The position numbers and the translations under genes were made by a program. Shown piece by piece: positions 1 through 64,000 of a DNA stretch of 64,000 nucleotides (its first letter is position 1; each line of letters opens with the position of its first letter). Source of the DNA: Undibacterium sp. CCC3.4. Lineage in GTDB: Bacteria; Pseudomonadota; Gammaproteobacteria; Burkholderiales; Burkholderiaceae_D. Location of the stretch: positions 1,116,001 through 1,180,000 of the forward strand of contig NZ_CP133779.1 of assembly GCF_034347425.1 (NCBI RefSeq), written 5' to 3'. The notes beneath the pieces were generated by a model that was not told the origin of the DNA, ran no database searches, and saw only the letters and a list, made by a program, of their open reading frames with translations.

Positions 1-280
1 CCGTGAAAAGCAAACGTATCAGCAGATCGATCGCCTGGTCGGCACCGTTCGCAATCAACAGGTGGTCGGTCGGCACCTGACAATACTCGCTTAAGGCGTC
101 CATCAGCGGTCCATAATTCGGATACGTGGAAAGTGACAGCACGTTCATCTCGTTGGCGATGAAATCGTCCAGGAAATCCGTCAGAAAGTGATTCTCGTTC
201 AAGTCAAGCATCAGGGTCTTGAAATTGCGATCCGGTGCCGCCCATACGCCCGATGCCTCGATATACTGGTTAATTTTCAT
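1..280 (-). CDS. HisC-like PLP aminotransferase (N-terminal part, cut by window edge)
   Basis: Only the first 93 or so codons are inside the window. The protein begins MKINQYIEASGVW and continues with LDLNENH, then STYPNYGPLMDALSEY and LLIANGADQAIDLLIRL. This is the N-terminal pattern of class I/II fold-type I aminotransferases related to histidinol-phosphate aminotransferase: a substrate-arm LNEN, a YP..... segment, and the NGADQAID cofactor-phosphate loop. The start ATG at 280-278 overlaps the stop of the upstream aldolase gene by four bases (ATGA), so the two are probably translationally coupled. It is the ninth visible gene of a minus-strand cluster. Within that cluster it could transaminate a keto intermediate, but the substrate cannot be told. 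The PLP lysine lies beyond the window. Confidence 0.8.
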   Translation of the reverse strand, partial: MKINQYIEASGVWAAPDRNFKTLMLDLNENHFLTDFLDDFIANEMNVLSLSTYPNYGPLMDALSEYCQVPTDHLLIANGADQAIDLLIRLLFT

Positions 281-1008
281 ATTGTTTTCCCATAAATGGC
301 CTCTTCGCCGATTCGATACATGTGTTCGATTTCTTCGGGCGCAGTGTAGGAAACCGGAAGTCCGGTCGACTTCGACACCAGCAAGCTCTTTATGATGCGC
401 GATATTTCGGCGCTGAAGGATACTGCGCGGTGGTAGGCTTCGGACAAATTCCGCCCCATCGTGGTGATGCCGTGATTCGGCATGACGATGCAATTAGTGT
501 TTTGGATAAAACCGGCGAGCGGACTGATATCGAGCTCGAGATTGAGCGACTGCGGCAGGATGCAAGGCGGGTTGCCCATCACCAGAGCAGTATCGTTCGA
601 GACATAGCACATTTCGTTGCCGTGCATGACTGAAAAATAGGCGATGACGTCGTCTGGATGCAGGTGAATCGTCGCATGTACATCAGGCCTGCAGCGAAAT
701 ATTTCACGGTGCATCTGGTAACCGATACTCGGCCTGATAGACCCCAGCAATAACTCATTGGTTTCCAGGTCGATCGCGACGATGTGCTGTTCGCCCATCT
801 CCTCGAGTGAAATACCGCGGTGCTTGGTATAGATGACGTCATTCCGGCCAGATTTTGGACGTTTTCTGATGGCGATATTGCCGAAGGTATTAGTGACCAG
901 GGCGCGAGCACTCAATCGCTGGGCGTACAACAGGATATTGTACACAATGGCAGCATCGTCCCCGACGGATTCCGCGAACGGCCTCAACGGCTGCAGCTTA
1001 GTTTTCAT
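277..1008 (-). CDS. class II aldolase/adducin family protein
   Basis: 243 residues, the normal size for zinc-dependent class II aldolases of the fuculose-phosphate aldolase/RhaD/AraD type. Visible motifs are TNTFGNIAIR near residue 40 (substrate loop), IHLHPDD near 115 (metal-binding histidine pair) and MPNHGITTMG near 178 (third metal histidine). Known members cleave or form C-C bonds in phosphorylated sugars or decarboxylate sugar acids. Here the context is not sugar catabolism but a cluster of thioester and amino-ketone chemistry, so the real substrate is unknown. It overlaps the dehydrogenase upstream by 11 bases and the aminotransferase downstream by 4, which argues for one operon. Confidence 0.85.
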   Translation of the reverse strand: MKTKLQPLRPFAESVGDDAAIVYNILLYAQRLSARALVTNTFGNIAIRKRPKSGRNDVIYTKHRGISLEEMGEQHIVAIDLETNELLLGSIRPSIGYQMHREIFRCRPDVHATIHLHPDDVIAYFSVMHGNEMCYVSNDTALVMGNPPCILPQSLNLELDISPLAGFIQNTNCIVMPNHGITTMGRNLSEAYHRAVSFSAEISRIIKSLLVSKSTGLPVSYTAPEEIEHMYRIGEEAIYGKTI

Positions 1009-1954
1009 TGACTAAAAGCTCCTTGTTTAACAGGTTGGAAGTCCATCCATGCGCTAGCATGTCGTGCAAGGCGCGCGCTGCGCCGAACCTGAGCTCGTAT
1101 AATGAGCGCTCACTGTAAAAGGCTGCGTGCGGCGTCAGCACCACGCGCGGATTCGCCCGCAGGCTGGCCGAGGGAACGGGCTCGCTGTCGAGTACGTCGA
1201 GATAGGCGCCTGCGACACGGCCACAAGCCAAGGCCCGCTCCAGATCGGAGCCGTCGACGAGCGCGCCGCGCGAGGTATTGACAAGGCACATGCCTGCTTT
1301 ACATCGGGAGAATAATTCCCAATTGAAGAAGCCACGGTTGGCCTGATTCAGTGGCATATGAATCGACACGATGTCGGCGGAACGCAATAATTCATCGAGC
1401 GTGGCGGGCTGCGCGTGGGCGGCCATGTCAGCGCCAGGATCAAAATGGCGTATCTGGTAACCAAATACCTGTGCGCGCTCGGCGACGCGGCGGCCGATAG
1501 CACCGAATCCGAGAAGGCCGAGCACGGTATCCTGGCAGCTTTTCAGTGCCCCCGGGTGGCGCCATGACCAGTGTCCCTTTTTAGTGTGTTCCGAATAGGC
1601 GAACAGCTGCCTTTGTGCCGCCAGGATGAAAGCCATCGTATGGTCGGCAACCTCATCGGCACCGATTCCTTGCAGGTGAGCACACAGGATACCTTTGCGG
1701 GTCGCAGCGGCGACATCGACATCATCGATTCCCACCGTGGCCTTGACGATGGCCTTGCAGCGATCCAGCTTTGCCAGCAACGTCTTGTCAACGGCCACGG
1801 AATGAAACGCGACGATCCCGACCGCCAGAGCCAGCATTTCGTCCGTTGGCCGGTTCGTGCGAACAATCGTGAAATCGGGACCGAACAGCTGCTCCTCCAG
1901 CGGCGTGTTATCGAGGTAATTGACAGTGCTGGAATCGATTAAAAGTATATGCAT
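998..1954 (-). CDS. D-isomer-specific 2-hydroxyacid dehydrogenase
   Basis: About 318 residues starting MHILLIDSS. A longer reading to 2092 runs into the upstream gene and is rejected. The Rossmann motif LGLLGFGAIGRR lies near residue 145. The catalytic trio is present: Arg in NTSRGALVD, Glu in DVLDSEPVP and His in LTPHAAFYS. Members reduce 2-keto acids or oxidise D-2-hydroxy acids with NAD(P). The family includes phosphoglycerate and glyoxylate/hydroxypyruvate reductases, and sequence alone does not separate them. It lies 37 bases downstream of the ornithine-cyclodeaminase-like gene and overlaps the aldolase gene, so it belongs to the cluster. Confidence 0.85.
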   Translation of the reverse strand: MHILLIDSSTVNYLDNTPLEEQLFGPDFTIVRTNRPTDEMLALAVGIVAFHSVAVDKTLLAKLDRCKAIVKATVGIDDVDVAAATRKGILCAHLQGIGADEVADHTMAFILAAQRQLFAYSEHTKKGHWSWRHPGALKSCQDTVLGLLGFGAIGRRVAERAQVFGYQIRHFDPGADMAAHAQPATLDELLRSADIVSIHMPLNQANRGFFNWELFSRCKAGMCLVNTSRGALVDGSDLERALACGRVAGAYLDVLDSEPVPSASLRANPRVVLTPHAAFYSERSLYELRFGAARALHDMLAHGWTSNLLNKELLVNEN

Positions 1955-1991
1955 AGATAATCCGTCAGTAGTTCGACCATCGTCGCTGGCT

Positions 1992-3005
1992 TCATGGCAC
2001 CGCGCAATCCAAATAAGTATTGCCTTGCCCAATCCCGAGTGCGCGCGCGCGCCGCACAATATGGTCGGACACGATGAGATCCTGGCTTGCATGGCCCACG
2101 CTGCGGAAATAACTCCGCCCGTTCGCTGGCCGCGGCCCGAAGTCGTTGTTCACCAGCATGCGCAGATCAGCCAGTTCCTCACTGCGCAGATAGCCGTGCG
2201 ACATCGCCGCGGCGATGTCGCCTGACTCACGCAGCGCCGTGTCGATCTCGTCGACATAGACGCGCGCGGTACGCAAGGTCAGAGGATCGCACTCGCAAGC
2301 GCTGACGGTACCGCCGCCGATGGCATTGATATGAACCTGCGGCTTGAGGTACTCGTCCAACAGGATTGGGGCGACGCCGGTGTGCGAGGTGGCCATGCAG
2401 ATGACATCCGCGTCCGCAATGGCGTCGGCGAGCGTCGCGGCCGCAGTCAGACGCACTGCTACCTGACCTGACATTTCCTCAACAAAGAGTTCGGTTTGCT
2501 TGGCATCGCGACCAAATACCTTGACTGCATTGAATTTCCTTACAATAGACAGGGCCAGCAGGTGGGCACGCGCTTGGACACCCACGCCGATGATCGCTAG
2601 TGTGCCGGCCTGTTGCGGTGCCAGCAAGTCGACCGCCAGCGCGCTTACGGCGCTGGTCCGGATCGACGTCAAGGCAGCACTGTCGAGCATGGCCGTGATC
2701 CGACCGCTCGCACTATCGAGCAGTACCACCACACCGTTGATTGTCGGCAGGCCATGACGTCGGTTATTGGGATAAATCGACGATACTTTGATGCCAAGGT
2801 GTCCACCTCGACTGAGCAAGGCTGGCATGAACAGCGACAAAGCGCCATGCTCTTCGTTGTCGATGATCATGCGCGGTGGTGCCACCATCTTCTCGGTGCC
2901 GGCCAGCATAGCGCGCAACGCCGCAATCGCTTCCGTCATGCGCAAGGCGCGCTGAATGTCTGAATTATTTAATAGCAACATGATGTCAATTTTCAGGCTG
3001 GTCAT
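1992..3005 (-). CDS. ornithine cyclodeaminase/mu-crystallin family protein
   Basis: 337 residues. The family pattern is clear: LLLNNSDIQRAL at the N-terminus, APPRMII, GHLGIKVSSIYPNN, a substrate-binding TSIRTSAVSALAVDLL, the Rossmann motif LAIIGVGVQARAHL near residue 135, and the late HINAIGGGT and YVDEIDTALRESGD segments. Family members deaminate ornithine, reduce ketimines or cyclic imines, or act as alanine or tauropine-type dehydrogenases, so the exact reaction is open. In a cluster with an AONS and an aminotransferase, an imine reductase role is plausible but inferred. A second possible start lies eight codons in (MLLLNN). It begins 6 bases after the desaturase stop. Confidence 0.85.
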   Translation of the reverse strand: MTSLKIDIMLLLNNSDIQRALRMTEAIAALRAMLAGTEKMVAPPRMIIDNEEHGALSLFMPALLSRGGHLGIKVSSIYPNNRRHGLPTINGVVVLLDSASGRITAMLDSAALTSIRTSAVSALAVDLLAPQQAGTLAIIGVGVQARAHLLALSIVRKFNAVKVFGRDAKQTELFVEEMSGQVAVRLTAAATLADAIADADVICMATSHTGVAPILLDEYLKPQVHINAIGGGTVSACECDPLTLRTARVYVDEIDTALRESGDIAAAMSHGYLRSEELADLRMLVNNDFGPRPANGRSYFRSVGHASQDLIVSDHIVRRARALGIGQGNTYLDCAVP

Positions 3006-3011
3006 AGCCGC

Positions 3012-4037
3012 TTAAGTGCTAGTCGGTGCAGAGCCCACGGCCGAAGGAAACGCCGATATGCAGCGCGGCGGCGTGTACTTCGCTTTCAGCGCAGCCCGCA
3101 GCCCGCCATGCTGGATGAAATAGAAATTGGGCGCGAAGTGCTGCATATGGGCAGGCAGGTGGATCCACGGGGTGGTCGGAAACACATGGTGCACGCCGTG
3201 ATAATTAAAGTTGAGCATGCAATACCTCTCAAAGAAATAGGGCATGCGGACATTTTTCGCGAACGAGCTGTCGTTCAGCGGCGTACCATAGTGGGCGAAG
3301 CTGTCCAGCACGGTCAGGATCAGGGCGCGCAGTATTAGCAGGCAGACCAATATCCAGAGAAATGGCCAGTACAGCAGCGTACCGGCGGCAAGCAGCAGTA
3401 TCGACGCCATCCCCTCCCATCGCAAGGCGGTCAGCTTGTTGGTGCGTATCAGGGTCGACAAAGGTGAGCCGTCGGTACCATCGACTCTGGTCGCGTATAA
3501 GACGCTCATCACCCGCAACATCAGGGCGCGGGGCAACCAGGCGATCACACAAGTCAGAAAGAAATCGTGATAGAAAGCGCCGACCAGTTTGGAATAGTAG
3601 TAGCGTGCTATTTTGCGCCGGCTCTTGGCCGGAGCGAGATAGACTTCGTCGCAATCGTTCACCGTGCGACTCCATTTATGATGCTTCAGATGGTCTATTC
3701 GTTGCAGATCGTATGAAATACCCACGAACACCGCCATGACCTGCCCCATTAAACGGTTCGCCGCCGGATGCCGGTGCAGCATCCCATGGATGGCCTCGTG
3801 CACCAGCACGCCGGTAGTCGATGAAATCAGCAGTGTCGGGATCAGGGTCAGAGCGTACCATGGGTTTCGGGCGATCAGCAGCGGAGCACCTAGGAACTGA
3901 TACAGATTGATCGCGGCAATGACGACGAAAATCACCCCGTTCATCGCTGCAGGAATCTCATCGAGCTGCTTGGTTTTGATCAGCGGCGGCGATTGCCGGT
4001 ACAACATCGGGTACAAATCGCTTATTGCTTGGCTCAT
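3012..4037 (-). CDS. membrane fatty acid desaturase family protein
   Basis: About 341 residues, with several hydrophobic spans: VIFVVIAAINLYQF, YALTLIPTLLISS, MASILLLAAGTLLYWPFLW and an ILVCLLILRALIL stretch. Three histidine clusters expected of a di-iron desaturase or hydroxylase are present: HEAIHG near 80, HLKHH near 117 and HGVHHVF near 285. The ATG at 4037 is preferred over 4046 because GAGGAA sits about nine bases before it. Such enzymes desaturate or hydroxylate acyl chains, acyl-thioesters, carotenoids or sphingoid bases in the inner membrane. Beside an AONS and an SDR, it may act on a long-chain amino-ketone or amino-alcohol; this is inference. Confidence 0.85.
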   Translation of the reverse strand: MSQAISDLYPMLYRQSPPLIKTKQLDEIPAAMNGVIFVVIAAINLYQFLGAPLLIARNPWYALTLIPTLLISSTTGVLVHEAIHGMLHRHPAANRLMGQVMAVFVGISYDLQRIDHLKHHKWSRTVNDCDEVYLAPAKSRRKIARYYYSKLVGAFYHDFFLTCVIAWLPRALMLRVMSVLYATRVDGTDGSPLSTLIRTNKLTALRWEGMASILLLAAGTLLYWPFLWILVCLLILRALILTVLDSFAHYGTPLNDSSFAKNVRMPYFFERYCMLNFNYHGVHHVFPTTPWIHLPAHMQHFAPNFYFIQHGGLRAALKAKYTPPRCISAFPSAVGSAPTST

Positions 4038-4085
4038 GACTTGCATTTCCTCTTGAAGTTGTTGGTAGCTTGTGGCTCTTTTGGC

Positions 4086-4826
4086 TCAGGCGAGCACGCC
4101 TCCGTCCACCGGGATGGCGACCCCGGTCACAAACGATGATTGATCCGAGCAAAGCCAGTAGACCACGTCCGCCACCTCGTTTTTCTCGCAGACGCGGTTG
4201 ATCGGATGGCTTGGGCCATATTGGTCGATGTCGCAGCCAACCACTGACTGTGCCATGGGAGTACGCACGAACGCCGGACACACGGCATTGACCCTGACCT
4301 GATGCACCGCATATTCCCTAGCGGCGGACTTGGTCACGCCAACTAAGGCATGCTTGCTGGCCGTATAGCCGACGCCGCCCGTCACGCTGGCGCGCAGCCC
4401 CGCCAGCGACGCCACATTCACGATGGTACCGCTGCGCTGCTCGCGCATCAGGGGGAGTACGCGCTTCATGCATAACCACGGCGCCTTGACATTGATCGCC
4501 ATGACGTCATCGAAGACCTCGTCCGGATACGCTTCGAAGCTGACGAAAGGCGTGCCTTCGATCCCCGCGCAGTTGACCAAGGAATCGATGCGGCTGTGGC
4601 GCATCGTTATGGCATCAAACAGCTTGGCGATCGCGGTGGCGTCGCGCAGATCAACCATGAATTGTTCAGCCGATCCTCCCGCCGCCCGCACTCGTTGGAC
4701 GACCTCCCGATTCAGGTTTTCGCGTCTGGCGCAAATGACGACGTGATAGTCCTCCAGCGCGAAGCGGAACGCGCAGGCTTCTCCAATGCCGGAATTTCCT
4801 CCAGTAACAACAACAATTTTCTTCAT
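4086..4826 (-). CDS. short-chain dehydrogenase/reductase
   Basis: About 246 residues starting MKKIVVVTGGNSGIGEA. The NAD(P)-binding TGGNSGIG, the NCAGIEG motif near 85, the catalytic Ser in NVASLAG, the YTASK catalytic Tyr-Lys and the late FVTGVAIPVDGG (FabG-type C-terminus) are all visible. The start at 4826 overlaps the MaoC stop by four bases (ATGA); the longer start at 4847 is rejected for that reason. Likely a ketoreductase or alcohol dehydrogenase using an intermediate made by the neighbouring enzymes. By analogy with 3-ketosphinganine reductase it could reduce the ketone made by the AONS enzyme, but the sequence does not prove this. Confidence 0.88.
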   Translation of the reverse strand: MKKIVVVTGGNSGIGEACAFRFALEDYHVVICARRENLNREVVQRVRAAGGSAEQFMVDLRDATAIAKLFDAITMRHSRIDSLVNCAGIEGTPFVSFEAYPDEVFDDVMAINVKAPWLCMKRVLPLMREQRSGTIVNVASLAGLRASVTGGVGYTASKHALVGVTKSAAREYAVHQVRVNAVCPAFVRTPMAQSVVGCDIDQYGPSHPINRVCEKNEVADVVYWLCSDQSSFVTGVAIPVDGGVLA

Positions 4827-5347
4827 TTGATATCGTACTTCATGCAATACGCTTTCTTGGGAACCAGAAAGGTACGCAGATACGTGATCACCACCGTCGA
4901 ATCTTGCTTTCGTCCAATCACCTTGATCGTGACGATGCCCTCGTTCGGGCGCGATGCAGATTCTCGCTTTGCCACCACTTCACTCTCGGCATACAGCGTG
5001 TCGCCCACTAGCACAGGATTGGGCAAACGAATTTCATCCCAAGCCAGGTTAGCCGTGGCTCGGGCGCTCATGGTCGATACCGTCATCCCGCTGACGATTG
5101 AAAGCGTCACCGAACTCGACACGAGCAATCCTTTAAATTCGGTTCGCTGCGCATACGCCTGGTCAATATGCGCAGGATGCTTGTTCATGTCGATCAGAGA
5201 TTGCCAGATGTTATCGACCTCGGTCACGGTGCGGCCCGGACGATGTTCGAAAATGTCGCCGATGTCGAACTCCTCGTAGGCTAGTCCGTACACTTCCCGA
5301 TAGCGTTTTTCACCAATGCGCTCATGCGCCAGTAACATGTCGTTCAT
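4823..5347 (-). CDS. MaoC-like hydratase/dehydratase
   Basis: 174 residues with a single hot-dog MaoC domain: the N-terminal YEEFDIGDIFEHRPGRTVTEVDN segment (shown here as two joined parts, YEEFDIGDIF and EHRPGRTVTE), then NKHPAHIDQAYAQ carrying the usual Asn/Asp-His catalytic region, then FKGLLVSSSVTLSIVSGMTV and PVLVGDTLYAESEV. This resembles mesaconyl-CoA, itaconyl-CoA or (R)-enoyl-CoA hydratases. The gene overlaps both neighbours by ATGA, directly after a CitE-like lyase. MaoC plus CitE pairs are known in itaconate degradation and the ethylmalonyl-CoA pathway, so a branched dicarboxylic CoA ester is a reasonable guess for the substrate class. Confidence 0.82.
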   Translation of the reverse strand: MNDMLLAHERIGEKRYREVYGLAYEEFDIGDIFEHRPGRTVTEVDNIWQSLIDMNKHPAHIDQAYAQRTEFKGLLVSSSVTLSIVSGMTVSTMSARATANLAWDEIRLPNPVLVGDTLYAESEVVAKRESASRPNEGIVTIKVIGRKQDSTVVITYLRTFLVPKKAYCMKYDIK

Positions 5348-6180
5348 AGCACTCCTTGTTTTTGCTCAAGGGCGCGGCGGCGCGCCAGGATTTTTTGCGC
5401 AAGCTTGACGAACGGCGGACCGATCATCATCCGATCAAGCTTGGTGATATTGTTGCCACTGCTCTCGACGGTGGCGAGCACTGCTTCGGCGTGCGCGATT
5501 TCGGCCTTAGTCGGCGTAAAAGCGGCATTGATGGTGTCGATTTGATTCGGATGTATCGCTGTTTTTCCGGCGAAGCCAAGTTGCATGACTTGCTTGCATT
5601 CTTCAGCTAAGCCCTGCTCGTCACCGAGCTTGAAATAAGCGGTATCGAAGGCGGGAATCCCCGCGTAGGAGGCGGCGGCCACAATTTGCGAACGCGCATG
5701 CAGGATGTTAGTCCAGCCCCCGATAGCCACACCGAGACTGGCCGCATAATCTGCCGATCCAAATATCAAGCCGTCGGACACTGCCGCAACGTCATAAATG
5801 ACACGCATGCAAGCGGGAGTTTCGACCGTGACGAGTAGTCTGATCGCCGAGTCAGAAAGATTTTGCCTTACGATATCGATTTCGGCCGCACTTTCGACCA
5901 TCGCCATCACAACATAGTTGGGCTTATGGGGTAAGGCATTAACTAAAAGAATATCCTTGAGTCCTTCCGGATGGTAAATTGAATTAATCCGTAACGCAGT
6001 GCAAGCCGATACCGGACACCGGTAGAAGCCGGAGACAATTGCACGTGCCTCTGCTTTCCTTTCCTTAGCCACGCCGTCTTCCAAATCGATGACCGTCACA
6101 TCGGTGTTGGTTGATTTGCAGAACTGGCTTTCATTGAGCGCGGAGCAATAAAGGAAGCTGCGCGGAGTCAGCGTCGTCAT
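5344..6180 (-). CDS. HpcH/HpaI (CitE-like) CoA-ester lyase
   Basis: 278 residues. RSFLYCSALNE at the start corresponds to the usual RS.L..P motif of CitE-like proteins. IDLEDGVA.. carries the conserved acidic pair, LRINSIY the substrate Arg, VTVETPACM a metal-binding Glu, FGSADYAASLG another metal Asp, and GKTAIHPNQID is the classic C-terminal motif. Members reversibly cleave malyl-CoA, methylmalyl-CoA, citramalyl-CoA or citryl thioesters with Mg2+. It overlaps the AONS gene upstream and the MaoC gene downstream by four bases each. Direction (condensation or cleavage) cannot be read from the sequence. Confidence 0.86.
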   Translation of the reverse strand: MTTLTPRSFLYCSALNESQFCKSTNTDVTVIDLEDGVAKERKAEARAIVSGFYRCPVSACTALRINSIYHPEGLKDILLVNALPHKPNYVVMAMVESAAEIDIVRQNLSDSAIRLLVTVETPACMRVIYDVAAVSDGLIFGSADYAASLGVAIGGWTNILHARSQIVAAASYAGIPAFDTAYFKLGDEQGLAEECKQVMQLGFAGKTAIHPNQIDTINAAFTPTKAEIAHAEAVLATVESSGNNITKLDRMMIGPPFVKLAQKILARRRALEQKQGVL

Positions 6181-7439
6181 GCCGTCACCATGTTCAACAG
6201 GCCGGATGGCAGACCGCTGCGTTCGCCCTGATAGCGCAATTTTTCTTCATTGACCGAGATACAAAAATCATCCATATCGACTTGGCTCATATCGGCGCGC
6301 ATCATTACGCGCAAACCCGATTTATTGCGCGCCACGATGGGGAAGAATACGGCCGAGGTATAGTAGCCGCGGCGGAAGACCGCTTGCGAAACTCGCACCG
6401 CCATGTCCGCATTATCCATCGGCACCACTCTGATCGGCAATTCGGTACCAGCATGTTGCGTAGGAATAAGCTGGTCGAAGTGGTTGATGTTGCGCTTCAG
6501 GCGTTGCTGCAGCTGAGCCAGCTCCGGAGTCCGGTGAATCTCGATCGAGGCCAGCGCTGCCCCGATGGCGGCCGGATTGAGATACTGGGAATAGGACATT
6601 GGCCCACCAAAGCGACGGAACTCCTTGATGTAATTAGCACGCTTGGAGATGAAAATACCGCCGCCGTTGGCACCGAAGGCCTTCGCTAGTGAGTACACCA
6701 AGATAGTGCGAGCAGACAGTTCTGGCATAAACGAGCGGATGTACCCTTCGCCGCGTTCGCCGTAGGCACTCAATGAATGCGAGTCATCGAAGTACAAGAA
6801 CAAGCCATATTTTTCCTGCAACTCCAGCAATCGCTCTATCGGGGCCGCGCCGCCCATGCTATATGCTCCGTCAGCAATGTAGGCAACCAACGGATGGCGT
6901 TTGCACATGTCTTCGATGAAATCGACGTCATTGTGATTACAGGTCGACACCTCGGTTTCATCACCGCATACCGCCTTCACCTGATTCAGGGCAAAGTGCG
7001 CATGCTTATCGAAAATCATGAACGGGCGCTGGCCGTCGGTGAACACACCAGCGGCCAGCAACGGCAAGGATGCGACAATCCCGGCGCTGCATGAGGTGGC
7101 GGTGAAGGCGGCACAAGAGAAGTGCAAGGAGAGAGCATCTTCGAGCTCGTCGAGCTCCTTAAGGCGAATACGGATGCGCGAGGTCGGCAGATTGACGGTT
7201 CCGGTTCGCAATACATATTCGGCGCCGCGCTGCGCCAATCGTGGATCGATCTCCAGCCCCAGATAGGAGCATGAGCACATATTCATGAACTCGTGCTCGT
7301 TTTGGTCACGCATACGACTACGCGCAACATGCGTGACGCTGCGGTCGGTCAATCCTGAATCCTGAGCAAGCTGCCAAGATGGATTGCCGATGGAAATCGT
7401 GCGTTCGGTATTGATGTAGGCGTTCTTCGAATCACTCAT
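6177..7439 (-). CDS. alpha-oxoamine synthase family PLP enzyme (KAPA synthase/SPT/CqsA-like)
   Basis: 420 residues, first gene of the cluster. The AONS fold is recognisable from MCSCSYLGLEIDPRL (substrate-entry N.YLGL region), TATSCSAGIVASLPLL, a central FDDSHSLSAYGERGEG (cofactor Asp and stacking His, usually DDAHG) and the PLP lysine in VYSLAKAFGANGGG. The family condenses an amino acid with an acyl-thioester and loses CO2, giving an alpha-amino ketone; examples are BioF, serine palmitoyltransferase, KBL, ALAS and the autoinducer synthase CqsA. DDSHS in place of DDAHG and the absence of any biotin gene nearby argue against BioF. The amino-acid and acyl substrates are unknown. Confidence 0.82.
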   Translation of the reverse strand: MSDSKNAYINTERTISIGNPSWQLAQDSGLTDRSVTHVARSRMRDQNEHEFMNMCSCSYLGLEIDPRLAQRGAEYVLRTGTVNLPTSRIRIRLKELDELEDALSLHFSCAAFTATSCSAGIVASLPLLAAGVFTDGQRPFMIFDKHAHFALNQVKAVCGDETEVSTCNHNDVDFIEDMCKRHPLVAYIADGAYSMGGAAPIERLLELQEKYGLFLYFDDSHSLSAYGERGEGYIRSFMPELSARTILVYSLAKAFGANGGGIFISKRANYIKEFRRFGGPMSYSQYLNPAAIGAALASIEIHRTPELAQLQQRLKRNINHFDQLIPTQHAGTELPIRVVPMDNADMAVRVSQAVFRRGYYTSAVFFPIVARNKSGLRVMMRADMSQVDMDDFCISVNEEKLRYQGERSGLPSGLLNMVTA

Positions 7440-7516
7440 ATAGTCACACTGTCCCTGAAGTGGATGCCATGGTTTTTTTTGCTCAAGAGCATGATGACGG
7501 AAAACACAAGGCGCTT

Positions 7517-7522
7517 AGTATA
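7517..7522 (-). promoter_or_regulatory. possible -10 box for the AONS-led operon
   Basis: On the minus strand the sequence TATACT lies about 80 bases before the AONS start, in an AT-rich stretch. A good -35 at 16-18 bases is not evident (TTGTCA lies closer, at about 13), so this is weak. The presumed leader also contains a run of eight A/T bases. Confidence 0.25.
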
Positions 7523-7644
7523 AAAGAAGATAACTTGACAAATCTTATGAAACGCACCGTAGCTGTCCTATCAAGTCAGGCAACAGTGTTTGCTTGCGTT
7601 GCAATTTGAAGAGCTATTATTTCTCCAGCTTTTAAATTTTTTGC

Positions 7645-7776
7645 ATCAAAAATCTGACTAGGGTTTGAAACCTCGGCCTCAGGCCGGTGAGCGACGAAGG
7701 AGCGACGCGATGGGACGGGATGCAACCCCTTCCAGAGTCTTTTCCATCGTCGCTTGCGACGATCCATTAAGTTGTT
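7645..7776 (-). repeat. dispersed outer repeat, copy A (short form)
   Basis: A short copy of the family, without the inner element, in reverse orientation: on the minus strand it starts AACAACTTAATGG and ends with AGATTTTTGAT. It contains the stem ATCGTCGC/GCGACGAT and a GGCC/GGCC stem-loop, here with loop TGA rather than TGAA. The final TGATCA is altered (flank reads TGCATCA on the plus strand). Apparent short proteins beginning MDRRKRRWKRLWKG in this and other copies are translations of the repeat. Confidence 0.9.
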
Positions 7777-8317
7777 TGTGGCTTAGTGCGCAAGAGAGTT
7801 ACGTGTGTTCAGCACTGGTAAAAATCATACCGTAGGATTTTTAAAATTTCAATCTGACGAGTTCAATTTTGATTATGCTTTTTAGCAATAATTGCCTATT
7901 CATGGGATTGGACAGGGGGGGGCGAGCCTGCCGCCGCCATGTATAATCAGTCTGAGTCAGGCTTCGAATCAAACATCAAAAGTCAATGACGGTTCTGGCG
8001 CGGCGTACATGGATGCCCCCCGGTTTGCCAAGTTCTCAATTATTGATTCGATTTCCCGGATGGCCTTAGCCAAAGCGGAAATGATGGCTTACTGGTGCGG
8101 TGGCAGCGGACGTAGGCTGTTACTCATGCTTGATGATGTTCTGGTTAAAGAGCAACTCTCACAATGTACTTCCTGATCATTCCTACGGTTTCAACACCGA
8201 TGACGTAATTGGTGATGCAAAATATAGGCAGCGGCATGCATTTGTAAGCGCATGCAATTGGCCAAAAAAGTCGTGCAAGAAGTTCGGCCGCAGGCTAAAT
8301 CGTTTTTGAAATGCTTG
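7777..8317. other. 541-base spacer between repeats A and B, nothing identified
   Basis: AT-rich at its left end. It contains an open frame at 7892-8176 that could encode 94 residues, but I see no ribosome site, no recognisable motif and no clear homology, and the left part of that frame runs through a G9 run. The stretch may be a decayed gene or mobile-element remnant. Confidence 0.4.
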
Positions 8318-8694
8318 AACAACTTAATGGATCGTCGCAAGCGACGATGGAAAAGACTCTGGAAGGGGTTGGCATCCCCTCCCATCGCGTCGCTCCTTCG
8401 TCGCTCACCGGCCAAAAGAGGCTGTCGCAAAAGGGTTTTCAGTCTGCATCATTACCCCAGCCGCCCGTAACGTCGTTCCTGCGCGCTTTTGGCAGGAATC
8501 CAGCGGCGTTCGTGGTTAACTGAAAATGCCAGAAGTTGTGGAATTTTCAGTGTAAAAAACGACACTAGGTTCCCGCCAAAAGCACGCGGGAATGACGAGG
8601 TATACGGTGTTTCAGGTGTAAAAAAAGCGTCCATCAGGCTTTTGCGACAGCCTCTGAAGGCCGGGGTTTCAAACCCTAGTCAGATTTTTGATCA
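8318..8694 (+). repeat. dispersed outer repeat, copy B (long form with inner element)
   Basis: Forward copy from AACAACTTAATGG to TGATCA. The outer repeat is interrupted after CACCGGCC by the inner element and resumes at TGAAGGCCGG. It forms the left border of the Rhs island; copy C in inverted orientation forms the right border. Confidence 0.9.
8418..8654 (+). mobile_element. inner MITE-like element in copy B
   Basis: About 237 bp bounded by perfect 16-bp inverted repeats GAGGCTGTCGCAAAAG and CTTTTGCGACAGCCTC. Inside lies a second inverted-repeat pair (CGTCATTCCTGCG-type left, CGCGGGAATGACG right). No transposase is encoded, so it would be non-autonomous. This copy has a single CGGGAATGACGAG unit, whereas copies C, D and E have two. 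Confidence 0.8.
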
Positions 8695-8802
8695 ATGCCA
8701 TCGTTCAATCCAATTGGATCGCTTTCCACAGAGGGACACCGGGGTTTCCTTGACATACTAAAACCTACTCGTCGATGTATTAATTTGTGGCAGTCATACT
8801 AT

Positions 8803-9120
8803 TTAATCGTGAAAACCCATCTTGGGCGAGCTTAGATTTCCACCAAAGTAAGTATCAACTGTTTCGCCATCCAATATTAAACTTACCATCCACGAACAAT
8901 CATCCTCTCTCCCAGGTACCGTTGAGTCTAAAAACTCAGCAATATTCCTTAATGCCAACATTTTTTTTGCATCCATAGTCTCAACACTAATTCGCAGATA
9001 AATGAAACTCCAATCATCTTGAATTTCGTACCAAATTGATTCTCGTTTGAATTCAGCTTGTGTTTGAATCAAAAGGAAAATTTTGTCTATTAAATTCGCT
9101 GTAATAATTTCATGAATCAT
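8803..9120 (-). CDS. small acidic protein, possible Rhs-associated immunity protein
   Basis: 105 residues, AT-rich, not recognised. It is acidic and has no signal peptide or membrane segment, and contains DDWSFIYLRISVE and CSWMVSLILDGETVDTYF. It lies 35 bases after the stop of a gene that looks like an Rhs C-terminal tip, on the same strand. That order and spacing, low GC and soluble acidic character are typical of immunity genes next to polymorphic-toxin tips. Function is therefore inferred from position only. Confidence 0.5.
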   Translation of the reverse strand: MIHEIITANLIDKIFLLIQTQAEFKRESIWYEIQDDWSFIYLRISVETMDAKKMLALRNIAEFLDSTVPGREDDCSWMVSLILDGETVDTYFGGNLSSPKMGFHD

Positions 9121-9155
9121 TTCAATATCGCCAATTAGTTTTCGCCCAAAATACC

Positions 9156-9509
9156 TTAACGTCGATTTGTTCTTTCACATTCCTCTAGTTCTTTTACTGC
9201 ACGATCAAGCCCCTTTTTTATGTCAGCAATTCTTGAGACATGGCCTACGTAAGTTCCTTTACCCGCAATATCTGCCCCAGGGTTGACATCATAAGCTCGG
9301 TTATACAAATCCCATTGATCTTCAGCTAAATCGCCAACTTTTCTATCATATTGTCGTCCCAAATCACGAACTTTATCCCTAAGGTATTTACATGGGTCAG
9401 GCTTAGGAAGCGTCGGCGCACAAGAACTATTTCCGCTAGCGTTTGATGGGCTATCAGTAGTAGGACTTGAGTTCCCTAGTGTGCTTGGCCATGTCGGATC
9501 GGGATCCAT
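9156..9509 (-). CDS. orphan Rhs-type C-terminal tip fragment (candidate toxin)
   Basis: 117 residues: a low-complexity Ser/Pro/Asn N-terminus (MDPDPTWPSTLGNSSPTTDS) followed by a charged helical region, CKYLRDKVRDLGRQYDRKVG, then YNRAYDVNPGADIAGKGTYV and a final ELEEC. Short CxxL...helical...EC tails of this kind are common at the ends of Rhs/YD proteins. No core domain precedes it in frame (an in-frame stop lies just upstream), so it is an orphan or displaced tip rather than a complete gene. It may not be expressed. Confidence 0.45.
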   Translation of the reverse strand: MDPDPTWPSTLGNSSPTTDSPSNASGNSSCAPTLPKPDPCKYLRDKVRDLGRQYDRKVGDLAEDQWDLYNRAYDVNPGADIAGKGTYVGHVSRIADIKKGLDRAVKELEECERTNRR

Positions 9510-9861
9510 CGGTAAGCGTGCAGCCGCCCCACATTGCCACGTCCGTCAGGCTTATTGAGACTGTGGAAATGGTAGCAGAGAGTCGATCTGACTGTTGGGG
9601 CAGGCAGGGAGTTTTTCTAGTGTATTGGTCAGCCAGGCGAGCGGTTCCCCTAATGCCGATAACGATTTCAAGAGATTATACAAGTCCACCTATCCCCAGA
9701 ATTTCGTTCAGGCTCGTTTTTTTGTTTGTGCGCGGCATATTTTCGAATTTGTCCTATTTACTTTTCTACGAATGGAAATAAAATTAATTTTATGGAATTA
9801 ATTTTATTTTTAAGGCGCTATAAAATGCAAGGTTGAGAGGACTTATTTAGGGGGATGTGTA
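9510..9861. other. 352-base intergenic stretch, decayed sequence
   Basis: Very AT-rich at its right end (AATTAATTTTATGGAATTAATTT is present as a palindrome-like stretch around 9780-9805). Small open frames on both strands show no recognisable family. A strong purine-rich ribosome site, AGGGGG, stands at its right edge before the ATG at 9862. Confidence 0.4.
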
Positions 9862-10083
9862 ATGAAAAAACGTATTTTCCTTTTTGGTGAAACGAAATTT
9901 GCGCCATGGCTTTTTGTATCAATAATGACTGCAGTGATAACGACGGTCAACGCACAAGAAGTGATTCCTGATTTTTATCATGATCCAGGTATATCTCCTA
10001 ATCGAAGTTATGTGAATCAAAATTTTAATGAGCAAATCGATCCCTTTAGTGGATCCACATATCCGGACAACAGTTTAAACTAG
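9862..10083 (+). pseudogene. 5' fragment of an Rhs/YD-repeat gene, truncated by an IS3 element
   Basis: Encodes a signal peptide (FAPWLFVSIMTAVITTVNAQ) followed by SYVNQNFNEQIDPFSGS. The E.IDPFSG motif is the usual beginning of exported Rhs-family shells. The reading frame stops exactly where the IS begins. The rest of this gene is not found directly beyond the IS, so sequence was lost or rearranged. A good ribosome site (AGGGGGATGTGTA) precedes the ATG. Confidence 0.7.
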
Positions 10084-10111
10084 TGTCTGTCGAAAAGAGA
10101 CGAGGCAGACC

Positions 10112-10405
10112 ATGAGTGAAAATAAGAGAAAAATATTTAGCGGCGCACAAAAAGCCAAGGTAGCAGTTGAGGCAATCAAAGGCGAAAAGACGATCAATCA
10201 GATCGCCCAAGAGTTCGGGGTGCATCCGACGCAGGTTAGCCAGTGGAAGAAAGAATTACTGGAAAATGCAGGCAGTCTGTTTGAAGGTAAGCGCGGTCCG
10301 AAACCGGCCAGCACACAGAACGACCCAGACCGTCTCTATGCCAAAATTGGGCAACTGAATATGGAACTCGATTGGCTTAAAAAAAAGTCAGGGATCAGCC
10401 TGTAA
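10112..10405 (+). CDS. IS3-family transposase OrfA
   Basis: 97 residues. Helix-turn-helix region AKVAVEAIKGEKTINQIAQE (starting near residue 12) and FGVHPTQVSQWKKELL, then a leucine-rich tail. It ends shortly after an A8G run (AAAAAAAAG at 10379-10387) encoding KKK, a typical -1 frameshift site, so OrfAB is probably made by programmed frameshifting into the downstream frame. Confidence 0.88.
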   Translation: MSENKRKIFSGAQKAKVAVEAIKGEKTINQIAQEFGVHPTQVSQWKKELLENAGSLFEGKRGPKPASTQNDPDRLYAKIGQLNMELDWLKKKSGISL

Positions 10406-10413
10406 CGGAACGA

Positions 10414-11325
10414 TTGCAGTGGGTAGAGCCGCTCTCTGCCCTTTCAATCGCCACACAATGCCGTCTCGTTTCAGTCACGCGCTCGGTCGTGTACGACAAG
10501 AAAAAGCGCTTGCAAGAAGAGATCAATCCGTTTGATAGTTTGCTGTTGCAATTGCTTGACGAGGAATACACCAGACATCCATTTTACGGCACGCGACGCA
10601 TGACGCATTACTTGCGAGACTGTGGCCATGCAGTGAACCGCAAGCGCGTACAGAGGCTGATGCAGCAACTGGGATTGGCAGGTATGGCCCCAGGCCCCAA
10701 CACCAGTAAAGCGCATCCGCAGAACAAGATTTACCCGTACTTACTGAGAGGTATCGATGTCACTCGACCAAATATGGTCTGGAGTACAGACATCACATTC
10801 ATCAGGCTGCCGCGGGGTTTTGTGTATCTGGTGGCGATCGTTGACTGGTATAGCCGGAAGGTGCTGTCTTGGCGGTTGTCGAACACGATGGATGCGGGGT
10901 TTTGCGTGGACTGCTTGGAAGAAGCCATAAAATGGTATGGAACGCCGGAGATTTTTAATACCGATCAGGGTGCGCAGTTTACCAGCCAGGCCTTTACTGG
11001 GCTGCTGCTTAGAAACGGCATCAAAATCAGTATGGACGGTCGCGGTCGGGCGTTGGATAATATTTTTGTTGAGCGTCTATGGCGCAGTGTGAAATATGAA
11101 GAAGTGTATTTGAAAAAGCATGAAAGTATGCCGGAGTTGGTGATCGGCTTGGCGAACTATTTTATGTTCTACAACGCTGAACGTAAACATCAATCATTGG
11201 GTTATCAAACGCCGGAAACCGTGTATCGATCAGGCGTGGGCGGCGGTGCCAAGATCGTAAACAAATTTGGTACTGAACTGCCTGATTCAAAAATGATAGA
11301 AAAGAAAAGCACGGTAGTGATGTAG
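10414..11325 (+). CDS. IS3-family transposase OrfB (DDE integrase core)
   Basis: 303 residues. HTH_21-like region (YTRHPFYGTRRMTHYL) followed by an rve core with all three catalytic residues: Asp in VWSTDITFI, Asp in FNTDQGAQF and Glu in DNIFVERLWR. The C-terminal YFMFYNAERKHQSLGYQTPE is the family signature. Expected as the C-terminal half of a frameshifted OrfAB fusion. Appears intact, hence possibly still active. Confidence 0.9.
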   Translation: MQWVEPLSALSIATQCRLVSVTRSVVYDKKKRLQEEINPFDSLLLQLLDEEYTRHPFYGTRRMTHYLRDCGHAVNRKRVQRLMQQLGLAGMAPGPNTSKAHPQNKIYPYLLRGIDVTRPNMVWSTDITFIRLPRGFVYLVAIVDWYSRKVLSWRLSNTMDAGFCVDCLEEAIKWYGTPEIFNTDQGAQFTSQAFTGLLLRNGIKISMDGRGRALDNIFVERLWRSVKYEEVYLKKHESMPELVIGLANYFMFYNAERKHQSLGYQTPETVYRSGVGGGAKIVNKFGTELPDSKMIEKKSTVVM

Positions 11326-11444
11326 TGCGAATAACGGGGCAGCGCCGCGCAGCTGTGGCAGAAACAGGCACTATCTTAAACTCTTTGAATAATTGTCTGG
11401 ACTTAGGGGGCCACTTTATTGACCAAATATTTGGGAGAATAAGT

Positions 11445-11966
11445 ATGTTACGGATGAATAAAAAAATGTCTGATTTAATTAACGACATGAGTTGTAAAAC
11501 CAAATCATTGCCAGCTGACTTGTCCAACTATATTTCTATGGGTTTTTGTAAGCGAAATGGATGTCAACTCTTAGCTGCTCTATCAAGCAAAGATGTAAAC
11601 GTTGATTTGGAAACTTTTCCTGATAAAACTGGCTATGAATGTTTCTTTAATTCTGTACACATTGACGATTATGTTGAAAGTAATTATTTGGATAATGCCT
11701 TTTTGTTTATCGATGAGTTGTTTAAGGCTTGGAGACAACATAATAAAAATGAATTGGTGAATGCAATTGTCTCAAAAGATGAGTTTGGTGTGGTCGTCAA
11801 ATTTCATTTGGAACGTATCGGTGAAAGCTGGGTTAGTGATAACTTAGAAAAATACGAAGAAGCAATTTTAATAGCGAATTCAACTGTTGACCTCCCCTCG
11901 ATAATTAGTTCACCTGGTGGCACCCAAATTTCACCTACTATAGTTGAAATTATGAGGCCGGAGTAA
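11445..11966 (+). CDS. uncharacterised soluble protein, candidate orphan immunity protein
   Basis: About 173 residues from ATG 11445, which has GGGAGAATAAGT before it; the longer reading from 11325 includes IS sequence and is rejected. AT-rich. Contains SNYISMGFCKRNGCQLLAAL, LDNAFLFIDELFKAWRQHNK and FHLERIGESWVS. No signal peptide or membrane span. Not recognised. It is followed after 2 bases by the start of a DUF6572-like gene. Both small genes sit among Rhs debris, consistent with immunity genes, but this is inferred from context. Confidence 0.5.
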   Translation: MLRMNKKMSDLINDMSCKTKSLPADLSNYISMGFCKRNGCQLLAALSSKDVNVDLETFPDKTGYECFFNSVHIDDYVESNYLDNAFLFIDELFKAWRQHNKNELVNAIVSKDEFGVVVKFHLERIGESWVSDNLEKYEEAILIANSTVDLPSIISSPGGTQISPTIVEIMRPE

Positions 11967-11968
11967 AT

Positions 11969-12085
11969 GTGACTATTGAGCAAAAAGGTGTCGTAGATCT
12001 GATCGCAATTTCAGCGGAAGGTGCAGTTGCATATTTAATTATTTCTGATCACCTTATGTGGGGTGTTCCCTCTGTGTCAGGATAG
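11969..12085 (+). pseudogene. N-terminal fragment of a DUF6572-like protein, truncated by IS
   Basis: A GTG start with GGAG six bases upstream opens VTIEQKGVVDLIAISAEG, followed by YLIISDHLMW. This matches my memory of the DUF6572 N-terminus (IEQ..VVDFI ... L.ISDHLDW). The frame runs into the second IS at 12075 and stops at 12083-12085, so about two thirds of the protein is missing. It was too short to be noticed by length alone. Confidence 0.6.
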
Positions 12086-12140
12086 TTGGTAAGTTGCCGA
12101 TTTCGGCATTTTCCAACTATTACGGCGGCAGGATTGATAC

Positions 12141-12638
12141 ATGTCTCGCATACCAAACGAACGCAAGCAGGCTATTTTGATTAAAATGTTGGCCCCGGAT
12201 GCCCCTTCCATTGTCAGCATGTCGAAGCAGGAAGGCATTTCTGAAGCCACACTTTATAACTGGCGTACAAAACTACGTCAGCAAGGACGCCCTGTGCCAA
12301 CAACTGACCGCAACAATGAGCAATGGACTGCCCAAGCCAAGTTCGCCATCATTGTAGAAACCGCCGCACTCAATGAAGCCGATCTGGCACTATATTGTCG
12401 TGGCAAAGGACTTTATCCAGCACAAGTCAAGACCTGGCGAGAACTGGCCGTGGCTGCGCAAAATGGACAGCCAGTAGCCCAAGCTGAACAACAAAAAACG
12501 ACGCAGTCCTATCAGAAAAAAATCAAAGAATTACAACGCGAAGTAGACCGTAAAAATAAGGCGCTGGCAGAAGCAGCAGCGTTATTGGTGCTGCAAAAAA
12601 AGCTGCGCGCCCTGTGGGACGAGGGCGAGGACGAATGA
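12141..12638 (+). CDS. IS3-family transposase OrfA (long form)
   Basis: 165 residues. N-terminal helix-turn-helix (SMSKQEGISEATLYNWRTK), a second HTH-like part (ALYCRGKGLYPAQVKTWREL) and a C-terminal coiled coil rich in Lys/Glu/Leu. It belongs to the IS3 subgroup with long OrfA. Its stop overlaps the ATG of OrfB (ATGA at 12635-12638). Confidence 0.85.
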   Translation: MSRIPNERKQAILIKMLAPDAPSIVSMSKQEGISEATLYNWRTKLRQQGRPVPTTDRNNEQWTAQAKFAIIVETAALNEADLALYCRGKGLYPAQVKTWRELAVAAQNGQPVAQAEQQKTTQSYQKKIKELQREVDRKNKALAEAAALLVLQKKLRALWDEGEDE

Positions 12639-13702
12639 CTGCATTGAGCGAGCGGCAGGAATTGATCGTGCCGATTCGGGTCGCGTGCGACGAAGGGGCG
12701 CGCTTGTTTAAAGCGTGCGAGGTCGCAGAAATTTCGCTCAATGATTGGTATCGCTGGCAGAAGAATGGGGCTGTGGTTGATGATGCGCGCCCTTTGGCGG
12801 AGCGTCCTGTACCGGCCAACAAGCTTAGCCAAGATGAGCAGGAGGAAATTCTGCATGTCTGTAACAGCGCGCGTTTCGGCAGCTTGCCGCCTACGCAAAT
12901 CGTCCCTATCCTCGCAGACGAGCGACGTTACCTGGCCTCAGAATCGACCATGTATCGGATTCTGAAAGCGCACTCGCTGCTGTATCGGCGAGGCCGTGCA
13001 GCGGCACCACGTAAGGTGAATAAACCAACGACGCATCATGCTACCGCACCAAATCAGGTATGGTCATGGAACATTACTTTTTTACCGACAAAAACAAAAG
13101 GCCTGTTTTACAAACTGTATTTAATCGAGGATATATTCAGTCGTTACCCGGTCGGATGGGAAGTTCACGGCGAAGAAAGCGGTGAACTGGCGGCAGAATT
13201 ATTGCAAAAAACGGTGATGGGACAAGGCTGTATGACTACGCCATTGGTGCTGCATTCGGATAATGGCGCACCGATGAAAAGCTATACATTGAAAGCCAAA
13301 ATGGAAGAACTGAAGGTGAGTCCATCGCATAGCCGACCACGAGTCAGTAACGACAACCCGTTCTCAGAATCCTTATTCCGCACGATGAAATACTGGCCGC
13401 AATGGCCGCAGGCCGGATTTGCCAGTATTGAAGAAGCACGGCGTTGGGTGCAGCGTTTTATTCAGTGGTACAGCCACGAGCATCGGCATAGTGGCATTCA
13501 GTTCGTGACGCCAGCAGAACGCCATCAGGGACGTGATCAAGTGATTCTGGCACAGCGCAAGGCGGCCTATGAAATCGCCCGTGCAAAGCGACCGGAACGC
13601 TGGCGAGGTGATACGCGAAACTGGACTTGGGTTGATCAGGTCAGTCTCAATCCTGATCGTGAGGAAGTCCAAAAAATGAATAAGGAACTGGCAGCGGCTT
13701 AA
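12635..13702 (+). CDS. IS3-family transposase OrfB with altered catalytic residue
   Basis: About 355 residues from the ATG overlapping the orfA stop. An rve integrase core is clear: VWSWNITFLP, LVLHSDNGAPM, NPFSESLFRTMKY, and the tail YSHEHRHSGIQFVTP. The first motif normally reads WSWDIT; here codon 13070-13072 is AAC, giving Asn in place of the first catalytic Asp. The second Asp and the Glu remain. This copy is therefore probably unable to transpose by itself. Confidence 0.85.
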   Translation: MTALSERQELIVPIRVACDEGARLFKACEVAEISLNDWYRWQKNGAVVDDARPLAERPVPANKLSQDEQEEILHVCNSARFGSLPPTQIVPILADERRYLASESTMYRILKAHSLLYRRGRAAAPRKVNKPTTHHATAPNQVWSWNITFLPTKTKGLFYKLYLIEDIFSRYPVGWEVHGEESGELAAELLQKTVMGQGCMTTPLVLHSDNGAPMKSYTLKAKMEELKVSPSHSRPRVSNDNPFSESLFRTMKYWPQWPQAGFASIEEARRWVQRFIQWYSHEHRHSGIQFVTPAERHQGRDQVILAQRKAAYEIARAKRPERWRGDTRNWTWVDQVSLNPDREEVQKMNKELAAA

Positions 13703-13729
13703 CCTCAAATCTTACCAACTATCTTGACA

Positions 13730-14122
13730 GATACCGCTCTCTCCAAACGGCGTTGTATCCCATCTCCAGACCACATTGCCTGTACTGTCCGTGATCACCG
13801 TTGGCGTATTAATCTAGTCCGTCTGAATATTATCGATCTTTGCTGTGCCGCTGGCTACTGTGACGGTGATGGGGATGCTGGTTGTGCTGGCACCTAAGTT
13901 ATCTGTCGCTTTGGCTGTAACGCTGTAGGTACCTGCCGCTACATTTGACCATGGAGTGCTGTAGGGTGCCTGAGCAATGCTGGTAATGAGGTTGCTGCCA
14001 TTGTAGAAGTCAACTTTGGCAACGCTGCCATCCGGATCACTGGCGGTTGCATTGAGCAGTATCGTCGCTGGTGCGACAGCATTGGTCGGACTGGCCGTGA
14101 GGCTCACCACTGTACCCTCGTT
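13730..14122 (-). pseudogene. displaced Rhs cassette: Ig-like domain plus start of Rhs core, cut by IS
   Basis: Encodes an Ig-like repeat (SLTASPTNAVAPATILLNAT ... WSNVAAGTYSVTAKATDNLG) then GTAKIDNIQTD, a TAG stop at 13814-13816 where the sister cassette has Gln, and beyond it INTPTVITDSTGNVVWRWDT and PFGES before the IS right end. The Rhs core signature, tip and any immunity gene are gone. It is a second, older copy of the cassette at 14465-15418. Confidence 0.75.
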
Positions 14123-14460
14123 GATTTCCACTTGCGCCATAACCACGGCAATAATACAAACCATTGAAAGTAGCCGATAGCTATGACAGCAATTGATTGC
14201 AATATATAAGCGACGAACCCATGAATGAGGTTATTCTCTCCGACTACAAAGTGCCCTAATGCAATCGCCACATAAGTGCCAGTAGGAAAACCACTCAACA
14301 TCAAAACGAGCATGTCAGCCATTCCGCGCTCTCCAACGTGGACGGTTCTTACTAGTCCAACACACTCGGGAAAGAATGTGCACAATCCGTCGGCAAACCA
14401 CCATGCACACCACGCCAACCATAAAAAGATTAGTGTTCTTTTTGTGAAGAATCGACGCAT
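14104..14460 (-). CDS. small membrane protein, candidate immunity protein
   Basis: About 119 residues from ATG 14460, which has GGAAG before it. Three hydrophobic spans: LIFLWLAWCAWWFADG, MLVLMLSGFPTGTYVAIALG and FVAYILQSIAVIAIGYFQWF. It starts 4 bases after the stop of a cysteine-rich Rhs tip. Membrane immunity proteins commonly guard against membrane-acting or peptidoglycan-directed toxins. The family is not recognised; the role is inferred from position. Confidence 0.5.
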   Translation of the reverse strand: MRRFFTKRTLIFLWLAWCAWWFADGLCTFFPECVGLVRTVHVGERGMADMLVLMLSGFPTGTYVAIALGHFVVGENNLIHGFVAYILQSIAVIAIGYFQWFVLLPWLWRKWKSTRVQW

Positions 14461-14464
14461 ATAA

Positions 14465-15418
14465 CTACTTCCGACACTTAGCAGCACATTGATCTAAAAC
14501 GGAACTCGCATACACTTGACATTGCTGAGCACCGGCTTTGGGAAACATCCAAGGACGCCCAGCTCCGACATCATAATCAGGGGCCGGGCTAGCCATGTGA
14601 TCATTCACACATTTTTCAAAACATTGATCTGGACCTCTTTTTTCCTCACATTGATCGGGTTCAACTGATTTCTCTTTTTCAATTTTCCCCTTCCCACCAA
14701 ACATTCCAGAGATACCATCCTTAGGGCAAAGTCCTCCACACTGAGTATTTCCATTTGCATCAATTGTGCACAGAAATTGGTGAAAGAGTGGCTCAACTGA
14801 AATTCCATACAAGCCATCAAGTGGTCGGCGGCACAAAAATGTATCCAATCCCGAAGGATCCGTCCCCGAAATCGGATTGCCCTCGACATAGCCGTAAGTA
14901 TTAATCCCCCCACTAAGCCCAATCGGATCACTTTCAATATACCGCCCCGTAGCCGGATCATAATCCCTAAAATAGTTATAGTGTAGCCCCGTCTCCTGAT
15001 CATATGACCAAGAAATCTCAGGTTAAACGTAAAGTCGTTCGATGTTCCCGTATGACTCGGATTTTGATCCGGTAAACTCTCTCCAAACGGTGTGCTATCC
15101 CATCTCCATACGACATTTCCTGTGCTGTCCGTGATTACCCGCGGCGTGTTGATTTGATCCGTCTGGATATCATAAATCTTTGCTGTACCACTTGCTACCA
15201 CGACGGTGATTGGGGTACTGGTTGTGCTTGCCCCCAAGTTGTCTGTCGCTTTGGCTGTGACGCTGTAAGTACCTGCTGCCACATTTGACCATGTGATCTG
15301 CAGGTGTTGCTGTTCGGCGCAGTAGGACTGCTTGTGGTGTCCACTAAAGTACTGCCCTGATACAGGTCGACTTTGGTGATGCTATTGCCTGCTCCGGTCG
15401 CACTGGCGTTTAATTCAC
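14465..15418 (-). pseudogene. displaced Rhs cassette: Ig-like domain, core and cysteine-rich tip, frameshifted
   Basis: Reading right to left: part of an Ig-like domain (ITKVDLYQGSTLVDTTSS), a one-base frameshift near 15295, WSNVAAGTYSVTAKATDNLG, then QINTPRVITDSTGNVVWRWD and PFGES, then a second frameshift near 15005 where about four bases are missing relative to the usual GQYYDQETG. Frame is regained for [37 protein letters not shown] and the tip [14 protein letters not shown].... The tip has about ten Cys residues and ends CAAKCRK. It is not a functional fusion. Confidence 0.75.
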
Positions 15419-15562
15419 GTAATGTATCTTTGCTTAAAGTGTGTCGTCCTCGGTCGAGAAAGCGGGTTACCGGAGGAATTAACTTTTTCTTTTTAAAAGA
15501 AGAAGTGATCGTGCGTTTAAAAATAAAGCGATGACGACGGCTACAATTTACAGCTCACTTTG

Positions 15563-16063
15563 TTATGACTGGCCGAAGCTACTGGTTCTTAAAAAATTTA
15601 TGCCTCTATCGATCTCGTCTGGACAATATTCTTTCCAATATTGATGATTTGAACACCACTCTAAAAAGTGAATTAAACAGTTAATCTGATTTTTATTTAA
15701 AAGTGATAGACGTTGCCATGTTTCTGCCTGAAATTCCAATGAAGGTGCCAAGCTGTAGATTAGAAATTCTGTCTCCATTCGGTTATATTCAGCCTCAGCC
15801 GTGAAACAAAATCTTAGGTAGTGAGGCAAAACCCATTCCCATGTTTTGGCCGACAAATGCGACATTTCCTGATGAATAACGCGAATAGCATTCCCTGTGA
15901 TTTCTTTGCCTCTGTACTGCTCAATATCAGCTAGCAAATCATTGCATTCAAAAAAATCCTTCTTATGAAACAAGAGATCAGTATCTAGAGGCATTTCCGT
16001 AAAAGGAAAAGCAGACTCAATTTCATTTAAGAGAATATTAGTAGCTATAATCATTATGGACAT
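15563..16063 (-). CDS. DUF6714-like protein, probable cognate immunity of the Rhs tip
   Basis: 166 residues, acidic, AT-rich, cytosolic. The block LPHYLRFCFTAEAEYNRMET, LIYSLAP and NQINCLIHFLEWC resembles DUF6714 as I remember it (YLP..L..., TEF.IY.L.P, ...Q...V..FL.W). The start overlaps the stop of the Rhs tip frame by ten bases, the usual coupling of a polymorphic-toxin tip and its immunity gene. The family name is from memory and should be checked; the immunity role is a contextual inference. Confidence 0.6.
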   Translation of the reverse strand: MSIMIIATNILLNEIESAFPFTEMPLDTDLLFHKKDFFECNDLLADIEQYRGKEITGNAIRVIHQEMSHLSAKTWEWVLPHYLRFCFTAEAEYNRMETEFLIYSLAPSLEFQAETWQRLSLLNKNQINCLIHFLEWCSNHQYWKEYCPDEIDRGINFLRTSSFGQS

Positions 16064-16470
16064 TCTTTTTTACAGATTCTGTCAACAGCATTTTTAGCAT
16101 TCCGAATAGCATTATCCAAGTCTTGCGCAAGTTGTGAACTTTGCTCATTATCAGCGCCACCCCACCATCTGTTGGTGTTGGCATTTCTTAAATCTTTGCA
16201 AGCTTGGGCTTTATTCAAATTCCATTTGGCAAGCTCACATGGACTAAGCCCTGGAGGTGGCGGCTCACTACATCTATTTTTATACTCACGTCTATTTGCT
16301 TCTCTTTCGATTGCCTCTTGCAACGCCTTATCAGTTTTATAACCTAGCCAAGCCGCCGCCGTTGCACCAGCGCCGTAGGCCGCAGCATCAACCACTATCG
16401 GAGCCACATACGGAATCGCTGGTAATAAAAAGGCGATTTCCCCCGTTGGATCAATTTTACTTAATGGATT
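16054..16470 (-). CDS. C-terminal tip of the split Rhs protein, out of frame with its core
   Basis: In the frame shifted by one base from the preceding core, the sequence continues as NPLSKIDPTGEIAFLLPAIP, then a hydrophobic Ala-rich stretch (VVDAAAYGAGATAAAWLGY), then the charged tail with SPCELAKWNLNKAQACKDLR and NTNRWWGG, ending CKKECP. NP...DP.G is the usual core/tip boundary, so this is the natural continuation of the gene at 16461-18215. The frame is lost at a run of six G (plus strand C 16471-16476); seven would restore it. Toxin activity is not recognisable. Confidence 0.65.
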   Translation of the reverse strand, partial: NPLSKIDPTGEIAFLLPAIPYVAPIVVDAAAYGAGATAAAWLGYKTDKALQEAIEREANRREYKNRCSEPPPPGLSPCELAKWNLNKAQACKDLRNANTNRWWGGADNEQSSQLAQDLDNAIRNAKNAVDRICKKECP

Positions 16471-18215
16471 CCCCCCACATAAGCATAGGTATTTGGGCCT
16501 CCTCTTAGTCCGATAGGATCAGAAGTGATATAACGCCCCGTGCTCGGATCATAGTCGCGATAGTAGTTGTAATGCAAGCCACTTTCCTGATCATAGTACT
16601 GCCCGGCAAAGCGCTGATTAAACGTAAAATCGTGCGCCACCCCTGTGTTACCAGGATTTTCATTCGGTGCTGATTCACCGAACGGCATACTGTCCCAGCG
16701 CCAGACTTCCACACCTTGGCTATTGGTGATCACGCGCGGCGTATTGAGGTGATCGGTATGGACATCGTGCAAACCTTTGTCACACGGCAGTACAGCAACG
16801 GGAATACTGTCCAAATACACATAGTCGACATCACATTCCCCGTTACTTTCACTGATGAGTAGACCGGCTTGATCGTAGTGATACCAAGTGCTGCCACTGC
16901 TGCTGATCTTTTGCACGCGCTGGCCATAGGCATTAATGCGGTAGTTGGTCGTGCCTACGTTTGTCGTTACCGAAGTGAGGCGAGCACGGACATCGTAGGA
17001 AAATTGTGAGCTCCCATTGTCGGTAATGCTGCCATTGGCATCGTTGATAACGGATGTGCCGCTCACTTCCATGAGCCGATTGCTGGCACTGCCATAGCTG
17101 TAGCTCGTGCTCGCCGCCCCCGTGGTTTTGCTATTGCGATTGCCCACGGCATCATAGGTAAAACTTTGATTGCTTTGCGGCGTGAGGTAGCTACTCAATC
17201 GATCCAGCGCGTCATACCCGTAGCTACTCTGGCGTGCCGGATTATTCGCTTCATTGATCGCCACGATACGGCTGGCCGCGTCGTAGCTGATGGTCTGCAC
17301 TTGCTTATTGAGGGTAAAGCTGCTGATACGGCCATCGAGATCGAGACTGCGACGGTAAGCTTGCCCGGTACTGTTGAGATAGGTCTGTACCGGGCCGAAA
17401 GGCTCATAGATGACCTGGCTCAACACCGTCAAAGCGGTATCGTCTTTCGTGCTATCAATTTGACTGATGCGCTCCATGCTGTCGCGCGTATAGCTGATCT
17501 GGCGTCCGTTGGGATAAGTCAGCTTACTCAGACGACCGGCCGCATCATATTGGTAAGTAATGACGGCGAGTAACATGCTGCCATTGACGCTAAGGCTGCG
17601 TGTTTCATTCACGACGTGACCGAAACCATCGTAGGAAAGCGTGATACTGCCCAGAGGATCGGTAATTTGACTCAATCGCCCTTTCGCGTTTGCTCCCTGA
17701 TCATAGGTGTACGTCGTCACTTGCGCATCGCTGTAGGTGATACTGGTCACACGGTTGAGCACATCATAAGTAAAGCGAGTCGTCTGCCCCTTGGCATCGG
17801 TGGCGGTCACTACATTGCCGGCAGCATCGAAGGTGTTGGTGGCAATGCCGGTATCGGGGCTGCTCAAGCTCAACTGATTACCAAGACCGTCGAGCGTATA
17901 CAGTGTGCTCAATTGGCGGGCGTCGATGACTTTTTTCAAGCGATTTTGCCCATCATAAACATACTGTGTCACTTGATTATTTGCATCAGTCTGCGACGTC
18001 AGGCGTCCGAGCACATCGTAAGATTGCTGCGTTATGAATTGCAAAGGATTGGTGATCTTGGTGACATTGCCGAGCACATCGTATTCATATCGGTAGGTGG
18101 TGTTTTGCGGCGAGCTGGTCTGCGCTTGTGCGACAGCGCAGATTGCCAACAGAGCGGCGCTCAGACTGCGCCGTGCATAGATTCGAGCAAGCGGGTAGGC
18201 CGATGAGCGTGTCAT
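16461..18215 (-). CDS. Rhs/YD-repeat protein, C-terminal half of a split shell, with Rhs core
   Basis: 584 residues. Begins with a signal peptide (YARRSLSAALLAICAVAQAQ) and goes straight into YD repeats: YRYEYDVLGNVTKITNP, YDVLGRLTSQTD, YDGQNRLKKVID and about ten more. It ends in the Rhs-associated core: HTDHLNTPRVITNSQG, FTFNQRFAGQYYDQESGLHY, YYRDYDPSTGRYITSDPIGL, NTYAYVGG, after which the frame is lost (IH stop). Its ATG overlaps the stop of the first half by four bases (ATGA). The product would be exported by Sec and form part of a toxin-encapsulating shell. The dual signal-peptide architecture is unusual. Confidence 0.8.
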   Translation of the reverse strand: MTRSSAYPLARIYARRSLSAALLAICAVAQAQTSSPQNTTYRYEYDVLGNVTKITNPLQFITQQSYDVLGRLTSQTDANNQVTQYVYDGQNRLKKVIDARQLSTLYTLDGLGNQLSLSSPDTGIATNTFDAAGNVVTATDAKGQTTRFTYDVLNRVTSITYSDAQVTTYTYDQGANAKGRLSQITDPLGSITLSYDGFGHVVNETRSLSVNGSMLLAVITYQYDAAGRLSKLTYPNGRQISYTRDSMERISQIDSTKDDTALTVLSQVIYEPFGPVQTYLNSTGQAYRRSLDLDGRISSFTLNKQVQTISYDAASRIVAINEANNPARQSSYGYDALDRLSSYLTPQSNQSFTYDAVGNRNSKTTGAASTSYSYGSASNRLMEVSGTSVINDANGSITDNGSSQFSYDVRARLTSVTTNVGTTNYRINAYGQRVQKISSSGSTWYHYDQAGLLISESNGECDVDYVYLDSIPVAVLPCDKGLHDVHTDHLNTPRVITNSQGVEVWRWDSMPFGESAPNENPGNTGVAHDFTFNQRFAGQYYDQESGLHYNYYRDYDPSTGRYITSDPIGLRGGPNTYAYVGGIH

Positions 18216-20563
18216 TGCACTGCTCCGGTGACTTGTTGCAGGTGATTGAGGGTATCGTAGACACGGGTAATTTGCCGAGTGAGCTGGCCACTGGCATCGT
18301 TGACGGCTTCCGTAATGCGGTTCCCCATGTTGTCGAGTGTGTACGTGATACTGTTGCCCAAGCTGTCGCTCAGCGCCGTCAATCGATGCGCGTCATCGTA
18401 GGTATAGCGGATGTGGCTGTGATCAGGCAGCGTGACTTGCGTCATCTGACCGACACCATCGTAGTCGTAAGACGTGGTTTGTGTGACACCATCCGCGCTC
18501 ACAACCCGGCTGGCCAACCAGCCGCGCGGCGTGTAGCTCAGTTTGGTCACCATGCCATTCGGATCGGTGATGGTACCAAGGTGTCCGTGCGGATCGTAAT
18601 CGCAGAAGCTGGTGACATGACCGGCTGCATTCGTGACACTCGTGAGCTGGCCTTGGGTATCGTAAGCATAGGCGGTCACATCGCGGATATCGGTACGTGG
18701 GCCGGTGACGGTTAACAACTGCCCTCGGGCATTGTAAGTATAGGTCCAAGTGCGCGGTAGGCCAGATACAATGGCGACAGCTCCTTGCGCCCCACTCGAG
18801 TCGGTAGTGGCTTGCTCAGTCAGCGTGAGCAGATTACCCTTATTGTCGTAAGACATACGCGTACGCAATAACGCTGTGTCGATTTGTAGCGGCAACCGGA
18901 AGTCGGCATGCCAAGAAGTAGTAGTAGTCTTGGCATAGGGTGTACCAGCAGCTTCAACCCGGCTGGTTTCCAAATTACGCCTTAAGTCGTAGGAATAAGT
19001 CGTCATGCGACCGTTGAAATCCGTGGTTTGCTTCGGATTAGCATTTTCATCATAAGTGATTTGTTTTTCCGCCCGCACGCTGCCAGCCACAGCGGGCTGA
19101 TATTGCCTGCTCGGTCTTAGCACTCCTGCCACGTTAATACTTTGGTACGTGTAGACGGCACCGAGCGGGTCGGTCATATCGCAGCTGTTTTGCCGACAAC
19201 TGAGACGATACTTGGCAACACCACCGGCATGCTCGCTACCGTTGACTTCACCAGAAGTCGTATAGGTGAAAGTCGCAAAGCGCGCGCCATTTTCATCACT
19301 GATACCGGTCAAAGCGTAAGCTTGGTGGCTACCATTGGTTTTATCCGCCTCGTTATACCAGTAAATCCGTTTTTTTCCGTCTGGGTAAATCACAGACGTC
19401 AGATTACCGACCGCTGCGCCTGATACAACTGAACTCGCTTCATCATAGGCATAGCGATAGATCCCACCACCGGGGTCAGTCATTTGGATAAGGCGACCGG
19501 ATGCATCATAGTCGAACAGCAATTGTTTGCCGTAGGCATCGCTTACGCTGCGCAAAGTTTTATCTTCAGCATAGTTCAGTGTTTGTTGATTGCCATTCCC
19601 ATCGGTAATAGAAATCAAATGTCCTGAAGAGTCGTACAATTCCTTGCTTTCGTTTTCAGCGTTGTAAACCAGATATTGCATTCCCTCATCGTTGGCATCA
19701 CGCCGAGCTTCGATACGGTCATTGATGTCTACTGGGGCAGTCAAACCACTGTCGTCGCCGAAGCGCACGCTGCGACCATTCGCACGCTGCAAAAAAAAAT
19801 CAAATGAGCGCATGCTTGGCATAGGCAAGAAGCAGGTTTTGCCTAACTCTGTATCGGCCCAATGGCAACCAGCATCAAAACCTTCGCTTCTCGCTGTTTT
19901 GTCCGTAGCAATTGTGCGCGACAAATCGATACCGACATGTTGATAGTTGTGGGTCCACGCTTTTCGATCACTGCGATATTGACGTTCGAAGCGCAAGCCA
20001 CCAAGCCCAGTGCTTTGATAGTCGAGTTCGCGCTCAATTTTGATGCGTCCTGTAATCGCGATCGGATTACCAACTTGCTGTTCGATGAACGGCGGCTTGC
20101 TACCGGACCGGCAATCATTATCATGTTCGCTGAGATCGACTTCTGCGGGACCATAAGCGAGATAACAGCTATAGAGAAAGTGTGGCGCGCCTCGGTCACG
20201 CACCAATTCGTATCCTGCAGGACAAAGCGGACGGGAGGAAGCCGCATGGATCCAGCCGCGATCTTCGAGTTTCCCTCTAATATTGGCGAACAGATGCATT
20301 TCGTAGTCGGCCGGCAAGCCATTGTAAGTCGCGCCATTCGAACCCTCCCTATGCTCGGTAACAACGAAGTTGCCATCACCAGTCATGTGCTGCTTCGCTG
20401 CAGCGATCGCCCCTTCTGGGGTTGCAAATGCATTTGGTCCGAACCCACCGACATAGGCAAACTTTGCTTGCAGTCTGATCGATGCGGCAAACACGTTCGC
20501 GCTTGCAATCAAGCTACATACCGCGCTAAAGACCAAGTATTTGAAGACGAATGATAAGCGCAT
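18212..20563 (-). CDS. Rhs/YD-repeat protein, N-terminal half of a split shell
   Basis: 783 residues. Signal peptide FKYLVFSAVCSLIASANVFA, then a Cys-containing region, then a DUF6531-like beginning (ITGRIKIERELDYQSTGLGG, LRFERQYRSD) and at least a dozen YD repeats such as LLFDYDASGRLIQMTDPGGG and TYSYDLRRNLETS. It ends ITRVYDTLNHLQQVTGAVQ, where a single-chain Rhs protein would carry straight on with the repeats found in the next gene. Coupling is by ATGA. There is no PAAR or VgrG gene nearby and both halves carry Sec signals, so this is not a standard T6SS Rhs. Confidence 0.8.
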   Translation of the reverse strand: MRLSFVFKYLVFSAVCSLIASANVFAASIRLQAKFAYVGGFGPNAFATPEGAIAAAKQHMTGDGNFVVTEHREGSNGATYNGLPADYEMHLFANIRGKLEDRGWIHAASSRPLCPAGYELVRDRGAPHFLYSCYLAYGPAEVDLSEHDNDCRSGSKPPFIEQQVGNPIAITGRIKIERELDYQSTGLGGLRFERQYRSDRKAWTHNYQHVGIDLSRTIATDKTARSEGFDAGCHWADTELGKTCFLPMPSMRSFDFFLQRANGRSVRFGDDSGLTAPVDINDRIEARRDANDEGMQYLVYNAENESKELYDSSGHLISITDGNGNQQTLNYAEDKTLRSVSDAYGKQLLFDYDASGRLIQMTDPGGGIYRYAYDEASSVVSGAAVGNLTSVIYPDGKKRIYWYNEADKTNGSHQAYALTGISDENGARFATFTYTTSGEVNGSEHAGGVAKYRLSCRQNSCDMTDPLGAVYTYQSINVAGVLRPSRQYQPAVAGSVRAEKQITYDENANPKQTTDFNGRMTTYSYDLRRNLETSRVEAAGTPYAKTTTTSWHADFRLPLQIDTALLRTRMSYDNKGNLLTLTEQATTDSSGAQGAVAIVSGLPRTWTYTYNARGQLLTVTGPRTDIRDVTAYAYDTQGQLTSVTNAAGHVTSFCDYDPHGHLGTITDPNGMVTKLSYTPRGWLASRVVSADGVTQTTSYDYDGVGQMTQVTLPDHSHIRYTYDDAHRLTALSDSLGNSITYTLDNMGNRITEAVNDASGQLTRQITRVYDTLNHLQQVTGAVQ

Positions 20564-20756
20564 GATTATCCTGAATAATTGTATTAGGGGGACGCATAAA
20601 ACAGGGAACAGATCGGAAGAATTGACGGTCGCTCACTTGGAACAAGCGTAACTCTGCTGCGTCAATTTGACACGACCGTCGACACCGCGCAGCCTTGCCG
20701 TTGGTCGGGAAAAGTTCTGGCGTTGACGGAAAGAAAAACCTTGCTTTGCTTTCTAT

Positions 20757-21155
20757 TGATCAAAAATCTGACTAGGGTTTGAAACCCCGGCCTTCAGAGG
20801 CTGTCGCAAAAGCCTGATGGACGTTTTTTACACCTGAAACACCGCATACCTCGTCATTCCTGCATGCCACAGCCTCGTCATTCCCGCATGCTTTTGGCGG
20901 GAACCCAGCGTCGTTTTTAACACTGAAAACATCATCATTTCTGGCATTTTCAGTTAAGCACGAACGCCGCTGGGTTCCTGCCAAAAGCGCGCAGGAATGA
21001 CGTGGCTACCAGTCAGGGTAATGATACCGACTCACTACCCTTTTGCGACAGCCTCTTTTGGCCGGTGAGCGACGAAGGAGCGACGCGATGGGAGGGGATG
21101 CCAACCCCTTCCAGAGTCTTTTCCATCGTCGCTTGCGACGATCCATTAAGTTGTT
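20757..21155 (-). repeat. dispersed outer repeat, copy C (long form, inverted)
   Basis: Reverse-orientation copy: plus strand starts TGATCAAAAATCTGACTAGG and ends CCATTAAGTTGTT. It contains the inner element. Together with copy B it forms inverted repeats enclosing about 12 kb of Rhs and IS sequence. Confidence 0.9.
20797..21055 (-). mobile_element. inner MITE-like element in copy C
   Basis: 259 bp between GAGGCTGTCGCAAAAG and CTTTTGCGACAGCCTC. Flanks in family orientation are AAAA on the left and TGAA on the right, as in copy B. It carries two tandem GCATG...AATGACGAG units. Confidence 0.8.
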
Positions 21156-21171
21156 CTGCGCATCTGAAAGC

Positions 21172-21212
21172 AAAAGCCTCAACAATACTTGCGTATTGCT
21201 GAGGCTTTTTTT
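21172..21212. terminator. intrinsic terminator between repeat C and icmF
   Basis: Near-perfect stem AAAAGCCTCAACAATAC / GTATTGCTGAGGCTTTTT with a TTGC loop and a seven-T run on the plus strand. On the minus strand only four T follow, but it sits about 40 bases after the icmF stop and probably serves that gene. Confidence 0.8.
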
Positions 21213-21251
21213 CTTACTACCAAACACCCGCGCAGGGCGCGAACTGTCAAC

Positions 21252-24200
21252 TTACATATTGCGCCGGTACTGCCCACCGACTTCAAACAAGGCTGTCGTG
21301 ATTTGTCCGAGCGAGCAGATGCGCGCCGCTTCCATCAGTTTTTCAAACACGTTTTCATTATTGATGGCCGCCAGTTGCAAGGCTTGCAAAGCAGCCGGGG
21401 CGACGGCGGCATGGCTGGCGTGGAAATCGGCTAAGCGCGTCAGTTGCGATTGCTTTTCTTCCTCGGTTGAGCGGGCCAGTTCGATTTTTTGTGGGGTACC
21501 ACCGGCCTTGGGGTTGCGGAAGGTATTGACGCCGATGATGGGCAGGCTGCCGTCGTGTTTGAGGTGTTCGTAGTGCATCGATTCTTCTTGAATCTTCCCG
21601 CGTTGGTAGCCGGTTTCCATCGCCCCGAGTACGCCGCCGCGCTCGGCGATGCGTTCGAATTCCTGCATCACGGCTTCTTCGAGTAACTCTGTCAGTTCTT
21701 CGATGATGAAGCTGCCCTGTATCGGGTTTTCATTTTTCGCCAAGCCCCATTCGCGGTTGATGATCAATTGTATCGCCAAGGCGCGCCGCACCGATTCATC
21801 GGTTGGCGTGGTGATGGCTTCATCGTAGGCATTGGTGTGCAGGCTGTTGCAGTTGTCGTAGATGGCGATCAAGGCTTGCAGCGTGGTGCGAATATCGTTG
21901 AAGTCGATTTCCTGAGCATGCAGTGAGCGGCCGGAAGTTTGGATGTGGTATTTCAGTTTCTGGCTGCGTTCGTTGGCACCGTATTTGTCGCGCATGGCGA
22001 TGGCCCAAACGCGCCGGGCGACGCGACCGAGTACGGTGTATTCGGGGTCCATGCCGTTGCTGAAGAAGAAGGACAGGTTGGCGGCGAAGTCGTCGATGTG
22101 CATGCCGCGTGCCAGATACGCTTCGACGAAGGTGAAGCCATTCGAGAGCGTGAAGGCGAGCTGGGAAATCGGATTGGCACCGGCTTCGGCGATGTGGTAG
22201 CCGGAAATCGATACCGAGTAAAAATTACGCACATTGTGTTGCACGAAGTATTGCTGAATATCGCCCATCACTTTGAGCGAAAATTCGGTTGAGAAAATAC
22301 AGGTGTTCTGGCCCTGGTCTTCCTTGAGGATATCGGCTTGTACGGTGCCGCGCACATTCATCAAGACCCAGGCGCGGAGTGTGGCGGCTTCCTCGGGCGT
22401 GGCAGCGCGCTGGTTGGCGGCGTGGAATTTTTCCATTTGCTGGTCAATCGCGGTATTCATGAAGAAGGCCAGAATGGTCGGGGCCGGGCCATTGATGGTC
22501 ATCGATACCGAGGTCGCCGGGTCGCACAGGTCGAAGCCGTCGTAGAGTACTTTCATGTCGTCGAGCGTGGCGACCGAGACGCCGGAATTGCCGATCTTAC
22601 CGTAGATGTCGGGACGCAGAGCCGGATCAGCACCGTAGAGCGTGACCGAATCGAAGGCGGTCGAGAGGCGTTTGGCTGCCATGCCTTGCGAAACCAATTT
22701 GAAGCGACGGTTGGTGCGAAATGGATCGCCTTCGCCGGCAAACATGCGGGTTGGATCTTCGCCTTCGCGTTTGAACGGGAATACACCGGCGGTGTAAGGG
22801 AAGGCACCGGGTACATTTTCCAGCAGCAGCCAGCGCAGAATTTCACCATGGTCGACGAAGCGCGGCAGTGCGACCTTGCGGATGGTGGTGCCGGACAGGG
22901 TTTGCTGAGTCAGGCGGGTACGGATTTCTTTATCGCGGATGCGCACGACGTATTCGTCGCCGGCATACGCGGCTTGCAGTTCCGGCCAGTCTTTGAGCAG
23001 GCGTTTCGATTCGGCGTTCAAGTGGTGGTCGCGGCTTTCGATGAGGGCGTCGAAAGCTTCATCGACGGCATGTCCGGCGGCGGCCAGCATGCGTTTGCTT
23101 GCTTGCAGTTGCTGGCGTTCGCGCGCCCAGCCGACTTGCTTGCCACTTTGCTGGTGATACTGGCGTACGGTGTCGGCGATTTCAGCCAGGTAGCGGCTGC
23201 GCGCGGCCGGCACGATGACGTGCTTGGCGCTGGAATATTTGACGCCGATAGCGGGCAGGCTGCTGGCAGCCGCCTTGAGGCCGTGGGCACACAACGCCGG
23301 CAGCAAGCCTTGATACAGCGCGGTGACGCCATCGTCGTTGAAGCGCGATGCCTGGGTGCCGTAGACCGGCATGTCCTCGGGTTTTTGGCTCCACAGTTCG
23401 CGGTTGCGTTGGTATTGTTTGGCGACATCGCGCAGCGCATCCTGCGCACCCTTGCGGTCGAATTTATTGATGGCGACGAAGTCGGCAAAATCGAGCATGT
23501 CGATTTTTTCCAACTGCGAGGCCGCACCGAATTCCGGCGTCATCACGTACATCGAGACATCGACATGCGGCACGATGGCGGCGTCGCCTTGGCCGATGCC
23601 AGAGGTTTCGATGATGATGATGTCAAAACCGGCGACTTTGCAGGCGGCGATCACGTCGGGCAAGGCTTGCGAAATTTCTGAGCCAGCTTCGCGGGTGGCG
23701 AGCGAGCGCATGAAGACTTTGTTTTGGCCTTGCCACGGGTTGATGGCATTCATGCGGATGCGGTCACCGAGCAAGGCACCGCCGGATTTGCGGCGCGACG
23801 GGTCGATTGAGATCAGGGCGATGTTGAGGCCGTCGTTTTGATCGAGGCGGATACGGCGTATCAATTCATCGGTCAGCGAGGATTTGCCAGCACCACCGGT
23901 GCCGGTGATGCCCAGCGTCGGCACTTGCACCTGCTGCGCGGCGCGGAAAATTTCAGCGCGTAACTCGGGGGCGACACGTTCGTTTTCCAGCGCGGTAATC
24001 AATTGCGCCAGCGGTCGGTGGCGCGCGCTCAGCTCGCCCTGCTGCAAAGCGCCCATGGTGGTCGGGGCATAGCCGGACAAGTCGACATCGCAGGCTTGTA
24101 TCATCGATGAAATCATACCGACCAAGCCCATGCGCTGGCCATCTTCCGGACTGAAAATGCGCGTCACGCCATAGGCATGCAGATCGGCGATTTCTTCGGG

Positions 24201-24536
24201 TACGATGACACCGCCGCCGCCGCCGAAGACTTTGATATGCGCACCGCCGCGTTGGCGCAGCAAATCGATCATGTATTTGAAGTATTCAACATGACCACCC
24301 TGATAGCTGGAGATGGCGATGCCTTGGGCATCTTCTTGCAGGGCGGCGGTGACGATTTCTTCTACCGAGCGATTGTGCCCAAGGTGAATCACTTCGGCAC
24401 CGTTGGCCATGAGGATGCGGCGCATGATATTGATCGAGGCATCGTGGCCATCGAACAGCGAGGCGGCTGTGACAAAGCGCAGCTTATTAGTGGGCTTGTA
24501 TTCGTTCAGATTCTGGGCTACGGACAGGTCGGTCAT
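21252..24536 (-). CDS. icmF: fused isobutyryl-CoA mutase IcmF (B12-dependent)
   Basis: 1094 residues with three parts in order: an N-terminal B12-binding domain ([15 protein letters not shown], the DxHxxG motif near 30), a MeaI-type G-protein chaperone (P-loop [16 protein letters not shown] near 208, then [35 protein letters not shown]), and a C-terminal methylmalonyl-CoA-mutase-like domain ([14 protein letters not shown] near 590, [30 protein letters not shown]). The order B12-GTPase-mutase in one chain identifies IcmF rather than methylmalonyl-CoA mutase. It interconverts isobutyryl- and n-butyryl-CoA (and isovaleryl/pivalyl-CoA) in branched-chain acyl metabolism. Confidence 0.95.
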
Positions 24537-24603
24537 GTCTTCCTCAACGGTCTGGTGATGCAGCGCAGAATAGCGCTGCGTATTCTTATGGCTTGAATCT
24601 ATA

Positions 24604-24623
24604 TGACGTTAACGTAAACGTCA
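24604..24623. promoter_or_regulatory. LiuR-like (MerR-family) palindrome upstream of icmF
   Basis: The sequence TGACGTTAACGTAAACGTCA is an imperfect palindrome about 70 bases before the icmF start. It resembles the LiuR-type operators (ACGTTWACGT core) reported for branched-chain amino acid and acyl-CoA catabolism genes in proteobacteria. The match is from memory. No liuR gene is in the window. Confidence 0.5.
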
Positions 24624-24656
24624 ATAAACAAATCAGGTATGGTCCGAAATACGCCC

Positions 24657-24684
24657 GAGACGAGCACACTGCTTTGCTCGTCTC
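24657..24684. terminator. hairpin after the oxidoreductase gene, possible terminator
   Basis: Perfect ten-base stem GAGACGAGCA / TGCTCGTCTC about 15 bases downstream of the oxidoreductase stop. No T run follows on either strand, so it may be a weak terminator or an RNA-stabilising hairpin. Confidence 0.4.
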
Positions 24685-24697
24685 AGGCGCTGCCGAT

Positions 24698-27600
24698 TTA
24701 GGCGGCGCGGGCCAATTCGCTAGTGCTCTCGCTCAAGCTTTGCTGCAAACGAATTTTTTCGCGTTGGTAGCTTTGCAGCGCTTGTTCTTTGACGTGACCA
24801 AAACCGCGCAATTGTTCCGGCAGGCTGGCCAGCGCCACAGCCTGCGCCAGATTGGCGACGCTGAGTTGCTCCAGCAAGGCCAGCAACATGGCGCGGTATT
24901 CGACGATTAAGGCGCGTTCGCTGCGGCGTTCGGCGCTATAGCCGAACGGGTCGAGGCGGGTGCCGCGCACGCTCTTGCATTTGGCCAGCAAGCTAAATGC
25001 TTGCCACACCCAGGAACCGTATTCGGCCTTGATCAGATGGCCTTGGCTGTCTTTTTTCGACCACAAGGGCGGAGCTAAATTGAATTTCAGGCTGAATTTG
25101 CCATCGAATTGCTGCGCCAATTGTTTGCTGAACTCGCCATCCGTGTACAGGCGTGCGACTTCGTACTCGTCTTTGTAGGCCATCAGCTTGAAGTAGTACT
25201 TGGCCACGGCCATGCTGAGTTTATTGCCTGCACCGAGCGCTGCTTCGGCGCTGCGCACGCGTGCTACCAGCTCGGTGTATTGCGCCGCATAGGCGGCGTT
25301 TTGATAGGCAGTCAGGTAAGCTTGGCGGTGCGCCAGCAGTTTGTCCAAGCTTTGTGGCAGTTGCAGCGAAATGGTTTGAGCTGGCACGGCGATGCCTTCG
25401 ACGCGCGCCAGATCGACGGCGGCACGCCGGCCCCACAGAAAGGCTTGTTGGTTAGCTGCGACGGCGACACCATTGAGTTCGATGGCGCGCAATAAGGCGG
25501 CGGCCGAGACCGGTAGCGCCCCCTTTTGGTAGGCAAATCCGAGCATGAACAAGTTGGTGGCGATGGCGTCGCCCATCAAGGCTGTGGCGATGCGGGTGGC
25601 GTCGATGAAGTCGACTTGGTCGCCGACTGAGTCAGCGATCAGGTGTTCGGTCGATTCCAGCGGGAATTGCCAATCGGGGTTTTTCGTGAATGCACCGGTC
25701 GGTTGTTGGTGCGTGTTGATGACGGCGCGGGTGCGGCCGGCACGCATTTTAGAAATGGCGTCGTGGGCGCCGGCGGTGAGGATATCGCAGCCGAGTACCA
25801 GATCGGCTTCGCCGGTGGCGATGCGTTGCGCGCGCAAGCGGCTGCTTTGATTGACGATGCGGATATGCGAAGTGACCGAGCCATTTTTTTGCGACATGCC
25901 GGTCATGTCTAATACCGATGCGCCCTTGCCTTCCAAATGGGCGGCCATACCGAGTAAGGCACCGACCGTGATGACGCCGGTACCACCGATGCCATTGAGT
26001 AGAATATTGTAAGAGCTGTCGCAGTTTGGCAGCAGCGGTTCGGGGAGTGGGCCGAATGCGCTGTCGGCGGCACGGCCAGTCGATGATTTGCGCAGCTTGC
26101 CGCCGGAGACGGTGACAAAGCTAGGGCAAAAACCTTTGACACAGGAGTAATCTTTATTGCAGGACGATTGGTCGATCGCGCGTTTACGCCCGAGTTCCGT
26201 TTCCAGCGGCAAAATAGCGGTGCAATTCGATTGCACGCCGCAGTCGCCACAAGCTTCGCACACAGCAGGGTTGATGAACAGGCGCTCGGCCGGGTCGGGG
26301 TATTCGCCTTTTTTGCGGCGGCGACGTTTTTCAGCCGCGCAGGTTTGATCATAGATGAGCACGCTGGTACCGGGGACGGTGCGCAGTTCGCGCTGTACCG
26401 CATCCATGTCGGTGCGGTCGTGTAAGGTGACATTACGCGGCAAGGCCGAGCGGTCGAGGTAGCGGCTCAGGTCTTCCGTAACCAAGGCGATGCGGGCGAT
26501 TCCTTCGGCCGCCATTTGTTGCGCCATCATGGCCACGCTGATGGTGCCGTCGATCGGCTGACCGCCGGTCATGGCGACGGCATCATTGTATAAAATTTTG
26601 TAGGTGATATTGACGCCGGCGGCCACGGCGGCGCGAATCGCCAGATAACCGGAATGGAAATAGGTGCCATCACCGAGATTTTGAAAGACGTGCGGCAGCG
26701 TGCTGAAGGCCGCTTGGCCTATCCACGGCGCGCCTTCACCACCCATATGGGTGGTGAGTTTATTGAATTCCGGGTAAATGGCAGTGGCCATGACGTGGCA
26801 ACCGATGCCGGCCAGGGCCAGACTGCCCTCGGGCACCTTGGTCGAGGTATTGTGCGGGCAGCCTGAGCAGTAATAGGCCGGACGCGCCGGCGTGTTGACT
26901 TGGCGGGTCAATACCGCGTCTTTGGCTTCTAAAAATGTCAGCCGCGCCTTGATCAAGTCGCTGGTATGAAAACGGGCGATGCGTGCGGCGATGACGCGGG
27001 CGATCTGCGCCACGGAAAAATCAGCCTTGGAAGTAAGCAGCCACTCTCCGCGTGGATGTACCCATTCGCCTTTTTCATCGAATTTACCGATCACGCGCGG
27101 CCGTACATCGTCGCGCCAGTTGTAGAGTTGTTCTTTGAGTTGGTATTCCACCATCTGGCGTTTTTCTTCGACCACCAGAATTTCATCAAGGCCGAGTGCG
27201 AATTCGCGCACACCGTCCGGTTCCAAGGGCCACGGCATCGCCACTTTGAACAGGCGCAGGCCAATGTCGGCGGCCAGAGCTTCATCGATGCCGAGTTCTT
27301 CCAGCGCTTCGAGCACGTCGAGATACGATTTGCCGGAGGCGACGATGCCCAGTCGCGCGTGCGGACTGTCGATGGTGACGCGGTTGAGCTGATTGGCGCG
27401 GGCATACGCGAGTGCGGCATAGATTTTGTAATCCTGCATCAGCGCTTCTTGTTTGCGCGCTTGGATACCGAGGGTGTCTTGCGACAGGCGCGCATTGAGG
27501 CCGCCTTCGGGCATGACAAAATCGTGCGGAATGTTGATCTGCAAGCGGAAGGGGTCGGCATCGACCGAAGCGGTCGATTCGACCGTGTCGGCCAAGGCTT

Positions 27601-28255
27601 TGAAACCGACCGCGCAACCGGAAAAGCGCGACATGGCCCAAGCATGCAAACCAAGGTCGAGGTATTCTTGCACATTGGCCGGGTACAGCATGGGAATCAT
27701 GCAGGCGGAAAAAATATGGTCGGATTGATGCGGCAAGGTGGAAGAATAGGCACCATGGTCATCACCGGCCACCAGCAGCACGCCACCGTGGACGGCGGTA
27801 CCGGCATGGTTCATGTGTTTGAACACGTCGGCGCTGCGATCAACGCCAGGGCCTTTGCCATACCACATGGCGAACACACCGTCGTATTTGGCCGGGCCGA
27901 TCAGATCCACCGTTTGGCTGCCCCAGACTGCGGTGGCAGCGAGGTCTTCATTCACCCCGGGAACGAAGCGCACATGGCTTTGTTCGAGTAATTGTTTGGT
28001 TTTCCACAGGGTTTCATCGAGACCACCCAAGGGTGAGCCGCGATAGCCGGAAATAAAACCAGCGGTATTGAGGCCGGCGGCTTGATCGCGCAGGCGCTGC
28101 AGCATCGGCAAACGTACCAGCGCTTGGATGCCAGAGAGGAAGATCGTGCCTGTGGTGGCGGTGTATTTGTCTTCGAGGCGCACCGGGTACAGGCTAGTGG
28201 CAGGAACGGCGGCAGACGATAGACCAGCAGACTCCGGATAGGTGTCGGATAACAT
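24698..28255 (-). CDS. fused indolepyruvate ferredoxin oxidoreductase
   Basis: About 1185 residues from ATG 28255 (GGAG eight bases upstream; the longer start at 28318 is rejected). N-terminal pyrimidine-binding part (GFISGYRGSPLGGLDETLWK, VNEDLAATAVWGSQ), a TPP-binding part (YCSGCPHNTSTKVPEGS, GIGCHVMA, MGGEGAPWIGQA, DGTYFHSGYLA), a ferredoxin-like region (CEACGDCGVQSNC, CNKDYSCVKGFCPSF), and a C-terminal gamma-type domain (GIGGTGVITVGALLGMAAHL). This oxidatively decarboxylates aryl- or branched 2-keto acids to acyl-CoA with ferredoxin. It is the single-chain form common in proteobacteria. Next to icmF it fits amino-acid-derived acyl-CoA catabolism. Confidence 0.92.
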   Translation of the reverse strand: MLSDTYPESAGLSSAAVPATSLYPVRLEDKYTATTGTIFLSGIQALVRLPMLQRLRDQAAGLNTAGFISGYRGSPLGGLDETLWKTKQLLEQSHVRFVPGVNEDLAATAVWGSQTVDLIGPAKYDGVFAMWYGKGPGVDRSADVFKHMNHAGTAVHGGVLLVAGDDHGAYSSTLPHQSDHIFSACMIPMLYPANVQEYLDLGLHAWAMSRFSGCAVGFKALADTVESTASVDADPFRLQINIPHDFVMPEGGLNARLSQDTLGIQARKQEALMQDYKIYAALAYARANQLNRVTIDSPHARLGIVASGKSYLDVLEALEELGIDEALAADIGLRLFKVAMPWPLEPDGVREFALGLDEILVVEEKRQMVEYQLKEQLYNWRDDVRPRVIGKFDEKGEWVHPRGEWLLTSKADFSVAQIARVIAARIARFHTSDLIKARLTFLEAKDAVLTRQVNTPARPAYYCSGCPHNTSTKVPEGSLALAGIGCHVMATAIYPEFNKLTTHMGGEGAPWIGQAAFSTLPHVFQNLGDGTYFHSGYLAIRAAVAAGVNITYKILYNDAVAMTGGQPIDGTISVAMMAQQMAAEGIARIALVTEDLSRYLDRSALPRNVTLHDRTDMDAVQRELRTVPGTSVLIYDQTCAAEKRRRRKKGEYPDPAERLFINPAVCEACGDCGVQSNCTAILPLETELGRKRAIDQSSCNKDYSCVKGFCPSFVTVSGGKLRKSSTGRAADSAFGPLPEPLLPNCDSSYNILLNGIGGTGVITVGALLGMAAHLEGKGASVLDMTGMSQKNGSVTSHIRIVNQSSRLRAQRIATGEADLVLGCDILTAGAHDAISKMRAGRTRAVINTHQQPTGAFTKNPDWQFPLESTEHLIADSVGDQVDFIDATRIATALMGDAIATNLFMLGFAYQKGALPVSAAALLRAIELNGVAVAANQQAFLWGRRAAVDLARVEGIAVPAQTISLQLPQSLDKLLAHRQAYLTAYQNAAYAAQYTELVARVRSAEAALGAGNKLSMAVAKYYFKLMAYKDEYEVARLYTDGEFSKQLAQQFDGKFSLKFNLAPPLWSKKDSQGHLIKAEYGSWVWQAFSLLAKCKSVRGTRLDPFGYSAERRSERALIVEYRAMLLALLEQLSVANLAQAVALASLPEQLRGFGHVKEQALQSYQREKIRLQQSLSESTSELARAA

Positions 28256-28509
28256 GAATGGCTCCAAAATTGATAATTTAGATCGCAAAGAACATCCATT
28301 GCATCCGGTAAGATGCAAATTTGCTCATAAGCTGTAGCGAGGTATCGTCTACAGTTTCTCGTTGCGTTGGCTGAGATAACAGCTATTTTATGCGAATTCG
28401 GCCGACTATTGACCGAAATCTGCTGAGGGATCAGTGTGGGGCAAAGCCGGCATCTGGCAAAATATGAAATTCACATGCTGGTATCAGAAAAAATGATACC
28501 AGCGCTGTT

Positions 28510-29979
28510 TCATGCTTTTACAGGCAGGAAAATGACGGCTTCAAAACCTCCGTCGGCCGCATTGTTCAGCCGCAGGGTACCGCCGTGGGCGTCGACGATG
28601 TCGCGCGCGATGCTCAGGCCCAAGCCGAGCCCGGTTTGGTTTTGGCTACGGCCATGCTCGAGCCGCACATATGGTTGCGCCAGACTGCTCAAGGCTTCTT
28701 CCGGTACGCCGGGGCCATGATCACGAATGTGAATTTCGACGCCGCCAGCGACGGCAAGGCAGAAAATTTCTACCCGCTCGCCGTAATGAATCGCATTGTT
28801 GAGCAAGTTGCCGATGGCGCGTTTGAGCGCTAATGGTTTGGCCGCGATACTCAAGCCTGATTCAGTAAATTCAATCGCATGGCCAGACAAACCGACCCCG
28901 CGCACCATGCGCTGAATCAGTGGATCGAGGCGGATTTCGGTCGGATTTTCGTAAATATCGCTGTCTTTGACACATTGCAGCGCGCCCTTAACCATCATGT
29001 CGAGTTCATCGAGGTCATCATGAAATTCGCTGCGCACCTCTTCATCGTCGAGTAATTCGGCACGTAATTTCAAGCGCATGATGGGGGTGCGCAGATCATG
29101 TGAGATCGAGACGAACAGGCGTTCGCGGTCGTCGATGTAGCGCGCAATCCGTTCGCGCATGGCACTGAAGGCACGCGCGGTATTGACGAATTCACGGCTG
29201 CCAGTCTCCGGCAACTGCGGTGCTGCTTCACCGTTACCGAAGGCTTCCGCCGCTTCCGACAGCGCCGCCAGCGGCCGCGTGATCCAGCGCACCACTAAGA
29301 TCGACAGCAACAGTACGGTTGCCAGCGACAGCGCTTGCAATACCACGCGGTCGCCCGACAGCGGGTCATTACTGTCGAGGAAATATGGGTTGGGCATCAG
29401 GGTAGCCAAGTACAGCCAGCGACCTGGTTCCATTTCGACTTGAATCACCAGTATCGGGGCTGGGTTGGGCTTGGTGACGAGAATATGCTGAACCCAGCGG
29501 TCTGGTACATCGCCGATGCCGGCACCGTCTTCCGATAACACCAAGTCAGTCGGCCAGGAGAAGTTGATTTGTACTTTAGCCAGGTTGGGCAAATTCTTTT
29601 TCAGCGCCAGCAAGATTTTTTGCTTCGCCATTTCGGCCAATGCTTGTTGTTCGATATCTTTGATCGCCAACGGCATACTGTTGAGATTGACATAAAAACG
29701 GGTGCCGCCCATTTCGCGGAATTGTTGAATGATGAGCGGACGGTAATTCGGCGGCGGGCTCATGAAATACCGTATCGTGCTGGCCGCACTCTGGGCCAGA
29801 TGTTGCGACGATTCGTTTACCTCGATCTGCGATTCTTTGCGCATCTGCGCGGCCCAAAAGGCATTCCCAACGAATTGCGTCAGCATCACCCCAGCCACCA
29901 TGACGATGGTCAAGCGTCCCAATAAGGACGACGGCAATAGCCGCTGCAGCCATTGCCAGCGGTTGAAGATGTCAAACAT
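28510..29979 (-). CDS. sensor histidine kinase of the sugar-uptake locus
   Basis: About 489 residues from MFDIFNRWQ; the start at 30153 lies inside the response-regulator gene and is rejected. TM1 near 22-40 (LTIVMVAGVMLTQFVGNAFW), a periplasmic domain of about 130 residues, TM2 (LSLATVLLLSILVVRWI), HAMP, the H-box SISHDLRTPIMRLKLR, N-box AIGNLLNNAIHYGE, G1 IRDHGPGVPEE and G2 GLGLGLSIARD. It overlaps the regulator by eight bases. With the upstream substrate-binding protein it probably senses sugar, like GltS in Pseudomonas; that is inference by synteny. Confidence 0.9.
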   Translation of the reverse strand: MFDIFNRWQWLQRLLPSSLLGRLTIVMVAGVMLTQFVGNAFWAAQMRKESQIEVNESSQHLAQSAASTIRYFMSPPPNYRPLIIQQFREMGGTRFYVNLNSMPLAIKDIEQQALAEMAKQKILLALKKNLPNLAKVQINFSWPTDLVLSEDGAGIGDVPDRWVQHILVTKPNPAPILVIQVEMEPGRWLYLATLMPNPYFLDSNDPLSGDRVVLQALSLATVLLLSILVVRWITRPLAALSEAAEAFGNGEAAPQLPETGSREFVNTARAFSAMRERIARYIDDRERLFVSISHDLRTPIMRLKLRAELLDDEEVRSEFHDDLDELDMMVKGALQCVKDSDIYENPTEIRLDPLIQRMVRGVGLSGHAIEFTESGLSIAAKPLALKRAIGNLLNNAIHYGERVEIFCLAVAGGVEIHIRDHGPGVPEEALSSLAQPYVRLEHGRSQNQTGLGLGLSIARDIVDAHGGTLRLNNAADGGFEAVIFLPVKA

Positions 29980-30685
29980 TCGAGACGCTGACGTCAGCCG
30001 AGAACACATAGCCAGCGCCGCGCACGGTCTTGATGATGAATGGCTGTTTGCCATCATCATTGAGGCGCAGGCGCAGGCGGCTGATTTGTACATCGAGCGA
30101 ACGATCGAGCGGGCCGGAATCGCGGCCACGGGTTTCCTCGCACAAGAGACCACGGTCGAGAATGTCGCCCGGGTGTTCGAGGAAGTATTTCAATAATTGA
30201 AAATCCAGCCCGGTGAGTGCGACGATTTCGGCCGCGGCATTGACGACGGTGCGTTCGACGGTGTCCAAGGTAAAGCCATTGAAGCGGTAAAAACGTGGCG
30301 GCGCATTGCTGTCGCTGCCCATGCGTCGATGGATCGCTTTGATACGTGCAAGCAGTTCACGCGGGCTGTAAGGCTTACCAATATAGTCATCAGCACCGAG
30401 CTCGAGTCCGACCACGCGATCGGTTTCATCGGAACTGGCGGTGAGCATGATGATGGGAATATTCGAGCGCTGCCGCACAATTTTGCACAGCGCGAAGCCA
30501 TCGGTATCGGGCAACATCACGTCGAGTATCACCATCGATAATTCATCGGTATAGCGGGCGAATTCGGCCAAGAACGATTCGCCGTTATGCGCCAGCCTGA
30601 CTTCGTATTGGTTTTTTTCCAGATAGGCTTTGAGCAGAGTTCGGGTTTTTTGATCGTCATCAACAATCAGTATTTTGCGCGTCAT
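29972..30685 (-). CDS. OmpR/PhoB-family response regulator
   Basis: 237 residues. Receiver domain with KILIVDDDQKT, the phospho-acceptor Asp in VILDVMLPDTDG, Thr in MLTASS and Lys in IGKPYSPREL. The C-terminal winged helix has LTGLDFQLLKYFLEHPGDIL, SLDVQISRLRLRL and FIIKTVRGAGYVF. Order on the minus strand is binding protein, regulator, kinase, with 38 bases before it. Probable targets are the divergent lamB promoter region with its GTAA repeats. Likely equivalent of GltR-type glucose regulators. Confidence 0.92.
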   Translation of the reverse strand: MTRKILIVDDDQKTRTLLKAYLEKNQYEVRLAHNGESFLAEFARYTDELSMVILDVMLPDTDGFALCKIVRQRSNIPIIMLTASSDETDRVVGLELGADDYIGKPYSPRELLARIKAIHRRMGSDSNAPPRFYRFNGFTLDTVERTVVNAAAEIVALTGLDFQLLKYFLEHPGDILDRGLLCEETRGRDSGPLDRSLDVQISRLRLRLNDDGKQPFIIKTVRGAGYVFSADVSVSNV

Positions 30686-30723
30686 ATTTAAATCTTCAAT
30701 TCAGGGGTGGGCACGGCCCAGTG

Positions 30724-31977
30724 TCAGCGGGTCAAGGTGCGGCTGATCGCCGCGAGGCGGCGCTGGGTTTCGCTCACCGGCTGCCGGTCATCAGAAAAAA
30801 AGCGCATGACTTCGGCGATGATGGCGTCTTTCGACAATTCATCGGTGGCCATGCGATGTGCCAAGCTTGGCACTTGCACCATATTGCCACGCGAAAAGAC
30901 CGTCCAAGAGGCCAGTGAACAACTATCGAACTTGCTGGTATCGGCCGTGCGCAGCACCGGTATGGAACCCTTGATCTGGTTGAATTCCATCTGCATCGCC
31001 GGTGACAGCGCGATTTGTGCGATTTTTTCTTGGGCGCTGCGGAAGGAATTGTCTTTGGCCAGCATGACCAAGGTGTCAATATCATACAGATGGTAGCGCG
31101 CGGTGCGCGGCACGGCAGCGCAGGAAAAGCCGACATCGGTGGCGATGCCCCAGGCGTTGAGTTCGCCCTTGGCCCAGTCACCCATGACCAGCATGCCGGC
31201 GTCGCCATCGGCCAACAGGCGCGTCATGTCGCTCCAGCTTTGTTCTTTCAAGGGCGTCGGCATCCATTGTTTGAGCCAGCGCAGGCGCAACAGGGCTTTG
31301 GCAAAGCGCAAGTCGGTGAAGGCGGCGGCGTCTTTGCGCACGAAGGCATTGCGATAAAAAGCTGCATCCGATTCCGCCAGCACCAAGGTTTCAAACAGGG
31401 TGGCAACTTGCCACGGCTCGGAACTTTGCGCCAGCGGGGTGATGCCGGCTTGCTGCAAGCGCTTGGCGACGGCTTCGAATTCATCCCAGTTGGTCGGCGC
31501 CGTGAGCTGATATTTGGCAAACAGCTTGCGATTGTAGAACAGCGTATTGATACGATGAATGCCCAGTGGAATGGCGACCGGATGGGCTTTCGGGCGGATC
31601 AAATTCCACACCGAGGGATACAGCGATTTTTCCCATTTGCCGTCTTTGGCAATGGCATCGATTTCCAGCAGCAAGCCGAGATCGGCCCATTCGGAAATGA
31701 TGACGCCATTGAGCTGGGCGAATTCCGGGGCATTGCCGGCCAACATACGACTCTTCAAGACGATGCCCGCACCGATGCCTGAACCGTTCGGTATGACCGC
31801 ATCGACCCAGATCAAATTTTCTTGTGCCAATTTACCAGCCAACAATGCTACCGCTTTGTGTTCACTGGTAGACGTCCACCAATGCAACACTTGGACAGTT
31901 TGATTTTGTGCATAGATTTGTGCATTTGCAAGCAGACACAGCAGCACGCCCAACAACGCCGTGCGATAGCACCGCAT
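30724..31977 (-). CDS. sugar-binding protein, paralogue linked to a two-component system
   Basis: About 417 residues from MRCYRTALLGVLLCLLANAQ (signal peptide); a start at 32052 would add an unlikely leader. Family 1 extracellular solute-binding fold: VQVLHWWTSTSEHKAVALLA, AQLNGVIISEWADLGLLLEI, IPLGIHRINTLFYN, MLVMGDWAKGELNAWG, FNQIKGSIPVLRTAD. It is the same length as the transporter's own binding protein at 33814-35067 and shares most motifs with it. It has no permease beside it but heads an operon with a regulator and kinase, so it may present sugar to the kinase rather than feed transport. Confidence 0.85.
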   Translation of the reverse strand: MRCYRTALLGVLLCLLANAQIYAQNQTVQVLHWWTSTSEHKAVALLAGKLAQENLIWVDAVIPNGSGIGAGIVLKSRMLAGNAPEFAQLNGVIISEWADLGLLLEIDAIAKDGKWEKSLYPSVWNLIRPKAHPVAIPLGIHRINTLFYNRKLFAKYQLTAPTNWDEFEAVAKRLQQAGITPLAQSSEPWQVATLFETLVLAESDAAFYRNAFVRKDAAAFTDLRFAKALLRLRWLKQWMPTPLKEQSWSDMTRLLADGDAGMLVMGDWAKGELNAWGIATDVGFSCAAVPRTARYHLYDIDTLVMLAKDNSFRSAQEKIAQIALSPAMQMEFNQIKGSIPVLRTADTSKFDSCSLASWTVFSRGNMVQVPSLAHRMATDELSKDAIIAEVMRFFSDDRQPVSETQRRLAAISRTLTR

Positions 31978-32471
31978 GGCAGCGCACAGTCGATCGACTG
32001 CTGTATTTGCAAATTCCGCACAGGGCAACAATATTGAAATCGCTGTTTGCACCTTGTGTATCCTTCCTTGTCTCGGCAGACACTATAGCCGAACTGACTT
32101 GCAATCGGACAGGGCAAGCGTAAGTAAGGCCATCTAATTGTAAAGAAACGTAAGTTTATATGTTTTTTTATTTCTTCAGGGCTAATCCCGTCATGTGCCG
32201 CTGTTTCTCTATGAGCGCGGGCGAGTTTGGGATGCGCAGATCGAGGTGTTTGTAAAGTAAGGTAAGCCAAGCTCTTTGCACTGAAAACTTTATCCTGATA
32301 AAAATCAACAACTTAAGCCTTACCGGCTAGTAAGAGGCGGCACAGTTGGAATCACAATCGTAGCAATGTTAGTGTGCATGGCGGTCAAACGACAAGCGAC
32401 ATGCTCACGGTGATCAACAAATAAGCACAGACTTGGTTGCGCATAGTTAAATATACAATTACGGAGACAAA
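31978..32471. promoter_or_regulatory. 494-base divergent regulatory region of the sugar-uptake locus
   Basis: Between the regulatory operon and lamB. It holds clusters of GTAA half-sites: at 32120, 32124, 32140 and 32150, and at 32252, 32257 and 32262 (GTAAAGTAAGGTAAG). Ten-base phasing between sites suits an OmpR-type regulator binding direct repeats. A ribosome site GGAG (32462-32465) precedes lamB. No small gene was seen in it. Confidence 0.4.
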
Positions 32472-33722
32472 ATGAAATACAACAAACTCAAAGCGCTGCC
32501 TTTGGCGCTCACGCTCGCCCTCTCATCCGGCATCGCGCTGGCTGATGGTGGTCACGATGAAGATGGCTTCCATGGTTATTTCCGCGATGGCGCTGGCAGC
32601 CGCAGCGGTGGTGGTTCGCAAAGTTGCTTCGGTCTCGGTGGTAACACGATGAAATACCGCCTCGGCAATGAGTGCGATGCCTACTTCGAAGGCGGTTACA
32701 CCACCACGCTGGCCAAAGCCGCTGATGGCGTGATCTTCACGGGTACGCTGTGGGCCAATGCTTACAGCCCACACTCAGATTTCGCCGATGCGCCTTTGAA
32801 AGTCGCCAAAGCCTATGTCGAAGCGAAAAATCTCGACTTCCTCGGCGGTGGCGTAGCTTGGGTCGGGAAACGTTACTACTTCCGTCCTGACATCCATATG
32901 CTGGATTTGCAGTACATCAACATGAACGGTACCGGTGCCGGTATCGATCGTTTCAAAGCTGGTGCCGGTACGCTCAGCTATGCCGTGTTTAAAGATAATG
33001 ATCTGTCGGTCATCAGTCCAACTACCGGCCTCGTTACCGGTACCACGGCAGCGCTGCGCCAAACCGTGATCTACGAAGGTTTGCCAGTCAATGAAGGCGG
33101 CAAAGTTGACGCCGCTCTGACCCTGATCAAAGGCGAAGGCGATAATTCACACAATGGTTGGCAAGCATCGATCTTCCACAAACAAGAGGTATTCGGTGGC
33201 GGCAATACCGTCGGCCTGCAATATGGCGTCGGTCCTGGCGTCGGCGGTGGCGGCGGTCGTATCGGTGTTTCCGGCAGCACATCGCTAGGCTCTGACGTAA
33301 CACGTCTGCGTTTGTTTAATGACCTGGTAGTGCAACCGACCAAACAATTCAGCGCCGAATTCGTAGCTTTGATCCAACGCGATAAATCGAATGCCGGCGG
33401 CTCGACCACTTGGACTAGCCTCGGTGTGCGTCCGGTCTATGCCTTTGCGCCACATTTCAAAATGCAAATGGAACTCGGTACTGATCGCGTCACTGGTGCC
33501 AATGGCGCAGCAGATCAACGTTTGACCAAACTCACGATCGCTCCAACCATCTCCATGGGCGAAAGTTACTGGGCACGTCCAGAGCTGCGTTTGTTCGTCA
33601 GCTACGGTAAATGGAACAATGCAGCCACTGCTGCGGTCAATGCTAATAACAACTCGGGCCCGGTGTATAACAATGGCACCAGCGGCACGTCGGCTGGCGT
33701 ACAAGTCGAAGCTTGGTGGTAA
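32472..33722 (+). CDS. lamB: LamB-type carbohydrate porin
   Basis: 416 residues, signal peptide ALPLALTLALSSGIALADGG. FHGYFRDGAGSRSGGGSQSC, FGLGG and KYRLGNECDAYFEGGY are the N-terminal signature of LamB maltoporins (HGY.RSG.G ... KYRLGNE.E.Y). The chain ends in aromatic VEAWW, as usual for outer-membrane beta-barrels. It heads the transporter operon and would let glucose or small oligosaccharides across the outer membrane. Whether maltose or glucose is preferred cannot be told, but the downstream transporter and glucokinase favour glucose. Confidence 0.88.
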   Translation: MKYNKLKALPLALTLALSSGIALADGGHDEDGFHGYFRDGAGSRSGGGSQSCFGLGGNTMKYRLGNECDAYFEGGYTTTLAKAADGVIFTGTLWANAYSPHSDFADAPLKVAKAYVEAKNLDFLGGGVAWVGKRYYFRPDIHMLDLQYINMNGTGAGIDRFKAGAGTLSYAVFKDNDLSVISPTTGLVTGTTAALRQTVIYEGLPVNEGGKVDAALTLIKGEGDNSHNGWQASIFHKQEVFGGGNTVGLQYGVGPGVGGGGGRIGVSGSTSLGSDVTRLRLFNDLVVQPTKQFSAEFVALIQRDKSNAGGSTTWTSLGVRPVYAFAPHFKMQMELGTDRVTGANGAADQRLTKLTIAPTISMGESYWARPELRLFVSYGKWNNAATAAVNANNNSGPVYNNGTSGTSAGVQVEAWW

Positions 33723-33813
33723 TCCACCCCGGCTGGCCGCGCGGACTGCGATAGTCTGCGCGGGTACTTGAGCGTCACCACAACCCTATATCAAGTTTCA
33801 CTGGAGAACCAAC

Positions 33814-35067
33814 ATGAAATTGAAACAAATCAGCTTAGCTGTCCTTGCTGCGACGACGATGATGGCCGGCATGGCCACTTCCCAGGCAGCGGAAGTCGAA
33901 GTCTTGCATTACTGGACATCTGGCGGCGAAGCAAAATCGGCAGCCGAATTGAAAAAAATGATGGAAGCCAAGGGCATTACTTGGAAAGATTTCGCGGTCG
34001 CCGGCGGCGGTGGTGAAAATGCGACGACTGCACTGAAAGCACGCGTGATTGCCGGTAGTGCACCGACAGCGGCCCAAATCAAAGGTCCATCGATTCAAGA
34101 ATGGGGCAATGAAGGCGTGTTAGCCAATATCGATGCAGCCGCTACCGAAGGCAAGTGGGATAGCTTACTGCCTAAAGTAGTCTCGAATGTGATGAAGTAC
34201 AAAGGCCATTATGTTGCGGCACCGATCAATGTGCATCGCGTCAACTGGTTGTGGATCAATCCTGAAGTCTTGAAAAAAGCCGGTGCCACAACACCGACCA
34301 ATTTCGATGAATTCTTTGTTGCTGCCGACAAGATCAAAAAAGCCGGCTTCATCGCCGTTGCCCACGGTGGTCAACCTTGGCAAGATGCGACGGTCTTTGA
34401 ATCGGTCGCGCTCGGCGTCGGTGGTGCAGAATTTTACAAAAAAGCTTTGATTCAACTCGATCCGGCGACACTGTCCGGCCCGACCATGATCAAGACTTTC
34501 GATACACTGGGCAAAATCAAGACTTACATCGATAAAGATTCCGCTGGCCGCGACTGGAATTTGGCAACGGCCATGGTCATCAACGGTAAAGCTGGTATGC
34601 AATTCATGGGCGACTGGGCAAAAGGTGAATTCACTGCCGCCGGCAAACAGCCAGGCAAGGATTACCTCTGCGTAGCCGCACCGGGTACAGAAAAATCGTA
34701 CACGTTCAACATCGATTCTTTGGCGATGTTCAATGTCAAAGGTGCTGAGCAACAGAAAGCGCAATTGACACTGGCAACCGCGGTGATGAGCCCGGAATTC
34801 CAGGAAATCTTCAATCTCAACAAGGGTTCGATTCCGGTCCGTGCCGGCGTTTCCCGCGCCAAGTTTGACAGTTGTGCCTTGAAATCGATGGATGACATGG
34901 ATGCCACCAACAAATCCGGTGGTCTGGTACCAAGCTTTGCCCATGGCATGGCGATCGATTCAGCTAAAGCTGGCGCAATTCAAGACGTGATTGCGAAATT
35001 CATGAATTCCAACATGACTTCCCAAGCAGCAGCCCAAGCCCTGGTCAAAGCGGCAAAAGCAAAATAA
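33814..35067 (+). CDS. gtsA: glucose/sugar ABC transporter substrate-binding protein
   Basis: 417 residues, signal peptide LAVLAATTMMAGMATSQAA. Family 1 solute-binding pattern: VEVLHYWTSGGEAKSAAELK, KARVIAGSAPTAAQIKGPSI, APINVHRVNWLWINPEVLKK, MQFMGDWAKGEFTAAGKQPG, NKGSIPVRAGVSRAKFDSC. Matches GtsA-type periplasmic glucose-binding proteins of pseudomonads in layout. It follows lamB and precedes two permeases and an ATPase. A good ribosome site (GGAGAACCAAC) precedes the ATG. The symbol rests on synteny and family, not on a direct comparison. Confidence 0.85.
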   Translation: MKLKQISLAVLAATTMMAGMATSQAAEVEVLHYWTSGGEAKSAAELKKMMEAKGITWKDFAVAGGGGENATTALKARVIAGSAPTAAQIKGPSIQEWGNEGVLANIDAAATEGKWDSLLPKVVSNVMKYKGHYVAAPINVHRVNWLWINPEVLKKAGATTPTNFDEFFVAADKIKKAGFIAVAHGGQPWQDATVFESVALGVGGAEFYKKALIQLDPATLSGPTMIKTFDTLGKIKTYIDKDSAGRDWNLATAMVINGKAGMQFMGDWAKGEFTAAGKQPGKDYLCVAAPGTEKSYTFNIDSLAMFNVKGAEQQKAQLTLATAVMSPEFQEIFNLNKGSIPVRAGVSRAKFDSCALKSMDDMDATNKSGGLVPSFAHGMAIDSAKAGAIQDVIAKFMNSNMTSQAAAQALVKAAKAK

Positions 35068-35164
35068 ACTCAGTTTTACCTGGAGGCGCCGCGGCATCAT
35101 TGATGCAGCGGCGCACCGGCACGCTCTCTGGCGCGCTGGTGATCCTCTGTTCCCGGAGACAAGC

Positions 35165-36112
35165 ATGTCGGTCATTCCCCCGTCAAGTACTACCCTTTCC
35201 CCCGCGCAGTCGCAGGCTTCCTTGCCAGACCGTTTGCGTTCGCTCGCCGATCTGTGGTTGCCGCGCTTGGTGCTCTCGCCAACCGTGTTTGCATCGCTGC
35301 TGTTTGTGTATGGTTTCATCGCCTTTACCGCCTATCTGTCACTGACCGATTCGCGCATCATGCCCAATTACGAATTGACCGGTTTCGGTCAGTATCAAGC
35401 CTTGTTCGATCTCGACCGTTGGTGGGTGTCTGCCGCCAATCTCGGGATATTCGGCTCGCTGTTCATCCTCATCTGCCTGGCGGTTGGTTTGGCGCTGGCG
35501 GTGTTTCTCGATCAAAAAATTCGTCTCGAAGGCGCACTGCGAGCGATTTATCTGTATCCGATGGCGCTGTCGTTCATCGTTACCGGTGCGGCGTGGAAAT
35601 GGATTCTCAATCCTGGCCTGGGTTTGGAAAAAATGGTCAGAGAATGGGGCTTTCCGAACTTTTCCATGGATTGGTTGGTCGATTCCGATTTTGCCATCTA
35701 TACCGTCGTCATTGCCGGAGTCTGGCAATCGTCGGGCTTCGTGATGGCGCTGTTCCTGGCCGGCTTACGCGGCGTGGATGACAGTATCATCAAAGCCGCT
35801 ATGGTCGATGGTGCCAGCCTGCCGACCATTTATCGTCGCATCGTCATTCCGGCGCTGCGCCCGGTATTTTTCAGCGTGCTGCTGGTGCTTTCGCACATTG
35901 CCATCAAGAGTTTCGATCTGGTGATGGCACTGACCGCCGGCGGCCCCGGCACTTCGTCGGATGTACCGGCTATTTTCATGTACCAATTCTCGTTCACACG
36001 TGGTCAACTCGGGCTCGGCGCTGCTTCGGCGATGATGATGCTCATGACGGTGTTGGCTGTGCTGGTGCCGTTGATTTACCTCGAAACCAAGGAGGCTCGC
36101 CATGGCCACTGA
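35165..36112 (+). CDS. gtsB: sugar ABC transporter permease (MalF/GtsB-like)
   Basis: 315 residues, six predicted membrane spans. The EAA loop is visible as AAMVDGASLPTIYRRIVIPA near residue 218. The first span is SPTVFASLLFVYGFIAFTAY. It overlaps the second permease by eleven bases, which suggests stoichiometric co-translation. Part of the uptake system with the binding protein upstream and the ATPase downstream. Confidence 0.9.
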   Translation: MSVIPPSSTTLSPAQSQASLPDRLRSLADLWLPRLVLSPTVFASLLFVYGFIAFTAYLSLTDSRIMPNYELTGFGQYQALFDLDRWWVSAANLGIFGSLFILICLAVGLALAVFLDQKIRLEGALRAIYLYPMALSFIVTGAAWKWILNPGLGLEKMVREWGFPNFSMDWLVDSDFAIYTVVIAGVWQSSGFVMALFLAGLRGVDDSIIKAAMVDGASLPTIYRRIVIPALRPVFFSVLLVLSHIAIKSFDLVMALTAGGPGTSSDVPAIFMYQFSFTRGQLGLGAASAMMMLMTVLAVLVPLIYLETKEARHGH

Positions 36113-36971
36113 CAGCAAAGCGGCGTTCCGTCCCGGTCGTCTGTTGATTTACGCGCTGCTGATTTTTTGCGCACTGTATTACCTCGCGCCACTGTATGTG
36201 ATGTTGTCCACCTCACTCAAATCGCTCGATGAAATTCGCAGCGGTAATTTGCTCGATTTTCCTATGCATCCGAGTACGGCGGCATGGGAAAAAGCCTGGG
36301 GTGCCGCCTGTACCGGTGTGCGCTGCGAGGGTTTGGCACCGTATTTCTGGAATTCGATCAAGATGGCGGTGCCGGCAGTATTGGTGTCAACCTTGATCGG
36401 TTCACTCAACGGCTACGTGTTAGCGCATTGGAAGTTCAAGTATTCGGAAATTATCTTCACCAGCTTGATGGTCGGCTGTTTCATTCCGTTTCAAGTGGTG
36501 ATTCTGCCGATGGCGCGCGTGCTCGGTATGGCTGAGCTGGCCAATACCACCGGCGGTTTGGTGTTCGTGCATATCGTCTACGGCGTCGCCTTCACCACCC
36601 TGTTCTTCCGTAATTACTATGTCAGCGTGCCCGATGAATTGGTGAAAGCGGCACGCATCGATGGTGCCGGTTTCTTCCGTATTTACCGGAGTGTGATTCT
36701 GCCTTTGTCGCTGCCGATTTTCATGGTTTGCTTCATCTGGCAATTCACCCAAATCTGGAATGATTTCCTGTTCGGCGTGGTGTTCGGTGGTACCGATGCC
36801 CAACCAGTCACGGTGGCACTCAATAACCTGGTTAATACTTCGACGGGCGTGACTGAATACAACGTCAACATGGCTGCTGCGATCATCGCCGCCTTGCCGA
36901 CGCTGGGCCTGTATCTGTTGGCTGGAAAATACTTTGTGCGCGGCCTGACGGCCGGTGCGGTCAAAGGCTAA
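36102..36971 (+). CDS. gtsC: sugar ABC transporter permease (MalG/GtsC-like)
   Basis: 289 residues, six membrane spans beginning LLIYALLIFCALYYLAPLYV. EAA loop AARIDGAGFFRIYRSVILPL near residue 185. LKSLDEIRSGNL and the C-terminal GKYFVRGLTAGAVKG are typical of this permease class. Forms the heterodimeric channel with the preceding gene product. Confidence 0.9.
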   Translation: MATDSKAAFRPGRLLIYALLIFCALYYLAPLYVMLSTSLKSLDEIRSGNLLDFPMHPSTAAWEKAWGAACTGVRCEGLAPYFWNSIKMAVPAVLVSTLIGSLNGYVLAHWKFKYSEIIFTSLMVGCFIPFQVVILPMARVLGMAELANTTGGLVFVHIVYGVAFTTLFFRNYYVSVPDELVKAARIDGAGFFRIYRSVILPLSLPIFMVCFIWQFTQIWNDFLFGVVFGGTDAQPVTVALNNLVNTSTGVTEYNVNMAAAIIAALPTLGLYLLAGKYFVRGLTAGAVKG

Positions 36972-36982
36972 TCAATTATGAA

Positions 36983-37015
36983 CCCGGGCGGCGCTGCGGA
37001 GCATGCGCGCCCGGG
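36983..37015 (+). other. intercistronic hairpin between permease and ATPase genes
   Basis: Strong GC stem CCCGGGCG / CGCCCGGG with a 17-base loop, no T run. Probably an mRNA-stabilising or attenuating structure that tunes ATPase expression relative to the membrane genes. Confidence 0.5.
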
Positions 37016-37036
37016 CTGTCAAGTAATCAGGAGAAT

Positions 37037-38194
37037 ATGAATATGGCTAGCTTGTCTATCCGCGATGTACGCAAGGTGTATCCGAACGGTGCAGAAGTAT
37101 TGAAGGGCATTAATCTGGAAATTAAAGATGGCGAATTTCTAATTCTGGTTGGCGGTTCCGGCTGTGGTAAATCGACGCTGCTCAATATGATCGCCGGCTT
37201 GGAAACGATTTCCGAAGGTGGCATTTATATCGGCGAAAAATGTGTCAACGATGTACCTCCGAAATCACGCGACATCGCCATGGTGTTCCAATCGTATGCG
37301 CTGTATCCGACCATGACGGTACGCGAAAATATTTCGTTTGGCTTAGGCATCCGCAAGGTACCGGCCGCAGAACAAAAGAAGATCGTCGACCGCGTCGCTG
37401 AAACTCTGCAAATGACCCATCTGCTCGACCGCAAACCGGCCTTGTTGTCCGGCGGTCAGCGCCAACGGGTGGCAATGGGCCGCGCCATCGCGCGGAATCC
37501 TTCGCTGTTCTTGTTCGATGAACCTTTGTCTAATCTCGACGCCAAACTGCGGGTGGAAATGCGCGCCGAGATCAAACTCATGCATCAACGTCTCAAAACC
37601 ACCACCGTGTATGTGACGCATGATCAAGTCGAAGCGATGACCTTGGGCGACAAAATTGCGGTGATGAAGGATGGCGTGGTGCAGCAGTTCGGCAGTCCGC
37701 AAGATATTTACGACCGTCCGGCCAATATGTTCGTGGCCGGTTTCATCGGCTCGCCGTCGATGAATTTCCTGCGTGGTAAGCTGCAAACGCAAGCCACTGG
37801 CGTTTCTTTCTGCCTCGAACACGGCGGCGTAGTGACGCAGTTGCCGGTGCCGGACGTGCATCTGGCCGCGATCAAACGCTTGCGCAAACCGGATGGCGAG
37901 ATCATCCTCGGCATTCGGCCTGAGCACGTGACCGATGCGGTCAGTGCGCGTGCTTCGGAAATGGTTGACGGCTACCATCCTACCGAAGTCGATTGCGTGG
38001 TCGAGCTGACCGAGCCAACCGGCCCGGATACCTTGGTGTTTTCAAGCTTTAACCAAACCCGCATCACTTGCCGCACGCATCCGCGCGCGGCGGCCATGCC
38101 GGGACAAGCGATGCGCTTGGCCTTTGATCTCTCTAAAGCGGTGTTCTTCGATCCGGAAACCGAACAAAGCTTGTTAGTCGACAAGCATAGTTAA
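37037..38194 (+). CDS. gtsD: sugar ABC transporter ATPase (MalK/UgpC/GtsD-like)
   Basis: 385 residues. Walker A GGSGCGKSTLLNMIAG, Q-loop MVFQSYALYPTMTV, signature LSGGQRQRVAMGRAIA, Walker B LFLFDEPLSNLDAKLR, H-loop VYVTHDQVEAMTLGD, then a C-terminal TOBE regulatory domain (EIILGIRPEHVTDA). This is the CUT1 type with regulatory tail. AGGAG stands five bases before the ATG. It energises the permease pair upstream. Confidence 0.93.
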   Translation: MNMASLSIRDVRKVYPNGAEVLKGINLEIKDGEFLILVGGSGCGKSTLLNMIAGLETISEGGIYIGEKCVNDVPPKSRDIAMVFQSYALYPTMTVRENISFGLGIRKVPAAEQKKIVDRVAETLQMTHLLDRKPALLSGGQRQRVAMGRAIARNPSLFLFDEPLSNLDAKLRVEMRAEIKLMHQRLKTTTVYVTHDQVEAMTLGDKIAVMKDGVVQQFGSPQDIYDRPANMFVAGFIGSPSMNFLRGKLQTQATGVSFCLEHGGVVTQLPVPDVHLAAIKRLRKPDGEIILGIRPEHVTDAVSARASEMVDGYHPTEVDCVVELTEPTGPDTLVFSSFNQTRITCRTHPRAAAMPGQAMRLAFDLSKAVFFDPETEQSLLVDKHS

Positions 38195-38208
38195 GCGGCT
38201 GAAATTTC

Positions 38209-39189
38209 ATGTCTTTTCCTAAACTTTTCGCCGATATCGGCGGCACCAATGCCCGCTTTGCGCTCGAAATCGCGCCGGGCGAGTTGGCGGCCGTGCAGGT
38301 GCTGCCCTGCGCCGAGTATGCGACGCTGGCGGCGGCCTTGCAAAGCTACCTCAGCGCTGCGGCGGTGCAGGCGGCTGGCGGTGCGCTGGTGCAGCAGGCC
38401 GGCATTGCCATCGCCAATCCGATTACCGGCGACCACATCAGCATGACCAATCACCACTGGAGTTTTTCGATCGAACAGACGCGCCGTCTGTTCGGTTTTG
38501 AACAACTGATTGTGGTCAATGATTTCACCGCCTTGGCGATGGCGTTGCCATTTCTGGGTCAACATCAGCTCGAGCAAGTCGGCGGTGCAGCCAGTGTCAG
38601 CGGCCATGCCATCGGCTTACTCGGTGCCGGCACCGGCCTCGGTGTGTCCGGTCTGGTGCCGTCTGCCGAGGCGTGGATTCCGCTGCACAGCGAGGGTGGG
38701 CACACCAGTTTTTCGCCGTGTAATGCGCGCGAAATCGCGATTTTAGAATTTGCTTGGCGCGAGTTTTCTCATGTTTCCTCGGAACGTTTGTTGTCTGGCC
38801 CAGGCTTGAAACTGATTTATCGCGCCTTGGCAGATTATCTGCGCCACCCGGCACAGGACTTGGATGCAGCGGCGATTGTGCAACGCGGCTTGGAGCGCAG
38901 TTGCCCGGTCTGCATCGATACCTTGGCCAGTTTTTGCGACATGCTCGGTACCATGGCCGGTAATTTGGCCGTGACCTTGGGTGCGCGTGGCGGTATTTAT
39001 ATCGGTGGCGGCATCGTGCCGCGGCTGGGCAGCTATTTAGCCGAGTCGGGTTTTCGCCGTCGCTTCGAACAAAAAGGCCGTTTCGAAAACTATCTCTCGC
39101 AAATTCCTATCTTCGTGATCACCGAAGCCTATCCGGCGTTCATCGGCTTATCGGCCTTGGCCGGCTCGCGCCAGCAGACGGCGGTTTAA
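38209..39189 (+). CDS. glk: glucokinase
   Basis: 326 residues. LFADIGGTNARFAL is the ATP-phosphate motif of bacterial glucokinases, ANPITGDHISMTNHHWSFSI and VVNDFTALAMALP (catalytic Asp) the sugar site, LGAGTGLGVSGL the second phosphate loop and PLHSEGGHTSFSP the glucose-binding EGGH. It starts 14 bases after the ATPase stop and completes the path from uptake to glucose 6-phosphate in the cytoplasm. Its end overlaps the converging lysR remnant by four bases. Confidence 0.93.
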   Translation: MSFPKLFADIGGTNARFALEIAPGELAAVQVLPCAEYATLAAALQSYLSAAAVQAAGGALVQQAGIAIANPITGDHISMTNHHWSFSIEQTRRLFGFEQLIVVNDFTALAMALPFLGQHQLEQVGGAASVSGHAIGLLGAGTGLGVSGLVPSAEAWIPLHSEGGHTSFSPCNAREIAILEFAWREFSHVSSERLLSGPGLKLIYRALADYLRHPAQDLDAAAIVQRGLERSCPVCIDTLASFCDMLGTMAGNLAVTLGARGGIYIGGGIVPRLGSYLAESGFRRRFEQKGRFENYLSQIPIFVITEAYPAFIGLSALAGSRQQTAV

Positions 39190-39472
39190 GCCAGCAGGCT
39201 GCGCGCGCCCTGCCAGTGCTGCTCAAGGCACAAGGCGCGCGTGACCTCGATGACCAATTGTTGAACTGCCAAGGCCGCATTGGTCAGCGGTATCGTATTC
39301 GAGGCGCATAAGCTGACGGTACGCGCGAGTTGCACATCACTGATGCGACTGGCACGCAGTGCACCGCGCGCCAGTTCATCCTGCAATGGCGCGGCCGGTA
39401 ACAGGGTGGCACCCATATCGGCCAGTAAGGCCGATTTCAATATCGCGATCGAGGTGATGTCGATGACTTGAA
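39186..39472 (-). pseudogene. 3' remnant of a LysR-family regulator, truncated by repeat D
   Basis: About 95 codons remain, encoding the end of a LysR effector-binding domain: SIAILKSALLADMGATLLPA, PLQDELARGALRASRISDVQ, and IPLTNAALAVQQLVIEV. The helix-turn-helix and the first two thirds are absent. The frame runs upstream into repeat copy D, and the DNA beyond the repeat (39862-39988) shows no lysR start. LysR genes often stand divergent from EamA exporters, as this one would have done, so insertion of the repeat probably came with a deletion. Confidence 0.8.
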
Positions 39473-39861
39473 TGGATCGTCGCAAGCGACGATGGAAAAG
39501 ACGCTGGAAGGGGTTTGCACCCCCTCCCATCGCGTCGCTCCTTCGTCGATCTCCGGCCTGAAGAGGCTGTCGCAAAAGGGTAGTGAGTCGGTATCATTAC
39601 CCTGACTGGTGGCCACGTCATTCCTGCGCGCTTTTGGCAGGAACCCAGCGGCGTTCGTGCTTAACTGAAAATGCCAGAGATGATCGTGTTTTCAGCGCTG
39701 AAAACGACACTGGGTTCCCGTTAAAAGCATGCGGGAATGACGAGGCTGCGGCATGCGGGAATGACGAGGTATGCGGTGTTTCAGGTGTAAAAAACGTCCA
39801 TCAGGCTTTTGCGACAGCCTCTGAAGGCCGGGGTTTCAAACCCTAGTCAGATTTTTGATCA
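39471..39861 (+). repeat. dispersed outer repeat, copy D (long form)
   Basis: Forward copy ending TGATCA at 39861. The first dozen bases (AACAACTT) are missing or altered: it joins the lysR remnant at AATGGATCG. The inner element is flanked here by TGAA on both sides (39559-39562 and 39822-39825), the best evidence for a 4-bp target duplication. Confidence 0.9.
39563..39821 (+). mobile_element. inner MITE-like element in copy D
   Basis: 259 bp with 16-bp inverted ends GAGGCTGTCGCAAAAG / CTTTTGCGACAGCCTC. Contains a perfect 18-bp palindrome GTTTTCAGCGCTGAAAAC near its middle and two tandem GCATGCGGGAATGACGAG units. Almost identical to copy E, so one may be a recent duplicate or converted copy of the other. 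Confidence 0.82.
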
Positions 39862-39988
39862 ACAAAATTCCATGTCAATCATCGCGCATAGACATGGTAT
39901 CTACCCAATCATTTTAACAAACATCGCTCACAAAACGCCGTACTGCCCTACACTGTCGCTCATTCTTCTCACTGCTTTTTCTGACCCC

Positions 39989-40873
39989 ATGCGCCACCTG
40001 CCGAAATCTGTGTTGTTCGCCCTGCTGACTGTCTACATCGTCTGGGGTTCGACGTATTTCGCCATCGGACTGGCACTGACTTCGTTCCCGCCGTTCATGA
40101 TGATAGGCACGCGCTTTCTGGCCGCCGGCGCGATCTTATACGCTTGGCAAACTTGGCGCGGGGCGCGCCATCCGAGCTTGCGGGAATGGCGCGACGGCGG
40201 TCTGATCGGGATTCTCATGCTTGGCGGCGGTACCGGTCTGACCGCTTGCGCCGAGCAATATGTGTCTTCGGGTTTGACGGCGGTGTTCATCGCCTGTTCG
40301 CCGCTGATCCTGTCCGGCCTTTCCGGTTTATTCGGCGATTGGCCCAAACGCCGTGAATGGCTGGGTATCGGCTGCGGCTTTGCCGGGGCCATGTTGCTGG
40401 CTTCAGACGGTGACTTCGCCGCGCGCCCGATCGGCATCGTGCTGCTGCTCGGGGCGATACTGAGTTGGGATATCGGTTCGGTGCTGTCGCAAAAAAAGCT
40501 GCGCATGGCACCGGGCGGGATGGGCTTTGCCAGTGAAATGCTGGTCGGCGGGGTATTTTTGATCGTGCTCAGCCGCCTCACCGGCGAAACGGCACCTGGC
40601 CCGTTCAACCTGACGGCGCTGGCCGCGTGGTGGTATCTGGTTACGGCCGGCTCCTTGCTGGCCTTTACCGCGTATATGTTTTTGCTCTCCAAGGTCAGCA
40701 CTGGCTTAGCCAGCAGCTATGCGTATGTCAATCCGGTGATTGCCGTCAGCTTGGGTGCGGCGTTCGGTGGTGAGCAGATTTCTTCGCGCGCCCTGCTGGC
40801 CATGGCGATTATCTTGGCCAGTGTGATCATGTTGACGACGGCTGCTGCCCGGGGCAAGGCGCGGACGGAATAA
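39989..40873 (+). CDS. EamA/DMT-family exporter (YedA-like)
   Basis: About 294 residues from MRHLPKSVLF; upstream in-frame sequence derives from repeat D. Ten hydrophobic spans and two EamA halves. VYIVWGSTYFAIGLALTSFP is the typical first-helix motif and GSLLAFTAYMFLLSKVSTGL, SYAYVNPVIAVSLG the conserved end of the second half. Such proteins export amino acids or other metabolites across the inner membrane. Substrate unknown. Confidence 0.88.
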   Translation: MRHLPKSVLFALLTVYIVWGSTYFAIGLALTSFPPFMMIGTRFLAAGAILYAWQTWRGARHPSLREWRDGGLIGILMLGGGTGLTACAEQYVSSGLTAVFIACSPLILSGLSGLFGDWPKRREWLGIGCGFAGAMLLASDGDFAARPIGIVLLLGAILSWDIGSVLSQKKLRMAPGGMGFASEMLVGGVFLIVLSRLTGETAPGPFNLTALAAWWYLVTAGSLLAFTAYMFLLSKVSTGLASSYAYVNPVIAVSLGAAFGGEQISSRALLAMAIILASVIMLTTAAARGKARTE

Positions 40874-40874
40874 C

Positions 40875-41888
40875 TCAGAAAAATTCGGCGATGTCGTTGG
40901 CTTGCTCGTGGTGTAAATCACCGCTGTCGACCAAGTTCTGATAGTAGCAGCTACGGTTACGGCCATTGTTTTTGGCAAAATACAGGGCTTGATCGGCCCG
41001 TCCGACAATCGCCACGGCCGGTTCAAACTGGTCGATGCGCGCATACCCGATGCTGATGGTGACGGTGCCGACTTGCGGAAACGGGTGTTGCGCGACATGT
41101 TCACGGAAGCGATCAAAAATATGTTCGGCTTCGGCGGCCGTGCTGGAACTGAGGATGATCACAAATTCCTCGCCGCCGAAGCGAAACAAACGATCCCTGG
41201 GACGAAACGAGGCGCGCATCAAATTGGCAATCAGAATCAAGACTTCGTCGCCGTACAAATGACCGAATTGATCATTGACGCGTTTAAAATGGTCAATGTC
41301 TATCACTGCCAGCCAGTGATGCTTTTCCTCGCTGTCGGCGCTGCTCGTACTCGGCGGAGCCAAAAATTGATTGCGTAAGATTTTGGAAAAACTGTCGTCA
41401 AAGGTTTTTCGGTTCAATAGACCGGTGAGGGAATCGCGCTCACTGTAGTCGAGTAAATTCTGGAAATTGCGATAGACCACCAACATGCCATTGACGACTT
41501 CCATCGTATTCACGTTTTGATTGGCCGGATTGACGATTTCGAGTACCGTTTGCAGGGTATTTTCATTCCAGATCGGCAGCCAGATCAAACTGCCTTGGGC
41601 ATCGTGTTGTTCGATGACTGATTTTCTGGCCAGTATCCCATCGCGCAAAACTGGTATTTCTTGCAAGTCTTCACCCACCGACTTTGCATCTGCCTCCAAT
41701 CTTACCCCATCGGCCAAGATGGCCAGGCTAGGTTTGAGTAACACCTGATGACCATTGCTGAGCACGTCGAGCACCCGGGTCGACTCGGCATTGAGCAACT
41801 CGCGCAACGAGGAAGCCACTGAAATATTGAGCAAATCATGATCACGATGACCGGTGATTTCTACCAGATGCTTAATAATTGATTCCAT
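40875..41888 (-). CDS. diguanylate cyclase (GGEEF) with N-terminal sensory region
   Basis: About 337 residues from MESIIKHLVE. The N-terminal 160 residues resemble a GAF-like sensory region without membrane spans. The GGDEF domain has DSLTGLLNRKTFDD, AVIDIDHFKRVNDQFGHLYG, and the active site FRFGGEEFVIIL. An RxxD inhibitory site (RPRD) stands five residues before it. It should make cyclic di-GMP in the cytoplasm with product inhibition. Its stop lies two bases from the end of the converging exporter gene. Confidence 0.9.
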   Translation of the reverse strand: MESIIKHLVEITGHRDHDLLNISVASSLRELLNAESTRVLDVLSNGHQVLLKPSLAILADGVRLEADAKSVGEDLQEIPVLRDGILARKSVIEQHDAQGSLIWLPIWNENTLQTVLEIVNPANQNVNTMEVVNGMLVVYRNFQNLLDYSERDSLTGLLNRKTFDDSFSKILRNQFLAPPSTSSADSEEKHHWLAVIDIDHFKRVNDQFGHLYGDEVLILIANLMRASFRPRDRLFRFGGEEFVIILSSSTAAEAEHIFDRFREHVAQHPFPQVGTVTISIGYARIDQFEPAVAIVGRADQALYFAKNNGRNRSCYYQNLVDSGDLHHEQANDIAEFF

Positions 41889-42093
41889 GCAAAAATTCCT
41901 GCCGTAGGCGAAATGGACAAAAAACCGCATAGCGAGATGCGCAGCAGCATCACAACAGAAGCTTGCGCTCAATCCTCAATGCGGCAAATAATGTTAGGCT
42001 TGCGGCATTGCCAGTACATTTTGCCATGCCTGTCTTGATCGCGGCCGGAAAATCTCATACCAAATGCAATTTTTTACTGAAAAGCGCACGCCC

Positions 42094-42714
42094 ATGCACA
42101 AACCTAGATTGAGTATTACCCGTTTGAACTTGCTGCTGGCTTTGCTTCTCAGCGCCCCCGCCATGGCCACGCGTCTGGTCGAAGTGAGCGACAGCAGCGG
42201 TCATCCGGTGGAAGATGCGGTGGTCTATGCAGAGCCGTCACAGTCGCTGGGCAACAACAAGCCAGCCGCTGCCGAGGTGGAGCAAAAAGAGCGCAAGTTC
42301 ATGCCGCTGGTGACGGTAGTACAAACCGGCGCGATGGTTTCGTTTCCCAATAATGATACGGTTAAGCATCATGCCTATTCGTTTTCGCCGGCTAAGTCTT
42401 TCGAACTCAAGCTGTATTCCGGCCGCCCCAGCACGCCCTTGCTGTTCGACAAAGCTGGTACCGTCATCGTCGGTTGTAATATTCATGACCAAATGGTGGC
42501 GTATATCCACGTCGTCAATACCCCGTATTTTGCAAAGACTGACAGCAAAGGGGTGGCTAGTTTGCCGACCCTGCCGGCGGGAAAATACACGCTGAAAACT
42601 TGGTACTACAAGCAAGCGCCGGGCAGCGAAGCTCAACAGCAAAGTCTGAACGTCGGCACCGATAGCGCCAGCACTGCGACCATCGTAGTTAAACTCAATG
42701 GCAAGGCCGCTTGA
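42094..42714 (+). CDS. exported cupredoxin-like protein (methylamine-utilisation-like)
   Basis: About 206 residues with signal peptide LNLLLALLLSAPAMA. Contains a cupredoxin/carboxypeptidase-regulatory-like fold: FMPLVTVVQTGAMVSFPNND, KHHAYSFSPAKSFELKLYSG, VIVGCNIHDQMVAYIHVVNT. His, Cys and His/Met in KHHAY and CNIHDQM could bind copper. It is followed at once by a membrane GGDEF-EAL protein, a pairing that suggests a shared signalling or envelope role. The name 'methylamine utilisation' is a family label only; no mau genes are present. Confidence 0.75.
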   Translation: MHKPRLSITRLNLLLALLLSAPAMATRLVEVSDSSGHPVEDAVVYAEPSQSLGNNKPAAAEVEQKERKFMPLVTVVQTGAMVSFPNNDTVKHHAYSFSPAKSFELKLYSGRPSTPLLFDKAGTVIVGCNIHDQMVAYIHVVNTPYFAKTDSKGVASLPTLPAGKYTLKTWYYKQAPGSEAQQQSLNVGTDSASTATIVVKLNGKAA

Positions 42715-42734
42715 ACCATTTCAGAGGAAGCAGC

Positions 42735-45089
42735 ATGCGTTTGCATAGCTTGGAAAATCGCGTTATCGTTTTGTTCATCGGTCTGTTACTGAGCGTGCAG
42801 CTGGTCGCGTATTTCGTGATCGGCAATGCGATTGATATCAATGCGCGCACGGCGATCGAAGAAGATTTGAAAATCAATGAAAAGATTTTCACTCGCCTGA
42901 TTGAACAAAACGCCCAAAAATTGATACAGGGTGCTAATTTACTGGCCAAGGATTTCGGCTTTCGCGATGCGATCGGCAGCCATGACACCGAAACCATTAT
43001 TTCTTCACTTCAAAATCATGGGCAAAGAATCGGGGCCGACCTGAGCATGCTGGTCGGTTTGGATGGCAAAATTCTGGCCGCCAGCAGCCCCGACTTGGCG
43101 GCCGGTTTGCAAGCCTCGGTCAGTCAGCTCATGCCAAGCGCCAACGCCACCGGCAGCGCCAGCCGTATCGAAATCGTCGATGGCAAGCCATATCAGATGG
43201 TGATGGTGCCGATTGCTGCACCGGTGACCATCAGTTGGGTGGCGATGGCGATCCCGATAGGGAAAACGATAGTTGATGACATGCAACAATTATCGCTGAT
43301 GCAAATCAGCTTGCTGACTTCGGATAGTCAGGGCCACTGGCAAGCCAATGTATCGACCCTGCCAGCCAGTGCTGCCGCCAGCTTGGCAAACTTATTGCCA
43401 ACATCGTTCACGCACGCGCAACTGATCGCCGACCTCCAGCTCGACGACAATCTCTACAGCGCCCGGGTACTGCCGCTGGCACGCAATGACACGGCCAGTA
43501 CCATTGCAGTGCTGCAATTGTCGGTCAGCCAAGCAGTTGCTCCTTATAAGCAACTGCAAAGGAACTTGCTGCTGCTCAGCGTAATCGGCAGTTTGCTCGC
43601 CATCGTGGTGAGCGTCATCACCGCCCGCCGCATCACCGGTCCGGTACGCCAATTGGCAGAAACGGCACGTCGCCTCGGTATTGGCGATTATCAAGTGGCC
43701 ATAGGCGTGCTACAAAAAGATGAAATTGGTGATCTGGCCCGCAGTTTTGCCAAGATGCGTGATGCGATCGCCTTGCGTGAGCAGCAAATCAGTCGCCTCG
43801 CCTATCACGATACACTCACCGACCTGCCCAATCGCGCACGGTTTGCCGACATGGTCGGACAGGCCATCGAACAAGCCAAGGCCAGCGGTGGCAGTTGTTT
43901 TGTGCTGATGATCGATCTCGACCGTTTTAAACATGTCAATGACGTGATGGGGCATCGTTTCGGTGACTTATTGCTACGTCAAGTGGCACTGCGCTTACGC
44001 ACCGAAATCGGCCTTTCCGGCCAAGCGCCGGCGCGCTTGGGCGGTGATGAGTTCGCCATCTTGCTGAGCGAGGCCACGCTGGCCGACGCGGTGGGCTTGG
44101 CCGAACGCGTGCTGCAAGCTTTAGAGCAAGCGATTTCCATCGAAGACCAAACCGTCGATATCGGTGCCGGCCTCGGTATTGCCGGCTTCCCAGCCCATGC
44201 TGGCGATACCGAAATGCTGCTCGGTCATGCTGAAGTGGCGATGTATGTCGCCAAGCAGAGTAAGAATGGCGCCGTCATTTATGCGCCGGAGATCGACAAA
44301 AGCAGCCAACAAAGCCTGTCGCTGCTGACCGAGATGCGCATCGCCCTGGAACAGAACCATTTCCTGCTGTATTTACAGCCGAAACTGGCGCTCGATTCGG
44401 GCGCAGTGGTGGCGGTGGAAGCCTTGGTACGCTGGCGTCATCCGCAACGTGGCATGATTTTCCCTGACCAATTCATCCCGTTTGCCGAGCAAACCGGTTT
44501 TATCCGTCAACTCACGCACTGGGTCATGCAAGCGGCGGCGCGTACCTGTCACGCTTGGGATGCCGCCGGTTTGCAGTTCAAGATGTCGGTCAATATTTCC
44601 ACTCGCGATTTACTCGATCAAGAGTTACCGAATAAGTTTGCCGCCATCTTGCTCGAACATCAGGTGGCGGCCAGCGCCTTTTGTTTGGAAATTACCGAAA
44701 GCGCCATCATGGATGATCCGGTACGCGCCCACCAAACCCTGGACAAATTGCACGCCATGGGCATGCAATTATCGATCGATGATTTCGGTACCGGTTACTC
44801 TTCGCTGGCCTATTTGAAGAGCTTGCCGGTCGATGAATTGAAGATCGATAAATCCTTCGTGCTCAAGATGGAACAAGATATTGATGACAGCAAGATCGTT
44901 AAATCGACCATCGACCTCGGTCACAATATGGGGCTGCGCGTGGTTGCTGAAGGAATAGAAAATCTCGAGGTGATGCAGTTGCTGAAGAATTTAGGCTGCG
45001 ATCAAGGCCAGGGTTATTACATCAGCCGACCGATGCCAGCCGAAGACTTTCCGGCTTGGCTGCAGCAATGGCAAGCGCGTTCGATCTGA
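42735..45089 (+). CDS. membrane GGDEF-EAL protein with periplasmic sensor
   Basis: About 784 residues from ATG 42735, which has GAGGAAG before it (a TTG at 42711 is less likely). TM1 VIVLFIGLLLSVQLVAYFVI, a periplasmic double-Cache-like region, TM2 LLLLSVIGSLLAIVVSVITA, HAMP, GGDEF (YHDTLTDLPNRARFAD, RLGGDEFAILL) and EAL (VVAVEALVRWRHPQRG, NISTRDLL, LEITESAIMD, DDFGTGYSSLAYLKSLPVDE). Both active-site motifs look intact. No RxxD inhibitory site is evident. It may make or break cyclic di-GMP. Confidence 0.92.
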   Translation: MRLHSLENRVIVLFIGLLLSVQLVAYFVIGNAIDINARTAIEEDLKINEKIFTRLIEQNAQKLIQGANLLAKDFGFRDAIGSHDTETIISSLQNHGQRIGADLSMLVGLDGKILAASSPDLAAGLQASVSQLMPSANATGSASRIEIVDGKPYQMVMVPIAAPVTISWVAMAIPIGKTIVDDMQQLSLMQISLLTSDSQGHWQANVSTLPASAAASLANLLPTSFTHAQLIADLQLDDNLYSARVLPLARNDTASTIAVLQLSVSQAVAPYKQLQRNLLLLSVIGSLLAIVVSVITARRITGPVRQLAETARRLGIGDYQVAIGVLQKDEIGDLARSFAKMRDAIALREQQISRLAYHDTLTDLPNRARFADMVGQAIEQAKASGGSCFVLMIDLDRFKHVNDVMGHRFGDLLLRQVALRLRTEIGLSGQAPARLGGDEFAILLSEATLADAVGLAERVLQALEQAISIEDQTVDIGAGLGIAGFPAHAGDTEMLLGHAEVAMYVAKQSKNGAVIYAPEIDKSSQQSLSLLTEMRIALEQNHFLLYLQPKLALDSGAVVAVEALVRWRHPQRGMIFPDQFIPFAEQTGFIRQLTHWVMQAAARTCHAWDAAGLQFKMSVNISTRDLLDQELPNKFAAILLEHQVAASAFCLEITESAIMDDPVRAHQTLDKLHAMGMQLSIDDFGTGYSSLAYLKSLPVDELKIDKSFVLKMEQDIDDSKIVKSTIDLGHNMGLRVVAEGIENLEVMQLLKNLGCDQGQGYYISRPMPAEDFPAWLQQWQARSI

Positions 45090-45137
45090 GATCCTCAGGG
45101 CCAGGCTGCAAGGATTTAAGGCGGCACTTGGGTTCTC

Positions 45138-45446
45138 AACAACTTAATGGATCGTCGCAAAAGGGTATTGAGTCGGTATCATTACCCTGACTGGTGGCCA
45201 CGTCATTCCTGCGCGCTTTTGGCAGGAACCCAGCGGCGTTCGTGCTTAACTGAAAATGCCAGAGATGATCGTGTTTTCAGCGCTGAAAACGACACTGGGT
45301 TCCCGTTAAAAGCATGCGGGAATGACGAGGCTGCGGCATGCGGGAATGACGAGGTATGCGGTGTTTCAGGTGTAAAAAACGTCCATCAGGCTTTTGCGAC
45401 AGCCTCTGAAGGCCGGGGTTTCAAACCCTAGTCAGATTTTTGATCA
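45138..45446 (+). repeat. dispersed outer repeat, copy E (internally deleted)
   Basis: Starts AACAACTTAATGGATCGTCGCAA-like (45138 on) but jumps from ATCGTCGCAA directly into the inner element at GTCGCAAAAGGG, losing about 90 bases of outer repeat and the left inverted end. The right part to TGATCA at 45446 is almost identical to copy D. The TCA of its TGATCA supplies the stop of the converging gene. Confidence 0.88.
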
Positions 45447-47156
45447 CACCAAGTGAATCACTGCGGCAGTCTTGCGATCGCGCTTGCGGTTGTACATGCG
45501 GCTGTCGGCGATTTTGATCAATCTGACATAGTCACGGCCATCTTCCGGGAAGCTGGCCCAACCGATTGAGGCGCCGATGCCGACGATGGCATTATCGATG
45601 GCGATCGGTTGTTCGACCAAGTTGGAAATCTTTTCGACCATGTGGTGAATATCGATGGAATGTTTGGTGTCCTTTAACAAAAGCACGAATTCATCGCCAC
45701 CGTAACGTGCTACTTCGTCCGAATCGCGGATGGCTGAACGCAAACGCGCGGCCGTAATCACCAAGACCTTATCGCCGGCATCATGGCCATGGCTGTCATT
45801 CACCATTTTGAAGCGATCGAGATCGATGAACAGCAGCGTGAAGCCTTGCGAGCCGTCCGGATGTTTACCAGCCTGTTTTTGCAATTGGCTGATCTGGGCA
45901 AATAAAGATTCACGGTTGGCAACTTGGGTCAGCTTGTCGAAGCGCAGCTTGTTTTCCATTTCGCTAAAGGTTTGCGCCAAGATGCCGATTTCATCGCTAC
46001 GGCGAATGTCGAGTCGCGGTATCGCTTCGCCATTACCGAATTTTTCTACCGCCGCCGTCAACTTGCGGATATCGCGGATCACCCGCTCGACGATGGTCAA
46101 ACCTATCGTCAAGGCAAAAATGATACAGGCCACCGCAATGACGACGCTTTGTAAAAAACCTTGATTGATGCTGCTCATGAAATCGGCACGCGGCACGGCC
46201 ACCACGGTTTGCCAATGCAAACCCTGCTTGGTGCCGAGCGGGGAAATCGCCATGTCAACTGTGCCCAATGGCAACTCCATCGAGCGGGTTTGCGCCGTGT
46301 TGATTTGCTCGTTGCCAATTGTGGCATAGGTACCACTGATGAGGGCGGTTTTCATCTCGACCGCACGCATGCGCTCGGGCATGCCGTTATTTTTTCTTTC
46401 AGGCAATTCTTTGCCGGAAGTCGCAACGATATAGCCGTCGGCATCGACGATGTAGGCTACGCTGTTCTTGCTGATTTCAAGTTTGCTTAAAAATACAGAC
46501 AATTGCTTCAAGGTCACATCGGTTGCGACAACGCCGGCAAATTCATGATCTTTTTTATACACGGCTTTGGCCAGCGTGATGGTCGGGTAGTGGAAGGAAA
46601 AATTATTGTAAATTTTCGACCACACCGGCGCGTTGGCACGCATCGCCACCTGATACCAAGGGCGTGTGCGTGGATCCATTTGGTCTGAGCGCAGCAAGGT
46701 GGTGCGATCACCGACGGCGACCACGCGAAACACATCGCGCCGACTGGCATTCGACTCGCGCCACAAGACCTGCACTTCGTCTGCAGAAACTCGGTAGACA
46801 CCGACGAAGCGACCGTCAGTACCGCCAAAGTAGACGTAGTTGTTCACGTCCATGAACAAACCGCTGGCCGCCCAGAACTTCGTTTCGAGTGCCCGCAAAT
46901 CGGGATCAAAATCCAATTCCTGCGGCATGTGCGAACGGCTGGGAGCAACCGATTCGAGCGCGGTGATGGCGCCGTCGAGATGCTTTTCGGTCGCCAGATT
47001 GATACCGCTGACCATGTCGAGCAAGATCCGGTGCGTCAAACTTTGCACCGCATCGGTGCCAGCCTTCATCGACACCCAGCCAATCGCCGCCGACACACCG
47101 ATTACCAACACGGTAATCGGAATCACTAGTTCGCGACGAAGGGAAGAGCGGCTCAT
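45444..47156 (-). CDS. Cache-domain diguanylate cyclase ending in a repeat
   Basis: About 570 residues from MSRSSLRRELV. TM1 VIPITVLVIGVSAAIGWVSM, a large periplasmic dCache region (YVYFGGTDGRFVGVYRV, MDPRTRPWYQVAM, GVVATDVTLKQLSVFLSK, AYIVDADGYIVATSG), TM2 SVVIAVACIIFALTIGLTIV, HAMP, and GGDEF (LFIDLDRFKMVNDSHGHDAG, RYGGDEFVLLL) with an RxxD site (RDSD) five residues ahead. The stop TGA is part of the TGATCA terminus of repeat E, so the original C-terminus may have been replaced; the domain itself looks complete. Confidence 0.9.
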   Translation of the reverse strand: MSRSSLRRELVIPITVLVIGVSAAIGWVSMKAGTDAVQSLTHRILLDMVSGINLATEKHLDGAITALESVAPSRSHMPQELDFDPDLRALETKFWAASGLFMDVNNYVYFGGTDGRFVGVYRVSADEVQVLWRESNASRRDVFRVVAVGDRTTLLRSDQMDPRTRPWYQVAMRANAPVWSKIYNNFSFHYPTITLAKAVYKKDHEFAGVVATDVTLKQLSVFLSKLEISKNSVAYIVDADGYIVATSGKELPERKNNGMPERMRAVEMKTALISGTYATIGNEQINTAQTRSMELPLGTVDMAISPLGTKQGLHWQTVVAVPRADFMSSINQGFLQSVVIAVACIIFALTIGLTIVERVIRDIRKLTAAVEKFGNGEAIPRLDIRRSDEIGILAQTFSEMENKLRFDKLTQVANRESLFAQISQLQKQAGKHPDGSQGFTLLFIDLDRFKMVNDSHGHDAGDKVLVITAARLRSAIRDSDEVARYGGDEFVLLLKDTKHSIDIHHMVEKISNLVEQPIAIDNAIVGIGASIGWASFPEDGRDYVRLIKIADSRMYNRKRDRKTAAVIHLV

Positions 47157-47488
47157 GCAGGGTTGCTTCAAGGAAATTAAAACGACGAGGAAAACAGCGT
47201 TGCCAGCCTGTGATTTTTGCGCCGACAAGAACTCATAATAACGAGTTGCTGCAGCACTACAACTTAAAACATCTAAGCATACTATGGACTGATTCATGGA
47301 TGGTAGGGCCGGTGTTCCTATGCTGACAAGAATTGTTAATTCGTATTGAATTAGCCTCTAATTAGTATCTTTTAAGCAACCAATTATGACAGTATTGAGT
47401 TTACATGCCAAACTACAACTTATTCAATTGCATTGCATGAAAGCAGAGTGCGCGTCTTTTTCCTATCTTTCTTTTGTCATGTCATTTT
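47157..47488. other. 332-base divergent intergenic region
   Basis: AT-rich region between a minus-strand cyclase and a plus-strand exported protein; it must hold both promoters. It contains an imperfect inverted repeat (AACTC...ACGAGTT near 47230-47250) and a GAATTGTTAATTC motif near 47332. No gene seen. Confidence 0.35.
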
Positions 47489-48394
47489 ATGTCCGAGTCT
47501 AATTTGCGTGTTTTTCTTGCTTGCACTACCAGTCTCTGCCTGTCTCTGCCAGCGACGGCGCAATCATTTCCAGCCGCTCCCGATCACGGTAAACTGCTGG
47601 CCACTGGCGGTGTTGCGACAGTGGAAGCGGCTGGTGGTGGTGGGCTGAGCCCGTGGGCCTTGATCAGCGGCTACGGCAGCGAAGATAGTTACGGCATCAC
47701 GGCACATGTCAGTACCCTGCGCACCCAAGATTACCAACTGAAAACCGGCGGCATTGCGCTTGGCATCGCCGATAAACTCGAATTATCATTAGGACAGCAG
47801 CAATTGAGCGGCAGCCGCGCGCCGCTCGATCAGTTGGTATTGGCCCAAGATATAGTCGGCATCAAACTCAAACTCAGCGGCGACCCCGTGGCCGACCAAG
47901 ATCGTTGGCAGCCGCAGATCGCCATCGGAGCCTTGTATAAGCACGATCACCGACTCGCCGGTCTGGCGGCACTCGGCGTTGATAATGTGCGCCAACTCGG
48001 CGCAGTCGACACGCATGGCATCGATTATTATCTGGCGGCGAGCAAATTGCTGTTGGCCAACAGCCTGTTGTTAAACGGCACGATTCGCCTGAGCAAAGCC
48101 AATCAAATGGGCTTGCTTGGCTTTGGCGGCGACTTGCACGACCGCTACCAGATCATGCCGGAAGTATCGCTCGCGTATTTACTCGAGCGCCACTGGGTCG
48201 GTGGTATCGAATACCGCGCCAAACCACGCAATCTCAGCGTCGATCAGGAAAAAGCCTATTACGATGCCTTTTTAGCCTGGTTTCCAAACAAGCATGTTTC
48301 GCTTACCTTGGCGTATGTCACGCTCGGTGACATCACCATTTTCAATCCAGCCAAGCAACGCGGCTGGTATTTGTCATTGCAAACGGGGTATTAA
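47489..48394 (+). CDS. DUF3034 family outer-membrane-like protein
   Basis: About 301 residues from ATG 47489; no strong ribosome site, so the start is uncertain. Signal peptide VFLACTTSLCLSLPATAQS. GKLLATGGVATVEAAGGGGL, PWALISGYGSEDSYGITAHV and the terminal GWYLSLQTGY fit DUF3034, a family of predicted beta-barrel proteins. Alternating hydrophobic/polar strands and an aromatic C-terminus support an outer-membrane location. Function is not known. It is followed after two bases by an exported globin gene. Confidence 0.75.
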   Translation: MSESNLRVFLACTTSLCLSLPATAQSFPAAPDHGKLLATGGVATVEAAGGGGLSPWALISGYGSEDSYGITAHVSTLRTQDYQLKTGGIALGIADKLELSLGQQQLSGSRAPLDQLVLAQDIVGIKLKLSGDPVADQDRWQPQIAIGALYKHDHRLAGLAALGVDNVRQLGAVDTHGIDYYLAASKLLLANSLLLNGTIRLSKANQMGLLGFGGDLHDRYQIMPEVSLAYLLERHWVGGIEYRAKPRNLSVDQEKAYYDAFLAWFPNKHVSLTLAYVTLGDITIFNPAKQRGWYLSLQTGY

Positions 48395-48396
48395 GG

Positions 48397-48834
48397 ATGA
48401 AGGCTAGCTTGTTCCGATGTCGCCTTGCGGCAATCTTGTACTGTGTGTCTATCCCTCATGCCTATGCTGCCGCGCCAGACGACTTATACCGAGCACTCGG
48501 CGAAACAGCCGGCATCAATCGCATCGTTGATGAAATGCTACGTATCGTGCCAGAAGATGGGCGGATTGCCGCCAGCTTCAAAGATACGAACATGAAACGT
48601 CTGGGAATATTGATCAAGGAACAGTTTTGCGTGCAAAGCGGTGGACCGTGCACTTACAGTGGCGACCCTATGCGCGAGACGCATGAACAGCTCGGTATCC
48701 GCAGCGCCCAATTCAATGCCTTGGTCGAAGACTTGCAACTGGCGATGGAGCGCTGCGGCATCGACGCGGCCAGCCAGAATCGTCTGCTTGCTTTACTGGC
48801 ACCAATGAAGCGCGACATCGTCGCGCCGCGCTGA
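48397..48834 (+). CDS. exported truncated haemoglobin (group 1-like)
   Basis: 145 residues with a signal peptide (RLAAILYCVSIPHAYAAAP) before a group 1 truncated-globin domain: LYRALGETAGINRIVDEMLR, FKDTNMKRLGILIKEQFCVQ, SGGPCTYSGDPMRETHEQLG. The His in ETHEQLG is the likely proximal haem ligand. A truncated globin with an export signal is unusual: it would bind O2 or NO in the periplasm. Start is two bases after the DUF3034 stop, so both are probably co-expressed. Confidence 0.82.
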   Translation: MKASLFRCRLAAILYCVSIPHAYAAAPDDLYRALGETAGINRIVDEMLRIVPEDGRIAASFKDTNMKRLGILIKEQFCVQSGGPCTYSGDPMRETHEQLGIRSAQFNALVEDLQLAMERCGIDAASQNRLLALLAPMKRDIVAPR

Positions 48835-48887
48835 GTCGTCGAATTTGCTATGATGAGGCTTCCTGTCAGCCTTCCTGGGTCCCCACC

Positions 48888-49712
48888 ATGCATCGTTTAC
48901 TCCTCGCCGCCGGATTGTGTTTCGGTTTTGCCGCCCACAGTCATGCCGCCGATCCCTTGCAAACCGTCCTGGCCGGTAGCCAACGTTCTGCCGCCAACAG
49001 TGCGCGCGACGCCTTCCGCCACCCCTATGAGACCCTGAATTTTTTCGGCCTGCAGCCGCAGATGACGGTGGTGGAATTGGTGCCGGGCGCGGCTTGGTAC
49101 ACCGAAATTCTCGCCCCTTACCTGCGCAGCAAGGGTAAGCTGATCGCCGCCGGCGCACCCGATCCGGCCTCGACCGATGCCTACGCCCAACGCTCTTATC
49201 AACGCTTGACGCAAAAATTTACTGCCGCGCCAGCACTCTACGATCAAGTTATCAGCGGTATTTTCCAACCGCCGGGAAAACTGGCTTATGCCGCGCCAGC
49301 CAGCGTCGACATGGTACTGACCTTCCGCAATATCCATAATTGGGTGGAACACGGCGATGCTGCCGTCGCGGCCGTGTTTGCCAGCGCCTATGAGAGCTTG
49401 AAACCGGGTGGTGTGTTCGGCGTGGTCGAACACCGTCTGCCGGAAGCGCTGGAGCAAGATGCTACTGCCAGCAGCGGGTATGTGCATGAAAGCTATGTAA
49501 TTCGTTTGGCGCAAACTGCCGGTTTTGAACTCGCCGCGCGCAGCGAAATCAATGCCAACCCCAAGGATTTGGCCATCCATGAAAAAGGCGTCTGGTCCTT
49601 GCCGCCAGTGTATGCCAATAAAGAGACCGGCCATGCCGCTTATCAAGCCATCGGCGAGAGTGACCGGATGACACTGAAATTCGTCAAACCAACAACACCA
49701 TTAAGCCACTGA
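48888..49712 (+). CDS. exported methyltransferase-like protein (COG4798-like)
   Basis: 274 residues, signal peptide LLLAAGLCFGFAAHSHA. A class I methyltransferase-like fold follows: FFGLQPQMTVVELVPGAAWY (motif I), KGKLIAAGAPDP, MVLTFRNIHNWVEHGD and LKPGGVFGVVEHRLPE. Export is odd because S-adenosylmethionine is cytosolic, and motif I lacks the usual GxGxG. It may have another function or be lipidated or retained. Followed 10 bases on by a YceI gene. Confidence 0.75.
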   Translation: MHRLLLAAGLCFGFAAHSHAADPLQTVLAGSQRSAANSARDAFRHPYETLNFFGLQPQMTVVELVPGAAWYTEILAPYLRSKGKLIAAGAPDPASTDAYAQRSYQRLTQKFTAAPALYDQVISGIFQPPGKLAYAAPASVDMVLTFRNIHNWVEHGDAAVAAVFASAYESLKPGGVFGVVEHRLPEALEQDATASSGYVHESYVIRLAQTAGFELAARSEINANPKDLAIHEKGVWSLPPVYANKETGHAAYQAIGESDRMTLKFVKPTTPLSH

Positions 49713-49722
49713 GGTGCGCACC

Positions 49723-50340
49723 ATGCTCGCTCCAGCCCCACTCGCTCGCTTGTTGAGCACATTGCTGTGTAGCGGCATCTGCGGCTTGGCCGCTGCCGCG
49801 GATCGCTACCAAATCGATGCGGAACACACTTACAGTACGTTTTCCTATCAGCACTGGGGTTTGTCGACTCAAAGCGGTCGCTTTGATAAAAACAGTGGCA
49901 GTATCACGCTCGACCTGGCGGCGCAAAGCGGTGCGCTCGACATCGAGATCGAGGCCGCTTCAGTCAACACCGGTTCGGAAGCCTTCAACAAGATGCTACG
50001 CTCGCGCAGCTTTTTTGACAGCGACAGCTTTCCGACAATACGCTTTGTATCGGATCAGATGGTGTTTGAGCAGGGCGAGCTGAAGAAAATTCTCGGGCAG
50101 TTAAGCATACGCGACATCACTCGGCCGGTAAGTATCGAAGTTACCCACTTTCATTGCCGCTATATGCTGCTGTATTTGAAATCAGCCTGCGGCGCGAATG
50201 GCAATACCACCATACGCCGCAGTGATTACCAGCTTGGCCGCTATGTGCCGTTTGTCAGCGACGAGGTGAACTTGAGCTTTAATGTGGAAGCCATCAAAGC
50301 CGCTGCGCCGCCAACTGATAAGCAAGGCAAGACTGATTAA
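49723..50340 (+). CDS. YceI family periplasmic protein
   Basis: About 205 residues from ATG 49723 with TGAGG eight bases before it (a GTG at 49714 is possible). Signal peptide LLSTLLCSGICGLAAAA. YceI pattern: YQIDAEHTYSTFSYQHWGLS, TQSGRFDKNSGSITLD, FNKMLRSRSFFDSDSFPTIR, GQLSIRDITRPVSIEV, RSDYQLGRYVPFVSDEVNLS. The lipocalin-like fold binds polyisoprenoids such as ubiquinone. The 3' end overlaps the converging DUF1993 gene by four bases. Confidence 0.88.
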   Translation: MLAPAPLARLLSTLLCSGICGLAAAADRYQIDAEHTYSTFSYQHWGLSTQSGRFDKNSGSITLDLAAQSGALDIEIEAASVNTGSEAFNKMLRSRSFFDSDSFPTIRFVSDQMVFEQGELKKILGQLSIRDITRPVSIEVTHFHCRYMLLYLKSACGANGNTTIRRSDYQLGRYVPFVSDEVNLSFNVEAIKAAAPPTDKQGKTD

Positions 50341-50846
50341 TACGCGCCCATGAAGTCTTTTTTACCGACTTCGATACCGTTGTGACGCAAAATCGCATAG
50401 GTCGTGGTGGCGTGGAACAAGAATTGTGGCAAGCCGTAATTGAGTAAATACGCATGGCCGGTCAATTTCTTTTCTTTGTCCGTACCCGGGCGCAATACGA
50501 TCTCGCGCGCTTCGCTGCCAGCAAAAGCGGCGACATCGAGCGCCACAATGAAGGCCTTGGTCTTGGCGATACGAGCTTGCAAATCAGCAAAACTTACTTC
50601 TGTATCTTCATAAGCCGGCAATTCAGCTTGAGCCAGACGTCCGGCGATACCTTTGGCGAAATCGGCGGCGATCTGCACTTGGCGAGTCAGGGCAAACATA
50701 TCCGGGTACAAACGCGCTTGCAACAATACTTCCGGTGCGATGTTTTTAGCCCTTGCGTGCGCTTCGGCTTTGCTCAGCACCTGCGACAGACTATCTAAGA
50801 TTTGTGTCAATACCGGTACCGTTGCAACATACATGGAAAGGGTCAT
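50337..50846 (-). CDS. DUF1993 family protein
   Basis: About 169 residues from MTLSMYVATVPVL (CGGAG eight bases upstream; an ATG two codons earlier is also possible). Features PVLTQILDSLSQVLSKAEAH, LYPDMFALTRQVQIAADFAK, FADLQARIAKTKAFI and HAYLLNYGLPQFLFHATTTY, the DUF1993 pattern, resembling the DinB/YfiT helical bundle. Cytoplasmic. Function unknown. Confidence 0.82.
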   Translation of the reverse strand: MTLSMYVATVPVLTQILDSLSQVLSKAEAHARAKNIAPEVLLQARLYPDMFALTRQVQIAADFAKGIAGRLAQAELPAYEDTEVSFADLQARIAKTKAFIVALDVAAFAGSEAREIVLRPGTDKEKKLTGHAYLLNYGLPQFLFHATTTYAILRHNGIEVGKKDFMGAY

Positions 50847-50950
50847 GGTCATACTCCGTTGGGTGAAATCGTTGTTAAATAAATCGAGCTCGATTATAAG
50901 ACGAGTTGAAGTCGGGCGTATGACGTGGGTGTTGTTGTTATTGGAAACCA

Positions 50951-50980
50951 AAAAAAGCCGGTCATGTGACCGGCTTTTTT
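50951..50980. terminator. bidirectional intrinsic terminator
   Basis: Stem AAAAAAGCCGGTCA / TGACCGGCTTTTTT, symmetric with T runs on both strands. It lies 40 bases after the ompW stop on the minus strand. Confidence 0.85.
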
Positions 50981-51019
50981 GATCAGCAGCGCCATGGGCG
51001 CGCTATATTCAGGGCTGCT

Positions 51020-51637
51020 TCAGAAACGGTAGCCGACACCGACGCCGATCAAGACCGGATCAATTTTCACCGAGCTCAATTTTGCGCCACCGACTGAGGC
51101 CGTTACATCACTGCGAATCTGTACTTTTTTGATGTCGAAGTTCAAAGACCAGTTTTTGTCGATTTTATAATCCACACCGGCTTGTAAAGCAAAACCGAAG
51201 CTGTGGTTATCGAGATTCGCGGCACCATTGAGCAAAGTCACATCAGAAATACGGGTGTAATTGACACCGGCACCGAGGTAAGGACTGAACTTGGCTTCAG
51301 GCATGAAGTGGTATTGGGCCAGCAAAGTAGGTGGCAAGTGTTTGAAGCTGCCGATATTATTGCCGTCGAGCATAACATCATGTTTTTGCGGATAGGTCAG
51401 CACCAATTCGGCCGACCAGTTCGGCGTCATAAAATACGACACATCGAATTCGGCAATGGTTTTCGAGCTCACGCTTAAACGATCAGCAGCACCGACGCCG
51501 CCAACTGGGTCAGATTTGTTGTCCGGAGCGATATTGACTGCACGCACACGCAACAACCATGGGCTTTCATCGGCCATGGCTTGGGTGGCAGTCAAGCCAG
51601 TAGCGACTAAAACGAGAGCGAGGGCGATTTTTTTCAT
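51020..51637 (-). CDS. ompW: OmpW family outer-membrane protein
   Basis: About 205 residues from MKKIALALVLVATGLTATQA (signal peptide) with AAGGAAAAC before the ATG. WLLRVRAVNIAPDNKSD, TIAEFDVSYFMTPNWSAELV, HLPPTLLAQYHFMPEAKFSP, YLGAGVNYT and the final GVGVGYRF are the OmpW signature of an eight-stranded barrel for small hydrophobic molecules. Single gene with its own terminator. Confidence 0.92.
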   Translation of the reverse strand: MKKIALALVLVATGLTATQAMADESPWLLRVRAVNIAPDNKSDPVGGVGAADRLSVSSKTIAEFDVSYFMTPNWSAELVLTYPQKHDVMLDGNNIGSFKHLPPTLLAQYHFMPEAKFSPYLGAGVNYTRISDVTLLNGAANLDNHSFGFALQAGVDYKIDKNWSLNFDIKKVQIRSDVTASVGGAKLSSVKIDPVLIGVGVGYRF

Positions 51638-51823
51638 TTTGTTTTCCTTTTTGTGTTGAATGGCGATGAAAGCAGTGTAGATCCGCCCTGCACGATGCAA
51701 TTTGCGCTACATCAAGTTTTGTGCAAGGCACAATTTGGCTGGAATTTTGCCAATTTTCGCCGCCGCCGCGCTGCTTGAGGTATCCTTGCATCCATTGTCT
51801 TTACCACCTAAAACAGCAAAAAA

Positions 51824-53491
51824 ATGGCTAATTACGTCTACACCATGAACCGCGTCGGCAAAATCGTTCCGCCGAAACGCCAGATTCTCAAAGATATCTC
51901 TTTATCCTTCTTCCCCGGTGCCAAAATCGGTGTGCTCGGCCTCAATGGCTCGGGCAAGTCTTCGCTGCTCAAAATCATGGCAGGCATCGACAAAGACATC
52001 CAAGGCGAAGCCGTGCCCATGCCTAACCTGAACATCGGTTATCTGCCGCAAGAACCGCAGCTCGATGCCGAGCAAACGGTACGCGAAGCGGTGGAATCGG
52101 CGCTGGGCGAAGTATTTGAAGCCAAAGCCAAACTCGAGCTGGTGTATGCCGCCTATGCCGAAGAGGATGCCGACTTCGATGCCTTAGCCAATGAACAAGC
52201 ACGTTTGGAAGCGATCATCTCCACCTCAGCTGGCGACAATGTTGAACTGCAATTGGAAATGGCCGCCGATGCGCTGCGTCTGCCGCCATGGGACGCCAAA
52301 ATCGGTGTGCTTTCGGGCGGTGAAAAACGCCGGGTCGCCTTGTGCCGTCTGTTGCTTTCGAAACCAGACATGTTATTGCTCGATGAACCAACCAACCATC
52401 TCGATGCTGAATCGGTCGATTGGCTGGAACAATTCCTGCTGCGCTTCCCCGGCACTGTCGTCGCGATTACCCATGATCGCTACTTCCTCGATAATGCCGC
52501 CGAATGGATCTTGGAACTCGATCGCGGTCATGGCATTCCTTGGAAGGGCAATTACTCGTCTTGGCTCGACCAGAAACAAGCGCGCCTCAAGCAGGAAGAA
52601 TCGACCGAATCGGCGCGTCAGAAAGCCCTGCAAAAGGAACTTGAGTGGTCGCGCCAGAATCCGAAAGCGCGCCAAGCCAAGAGCAAGGCCCGCTTGGCCC
52701 GTTTCAATGAGATGAGCGAACACGAATACCAAAAACGCAATGAGACCCAAGAGATTTTCATTCCCGTGGCAGAACGCCTCGGTAACGAAGTCATCGAATT
52801 CAAGAATGTCAGCAAAGCCTTCGGCGACCGTCTGTTGATCGACAATCTGAGCTTCAAGGTCCCACCTGGTGCCATCGTCGGTATCATCGGCCCCAACGGT
52901 GCCGGTAAATCGACCTTGTTCAAGATGATCAAAGGCATGGAACAACCGGACAGCGGTGAAGTCGTGCTCGGTCAAACCGCTAAAATTTCGCTGGCCGATC
53001 AATCGCGTGAAGACCTCGGCAACACCAAAACGGTGTTCGACGATGTCGCTAACGGCGCCGACATCCTTACCGTCGGTCGTTTTGAAATGCCTTCGCGTGC
53101 CTATCTCGGCCGCTTCAACTTCAAAGGCGGCGACCAACAAAAAATCGTCGGCAATTTATCTGGCGGTGAGCGCGGTCGTCTGCATCTGGCCAAAACCCTG
53201 CTGCAAGGTGGCAATGTGCTGCTGCTCGATGAACCGTCCAACGATCTCGACATCGAAACCCTGCGCGCACTCGAAGATGCCCTGCTCGAATTCGCTGGCA
53301 GCGTGATGGTGATCTCGCATGATCGCTGGTTCCTCGATCGTATTGCCACACACATCCTGGCATTCGAAGGCAATTCACAAGTCGCCTTCTTCGACGGTAA
53401 CTATCAGGAATATGAAGCCGACAAAAAGAAACGCCTCGGTGAAGATGGTGCCAAGCCTAAGCGCATACGCTACAAACCACTGAGCGTGTAA
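51824..53491 (+). CDS. ettA: energy-dependent translational throttle protein EttA (ABC-F)
   Basis: 555 residues with two ABC modules and no membrane part: Walker A GLNGSGKSSLLKIMAG and GPNGAGKSTLFKMIKG, signatures LSGGEKRRVALCRLL and LSGGERGRLHLAKTLL, Walker B LLLDEPTNHLDAE and LLLDEPSNDLDIE. The opening YVYTMNRVGKIVPPKRQILK is characteristic of EttA. An arm and linker between the modules is present. It binds the ribosomal E site and gates entry into elongation according to ATP/ADP ratio. Confidence 0.95.
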   Translation: MANYVYTMNRVGKIVPPKRQILKDISLSFFPGAKIGVLGLNGSGKSSLLKIMAGIDKDIQGEAVPMPNLNIGYLPQEPQLDAEQTVREAVESALGEVFEAKAKLELVYAAYAEEDADFDALANEQARLEAIISTSAGDNVELQLEMAADALRLPPWDAKIGVLSGGEKRRVALCRLLLSKPDMLLLDEPTNHLDAESVDWLEQFLLRFPGTVVAITHDRYFLDNAAEWILELDRGHGIPWKGNYSSWLDQKQARLKQEESTESARQKALQKELEWSRQNPKARQAKSKARLARFNEMSEHEYQKRNETQEIFIPVAERLGNEVIEFKNVSKAFGDRLLIDNLSFKVPPGAIVGIIGPNGAGKSTLFKMIKGMEQPDSGEVVLGQTAKISLADQSREDLGNTKTVFDDVANGADILTVGRFEMPSRAYLGRFNFKGGDQQKIVGNLSGGERGRLHLAKTLLQGGNVLLLDEPSNDLDIETLRALEDALLEFAGSVMVISHDRWFLDRIATHILAFEGNSQVAFFDGNYQEYEADKKKRLGEDGAKPKRIRYKPLSV

Positions 53492-53497
53492 GTTCGC

Positions 53498-53526
53498 CGC
53501 GCCAGACCGCTTACCGGGCTGGCGCG
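53498..53526 (+). terminator. hairpin after ettA, weak terminator candidate
   Basis: Stem CGCGCCAG / CTGGCGCG with a 13-base loop, followed by only ATTT. May terminate weakly or stabilise the 3' end of ettA mRNA. Confidence 0.4.
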
Positions 53527-53551
53527 TATTTCGTATCCAAGGTTAACAATC

Positions 53552-53959
53552 ATGGCAAACACTTCCTTCCTGAAAATTTTCCTGGCTGGCCTGCTGCTCT
53601 GCTGCGCGGCTGGCTCAGCCAGTGCCAATTCAGGCGCAAAAGAGGGCGGCGGCGGCTCGCCGGTTGCGGCGCTTGAACCGTTTACGGTCAATTTATCAAG
53701 CTTCGACCGCTATCTGCAAATCAGCATTACCCTGCAGCTAGGCAATCCTGAACTCGGCGAAAAAATCAAAGGCAAAATGCCTATGGTTCGGCATGCGATG
53801 ATCATGCTGCTCAGTTCCAAAGAGTCGACCGATATTCAAAACGCCGACGGCAAGCGCGAGCTGATCGAAGAAATCAAAACCGCGATCAACAAAATTTTGG
53901 AAGTCAAAGAACATGATGGCGTAACGGACGTGTATCTGGTTAATTTCGTGATTCAATAA
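53552..53959 (+). CDS. exported FliL-like protein outside a flagellar operon
   Basis: 135 residues. Hydrophobic N-terminus FLKIFLAGLLLCCAAGSASA reads as a signal peptide, then a short Gly-rich linker and a FliL-like domain: EPFTVNLSSFDRYLQISITL, HAMIMLLSSKESTDIQN, ELIEEIKTAINKIL, VYLVNFVIQ. FliL normally stays membrane-anchored at the flagellar motor. No flagellar gene is nearby, and the linker is short, so this is a FliL paralogue of unknown role. Confidence 0.75.
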   Translation: MANTSFLKIFLAGLLLCCAAGSASANSGAKEGGGGSPVAALEPFTVNLSSFDRYLQISITLQLGNPELGEKIKGKMPMVRHAMIMLLSSKESTDIQNADGKRELIEEIKTAINKILEVKEHDGVTDVYLVNFVIQ

Positions 53960-53973
53960 GTCGCACACACTTC

Positions 53974-54561
53974 ATGCATCAGTTGGCCGCACCCGCAGCA
54001 GCAGAAATCGAGATAAAAAAAAGCCGTTTCCTCGGCCAACTGTATCCGCTCAACAGCCGTGCCGAAGCACGCCAACAATTACTGCACATTCGCGCCCAAC
54101 ACCCGGGGGCGGTGCATGTCTGCTGGGCGCTGCTGTGCAGCGCCGAATCTGGTCTCGATGATGATGGTGAGCCATCGGGAACCGCCGCCAAGCCGATCTA
54201 CAATGTGCTGGTACACAAAGATGTCATGAATGTGTTGGCCGTCGTGGTGCGCTACTGGGGCGGTTGCAAGCTTGGGGCGGGTGGTCTCACGCGCGCCTAT
54301 GGTCAGGCGATTTCGGAAGCATTCAAACATGCCCATCTGATTGAACTCGAAACCATGCTCGTCATCACCATACGCGTCGCCTTCGGCGATGAATCGCAAG
54401 TGCGTCATGTGTTGGCACAGTTTGAGGCCCAGGTGCAGCAGGTCGACTACCATGTCGCGGCAGCGCTGCAGGTGCAGGTCAAAGAAAGACATTTGAGCGC
54501 CATGCGTAGCGAACTGACGCGCCTGCTCAAGGGACAAGTCGAGATCGATCCGCCGTGCTGA
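53974..54561 (+). CDS. yigZ: YigZ/IMPACT family protein
   Basis: 195 residues. N-terminal UPF0029 domain: EIKKSRFLGQLYPLNSRAEA, HVCWALLCSAESGLDDDGEP, SGTAAKPIYNVL, VVRYWGGCKLGAGGLTRAYG, followed by a smaller C-terminal DUF1949-like domain. The family resembles eukaryotic IMPACT, linked to translation control; the bacterial function is not settled. It follows the FliL-like gene by 14 bases. Confidence 0.9.
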   Translation: MHQLAAPAAAEIEIKKSRFLGQLYPLNSRAEARQQLLHIRAQHPGAVHVCWALLCSAESGLDDDGEPSGTAAKPIYNVLVHKDVMNVLAVVVRYWGGCKLGAGGLTRAYGQAISEAFKHAHLIELETMLVITIRVAFGDESQVRHVLAQFEAQVQQVDYHVAAALQVQVKERHLSAMRSELTRLLKGQVEIDPPC

Positions 54562-54636
54562 GGCCGACGACTTACAGCACCGGCATGCGGCAGCAGGTAG
54601 TGTTTTGCCGTCAATAAGCTTACACTCTGCAATCCG

Positions 54637-54966
54637 ATGAAAACCACCCACAATATCAGCGCCACTGCCATGCCCGACACCCATCTTTTGCACGCCAAAA
54701 TCAATGGCGAAACCGCACGCTGCCCTTGGCGCGACTTGCTCAAACAATTTGCCAGTGGCAGCGTGATCGCGCTCGCGCCCGGCCTCGACTTGGTCGCGGT
54801 AGCCCTGCTCATGACGCGTGACGATAGCGCGGCCATCGCCGGCTTGCTCGCCGTCGGCCAGCTCGCCAAAGTCAGCGATGCCCAAGCCCAGCAATGGCTG
54901 GAACAAGACTGTCAGGTCTGGAGCGTGGTCGTCAACCCCTGGGTCTTGGTCCAGCCGGCCGAGTAA
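54637..54966 (+). CDS. DUF2288 family protein
   Basis: 109 residues (an internal Met at codon 12 could also start it). AKINGETARCPWRDLLKQFA, IALAPGLDLVAVALLMTRDD and the terminal WSVVVNPWVLVQPAE match DUF2288. Small cytosolic protein, function unknown. Confidence 0.82.
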   Translation: MKTTHNISATAMPDTHLLHAKINGETARCPWRDLLKQFASGSVIALAPGLDLVAVALLMTRDDSAAIAGLLAVGQLAKVSDAQAQQWLEQDCQVWSVVVNPWVLVQPAE

Positions 54967-55021
54967 GGAACTTTGTCGCCTGTCACTGGTCTTATTGAGA
55001 TCGTTACGACCGGCGCCCAGC

Positions 55022-55585
55022 ATGATGCCCTCTCCGCCCACTCGGTCAGCCCATAATACGCTCGTAAATACGGCCATATTGGCAGCGGCCGTGCTGCTCC
55101 ATCTCGGGCTTTGGTTGCTACTGCGCGACAGCGGCCAGCGGATATCGCAGGTAGCTGACAGCGCGTATCTGACTATCTTGAGTGTCGCCATTGAAACGCG
55201 GCAACAAAGCATCGCGCCAGCACCAAAGTCGCCAGCGCGCGACCGGCCCGGTAACCGGCCACCACCGCGCCAGTCTGCCAGCGCACCGGCAGCCGCCATG
55301 ACCCTCATTGAACCAGCCACGACCACGGCAACTACCGAGCCGGCCAGCTTAGACCTCAACGCACTCAAGCGCAGCGCCTTAGCCTACGATAAACAAAACC
55401 GTTTAAGCCCGGCGGCGCTAGCGGCTGCCGCCAATGCACAACACACGACGCTGGAACAGCGTTTACAAGACGGCACGCGCAAAGCCGAGCGCAAGGATTG
55501 TCTGCACGCCTATTCCGGGCTCGGCATCCTCGCCATCATTCCGCTGGCCGCAGCCAGCGTGATCGACACCGGCTGTAACTGGTGA
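55022..55585 (+). CDS. uncharacterised membrane-anchored protein
   Basis: About 187 residues from the ATG-ATG at 55022/55025; the longer frame from 54818 lies inside the DUF2288 gene. One membrane span (ILAAAVLLHLGLWLLLRD), a Pro/Ala-rich middle that resembles the periplasmic linker of TonB-like proteins, and a C-terminal part with LDLNALKRSALAYDKQNRLS, LEQRLQDGTRKAERKDCLHA and SVIDTGCNW containing two Cys. No family recognised. A large minus-strand open frame across this region is a shadow. Confidence 0.6.
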   Translation: MMPSPPTRSAHNTLVNTAILAAAVLLHLGLWLLLRDSGQRISQVADSAYLTILSVAIETRQQSIAPAPKSPARDRPGNRPPPRQSASAPAAAMTLIEPATTTATTEPASLDLNALKRSALAYDKQNRLSPAALAAAANAQHTTLEQRLQDGTRKAERKDCLHAYSGLGILAIIPLAAASVIDTGCNW

Positions 55586-55689
55586 GTGCAGCAGCGGCTC
55601 AGTTATAATGTGGGCTGCGGCCACACTGACACGCTTGCCATCGCTGCCGAAGCGGTGTTGCCACCTTCATTTTCTTACCGGATACGCTG

Positions 55690-56973
55690 ATGAAAAAAAT
55701 TTCTTTCCTGTTCGCCGCAATGATGTTTTCTGCCCTGGGTACAGGTTTCTCCCCGCTGTCGATCGGACTGACGCAAGCCGCAGAAGCCACTGACCAGAGC
55801 AAACAAATGAGCGTGCGCGCCGAGATGGGTAAGCCACTGGCAGAAATCCAGGATTTACTGGAAAAGAAACAATACCCGCTGGCATTAGAGAAAATCAACG
55901 CCCTCAATGCCTTAGATAAAAAGACACCGTACGAACTCTTCATCATCGACCGTATGCACACCGTGCTGGCTGCCGGCACCAACGACACCGCTATGTTGGC
56001 ACAATCGGTCGAAGCCATGCTTACCACCGACTTCCTCAAACCCAGTGAAAAATTACAATTCATTGATGTTTTGGCCGGCACTTTTTACAATGAAAAAAAA
56101 TACCCCGAGGCGATCACTTGGAGCAAGCGCTATCTGGCCTTGGATAGCCAAAGCGAATCGATGCAGAAATTATTGGCCCGCGCCTACTATCTGAGCGCCG
56201 ATTACCCGAACGCAATTACGACCATCAAAGCCATCATCAGTGGCGATCAACAAGCCAAACGCGCACCGACGGAAGAAAACCTGCGCCTGCTGGCAAGCTG
56301 CTATCAACATGAAAAAAATGATGCCGGCTACACGGAAGTGCTCGACCTCATGGTCCAACACCATCCTAGCCGCGAATACTGGGGCGACTTGTTGTACCGA
56401 GTAGAACGCCAAGCCGGCTTTGCCGATCGTTTGCGTCTCGATCTCTATCGTCTGCTGCTCAAGACCAACAACCTCGATGATGGCGCACAATATGTCGAAA
56501 TGAGTGAATTGGCCATGTTGGCCGGTTTGCCCGCCGAAGCCAAAACCACGGTCGATGCCGGTTATGCCGCCAACCTGCTCGGTAGCGGCAAAGAAGCAGC
56601 CAAGCACAAGCAATTGCGCGACCGCGTATACAAACAAGCGGCTGACGATGCCAAGAGTCTCGATTCCGGCGAAGCCGCGGCGAAAACTGCCAAAGTCGGC
56701 ACTGGCTTGGTCAATATCGGCTACAACTACGTCATCAACGGCCAAGCAGAAAAAGGCATAGCGCTGATCGAGCAAGGCATCGCCAAAGGCGGATTGAAAT
56801 CGCTCAATGAAGCGAAATTACATTTAGGCATTGCCTATCTGCAAGTTGGTGACCGTGCCAAAGCCAGCGACAGCTTCAGCAGCTTACAAGCCGGCGACGG
56901 TGCCAGCGATCTGGCGCGCTTGTGGTTGTATCTCCGTCCTGCCGCTGACGCTGCCCCAGCCGCCGCAAAATAA
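55690..56973 (+). CDS. exported TPR-like protein
   Basis: 427 residues, signal peptide ISFLFAAMMFSALGTG and beyond. Repeated helix pairs typical of tetratricopeptide arrays: PLAEIQDLLEKKQYPLALEK, FYNEKKYPEAITWSKRYLAL, LARAYYLSADYPNAITTIKA, IAYLQVGDRAKASDSFSSLQ. Probably a periplasmic scaffold or assembly factor. A TATAAT at 55604-55609 may be its -10 box. Followed by a strong terminator. No specific partner is identifiable. Confidence 0.78.
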   Translation: MKKISFLFAAMMFSALGTGFSPLSIGLTQAAEATDQSKQMSVRAEMGKPLAEIQDLLEKKQYPLALEKINALNALDKKTPYELFIIDRMHTVLAAGTNDTAMLAQSVEAMLTTDFLKPSEKLQFIDVLAGTFYNEKKYPEAITWSKRYLALDSQSESMQKLLARAYYLSADYPNAITTIKAIISGDQQAKRAPTEENLRLLASCYQHEKNDAGYTEVLDLMVQHHPSREYWGDLLYRVERQAGFADRLRLDLYRLLLKTNNLDDGAQYVEMSELAMLAGLPAEAKTTVDAGYAANLLGSGKEAAKHKQLRDRVYKQAADDAKSLDSGEAAAKTAKVGTGLVNIGYNYVINGQAEKGIALIEQGIAKGGLKSLNEAKLHLGIAYLQVGDRAKASDSFSSLQAGDGASDLARLWLYLRPAADAAPAAAK

Positions 56974-56990
56974 ACTACGCTGTACAGATA

Positions 56991-57032
56991 AACAGGCGCT
57001 GTCGGGGGAACCGGCCAGCGCCTGTTTTTTTT
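56991..57032 (+). terminator. intrinsic terminator after the TPR-like gene
   Basis: Stem AACAGGCGCTG / CAGCGCCTGTT with a run of eight T. Confidence 0.88.
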
Positions 57033-57097
57033 GCGTGAGAAGCGTAGATTTAATTGCAGTGGAATTGAGCACGGCCACGGAAAAATCTGACGAAGAT

Positions 57098-57133
57098 AAA
57101 AAAAAGCGGTTTGGTCATATGACCAAACCGCTT
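57098..57133 (-). terminator. intrinsic terminator for the torF-glnK-amtB operon
   Basis: Perfect 13-base stem AAGCGGTTTGGTC / GACCAAACCGCTT with an ATAT loop; the T run (eight) is on the minus strand. It lies about 200 bases after the amtB stop because repeat F is inserted in between. Confidence 0.85.
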
Positions 57134-57201
57134 ATAAATCAGTGGAATGCGCTCTATTCACCCACTGAGGATACGAGACTTACTCTTGCAATTCTTTAGC
57201 G

Positions 57202-57337
57202 AACAACTTAATGGATCGTCGCAAGCGACGATGGAAAAGACTCTGGAAGGGGTTTGTATCCCCTCCCATCGCGTCGCTCCTTCGTCGCTCACCGGCCTGA
57301 AGGCCGAGGTTTCAAACCCTAGTCAGATTTTTGATCA
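57202..57337 (+). repeat. dispersed outer repeat, copy F (short, probably ancestral form)
   Basis: 136 bp, AACAACTTAATGG to TGATCA, with an uninterrupted CCGGCCTGAAGGCC where other copies carry the inner element. Stems: ATCGTCGC/GCGACGAT, GCGTCGCT-type direct repeats, GGCC-TGAA-GGCC, GGTTTCAAACC. It sits between the amtB stop and its terminator; its TGATCA supplies the amtB stop. Confidence 0.92.
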
Positions 57338-58909
57338 AGAATGATAGGCCGATTCACCGTGGCTGGTGATGTCGAGGCCTTCGCGCTCTTCATCTTCCGG
57401 TACACGCAAGCCGACCAAGACATCGACGAGCTTAAAGGCGATCACAGAAACAATGGCTGACCAGATCACCGTGGTACCAACCGCTGTTGCTTGAATCTTG
57501 ACTTGTTCAAAGATCGAATACGGATCAGCCGACATTTTGTTAGCGACATAATCCATGATGCCTTGACCACCGAGTGCCGGGGAAGCAAACACACCAGTCA
57601 ACAAGGCACCGAAGATACCGCCGACGCCATGTACACCGAAGACATCGAGCGAATCATCGGCACCGATCAAGCGTTTGAGACCATTCACGCCCCACAGGCA
57701 AACGATACCGACCAACAAGCCCATGATCAAGGCACCCATAGGACCGACATAACCGCAAGCCGGTGTGATGGCGACCAGACCGGCAACCGCGCCGGAAGCA
57801 CCGCCCAACATCGATGGCTTGCCTTTCGACATCCACTCACCAAACACCCACGATACGGTTGCAGCAGCGGTAGCGAGCAAAGTATTCACGAAGGCCAAAG
57901 CAGCGATGTCACCGGCTTCGAGTGCCGAACCGGCATTGAAACCGAACCAACCTACCCACAACAAGGATGCACCGATCATCGTCATCGTCAACGAGTGTGG
58001 TGCCATGGCTTCTTTACCGTAACCGATACGTTTGCCTATCATGATCGCGCCGACCAAACCAGCCACGGCGGCATTGATATGCACGACCGTACCACCGGCG
58101 AAATCGAGTGCGCCTTTTTGTTGCAGGAAGCCGCCTTTGACCAACTCCGTCGCTGCCGATGCCGCATCTTTGATTGCATCAGGGCCAGTCCAGAACCAGA
58201 CCATATGGGCGATCGGCAAGTAGCTGAAGGTGAACCACAAGACCACGAACAACAACACTGCAGTGAACTTGGCACGTTCAGCGAAGGCACCGATAATCAA
58301 ACCGCAAGTGATGGCCGCAAATGTCGCTTGGAACACCACATAGACGAACTCAGGAATGACCACGCCTTTGCTGAAAGTTGCCGCAGTGCTGAAGGTCGCC
58401 TTGGCCGGATCCCATATACCGTTAAGAAACACACGGTCAAACGAACCGATGAAGGCATTCCCTTCGGTGAAGGCCAAGGAATAGCCGTACAGACACCAGA
58501 GCACGATGATGACCGCAAAAATCATGAACACCTGCATGAGGATGGATAACATATTTTTGGAGCGTACCAAACCACCGTAGAACAAGGCCAGACCAGGGAT
58601 CGTCATCAGGATGACGAGCAGGGTCGAAACCAACATCCAGGCGGTATCGCCCTTATTCGCCACCGGTGCCACCACTGCCGAGGCCGCTACGGCGTCGACC
58701 ACAGCAGCCGGTGCGGCTGGTGCAACTGCACTCGAAGCCGGCGCAGCTGCCACGGCCACGGCCGGTGCTGCCGCTGCGCTGACCGCCGTCACCGATGCGG
58801 CAACCGCATCGGCCTTCGGTGCGGTATCGTCAGCCTGAACTTGCGCGCTCATGCCCAAGGCTGCGAACATCGCACCCGCCGCCAGCATGTGTTTGAAAAT
58901 ATTTTTCAT
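57335..58909 (-). CDS. amtB: ammonium transporter
   Basis: About 524 residues from MKNIFKHMLA. Signal peptide MLAAGAMFAALGMSAQVQAD, an Ala/Val-rich periplasmic extension of about 70 residues, then the Amt fold: DTAWMLVSTLLVILMTIPGL, ALFYGGLVRSKNMLSILMQV, DFAGGTVVHINAAVAGLVGA (signature with pore His), TPACGYVGPMGALIMGLLVG, DDSLDVFGVHGVGGIFGALL (second pore His). The long low-complexity N-terminus is odd. The stop lies within repeat F. Transcribed with glnK and torF under nitrogen control. Confidence 0.93.
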   Translation of the reverse strand: MKNIFKHMLAAGAMFAALGMSAQVQADDTAPKADAVAASVTAVSAAAAPAVAVAAAPASSAVAPAAPAAVVDAVAASAVVAPVANKGDTAWMLVSTLLVILMTIPGLALFYGGLVRSKNMLSILMQVFMIFAVIIVLWCLYGYSLAFTEGNAFIGSFDRVFLNGIWDPAKATFSTAATFSKGVVIPEFVYVVFQATFAAITCGLIIGAFAERAKFTAVLLFVVLWFTFSYLPIAHMVWFWTGPDAIKDAASAATELVKGGFLQQKGALDFAGGTVVHINAAVAGLVGAIMIGKRIGYGKEAMAPHSLTMTMIGASLLWVGWFGFNAGSALEAGDIAALAFVNTLLATAAATVSWVFGEWMSKGKPSMLGGASGAVAGLVAITPACGYVGPMGALIMGLLVGIVCLWGVNGLKRLIGADDSLDVFGVHGVGGIFGALLTGVFASPALGGQGIMDYVANKMSADPYSIFEQVKIQATAVGTTVIWSAIVSVIAFKLVDVLVGLRVPEDEEREGLDITSHGESAYHS

Positions 58910-58931
58910 TGTGAATTCCCTAGTGTGCGGA

Positions 58932-59285
<354 letters not shown>

Positions 59286-60035
59286 TCAGAAAGTTTTAAC
59301 AGCAGTCAGCACTAAGCTGGTTTTGCCGGTGAATTTACCGGCCGGTGTCTTGTACAGGTTTTTATCGGCATTCGTACCAAGAGCGGCCAAGCTGAAAGCG
59401 ACGCCGAAGAATTCCTTGGTCACGCCAACTTTCCAGTCATTGTAAGAAAACGCCGAGCTGTTCTTGATCATTTGACGACCAAGATGCAGATTCAAAGTAT
59501 AGGTATCAGGCAATTCGATGTTGGCACCAAGATCAAGGTAGCCGCTGTTTTTGCTGTCCGGTGTGCCGAACAAATTCGTGACCGAGCTCGAATACTTGGC
59601 ATACACCGGACCATAGCCAAGCTGGCCGTAGATTTCCGTGGTGTTGGCATTAGCGAAACCGGCAACATTACCCAAACCATTCGATGGATACACATAGGTC
59701 AACACGCCGACGTCATAGCTGACATCTTTAACGATTTCGCCACGTTTACCGGCATACAGATCAACTTCGACGTCGCCGCTACCGCCGGCATCTTTGGTCC
59801 ATTTGATGGTCGACAACCAGGTACCGGCGTAAAAGCCGCTAGGATTGTGAGTGTAATCGGCACCACCTTGCAGGGCAGGGTCAAAACGCGTTTGGGCAAT
59901 ACCACGGTAACGGTATTCACTGGCCAAACCAGCATTGAAAGTCACTTCGTTATCAGGCTTGGCGGCTTCTTCTGCCTGTACCAAACCACTGAACAATGTT
60001 GCAGCAACTGCGGCGGCGAGTATTAATTGTTTCAT
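59286..60035 (-). CDS. TorF family putative porin
   Basis: 249 residues, signal peptide LILAAAVAATLFSGLVQAEE. VTFNAGLASEYRYRGIAQTR is the N-terminal signature of the TorF/TIGR02001 family, followed by FYAGTWLSTIKWTKDAGG, VEVDLYAGKRGE and a C-terminal barrel closing in AVKTF. Commonly linked to glnK-amtB in betaproteobacteria; may admit ammonium or amines across the outer membrane. First gene of the operon, 149 bases after the putative sigma-54 promoter. Confidence 0.85.
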   Translation of the reverse strand: MKQLILAAAVAATLFSGLVQAEEAAKPDNEVTFNAGLASEYRYRGIAQTRFDPALQGGADYTHNPSGFYAGTWLSTIKWTKDAGGSGDVEVDLYAGKRGEIVKDVSYDVGVLTYVYPSNGLGNVAGFANANTTEIYGQLGYGPVYAKYSSSVTNLFGTPDSKNSGYLDLGANIELPDTYTLNLHLGRQMIKNSSAFSYNDWKVGVTKEFFGVAFSLAALGTNADKNLYKTPAGKFTGKTSLVLTAVKTF

Positions 60036-60183
60036 TGCGTTTCCCCTAATGTTTTTGTAAAGAAATTATAAATATGCAAAGAATCGAACCCACTTCATCG
60101 ACAACCTGATCACAGCGCTGGAAGATCATCCGCAGCGATATGGGAAATGAACCCTAAATAAAAACCATCTGTTAGCTTCGTAT

Positions 60184-60200
60184 TAGCAGGAGTCGTGCCA
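60184..60200 (-). promoter_or_regulatory. sigma-54 (-24/-12) promoter for torF-glnK-amtB
   Basis: Minus strand reads TGGCACGACTCCTGCTA: TGGCAC, five bases, CTGCT, against the consensus TGGCAC-N5-TTGCW. GG and GC have the required ten-base spacing. One mismatch in the -12 element. Confidence 0.65.
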
Positions 60201-60446
60201 GCCTGCTGCCGCATCCTGCAATGTTGCATCCCTAGTAAGGTCTGCTTGTTTGATTTAAAACAACCGCCTCCCTGTTTGCCCATGACGATGGCTCGCCAGC
60301 CATTTGGGAATGAAGGTGGGCAGCGTCGCCGGTTTGCGTTATCATTTCCGCTTGGGCGCGGTGAACCGTCAATCAAGCGCTTGAATACCGCCGTTTTGCA
60401 CCAAGTTAAAGCGTGTAGTGAGATCCAGATCGCGCAACACAATTTT

Positions 60447-60465
60447 TCGCACATAACTGGTGCGA
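60447..60465. promoter_or_regulatory. NtrC-like binding site
   Basis: TCGCACATAACTGGTGCGA contains GCAC-N7-GTGC, the NtrC half-site spacing, in a palindrome. About 250 bases upstream of the sigma-54 element, a distance suitable for an enhancer; it lies 34 bases before ubiK as well. Confidence 0.5.
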
Positions 60466-60498
60466 AGTTAAAAATACAACATAATTTAATGGAATGCC

Positions 60499-60741
60499 AT
60501 GAATAAGCAAAATTTCTTTGGCGATATACACGCCAAATTCAGCGAAGCGCTGGAAAATTCGCCGGCAAAGGACATTGAGAAAAACGTCAAAGCTCTGATG
60601 TCGCAAGGTTTTTCCAAGCTCGACTTGGTCACCCGGGAAGAATTTGATATCCAGGCGCAAGTGTTAGCGCGCACCCGCGCTCGCCTCGAAGCGCTCGAAG
60701 CACGCGTGGCCGCTCTGGAAAGCCCGGCCGCGCTTAGCTGA
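60499..60741 (+). CDS. ubiK: ubiquinone biosynthesis accessory factor UbiK
   Basis: 80 residues, the normal size. QNFFGDIHAKFSEALENSPA, DIEKNVKALMSQGFSKLDLV, TREEFDIQAQVLARTRARLE form an amphipathic helix followed by a C-terminal coiled coil (BMFP domain). UbiK works with UbiJ in aerobic ubiquinone synthesis and binds lipids. It precedes comM by 11 bases. Confidence 0.88.
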   Translation: MNKQNFFGDIHAKFSEALENSPAKDIEKNVKALMSQGFSKLDLVTREEFDIQAQVLARTRARLEALEARVAALESPAALS

Positions 60742-60752
60742 GTGATTCAGCC

Positions 60753-62267
60753 ATGTCGCTCGCGGTACTCAAAAGTCGCGCTCTGCATGGTATTGATGCC
60801 CCACAGGTAACGGTGGAGGTGCATCTGGCCAACGGTATCCCGGCGTTTACCATCGTCGGACTGCCCGAGACCGAAGTCAAGGAAGCCAAAGACCGTGTCC
60901 GAGCGGCGCTGCAGACGGCGCGTTTCGATTTTCCCGCCAAGCGCATCACGGTTAATTTGGCCCCGGCCGATTTACCCAAAGAATCGGGCCGCTTCGACCT
61001 CCCTATTGCGCTCGGCATTTTGGCCGCTTCCGAACAAATTCCGGCCGGCGGCTTGGCGCGCTACGAATTTGCCGGTGAATTATCGCTCTCCGGCGCGCTG
61101 CGGCCGATCCGCGGGGCGCTGGCAATGACGAGTGCGATTTGGCGCGGCAGTGGTGCGGCGGCCGCCTTGATACTGCCGCGCGCGAATGCCGATGAAGCCG
61201 CGCTGGTGGCGGCAGCGGCGATTTACCCAGCCGATTCTTTATTGCAAGTTTGCGCACATTTTGCCGCCGACGAAAAAGCGCCGCGGCTGCAACGACATGT
61301 TGCATCGCCACAAACACAAGCACCGCATTACCCCGATTTTTCCGATATCAAAGCCCAACTCGGGGCCAAGCGCGCCTGCGAGGTCGCGGCCGCCGGCCGC
61401 CATGCGCTGTTGATGTGCGGCCCGCCCGGCAGCGGCAAAACCATGCTCGCCACGCGTATTCCCGGCATTTTGCCAGCCATGAGCGAGACCGAAGCAATCG
61501 AAACCGCGGCGCTGCAATCCTTGAGCACGGGCTTCACGCTTGCTAATTGGAAAGTACGGCCGTTTCGCGCCCCGCACCATACCGCCTCGGCAGCCGCCCT
61601 GGTCGGCGGCGGTAGCAACCCGCGCCCCGGTGAAATTTCCTTGGCTCACCACGGCATCTTGTTTCTCGATGAATTGCCCGAATTCGGCCGGCGCGTGCTC
61701 GAAGTGCTACGCCAACCGCTGGAAACCGGGCATGTCAGCATCGCGCGAGCCGCGATGCATGCCGAATTTCCCGCGCGCTTTCAATTATTGGCGGCCATGA
61801 ATCCCTGTCCCTGTGGCTATTTTGGCGATCCGAATGGGCAATGCCGTTGCACGCCGCAGAATATTGCGCGTTACCAAAGTAAAATCTCCGGCCCCTTATT
61901 AGATCGCATCGATTTGCAAATCGAGGTAGCCGCGGTCGCCCCGGCCGACCTGCTCACGGCCGCTGCCAGCGAGAGCAGCGCGACCATGGCGCAGCGGGTG
62001 GCGGCGGCTTATACACGGCAAATACAGCGGCAAGGCAAGGCTAACCAATTTCTCGATAACCGTGAGATCGATCAACTATGCCAAGCGAACGCTGCTGGAA
62101 TGGCTTTGTTGCAACAAGCTATCAGTCAATTCCATTGGTCGGCCCGGGCTAGTCACCGCGTGCTCAAAGTGGCACGTACTATTGCCGATCTGGCAGGGCT
62201 GGAGCAGATTAACGCCGCGCATATTGCCGAAGCGATTCAATATCGGCGCGTACTCGGCAAGCATTGA
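60753..62267 (+). CDS. comM: YifB/ComM-family AAA ATPase (Mg chelatase-like)
   Basis: 504 residues. N-terminal ChlI-like domain (VEVHLANGIPAFTIVGLPET, NLAPADLPKESGRFDLPIAL, GELSLSGALRPIRGAL), central AAA+ with Walker A LMCGPPGSGKTMLATRIPGI and Walker B GILFLDELPEFGRRVLEVLR, HHTASAAALVGGG, NPCPCGYFGD, and a C-terminal lid (SHRVLKVARTIADLAG). ComM is a branch-migration helicase that aids integration of foreign DNA in natural transformation. Confidence 0.93.
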   Translation: MSLAVLKSRALHGIDAPQVTVEVHLANGIPAFTIVGLPETEVKEAKDRVRAALQTARFDFPAKRITVNLAPADLPKESGRFDLPIALGILAASEQIPAGGLARYEFAGELSLSGALRPIRGALAMTSAIWRGSGAAAALILPRANADEAALVAAAAIYPADSLLQVCAHFAADEKAPRLQRHVASPQTQAPHYPDFSDIKAQLGAKRACEVAAAGRHALLMCGPPGSGKTMLATRIPGILPAMSETEAIETAALQSLSTGFTLANWKVRPFRAPHHTASAAALVGGGSNPRPGEISLAHHGILFLDELPEFGRRVLEVLRQPLETGHVSIARAAMHAEFPARFQLLAAMNPCPCGYFGDPNGQCRCTPQNIARYQSKISGPLLDRIDLQIEVAAVAPADLLTAAASESSATMAQRVAAAYTRQIQRQGKANQFLDNREIDQLCQANAAGMALLQQAISQFHWSARASHRVLKVARTIADLAGLEQINAAHIAEAIQYRRVLGKH

Positions 62268-62356
62268 AATTTGTTGCTACATCCCCAAATAGTCGACAAT
62301 CGCTTGCGCGCCTGTCGCGGCGATTGCCGGCCCACTTCTTCCACCAAGGACTCCCT

Positions 62357-63043
62357 ATGTCACCGCAAGAAATTCAGGTATTGCAAAATTTTTTAGATCA
62401 ACTGGTACAGGTACAGGGTGTTCACAAGGATGGCCAAGCCCAAGACATGATCAATGCCGCCGTCAACCGGCAGCCGGATGCCGCTTATTTGCTGGTGCAA
62501 CGCGCGCTCTTGCTGGATCAAGCGGTGGCACAAGCCGGCCAGCAGTTGGCTGCGGTACAAGCTGAACTGCGCGCGCAAACCGCCTTGGTGGCGACGCTTA
62601 GCAGTGCTGCCAGCAGCGCTGGCACTGCCTTTCTCGACCCTGCCGCCAGCGATTGGGGCAACAGTTCCCATGCGCGGCCCTTGGCCCCTGCCATGGCAAC
62701 AGCGGTCAGCGGTGCGCCACTGCCAGCGATGAATGCCAGCTACAACACAAGCGCCGCACCACCCGTCTATTCACAAGCCGCACCAGCCGCAGGCGGATTT
62801 TTTTCCGGCAATGGCGGCAGCATGCTCGGCACCGTTGCCGCGACGGCCGCTTCAGTGGCCGCCGGAGCATTTTTGTATCAGGGCATCAGTCATATGATGG
62901 GAGGCAATTCTGCATCTGGTCTGGGCAATGCCGCCGCACCATTGGCGAATACCGACAACAACCTGTCCTCCGGCTACTTTGACAGCGAGCAAAGCGCTGC
63001 CTCGCCGCTCGAGAGCGCGGACGAGGTCGACGACCTCAGCTGA
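62357..63043 (+). CDS. DUF2076 family protein
   Basis: About 228 residues from MSPQEIQVLQNFLDQLVQVQ (AAGGA seven bases upstream; a frame from 62264 overlaps comM and is rejected). NAAVNRQPDAAYLLVQRALL and DQAVAQAGQQLAAVQAEL belong to the DUF2076 helical part; a low-complexity linker and a Gly-rich segment (GGFFSGNGGSMLGTVAATAA, GAFLYQGI) follow; the acidic tail ends EVDDLS. Function unknown; membrane-associated by the hydrophobic glycine zone. Confidence 0.82.
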   Translation: MSPQEIQVLQNFLDQLVQVQGVHKDGQAQDMINAAVNRQPDAAYLLVQRALLLDQAVAQAGQQLAAVQAELRAQTALVATLSSAASSAGTAFLDPAASDWGNSSHARPLAPAMATAVSGAPLPAMNASYNTSAAPPVYSQAAPAAGGFFSGNGGSMLGTVAATAASVAAGAFLYQGISHMMGGNSASGLGNAAAPLANTDNNLSSGYFDSEQSAASPLESADEVDDLS

Positions 63044-63176
63044 TTGAGGGACGCGCGGATAGCATACGCGCGTACTTTGTTACAAAACAAATGCACTCAG
63101 GCCGAGCTGCCGGTCATCCAAACTGCGCCCATCCCGTTGTATCCATAGGACAATGTATACCAAGGAAGCGCTCCCT

Positions 63177-64000
63177 ATGCCACACCGCCCCACCCTGCGT
63201 CGTCGCCTGCCCCTGCTGATCTTGGTTGGACTGCTCAGTGCCTGCAGCACAGCACCACGGTCTAACTCGATTCCAGTGCTGCCAACACGGGGCGCAGCAG
63301 CCTTGCCGCCGATCGCTTATGTATTTGACAAACAACATACCGATGCGCGCTTATTGCTCAACCGTTTGAGCTGGGGTGCCAATGCCTCCTCGGCGGCGCA
63401 AATGCAAGCACTGGGCATGGATCGCTATCTCGATCTGCAATTGCGCGCTCGCAATAGCATCGTACCGGATGCAATACAAGCACAAATCAATGCCCTGAGC
63501 ATCAGCCAAAAACCCTTCGAGACGATGATGCGCGAACTCGAGGTGCAAAAGACGGCGGCCGATGCCCAGAAAGGTATTGATGATGGTTTGCGCAAAGCCT
63601 ACCAACAAGAATTGAACCGACTCGCGCGCGAAGCGGCCAGCCGCAGTGTGTTGCGCGAAGTGTATTCGAGCGCGCAGTTACAAGAGCAAATGACGTGGTT
63701 TTGGATGAATCACTTCAATATCCACAGCGGCAAGCATAATTTGCGCGCCATGTTAGGCGATTTCGAAGAAAGCGCGATTCGCCCTTTCGCCTTGGGCAAT
63801 TTTCACGATTTACTGCGCGCCACGATGTATCACCCAGCCATGCTGCGCTATCTCGACAATGAATTCAATGCTTCGCAACGCATCAATGAAAATTATGCCC
63901 GCGAGTTGCTGGAATTGCACACCATGGGGGTCAACAGTGGCTACAGCCAACACGATATCCAGGAATTAGCGCGCGCGCTGACCGGTTTGGCCATCAATGT
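63177..64000 (+). CDS. DUF1800 family lipoprotein (partial, runs off the window)
   Basis: About 274 codons visible. Signal with a lipobox (LLILVGLLSACSTAP), then HTDARLLLNRLSWGANASSA, MDRYLDLQLRAR, MTWFWMNHFNIHSGKHNLRA, FALGNFHDLLRATMYHPAML, RYLDNEFNA, INENYARELLELHTMGVNSG. The NENYARELLELHTLG block is diagnostic of DUF1800. AAGGAAG lies about ten bases before the ATG. Members often pair with a DUF1501 gene downstream; that would be beyond the window. Function unknown. Confidence 0.85.
   Translation, partial: MPHRPTLRRRLPLLILVGLLSACSTAPRSNSIPVLPTRGAAALPPIAYVFDKQHTDARLLLNRLSWGANASSAAQMQALGMDRYLDLQLRARNSIVPDAIQAQINALSISQKPFETMMRELEVQKTAADAQKGIDDGLRKAYQQELNRLAREAASRSVLREVYSSAQLQEQMTWFWMNHFNIHSGKHNLRAMLGDFEESAIRPFALGNFHDLLRATMYHPAMLRYLDNEFNASQRINENYARELLELHTMGVNSGYSQHDIQELARALTGLAIN

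Follow-up and report, generated by a model that had tools for sequence, protein, structure and literature searches.

An operon of nine genes at the edge of the window (the whole stretch of 64,000 nucleotides that was analysed) probably produces a small amino-acid-derived compound by ketomemicin-type carbon-carbon bond chemistry. The best explanation of the locus as a whole, to which we assign a probability of roughly 0.6, is a candidate product that is small, probably secreted, amino-acid-like or pseudopeptide in nature and made by a ketomemicin-like route. The analysis points to loci of Proteobacteria and myxobacteria that share, by gene type, the ketomemicin core of three genes, and passages of PMC11943689 describe ketomemicin (ktm) clusters in Actinomycetota.

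Organization of the operon

Pfam and NCBIfam assigned families to nine open frames of the minus strand, which fill the first 7,439 nucleotides of the window and end with a HisC-type gene that continues beyond its edge.

6177..7439, minus strand: alpha-oxoamine synthase (AONS/BioF fold), KtmB-like; predicted PLP lysine K253 in SLAKAFG
5344..6180, minus strand: lyase of the CitE/HpcH type; closest to the NCBIfam model RipC (196 bits, below its cut-off of 375)
4823..5347, minus strand: hydratase/dehydratase of the MaoC type; closest to the NCBIfam model RipB (211 bits, below its cut-off of 340)
4086..4826, minus strand: SDR oxidoreductase; ATG at 4826, longest frame from 4847; optional in relatives
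3012..4046, minus strand: membrane desaturase/hydroxylase (Pfam fatty-acid desaturase); histidine boxes HEAIHGMLH, HLKHH and HGVHH; small family
1992..3005, minus strand: ornithine cyclodeaminase/mu-crystallin-type (OCD) NAD(P) enzyme, probably a reductase
998..1954, minus strand: D-2-hydroxyacid dehydrogenase (DHDH); start shifted inward from 2092
277..1008, minus strand: class II aldolase/adducin-fold protein; PSSE motif with Gly in place of Glu, while HLHP and the second His site are retained
1..280, minus strand: HisC/CobD-type PLP enzyme, 5' part; gene end at G000:C1:1115171, outside the window
7645..8692, no strand: long inverted repeats with arms of 35, 48 and 54 nt, directly upstream of the operon

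The AONS falls in the PRK07505 subfamily (478 bits against a cut-off of 342, NCBIfam), CitE matches the Pfam HpcH_HpaI aldolase/citrate lyase family (105 bits, cut-off 25) and the MaoC gene matches MaoC_dehydratas (65 bits, cut-off 27, Pfam). The nine assignments agree with the enzyme families listed in an earlier note on this DNA, which had also described nine minus-strand genes, most of them overlapping by 4-11 bases. Such overlaps were recovered at five of the eight junctions when distances were computed with better starts (SDR ATG 4826, DHDH ATG 1954): -4 for AONS/CitE, CitE/MaoC and MaoC/SDR (-25 for the last with the longest SDR frame), +39 for SDR/desaturase, +6 for desaturase/OCD, +37 for OCD/DHDH (a 101-base overlap with the longest DHDH frame), -11 for DHDH/aldolase and -4 for aldolase/HisC. 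Extension to the left, as the note had advised, completed the HisC gene and revealed on the same strand an EamA and then a LysE exporter gene, after gaps of ~680 and ~510 bases. Pfam matches of these eleven genes (the nine plus EamA and LysE) upheld its further claim that carrier protein, PKS and NRPS domains are absent, save that the SDR matched a KR domain weakly (31 bits). The inverted repeats are perhaps the remnant of a mobile element.

Conservation across loci

Of 23 named loci, which were gathered with two peptide patterns derived from aligned close relatives of the AONS and are not independent, 18 contain all three of AONS, CitE and MaoC. The hosts are Pseudomonas, Psychrobium, a gammaproteobacterial MAG, Xenorhabdus, Biostraticola, Sodalis, four myxobacteria and three Streptomyces; R. 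lusitanum (L057) also carries AONS with CitE and MaoC. Nine Pseudomonas loci (L008, L010-L014, L069-L071) keep AONS, CitE, MaoC, OCD, DHDH, class II aldolase and HisC in this order, which bears out the idea of a single biosynthetic operon built round AONS. Since these seven genes define a full Pseudomonas locus (n=9), CitE, MaoC and OCD are present in 9/9 by definition. The aldolase-like protein without its catalytic Glu belongs to this core. A closely related SDR (56-62%) was found in three of the nine full loci and a desaturase in two, with both present only in L008 and L069. An MDR-type reductase follows MaoC in L017, L020 and L028, and the window operon has no such gene. Fragmented genes were seen in L008 (aldolase), L021 (CitE and MaoC) and L029 (AONS).

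Alignments of relatives revealed conservation of the AONS lysine, the CitE acidic residues, the OCD lysine and the DHDH arginine, the residues regarded as catalytic in these families. Gene families, conservation of catalytic motifs and conservation of the gene set are direct results of computation. A plasmid search for AONS relatives returned 125 records, all below 60% identity. Among the three plasmid stretches opened, the AONS genes of Pantoea and R. beringeri had no CitE or MaoC match beside them, while that of R. lusitanum had both; the AONS family alone is therefore not diagnostic. In IMG/VR, 26 stretches fit a pattern and none of the 26 encoded a relative of AONS.

Proposed chemistry

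Each reaction, and the product itself, is predicted, with the steps read from gene families. Working in reverse beside AONS, CitE and MaoC would allow an aminoketone to be built from three substrates: acetyl-CoA, a 2-oxo acid and an amino acid. The RipC-like CitE would join acetyl-CoA to the 2-oxo acid to give a 2-alkylmalyl-CoA, the RipB-like MaoC would dehydrate this to an alkylidene-succinyl-CoA, and AONS would condense the latter with the amino acid, with loss of CO2 and CoA, to a 5-amino-4-oxo acid. Such an acid would mimic a dipeptide through a carbonylmethylene (ketomethylene) link, the type of isostere found in ketomemicin. The OCD-type enzyme may carry out a reduction of a C=N or C=C bond; we know of no OCD enzyme acting on such a substrate. 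An unusual amino acid or 2-oxo acid could be made or completed by DHDH together with the aldolase-fold and HisC-like proteins, and the SDR and desaturase may serve in tailoring. The scores of CitE and MaoC below the RipC and RipB cut-offs count against the ketomemicin-like reading, as does the lack of an amidinotransferase, of an MDR-type reductase and, in the window operon, of an ATP-grasp ligase.

LeuRS and possible self-protection

A second leucyl-tRNA synthetase (LeuRS) resides at the cluster in six of nine Pseudomonas genomes and is absent in the other three. Its presence at these clusters is a new finding of this analysis, and it provides a concrete candidate target for the product. In a phylogenetic tree, the cluster LeuRS falls among LeuRS sequences of the order from which the window comes. 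Three reduced loci without CitE, MaoC and OCD still hold LeuRS and an MFS exporter; these look like former producers that are now resistant non-producers. The location of LeuRS at the cluster and its retention in reduced loci suggest a LeuRS-directed product, and self-protection is judged the best reading of the spare LeuRS and MFS exporter in related Pseudomonas loci. No LeuRS lies in the full loci L011, L013, L014 and L070, four of the nine in Pseudomonas (three of those genomes were searched whole), and the genome of the window has one native LeuRS only, with no spare; LeuRS is therefore not required. A second AONS locus in the genome of the window carries a MetRS-like gene.

Eight of 13 cluster-specific LeuRS changes at otherwise invariant sites lie in the presumed CP1 editing domain, to which 53 of the 266 invariant sites belong (hypergeometric 9e-4), an enrichment that is weak because the seven cluster LeuRS rows share one ancestor. 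We entertain, as a tentative generalization, that AONS-CitE-MaoC clusters form a widespread carrier-free class of antibiotics, in which the substrate of AONS would be a proteinogenic amino acid, Leu in the Pseudomonas clusters and Met in others, and the resulting non-hydrolysable aminoacyl-ketone would block the corresponding synthetase, with the spare LeuRS or MetRS naming the target and giving immunity. It is possible, though doubtful, that the extra LeuRS (and MetRS) are biosynthetic or translational spares with no part in immunity, a proposal that could hold alongside the ketomemicin-like reading of the core. The absence of LeuRS from four of the nine full loci and from the window agrees with spares, as does the Biostraticola MetRS-like copy, which has no HxGH match and reads KFSTS where others have KMSKS and may have another role. 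However, HMGH and KMSKS are kept in all seven cluster LeuRS examined, and the retention of LeuRS where most biosynthetic genes are gone speaks against spares.

Alternative readings of the core

A cyclic amino-acid antimetabolite appears unlikely. CitE would form malyl-CoA with glyoxylate, AONS would convert it to a 5-amino-4-oxo-2-hydroxy acid, and DHDH oxidation at C2, closure by the amine and reduction by OCD and SDR would lead via pyrroline-2-carboxylate to a substituted hydroxyproline-like product. This places DHDH, OCD and SDR all in their usual chemistries, among solved structures the OCD is best matched by a delta1-pyrroline-2-carboxylate reductase (E 1.4e-42), and OCD was found in 10 of the 23 named loci. 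However, it leaves no role for MaoC, six of the nine full loci lack a related SDR, and DHDH had no match in the other OCD loci (L016, L021, L022, L029).

The sphingoid-base logic of the earlier note, in which AONS would join a fatty acyl-CoA to an amino acid before reduction by the SDR and desaturation by the desaturase, has become highly improbable. AONS, SDR and desaturase do occur together in the window, L008 and L069, and an AONS fold with an SDR nearby also resembles bacterial serine palmitoyltransferase, but SDR and desaturase are optional, being paired in just those two of the nine full loci, and CitE and MaoC are far more widely retained. Furthermore, AONS scores of 79, 67 and 61 bits fall far below the serine palmitoyltransferase cut-offs of 500, 640 and 670.

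The Rip pathway of itaconate degradation has a CoA transferase of the RipA type; RipB and RipC, whose reactions would here proceed backwards, are the nearest models (211/340 and 196/375 bits). A catabolic role in the RipB/RipC direction, on acids like itaconate or mesaconate and with AONS and the other genes as accessories, draws on that closeness of models for MaoC and CitE but is scarcely credible given that Pfam found no CoA transferase among the eleven genes, that AONS, the retained partner, is an irreversible carbon-carbon bond former according to passages of PMC11906848, and that an antibiotic would better account for the spare tRNA synthetases nearby.

Comparison with known systems

The ketomemicin-like route remains our preferred explanation. 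The earlier note knew of no described cluster with this gene set, which held in so far as a literature search of open-licence PMC found no paper on the nine genes, but the NRPS-free ketomemicin cluster comprises six gene types, and AONS, CitE and MaoC correspond to three of them when matched by type from its description. We take KtmA to belong to the CitE family. Passages of PMC11943689 list six gene types, ktmA-F, with ktmA worded as 'aldolase', ktmB as a PLP C-acyltransferase and ktmC as a dehydratase. The ktmA type is present in the window operon as CitE and the ktmC type as MaoC, and AONS is the counterpart of ktmB by family. For the ktmF dehydrogenase the window offers OCD, SDR and DHDH as candidates, and OCD perhaps replaces ktmF or is extra to it. 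Pfam found neither an ATP-grasp peptide ligase (ktmD type) nor an amidinotransferase (ktmE type) among the eleven genes; a ktmD-type ligase occurs in Pseudomonas relatives L009, L030 and L069, and a 406-aa frame in Streptomyces had no Pfam match and no resemblance to the ligase. The DHDH-aldolase-HisC set, the desaturase and the spare LeuRS are not among ktmA-F. When ktm was sought in 396 genomes from the phylum to which S. albireticuli belongs, three matched, one being the S. albireticuli genome and the other two (L083, L084) having the three core genes and not the ktm set.

By sequence, the closest solved relative of the AONS (287 bits) is Alb29, an alpha-oxoamine synthase of Streptomyces albogriseolus (PDB 8XHA) whose amino-acid substrate is L-glutamate. 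The name Alb29 for this structure comes from passages of PMC11906848. Furanomycin of P. fluorescens SBW25 was a lead, and the available excerpts of PMC3662646 name no gene cluster for it; nor was an arphamenine gene cluster found in the open-licence PMC literature search. Ketomemicins and arphamenines are the only natural ketomethylene pseudopeptides known according to passages of PMC11943689, and the arphamenines of the Gram-negative Chromobacterium violaceum, with aminopeptidase B as their known target, have the type of skeleton that would be expected here.

Operon layout and gene core

The features needed here are as follows.
Window 1-7439, minus strand: nine-gene operon, all genes with open frames
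Window 7645-8692: long inverted repeats, upstream of the operon

The gene families proposed in the earlier note for the nine genes were confirmed by Pfam/NCBIfam assignments: alpha-oxoamine synthase (AONS), CitE, MaoC, SDR, desaturase, an ornithine cyclodeaminase/mu-crystallin-type enzyme (OCD), D-2-hydroxyacid dehydrogenase (DHDH), class II aldolase-like and HisC-like. Starts are better placed further in for the SDR (4826) and DHDH (1954) genes. The HisC-like gene extends past the window to G000:C1:1115171 (the same genome and contig) and encodes 369 aa from its likely start. An EamA exporter and a LysE exporter come next on the same strand. Since the EamA gene found a match at E 1e-40 in 0 of 40 other relatives, it may be part of the island, though it does not directly adjoin the operon.

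Two peptide patterns from an alignment of close AONS relatives gathered 23 named loci. CitE and MaoC both lie near AONS in 18 of these; L023 has CitE but no MaoC, L016 (whose contig begins inside AONS) has MaoC but no CitE, and three reduced Pseudomonas loci (L009, L026, L030) have neither. The order AONS, CitE, MaoC, OCD, DHDH, aldolase-like, HisC-like was recovered in nine mutually related Pseudomonas loci (L008, L010-L014, L069-L071), with the L008 aldolase in two pieces.

The SDR and desaturase genes are optional. A closely related SDR occurs in L008, L014 and L069, and the desaturase in L008, L069 and the reduced loci L009 and L030. The desaturase family is small: of 6800 candidates, 23 proteins reached E 1e-20 or better. 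Five of these, not counting the window's own, are on contigs equal in size to AONS-bearing ones among the best 120 AONS matches. An AbiEi-family regulator, of a type IV toxin-antitoxin antitoxin family, follows the HisC-like gene in two Pseudomonas loci (L014:16532-17266, L069:14266-15003). An actinobacterial relative (L083:1425-13445) carries isopropylmalate-synthase-like, dioxygenase, aminopeptidase P, AurF and class II tRNA-synthetase-like genes around AONS, CitE, MaoC and OCD. Myxobacterial AONS-CitE-MaoC sets adjoin an NRPS according to Pfam (L028:5439-9986) or NRPS-like genes (L018, L020), and because of this adjacency the core may feed peptides in these loci.

Distribution and probable mobility

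The trait occurs sporadically and is probably mobile. Outside the window's genome, an AONS relative at E 1e-90 or better was present in one (G099, 45% identity) of 146 genomes from its genus, family and order, and a draw of 398 Pseudomonas genomes revealed relatives at E 1e-110 in 11, of which eight share 73-80% identity and the other three 45%. Pseudomonas loci L010-L013, L026 and L070 have a common left chromosomal flank, and all of them except L010, whose contig ends there, also a common right flank. In L011 (8801-8904) and L070, the left end of the island carries about 100 bp similar to the right flank, as though direct repeats bounded it.

Spare leucyl-tRNA synthetases and reduced loci

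A leucyl-tRNA synthetase (LeuRS) gene follows an MFS exporter at the cluster end in L008, L009, L010, L012, L026, L030, L069 and L071, the L008 and L069 sequences stopping inside it. Whole-genome searches revealed a LeuRS 52-53% identical to that of L010, taken as housekeeping, in all nine Pseudomonas genomes covered; a second, 79-100% identical to that of L010, lies at the cluster in six and was not found in the other three (those of L011, L013 and L014). In a midpoint-rooted tree of 52 sequences (the window's genus and order contributed 30, Pseudomonas housekeeping LeuRS nine, the clusters seven and other sources six), the cluster LeuRS formed a single clade (support 100/100), separate from the Pseudomonas housekeeping copies. 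The clade falls among sequences from the window's order (100/99 with G091, G099 and G107), and its stem is 0.82 changes per site long. All seven cluster LeuRS retain HMGH and KMSKS. The window's genome has one LeuRS only, which is native given its identity of up to 87% with LeuRS of its genus. Among the best 120 matches listed for it, the closest LeuRS from named organisms, at 87%, come from Undibacterium, which places the window's order as Burkholderiales. Two genomes of this genus (G025 and G010, loci L113 and L114) carry a LeuRS that shares only about 71% identity with it and branches apart from the rest of the genus, perhaps a replacement.

The reduced loci bear on what these genes do. L026 lacks about 5.0 kb relative to L010, from mid-AONS to mid-HisC (junction L026:10716-10723), and L030 lacks about 7.6 kb relative to L069, starting within AONS (junction L030:10227-10230); with genes cut in both, these are clear deletions. 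L009, which lacks about 6.8 kb immediately after an intact AONS (junction L009:11253-11254), is a probable deletion. All three keep the MFS and LeuRS genes, and L009 and L030 also an ATP-grasp ligase together with the desaturase. Such retention is expected if LeuRS and MFS provide immunity. Against this, L011, L013, L014, L070 and the window have the full core yet no spare LeuRS. The LeuRS link makes both target and immunity directly testable.

A second AONS locus and MetRS-like genes

The window's genome holds a decayed sister cluster to the left of the operon.
G000:C1:1080001-1099000: second AONS locus (L007)
G000:C1:1089640-1094751 (L007:9640-14751): AONS, then a methionyl-tRNA synthetase (MetRS)-like gene and a weak AMP-ligase match

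Its AONS, in pieces 36% and 52% identical to that of the window, is interrupted by an insertion sequence (rve/HTH_21 transposase gene). More than one MetRS-like gene was present in five of six genomes searched, the Xenorhabdus genome having one only; the extra gene is broken in Sodalis, and the metagenome-assembled genome of L019 has two copies, either of which may be the housekeeping one. A comparison of ten sequences with long branches weakly suggests at least two lineages of cluster copies. The copy from the window's genome retains both HxGH and KMSKS and falls together with the P. brassicae one. The Biostraticola paralogue (L022:14713-16425) has no HxGH match and KFSTS in place of KMSKS, and is perhaps a repurposed synthetase. 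Of the patterns described, recurrent recruitment of a synthetase beside the AONS-CitE-MaoC core attracts the most interest and is the least secure.

Proposed chemistry and relation to ketomemicin

RipB hydrates itaconyl-CoA and RipC cleaves citramalyl-CoA. MaoC scored best against RipB (211 bits, below the cut-off of 340) and CitE against RipC (196 bits, below the cut-off of 375). Run in reverse, these reactions would build an alkylidene-succinyl-CoA from a 2-oxo acid and acetyl-CoA, and this product would be a suitable AONS partner. Motifs taken as catalytic are kept in the AONS, CitE, OCD and DHDH alignments, except that the L010 DHDH has an altered end at the catalytic His. In the aldolase-like protein, Gly replaces Glu of the PSSE motif in all nine sequences (L008 left out) and HLHP and a second His site are retained; an ordinary aldolase is therefore unlikely, and the protein may be a decarboxylating or dehydrating enzyme. 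An MDR-type reductase follows MaoC in myxobacterial L017, L020 and L028, whereas the Pseudomonas, enteric, Algicola and R. lusitanum loci have OCD instead, which may be its substitute.

According to PMC11943689, ketomemicin assembly involves an aldolase, a PLP C-acyltransferase and a dehydratase together with an ATP-grasp ligase, an amidinotransferase and a dehydrogenase, and PMC9239090 names KtmB a PLP-dependent C-acetyltransferase. The operon probably belongs with other carrier-free, ketomemicin-like pathways in a group that is under-described.
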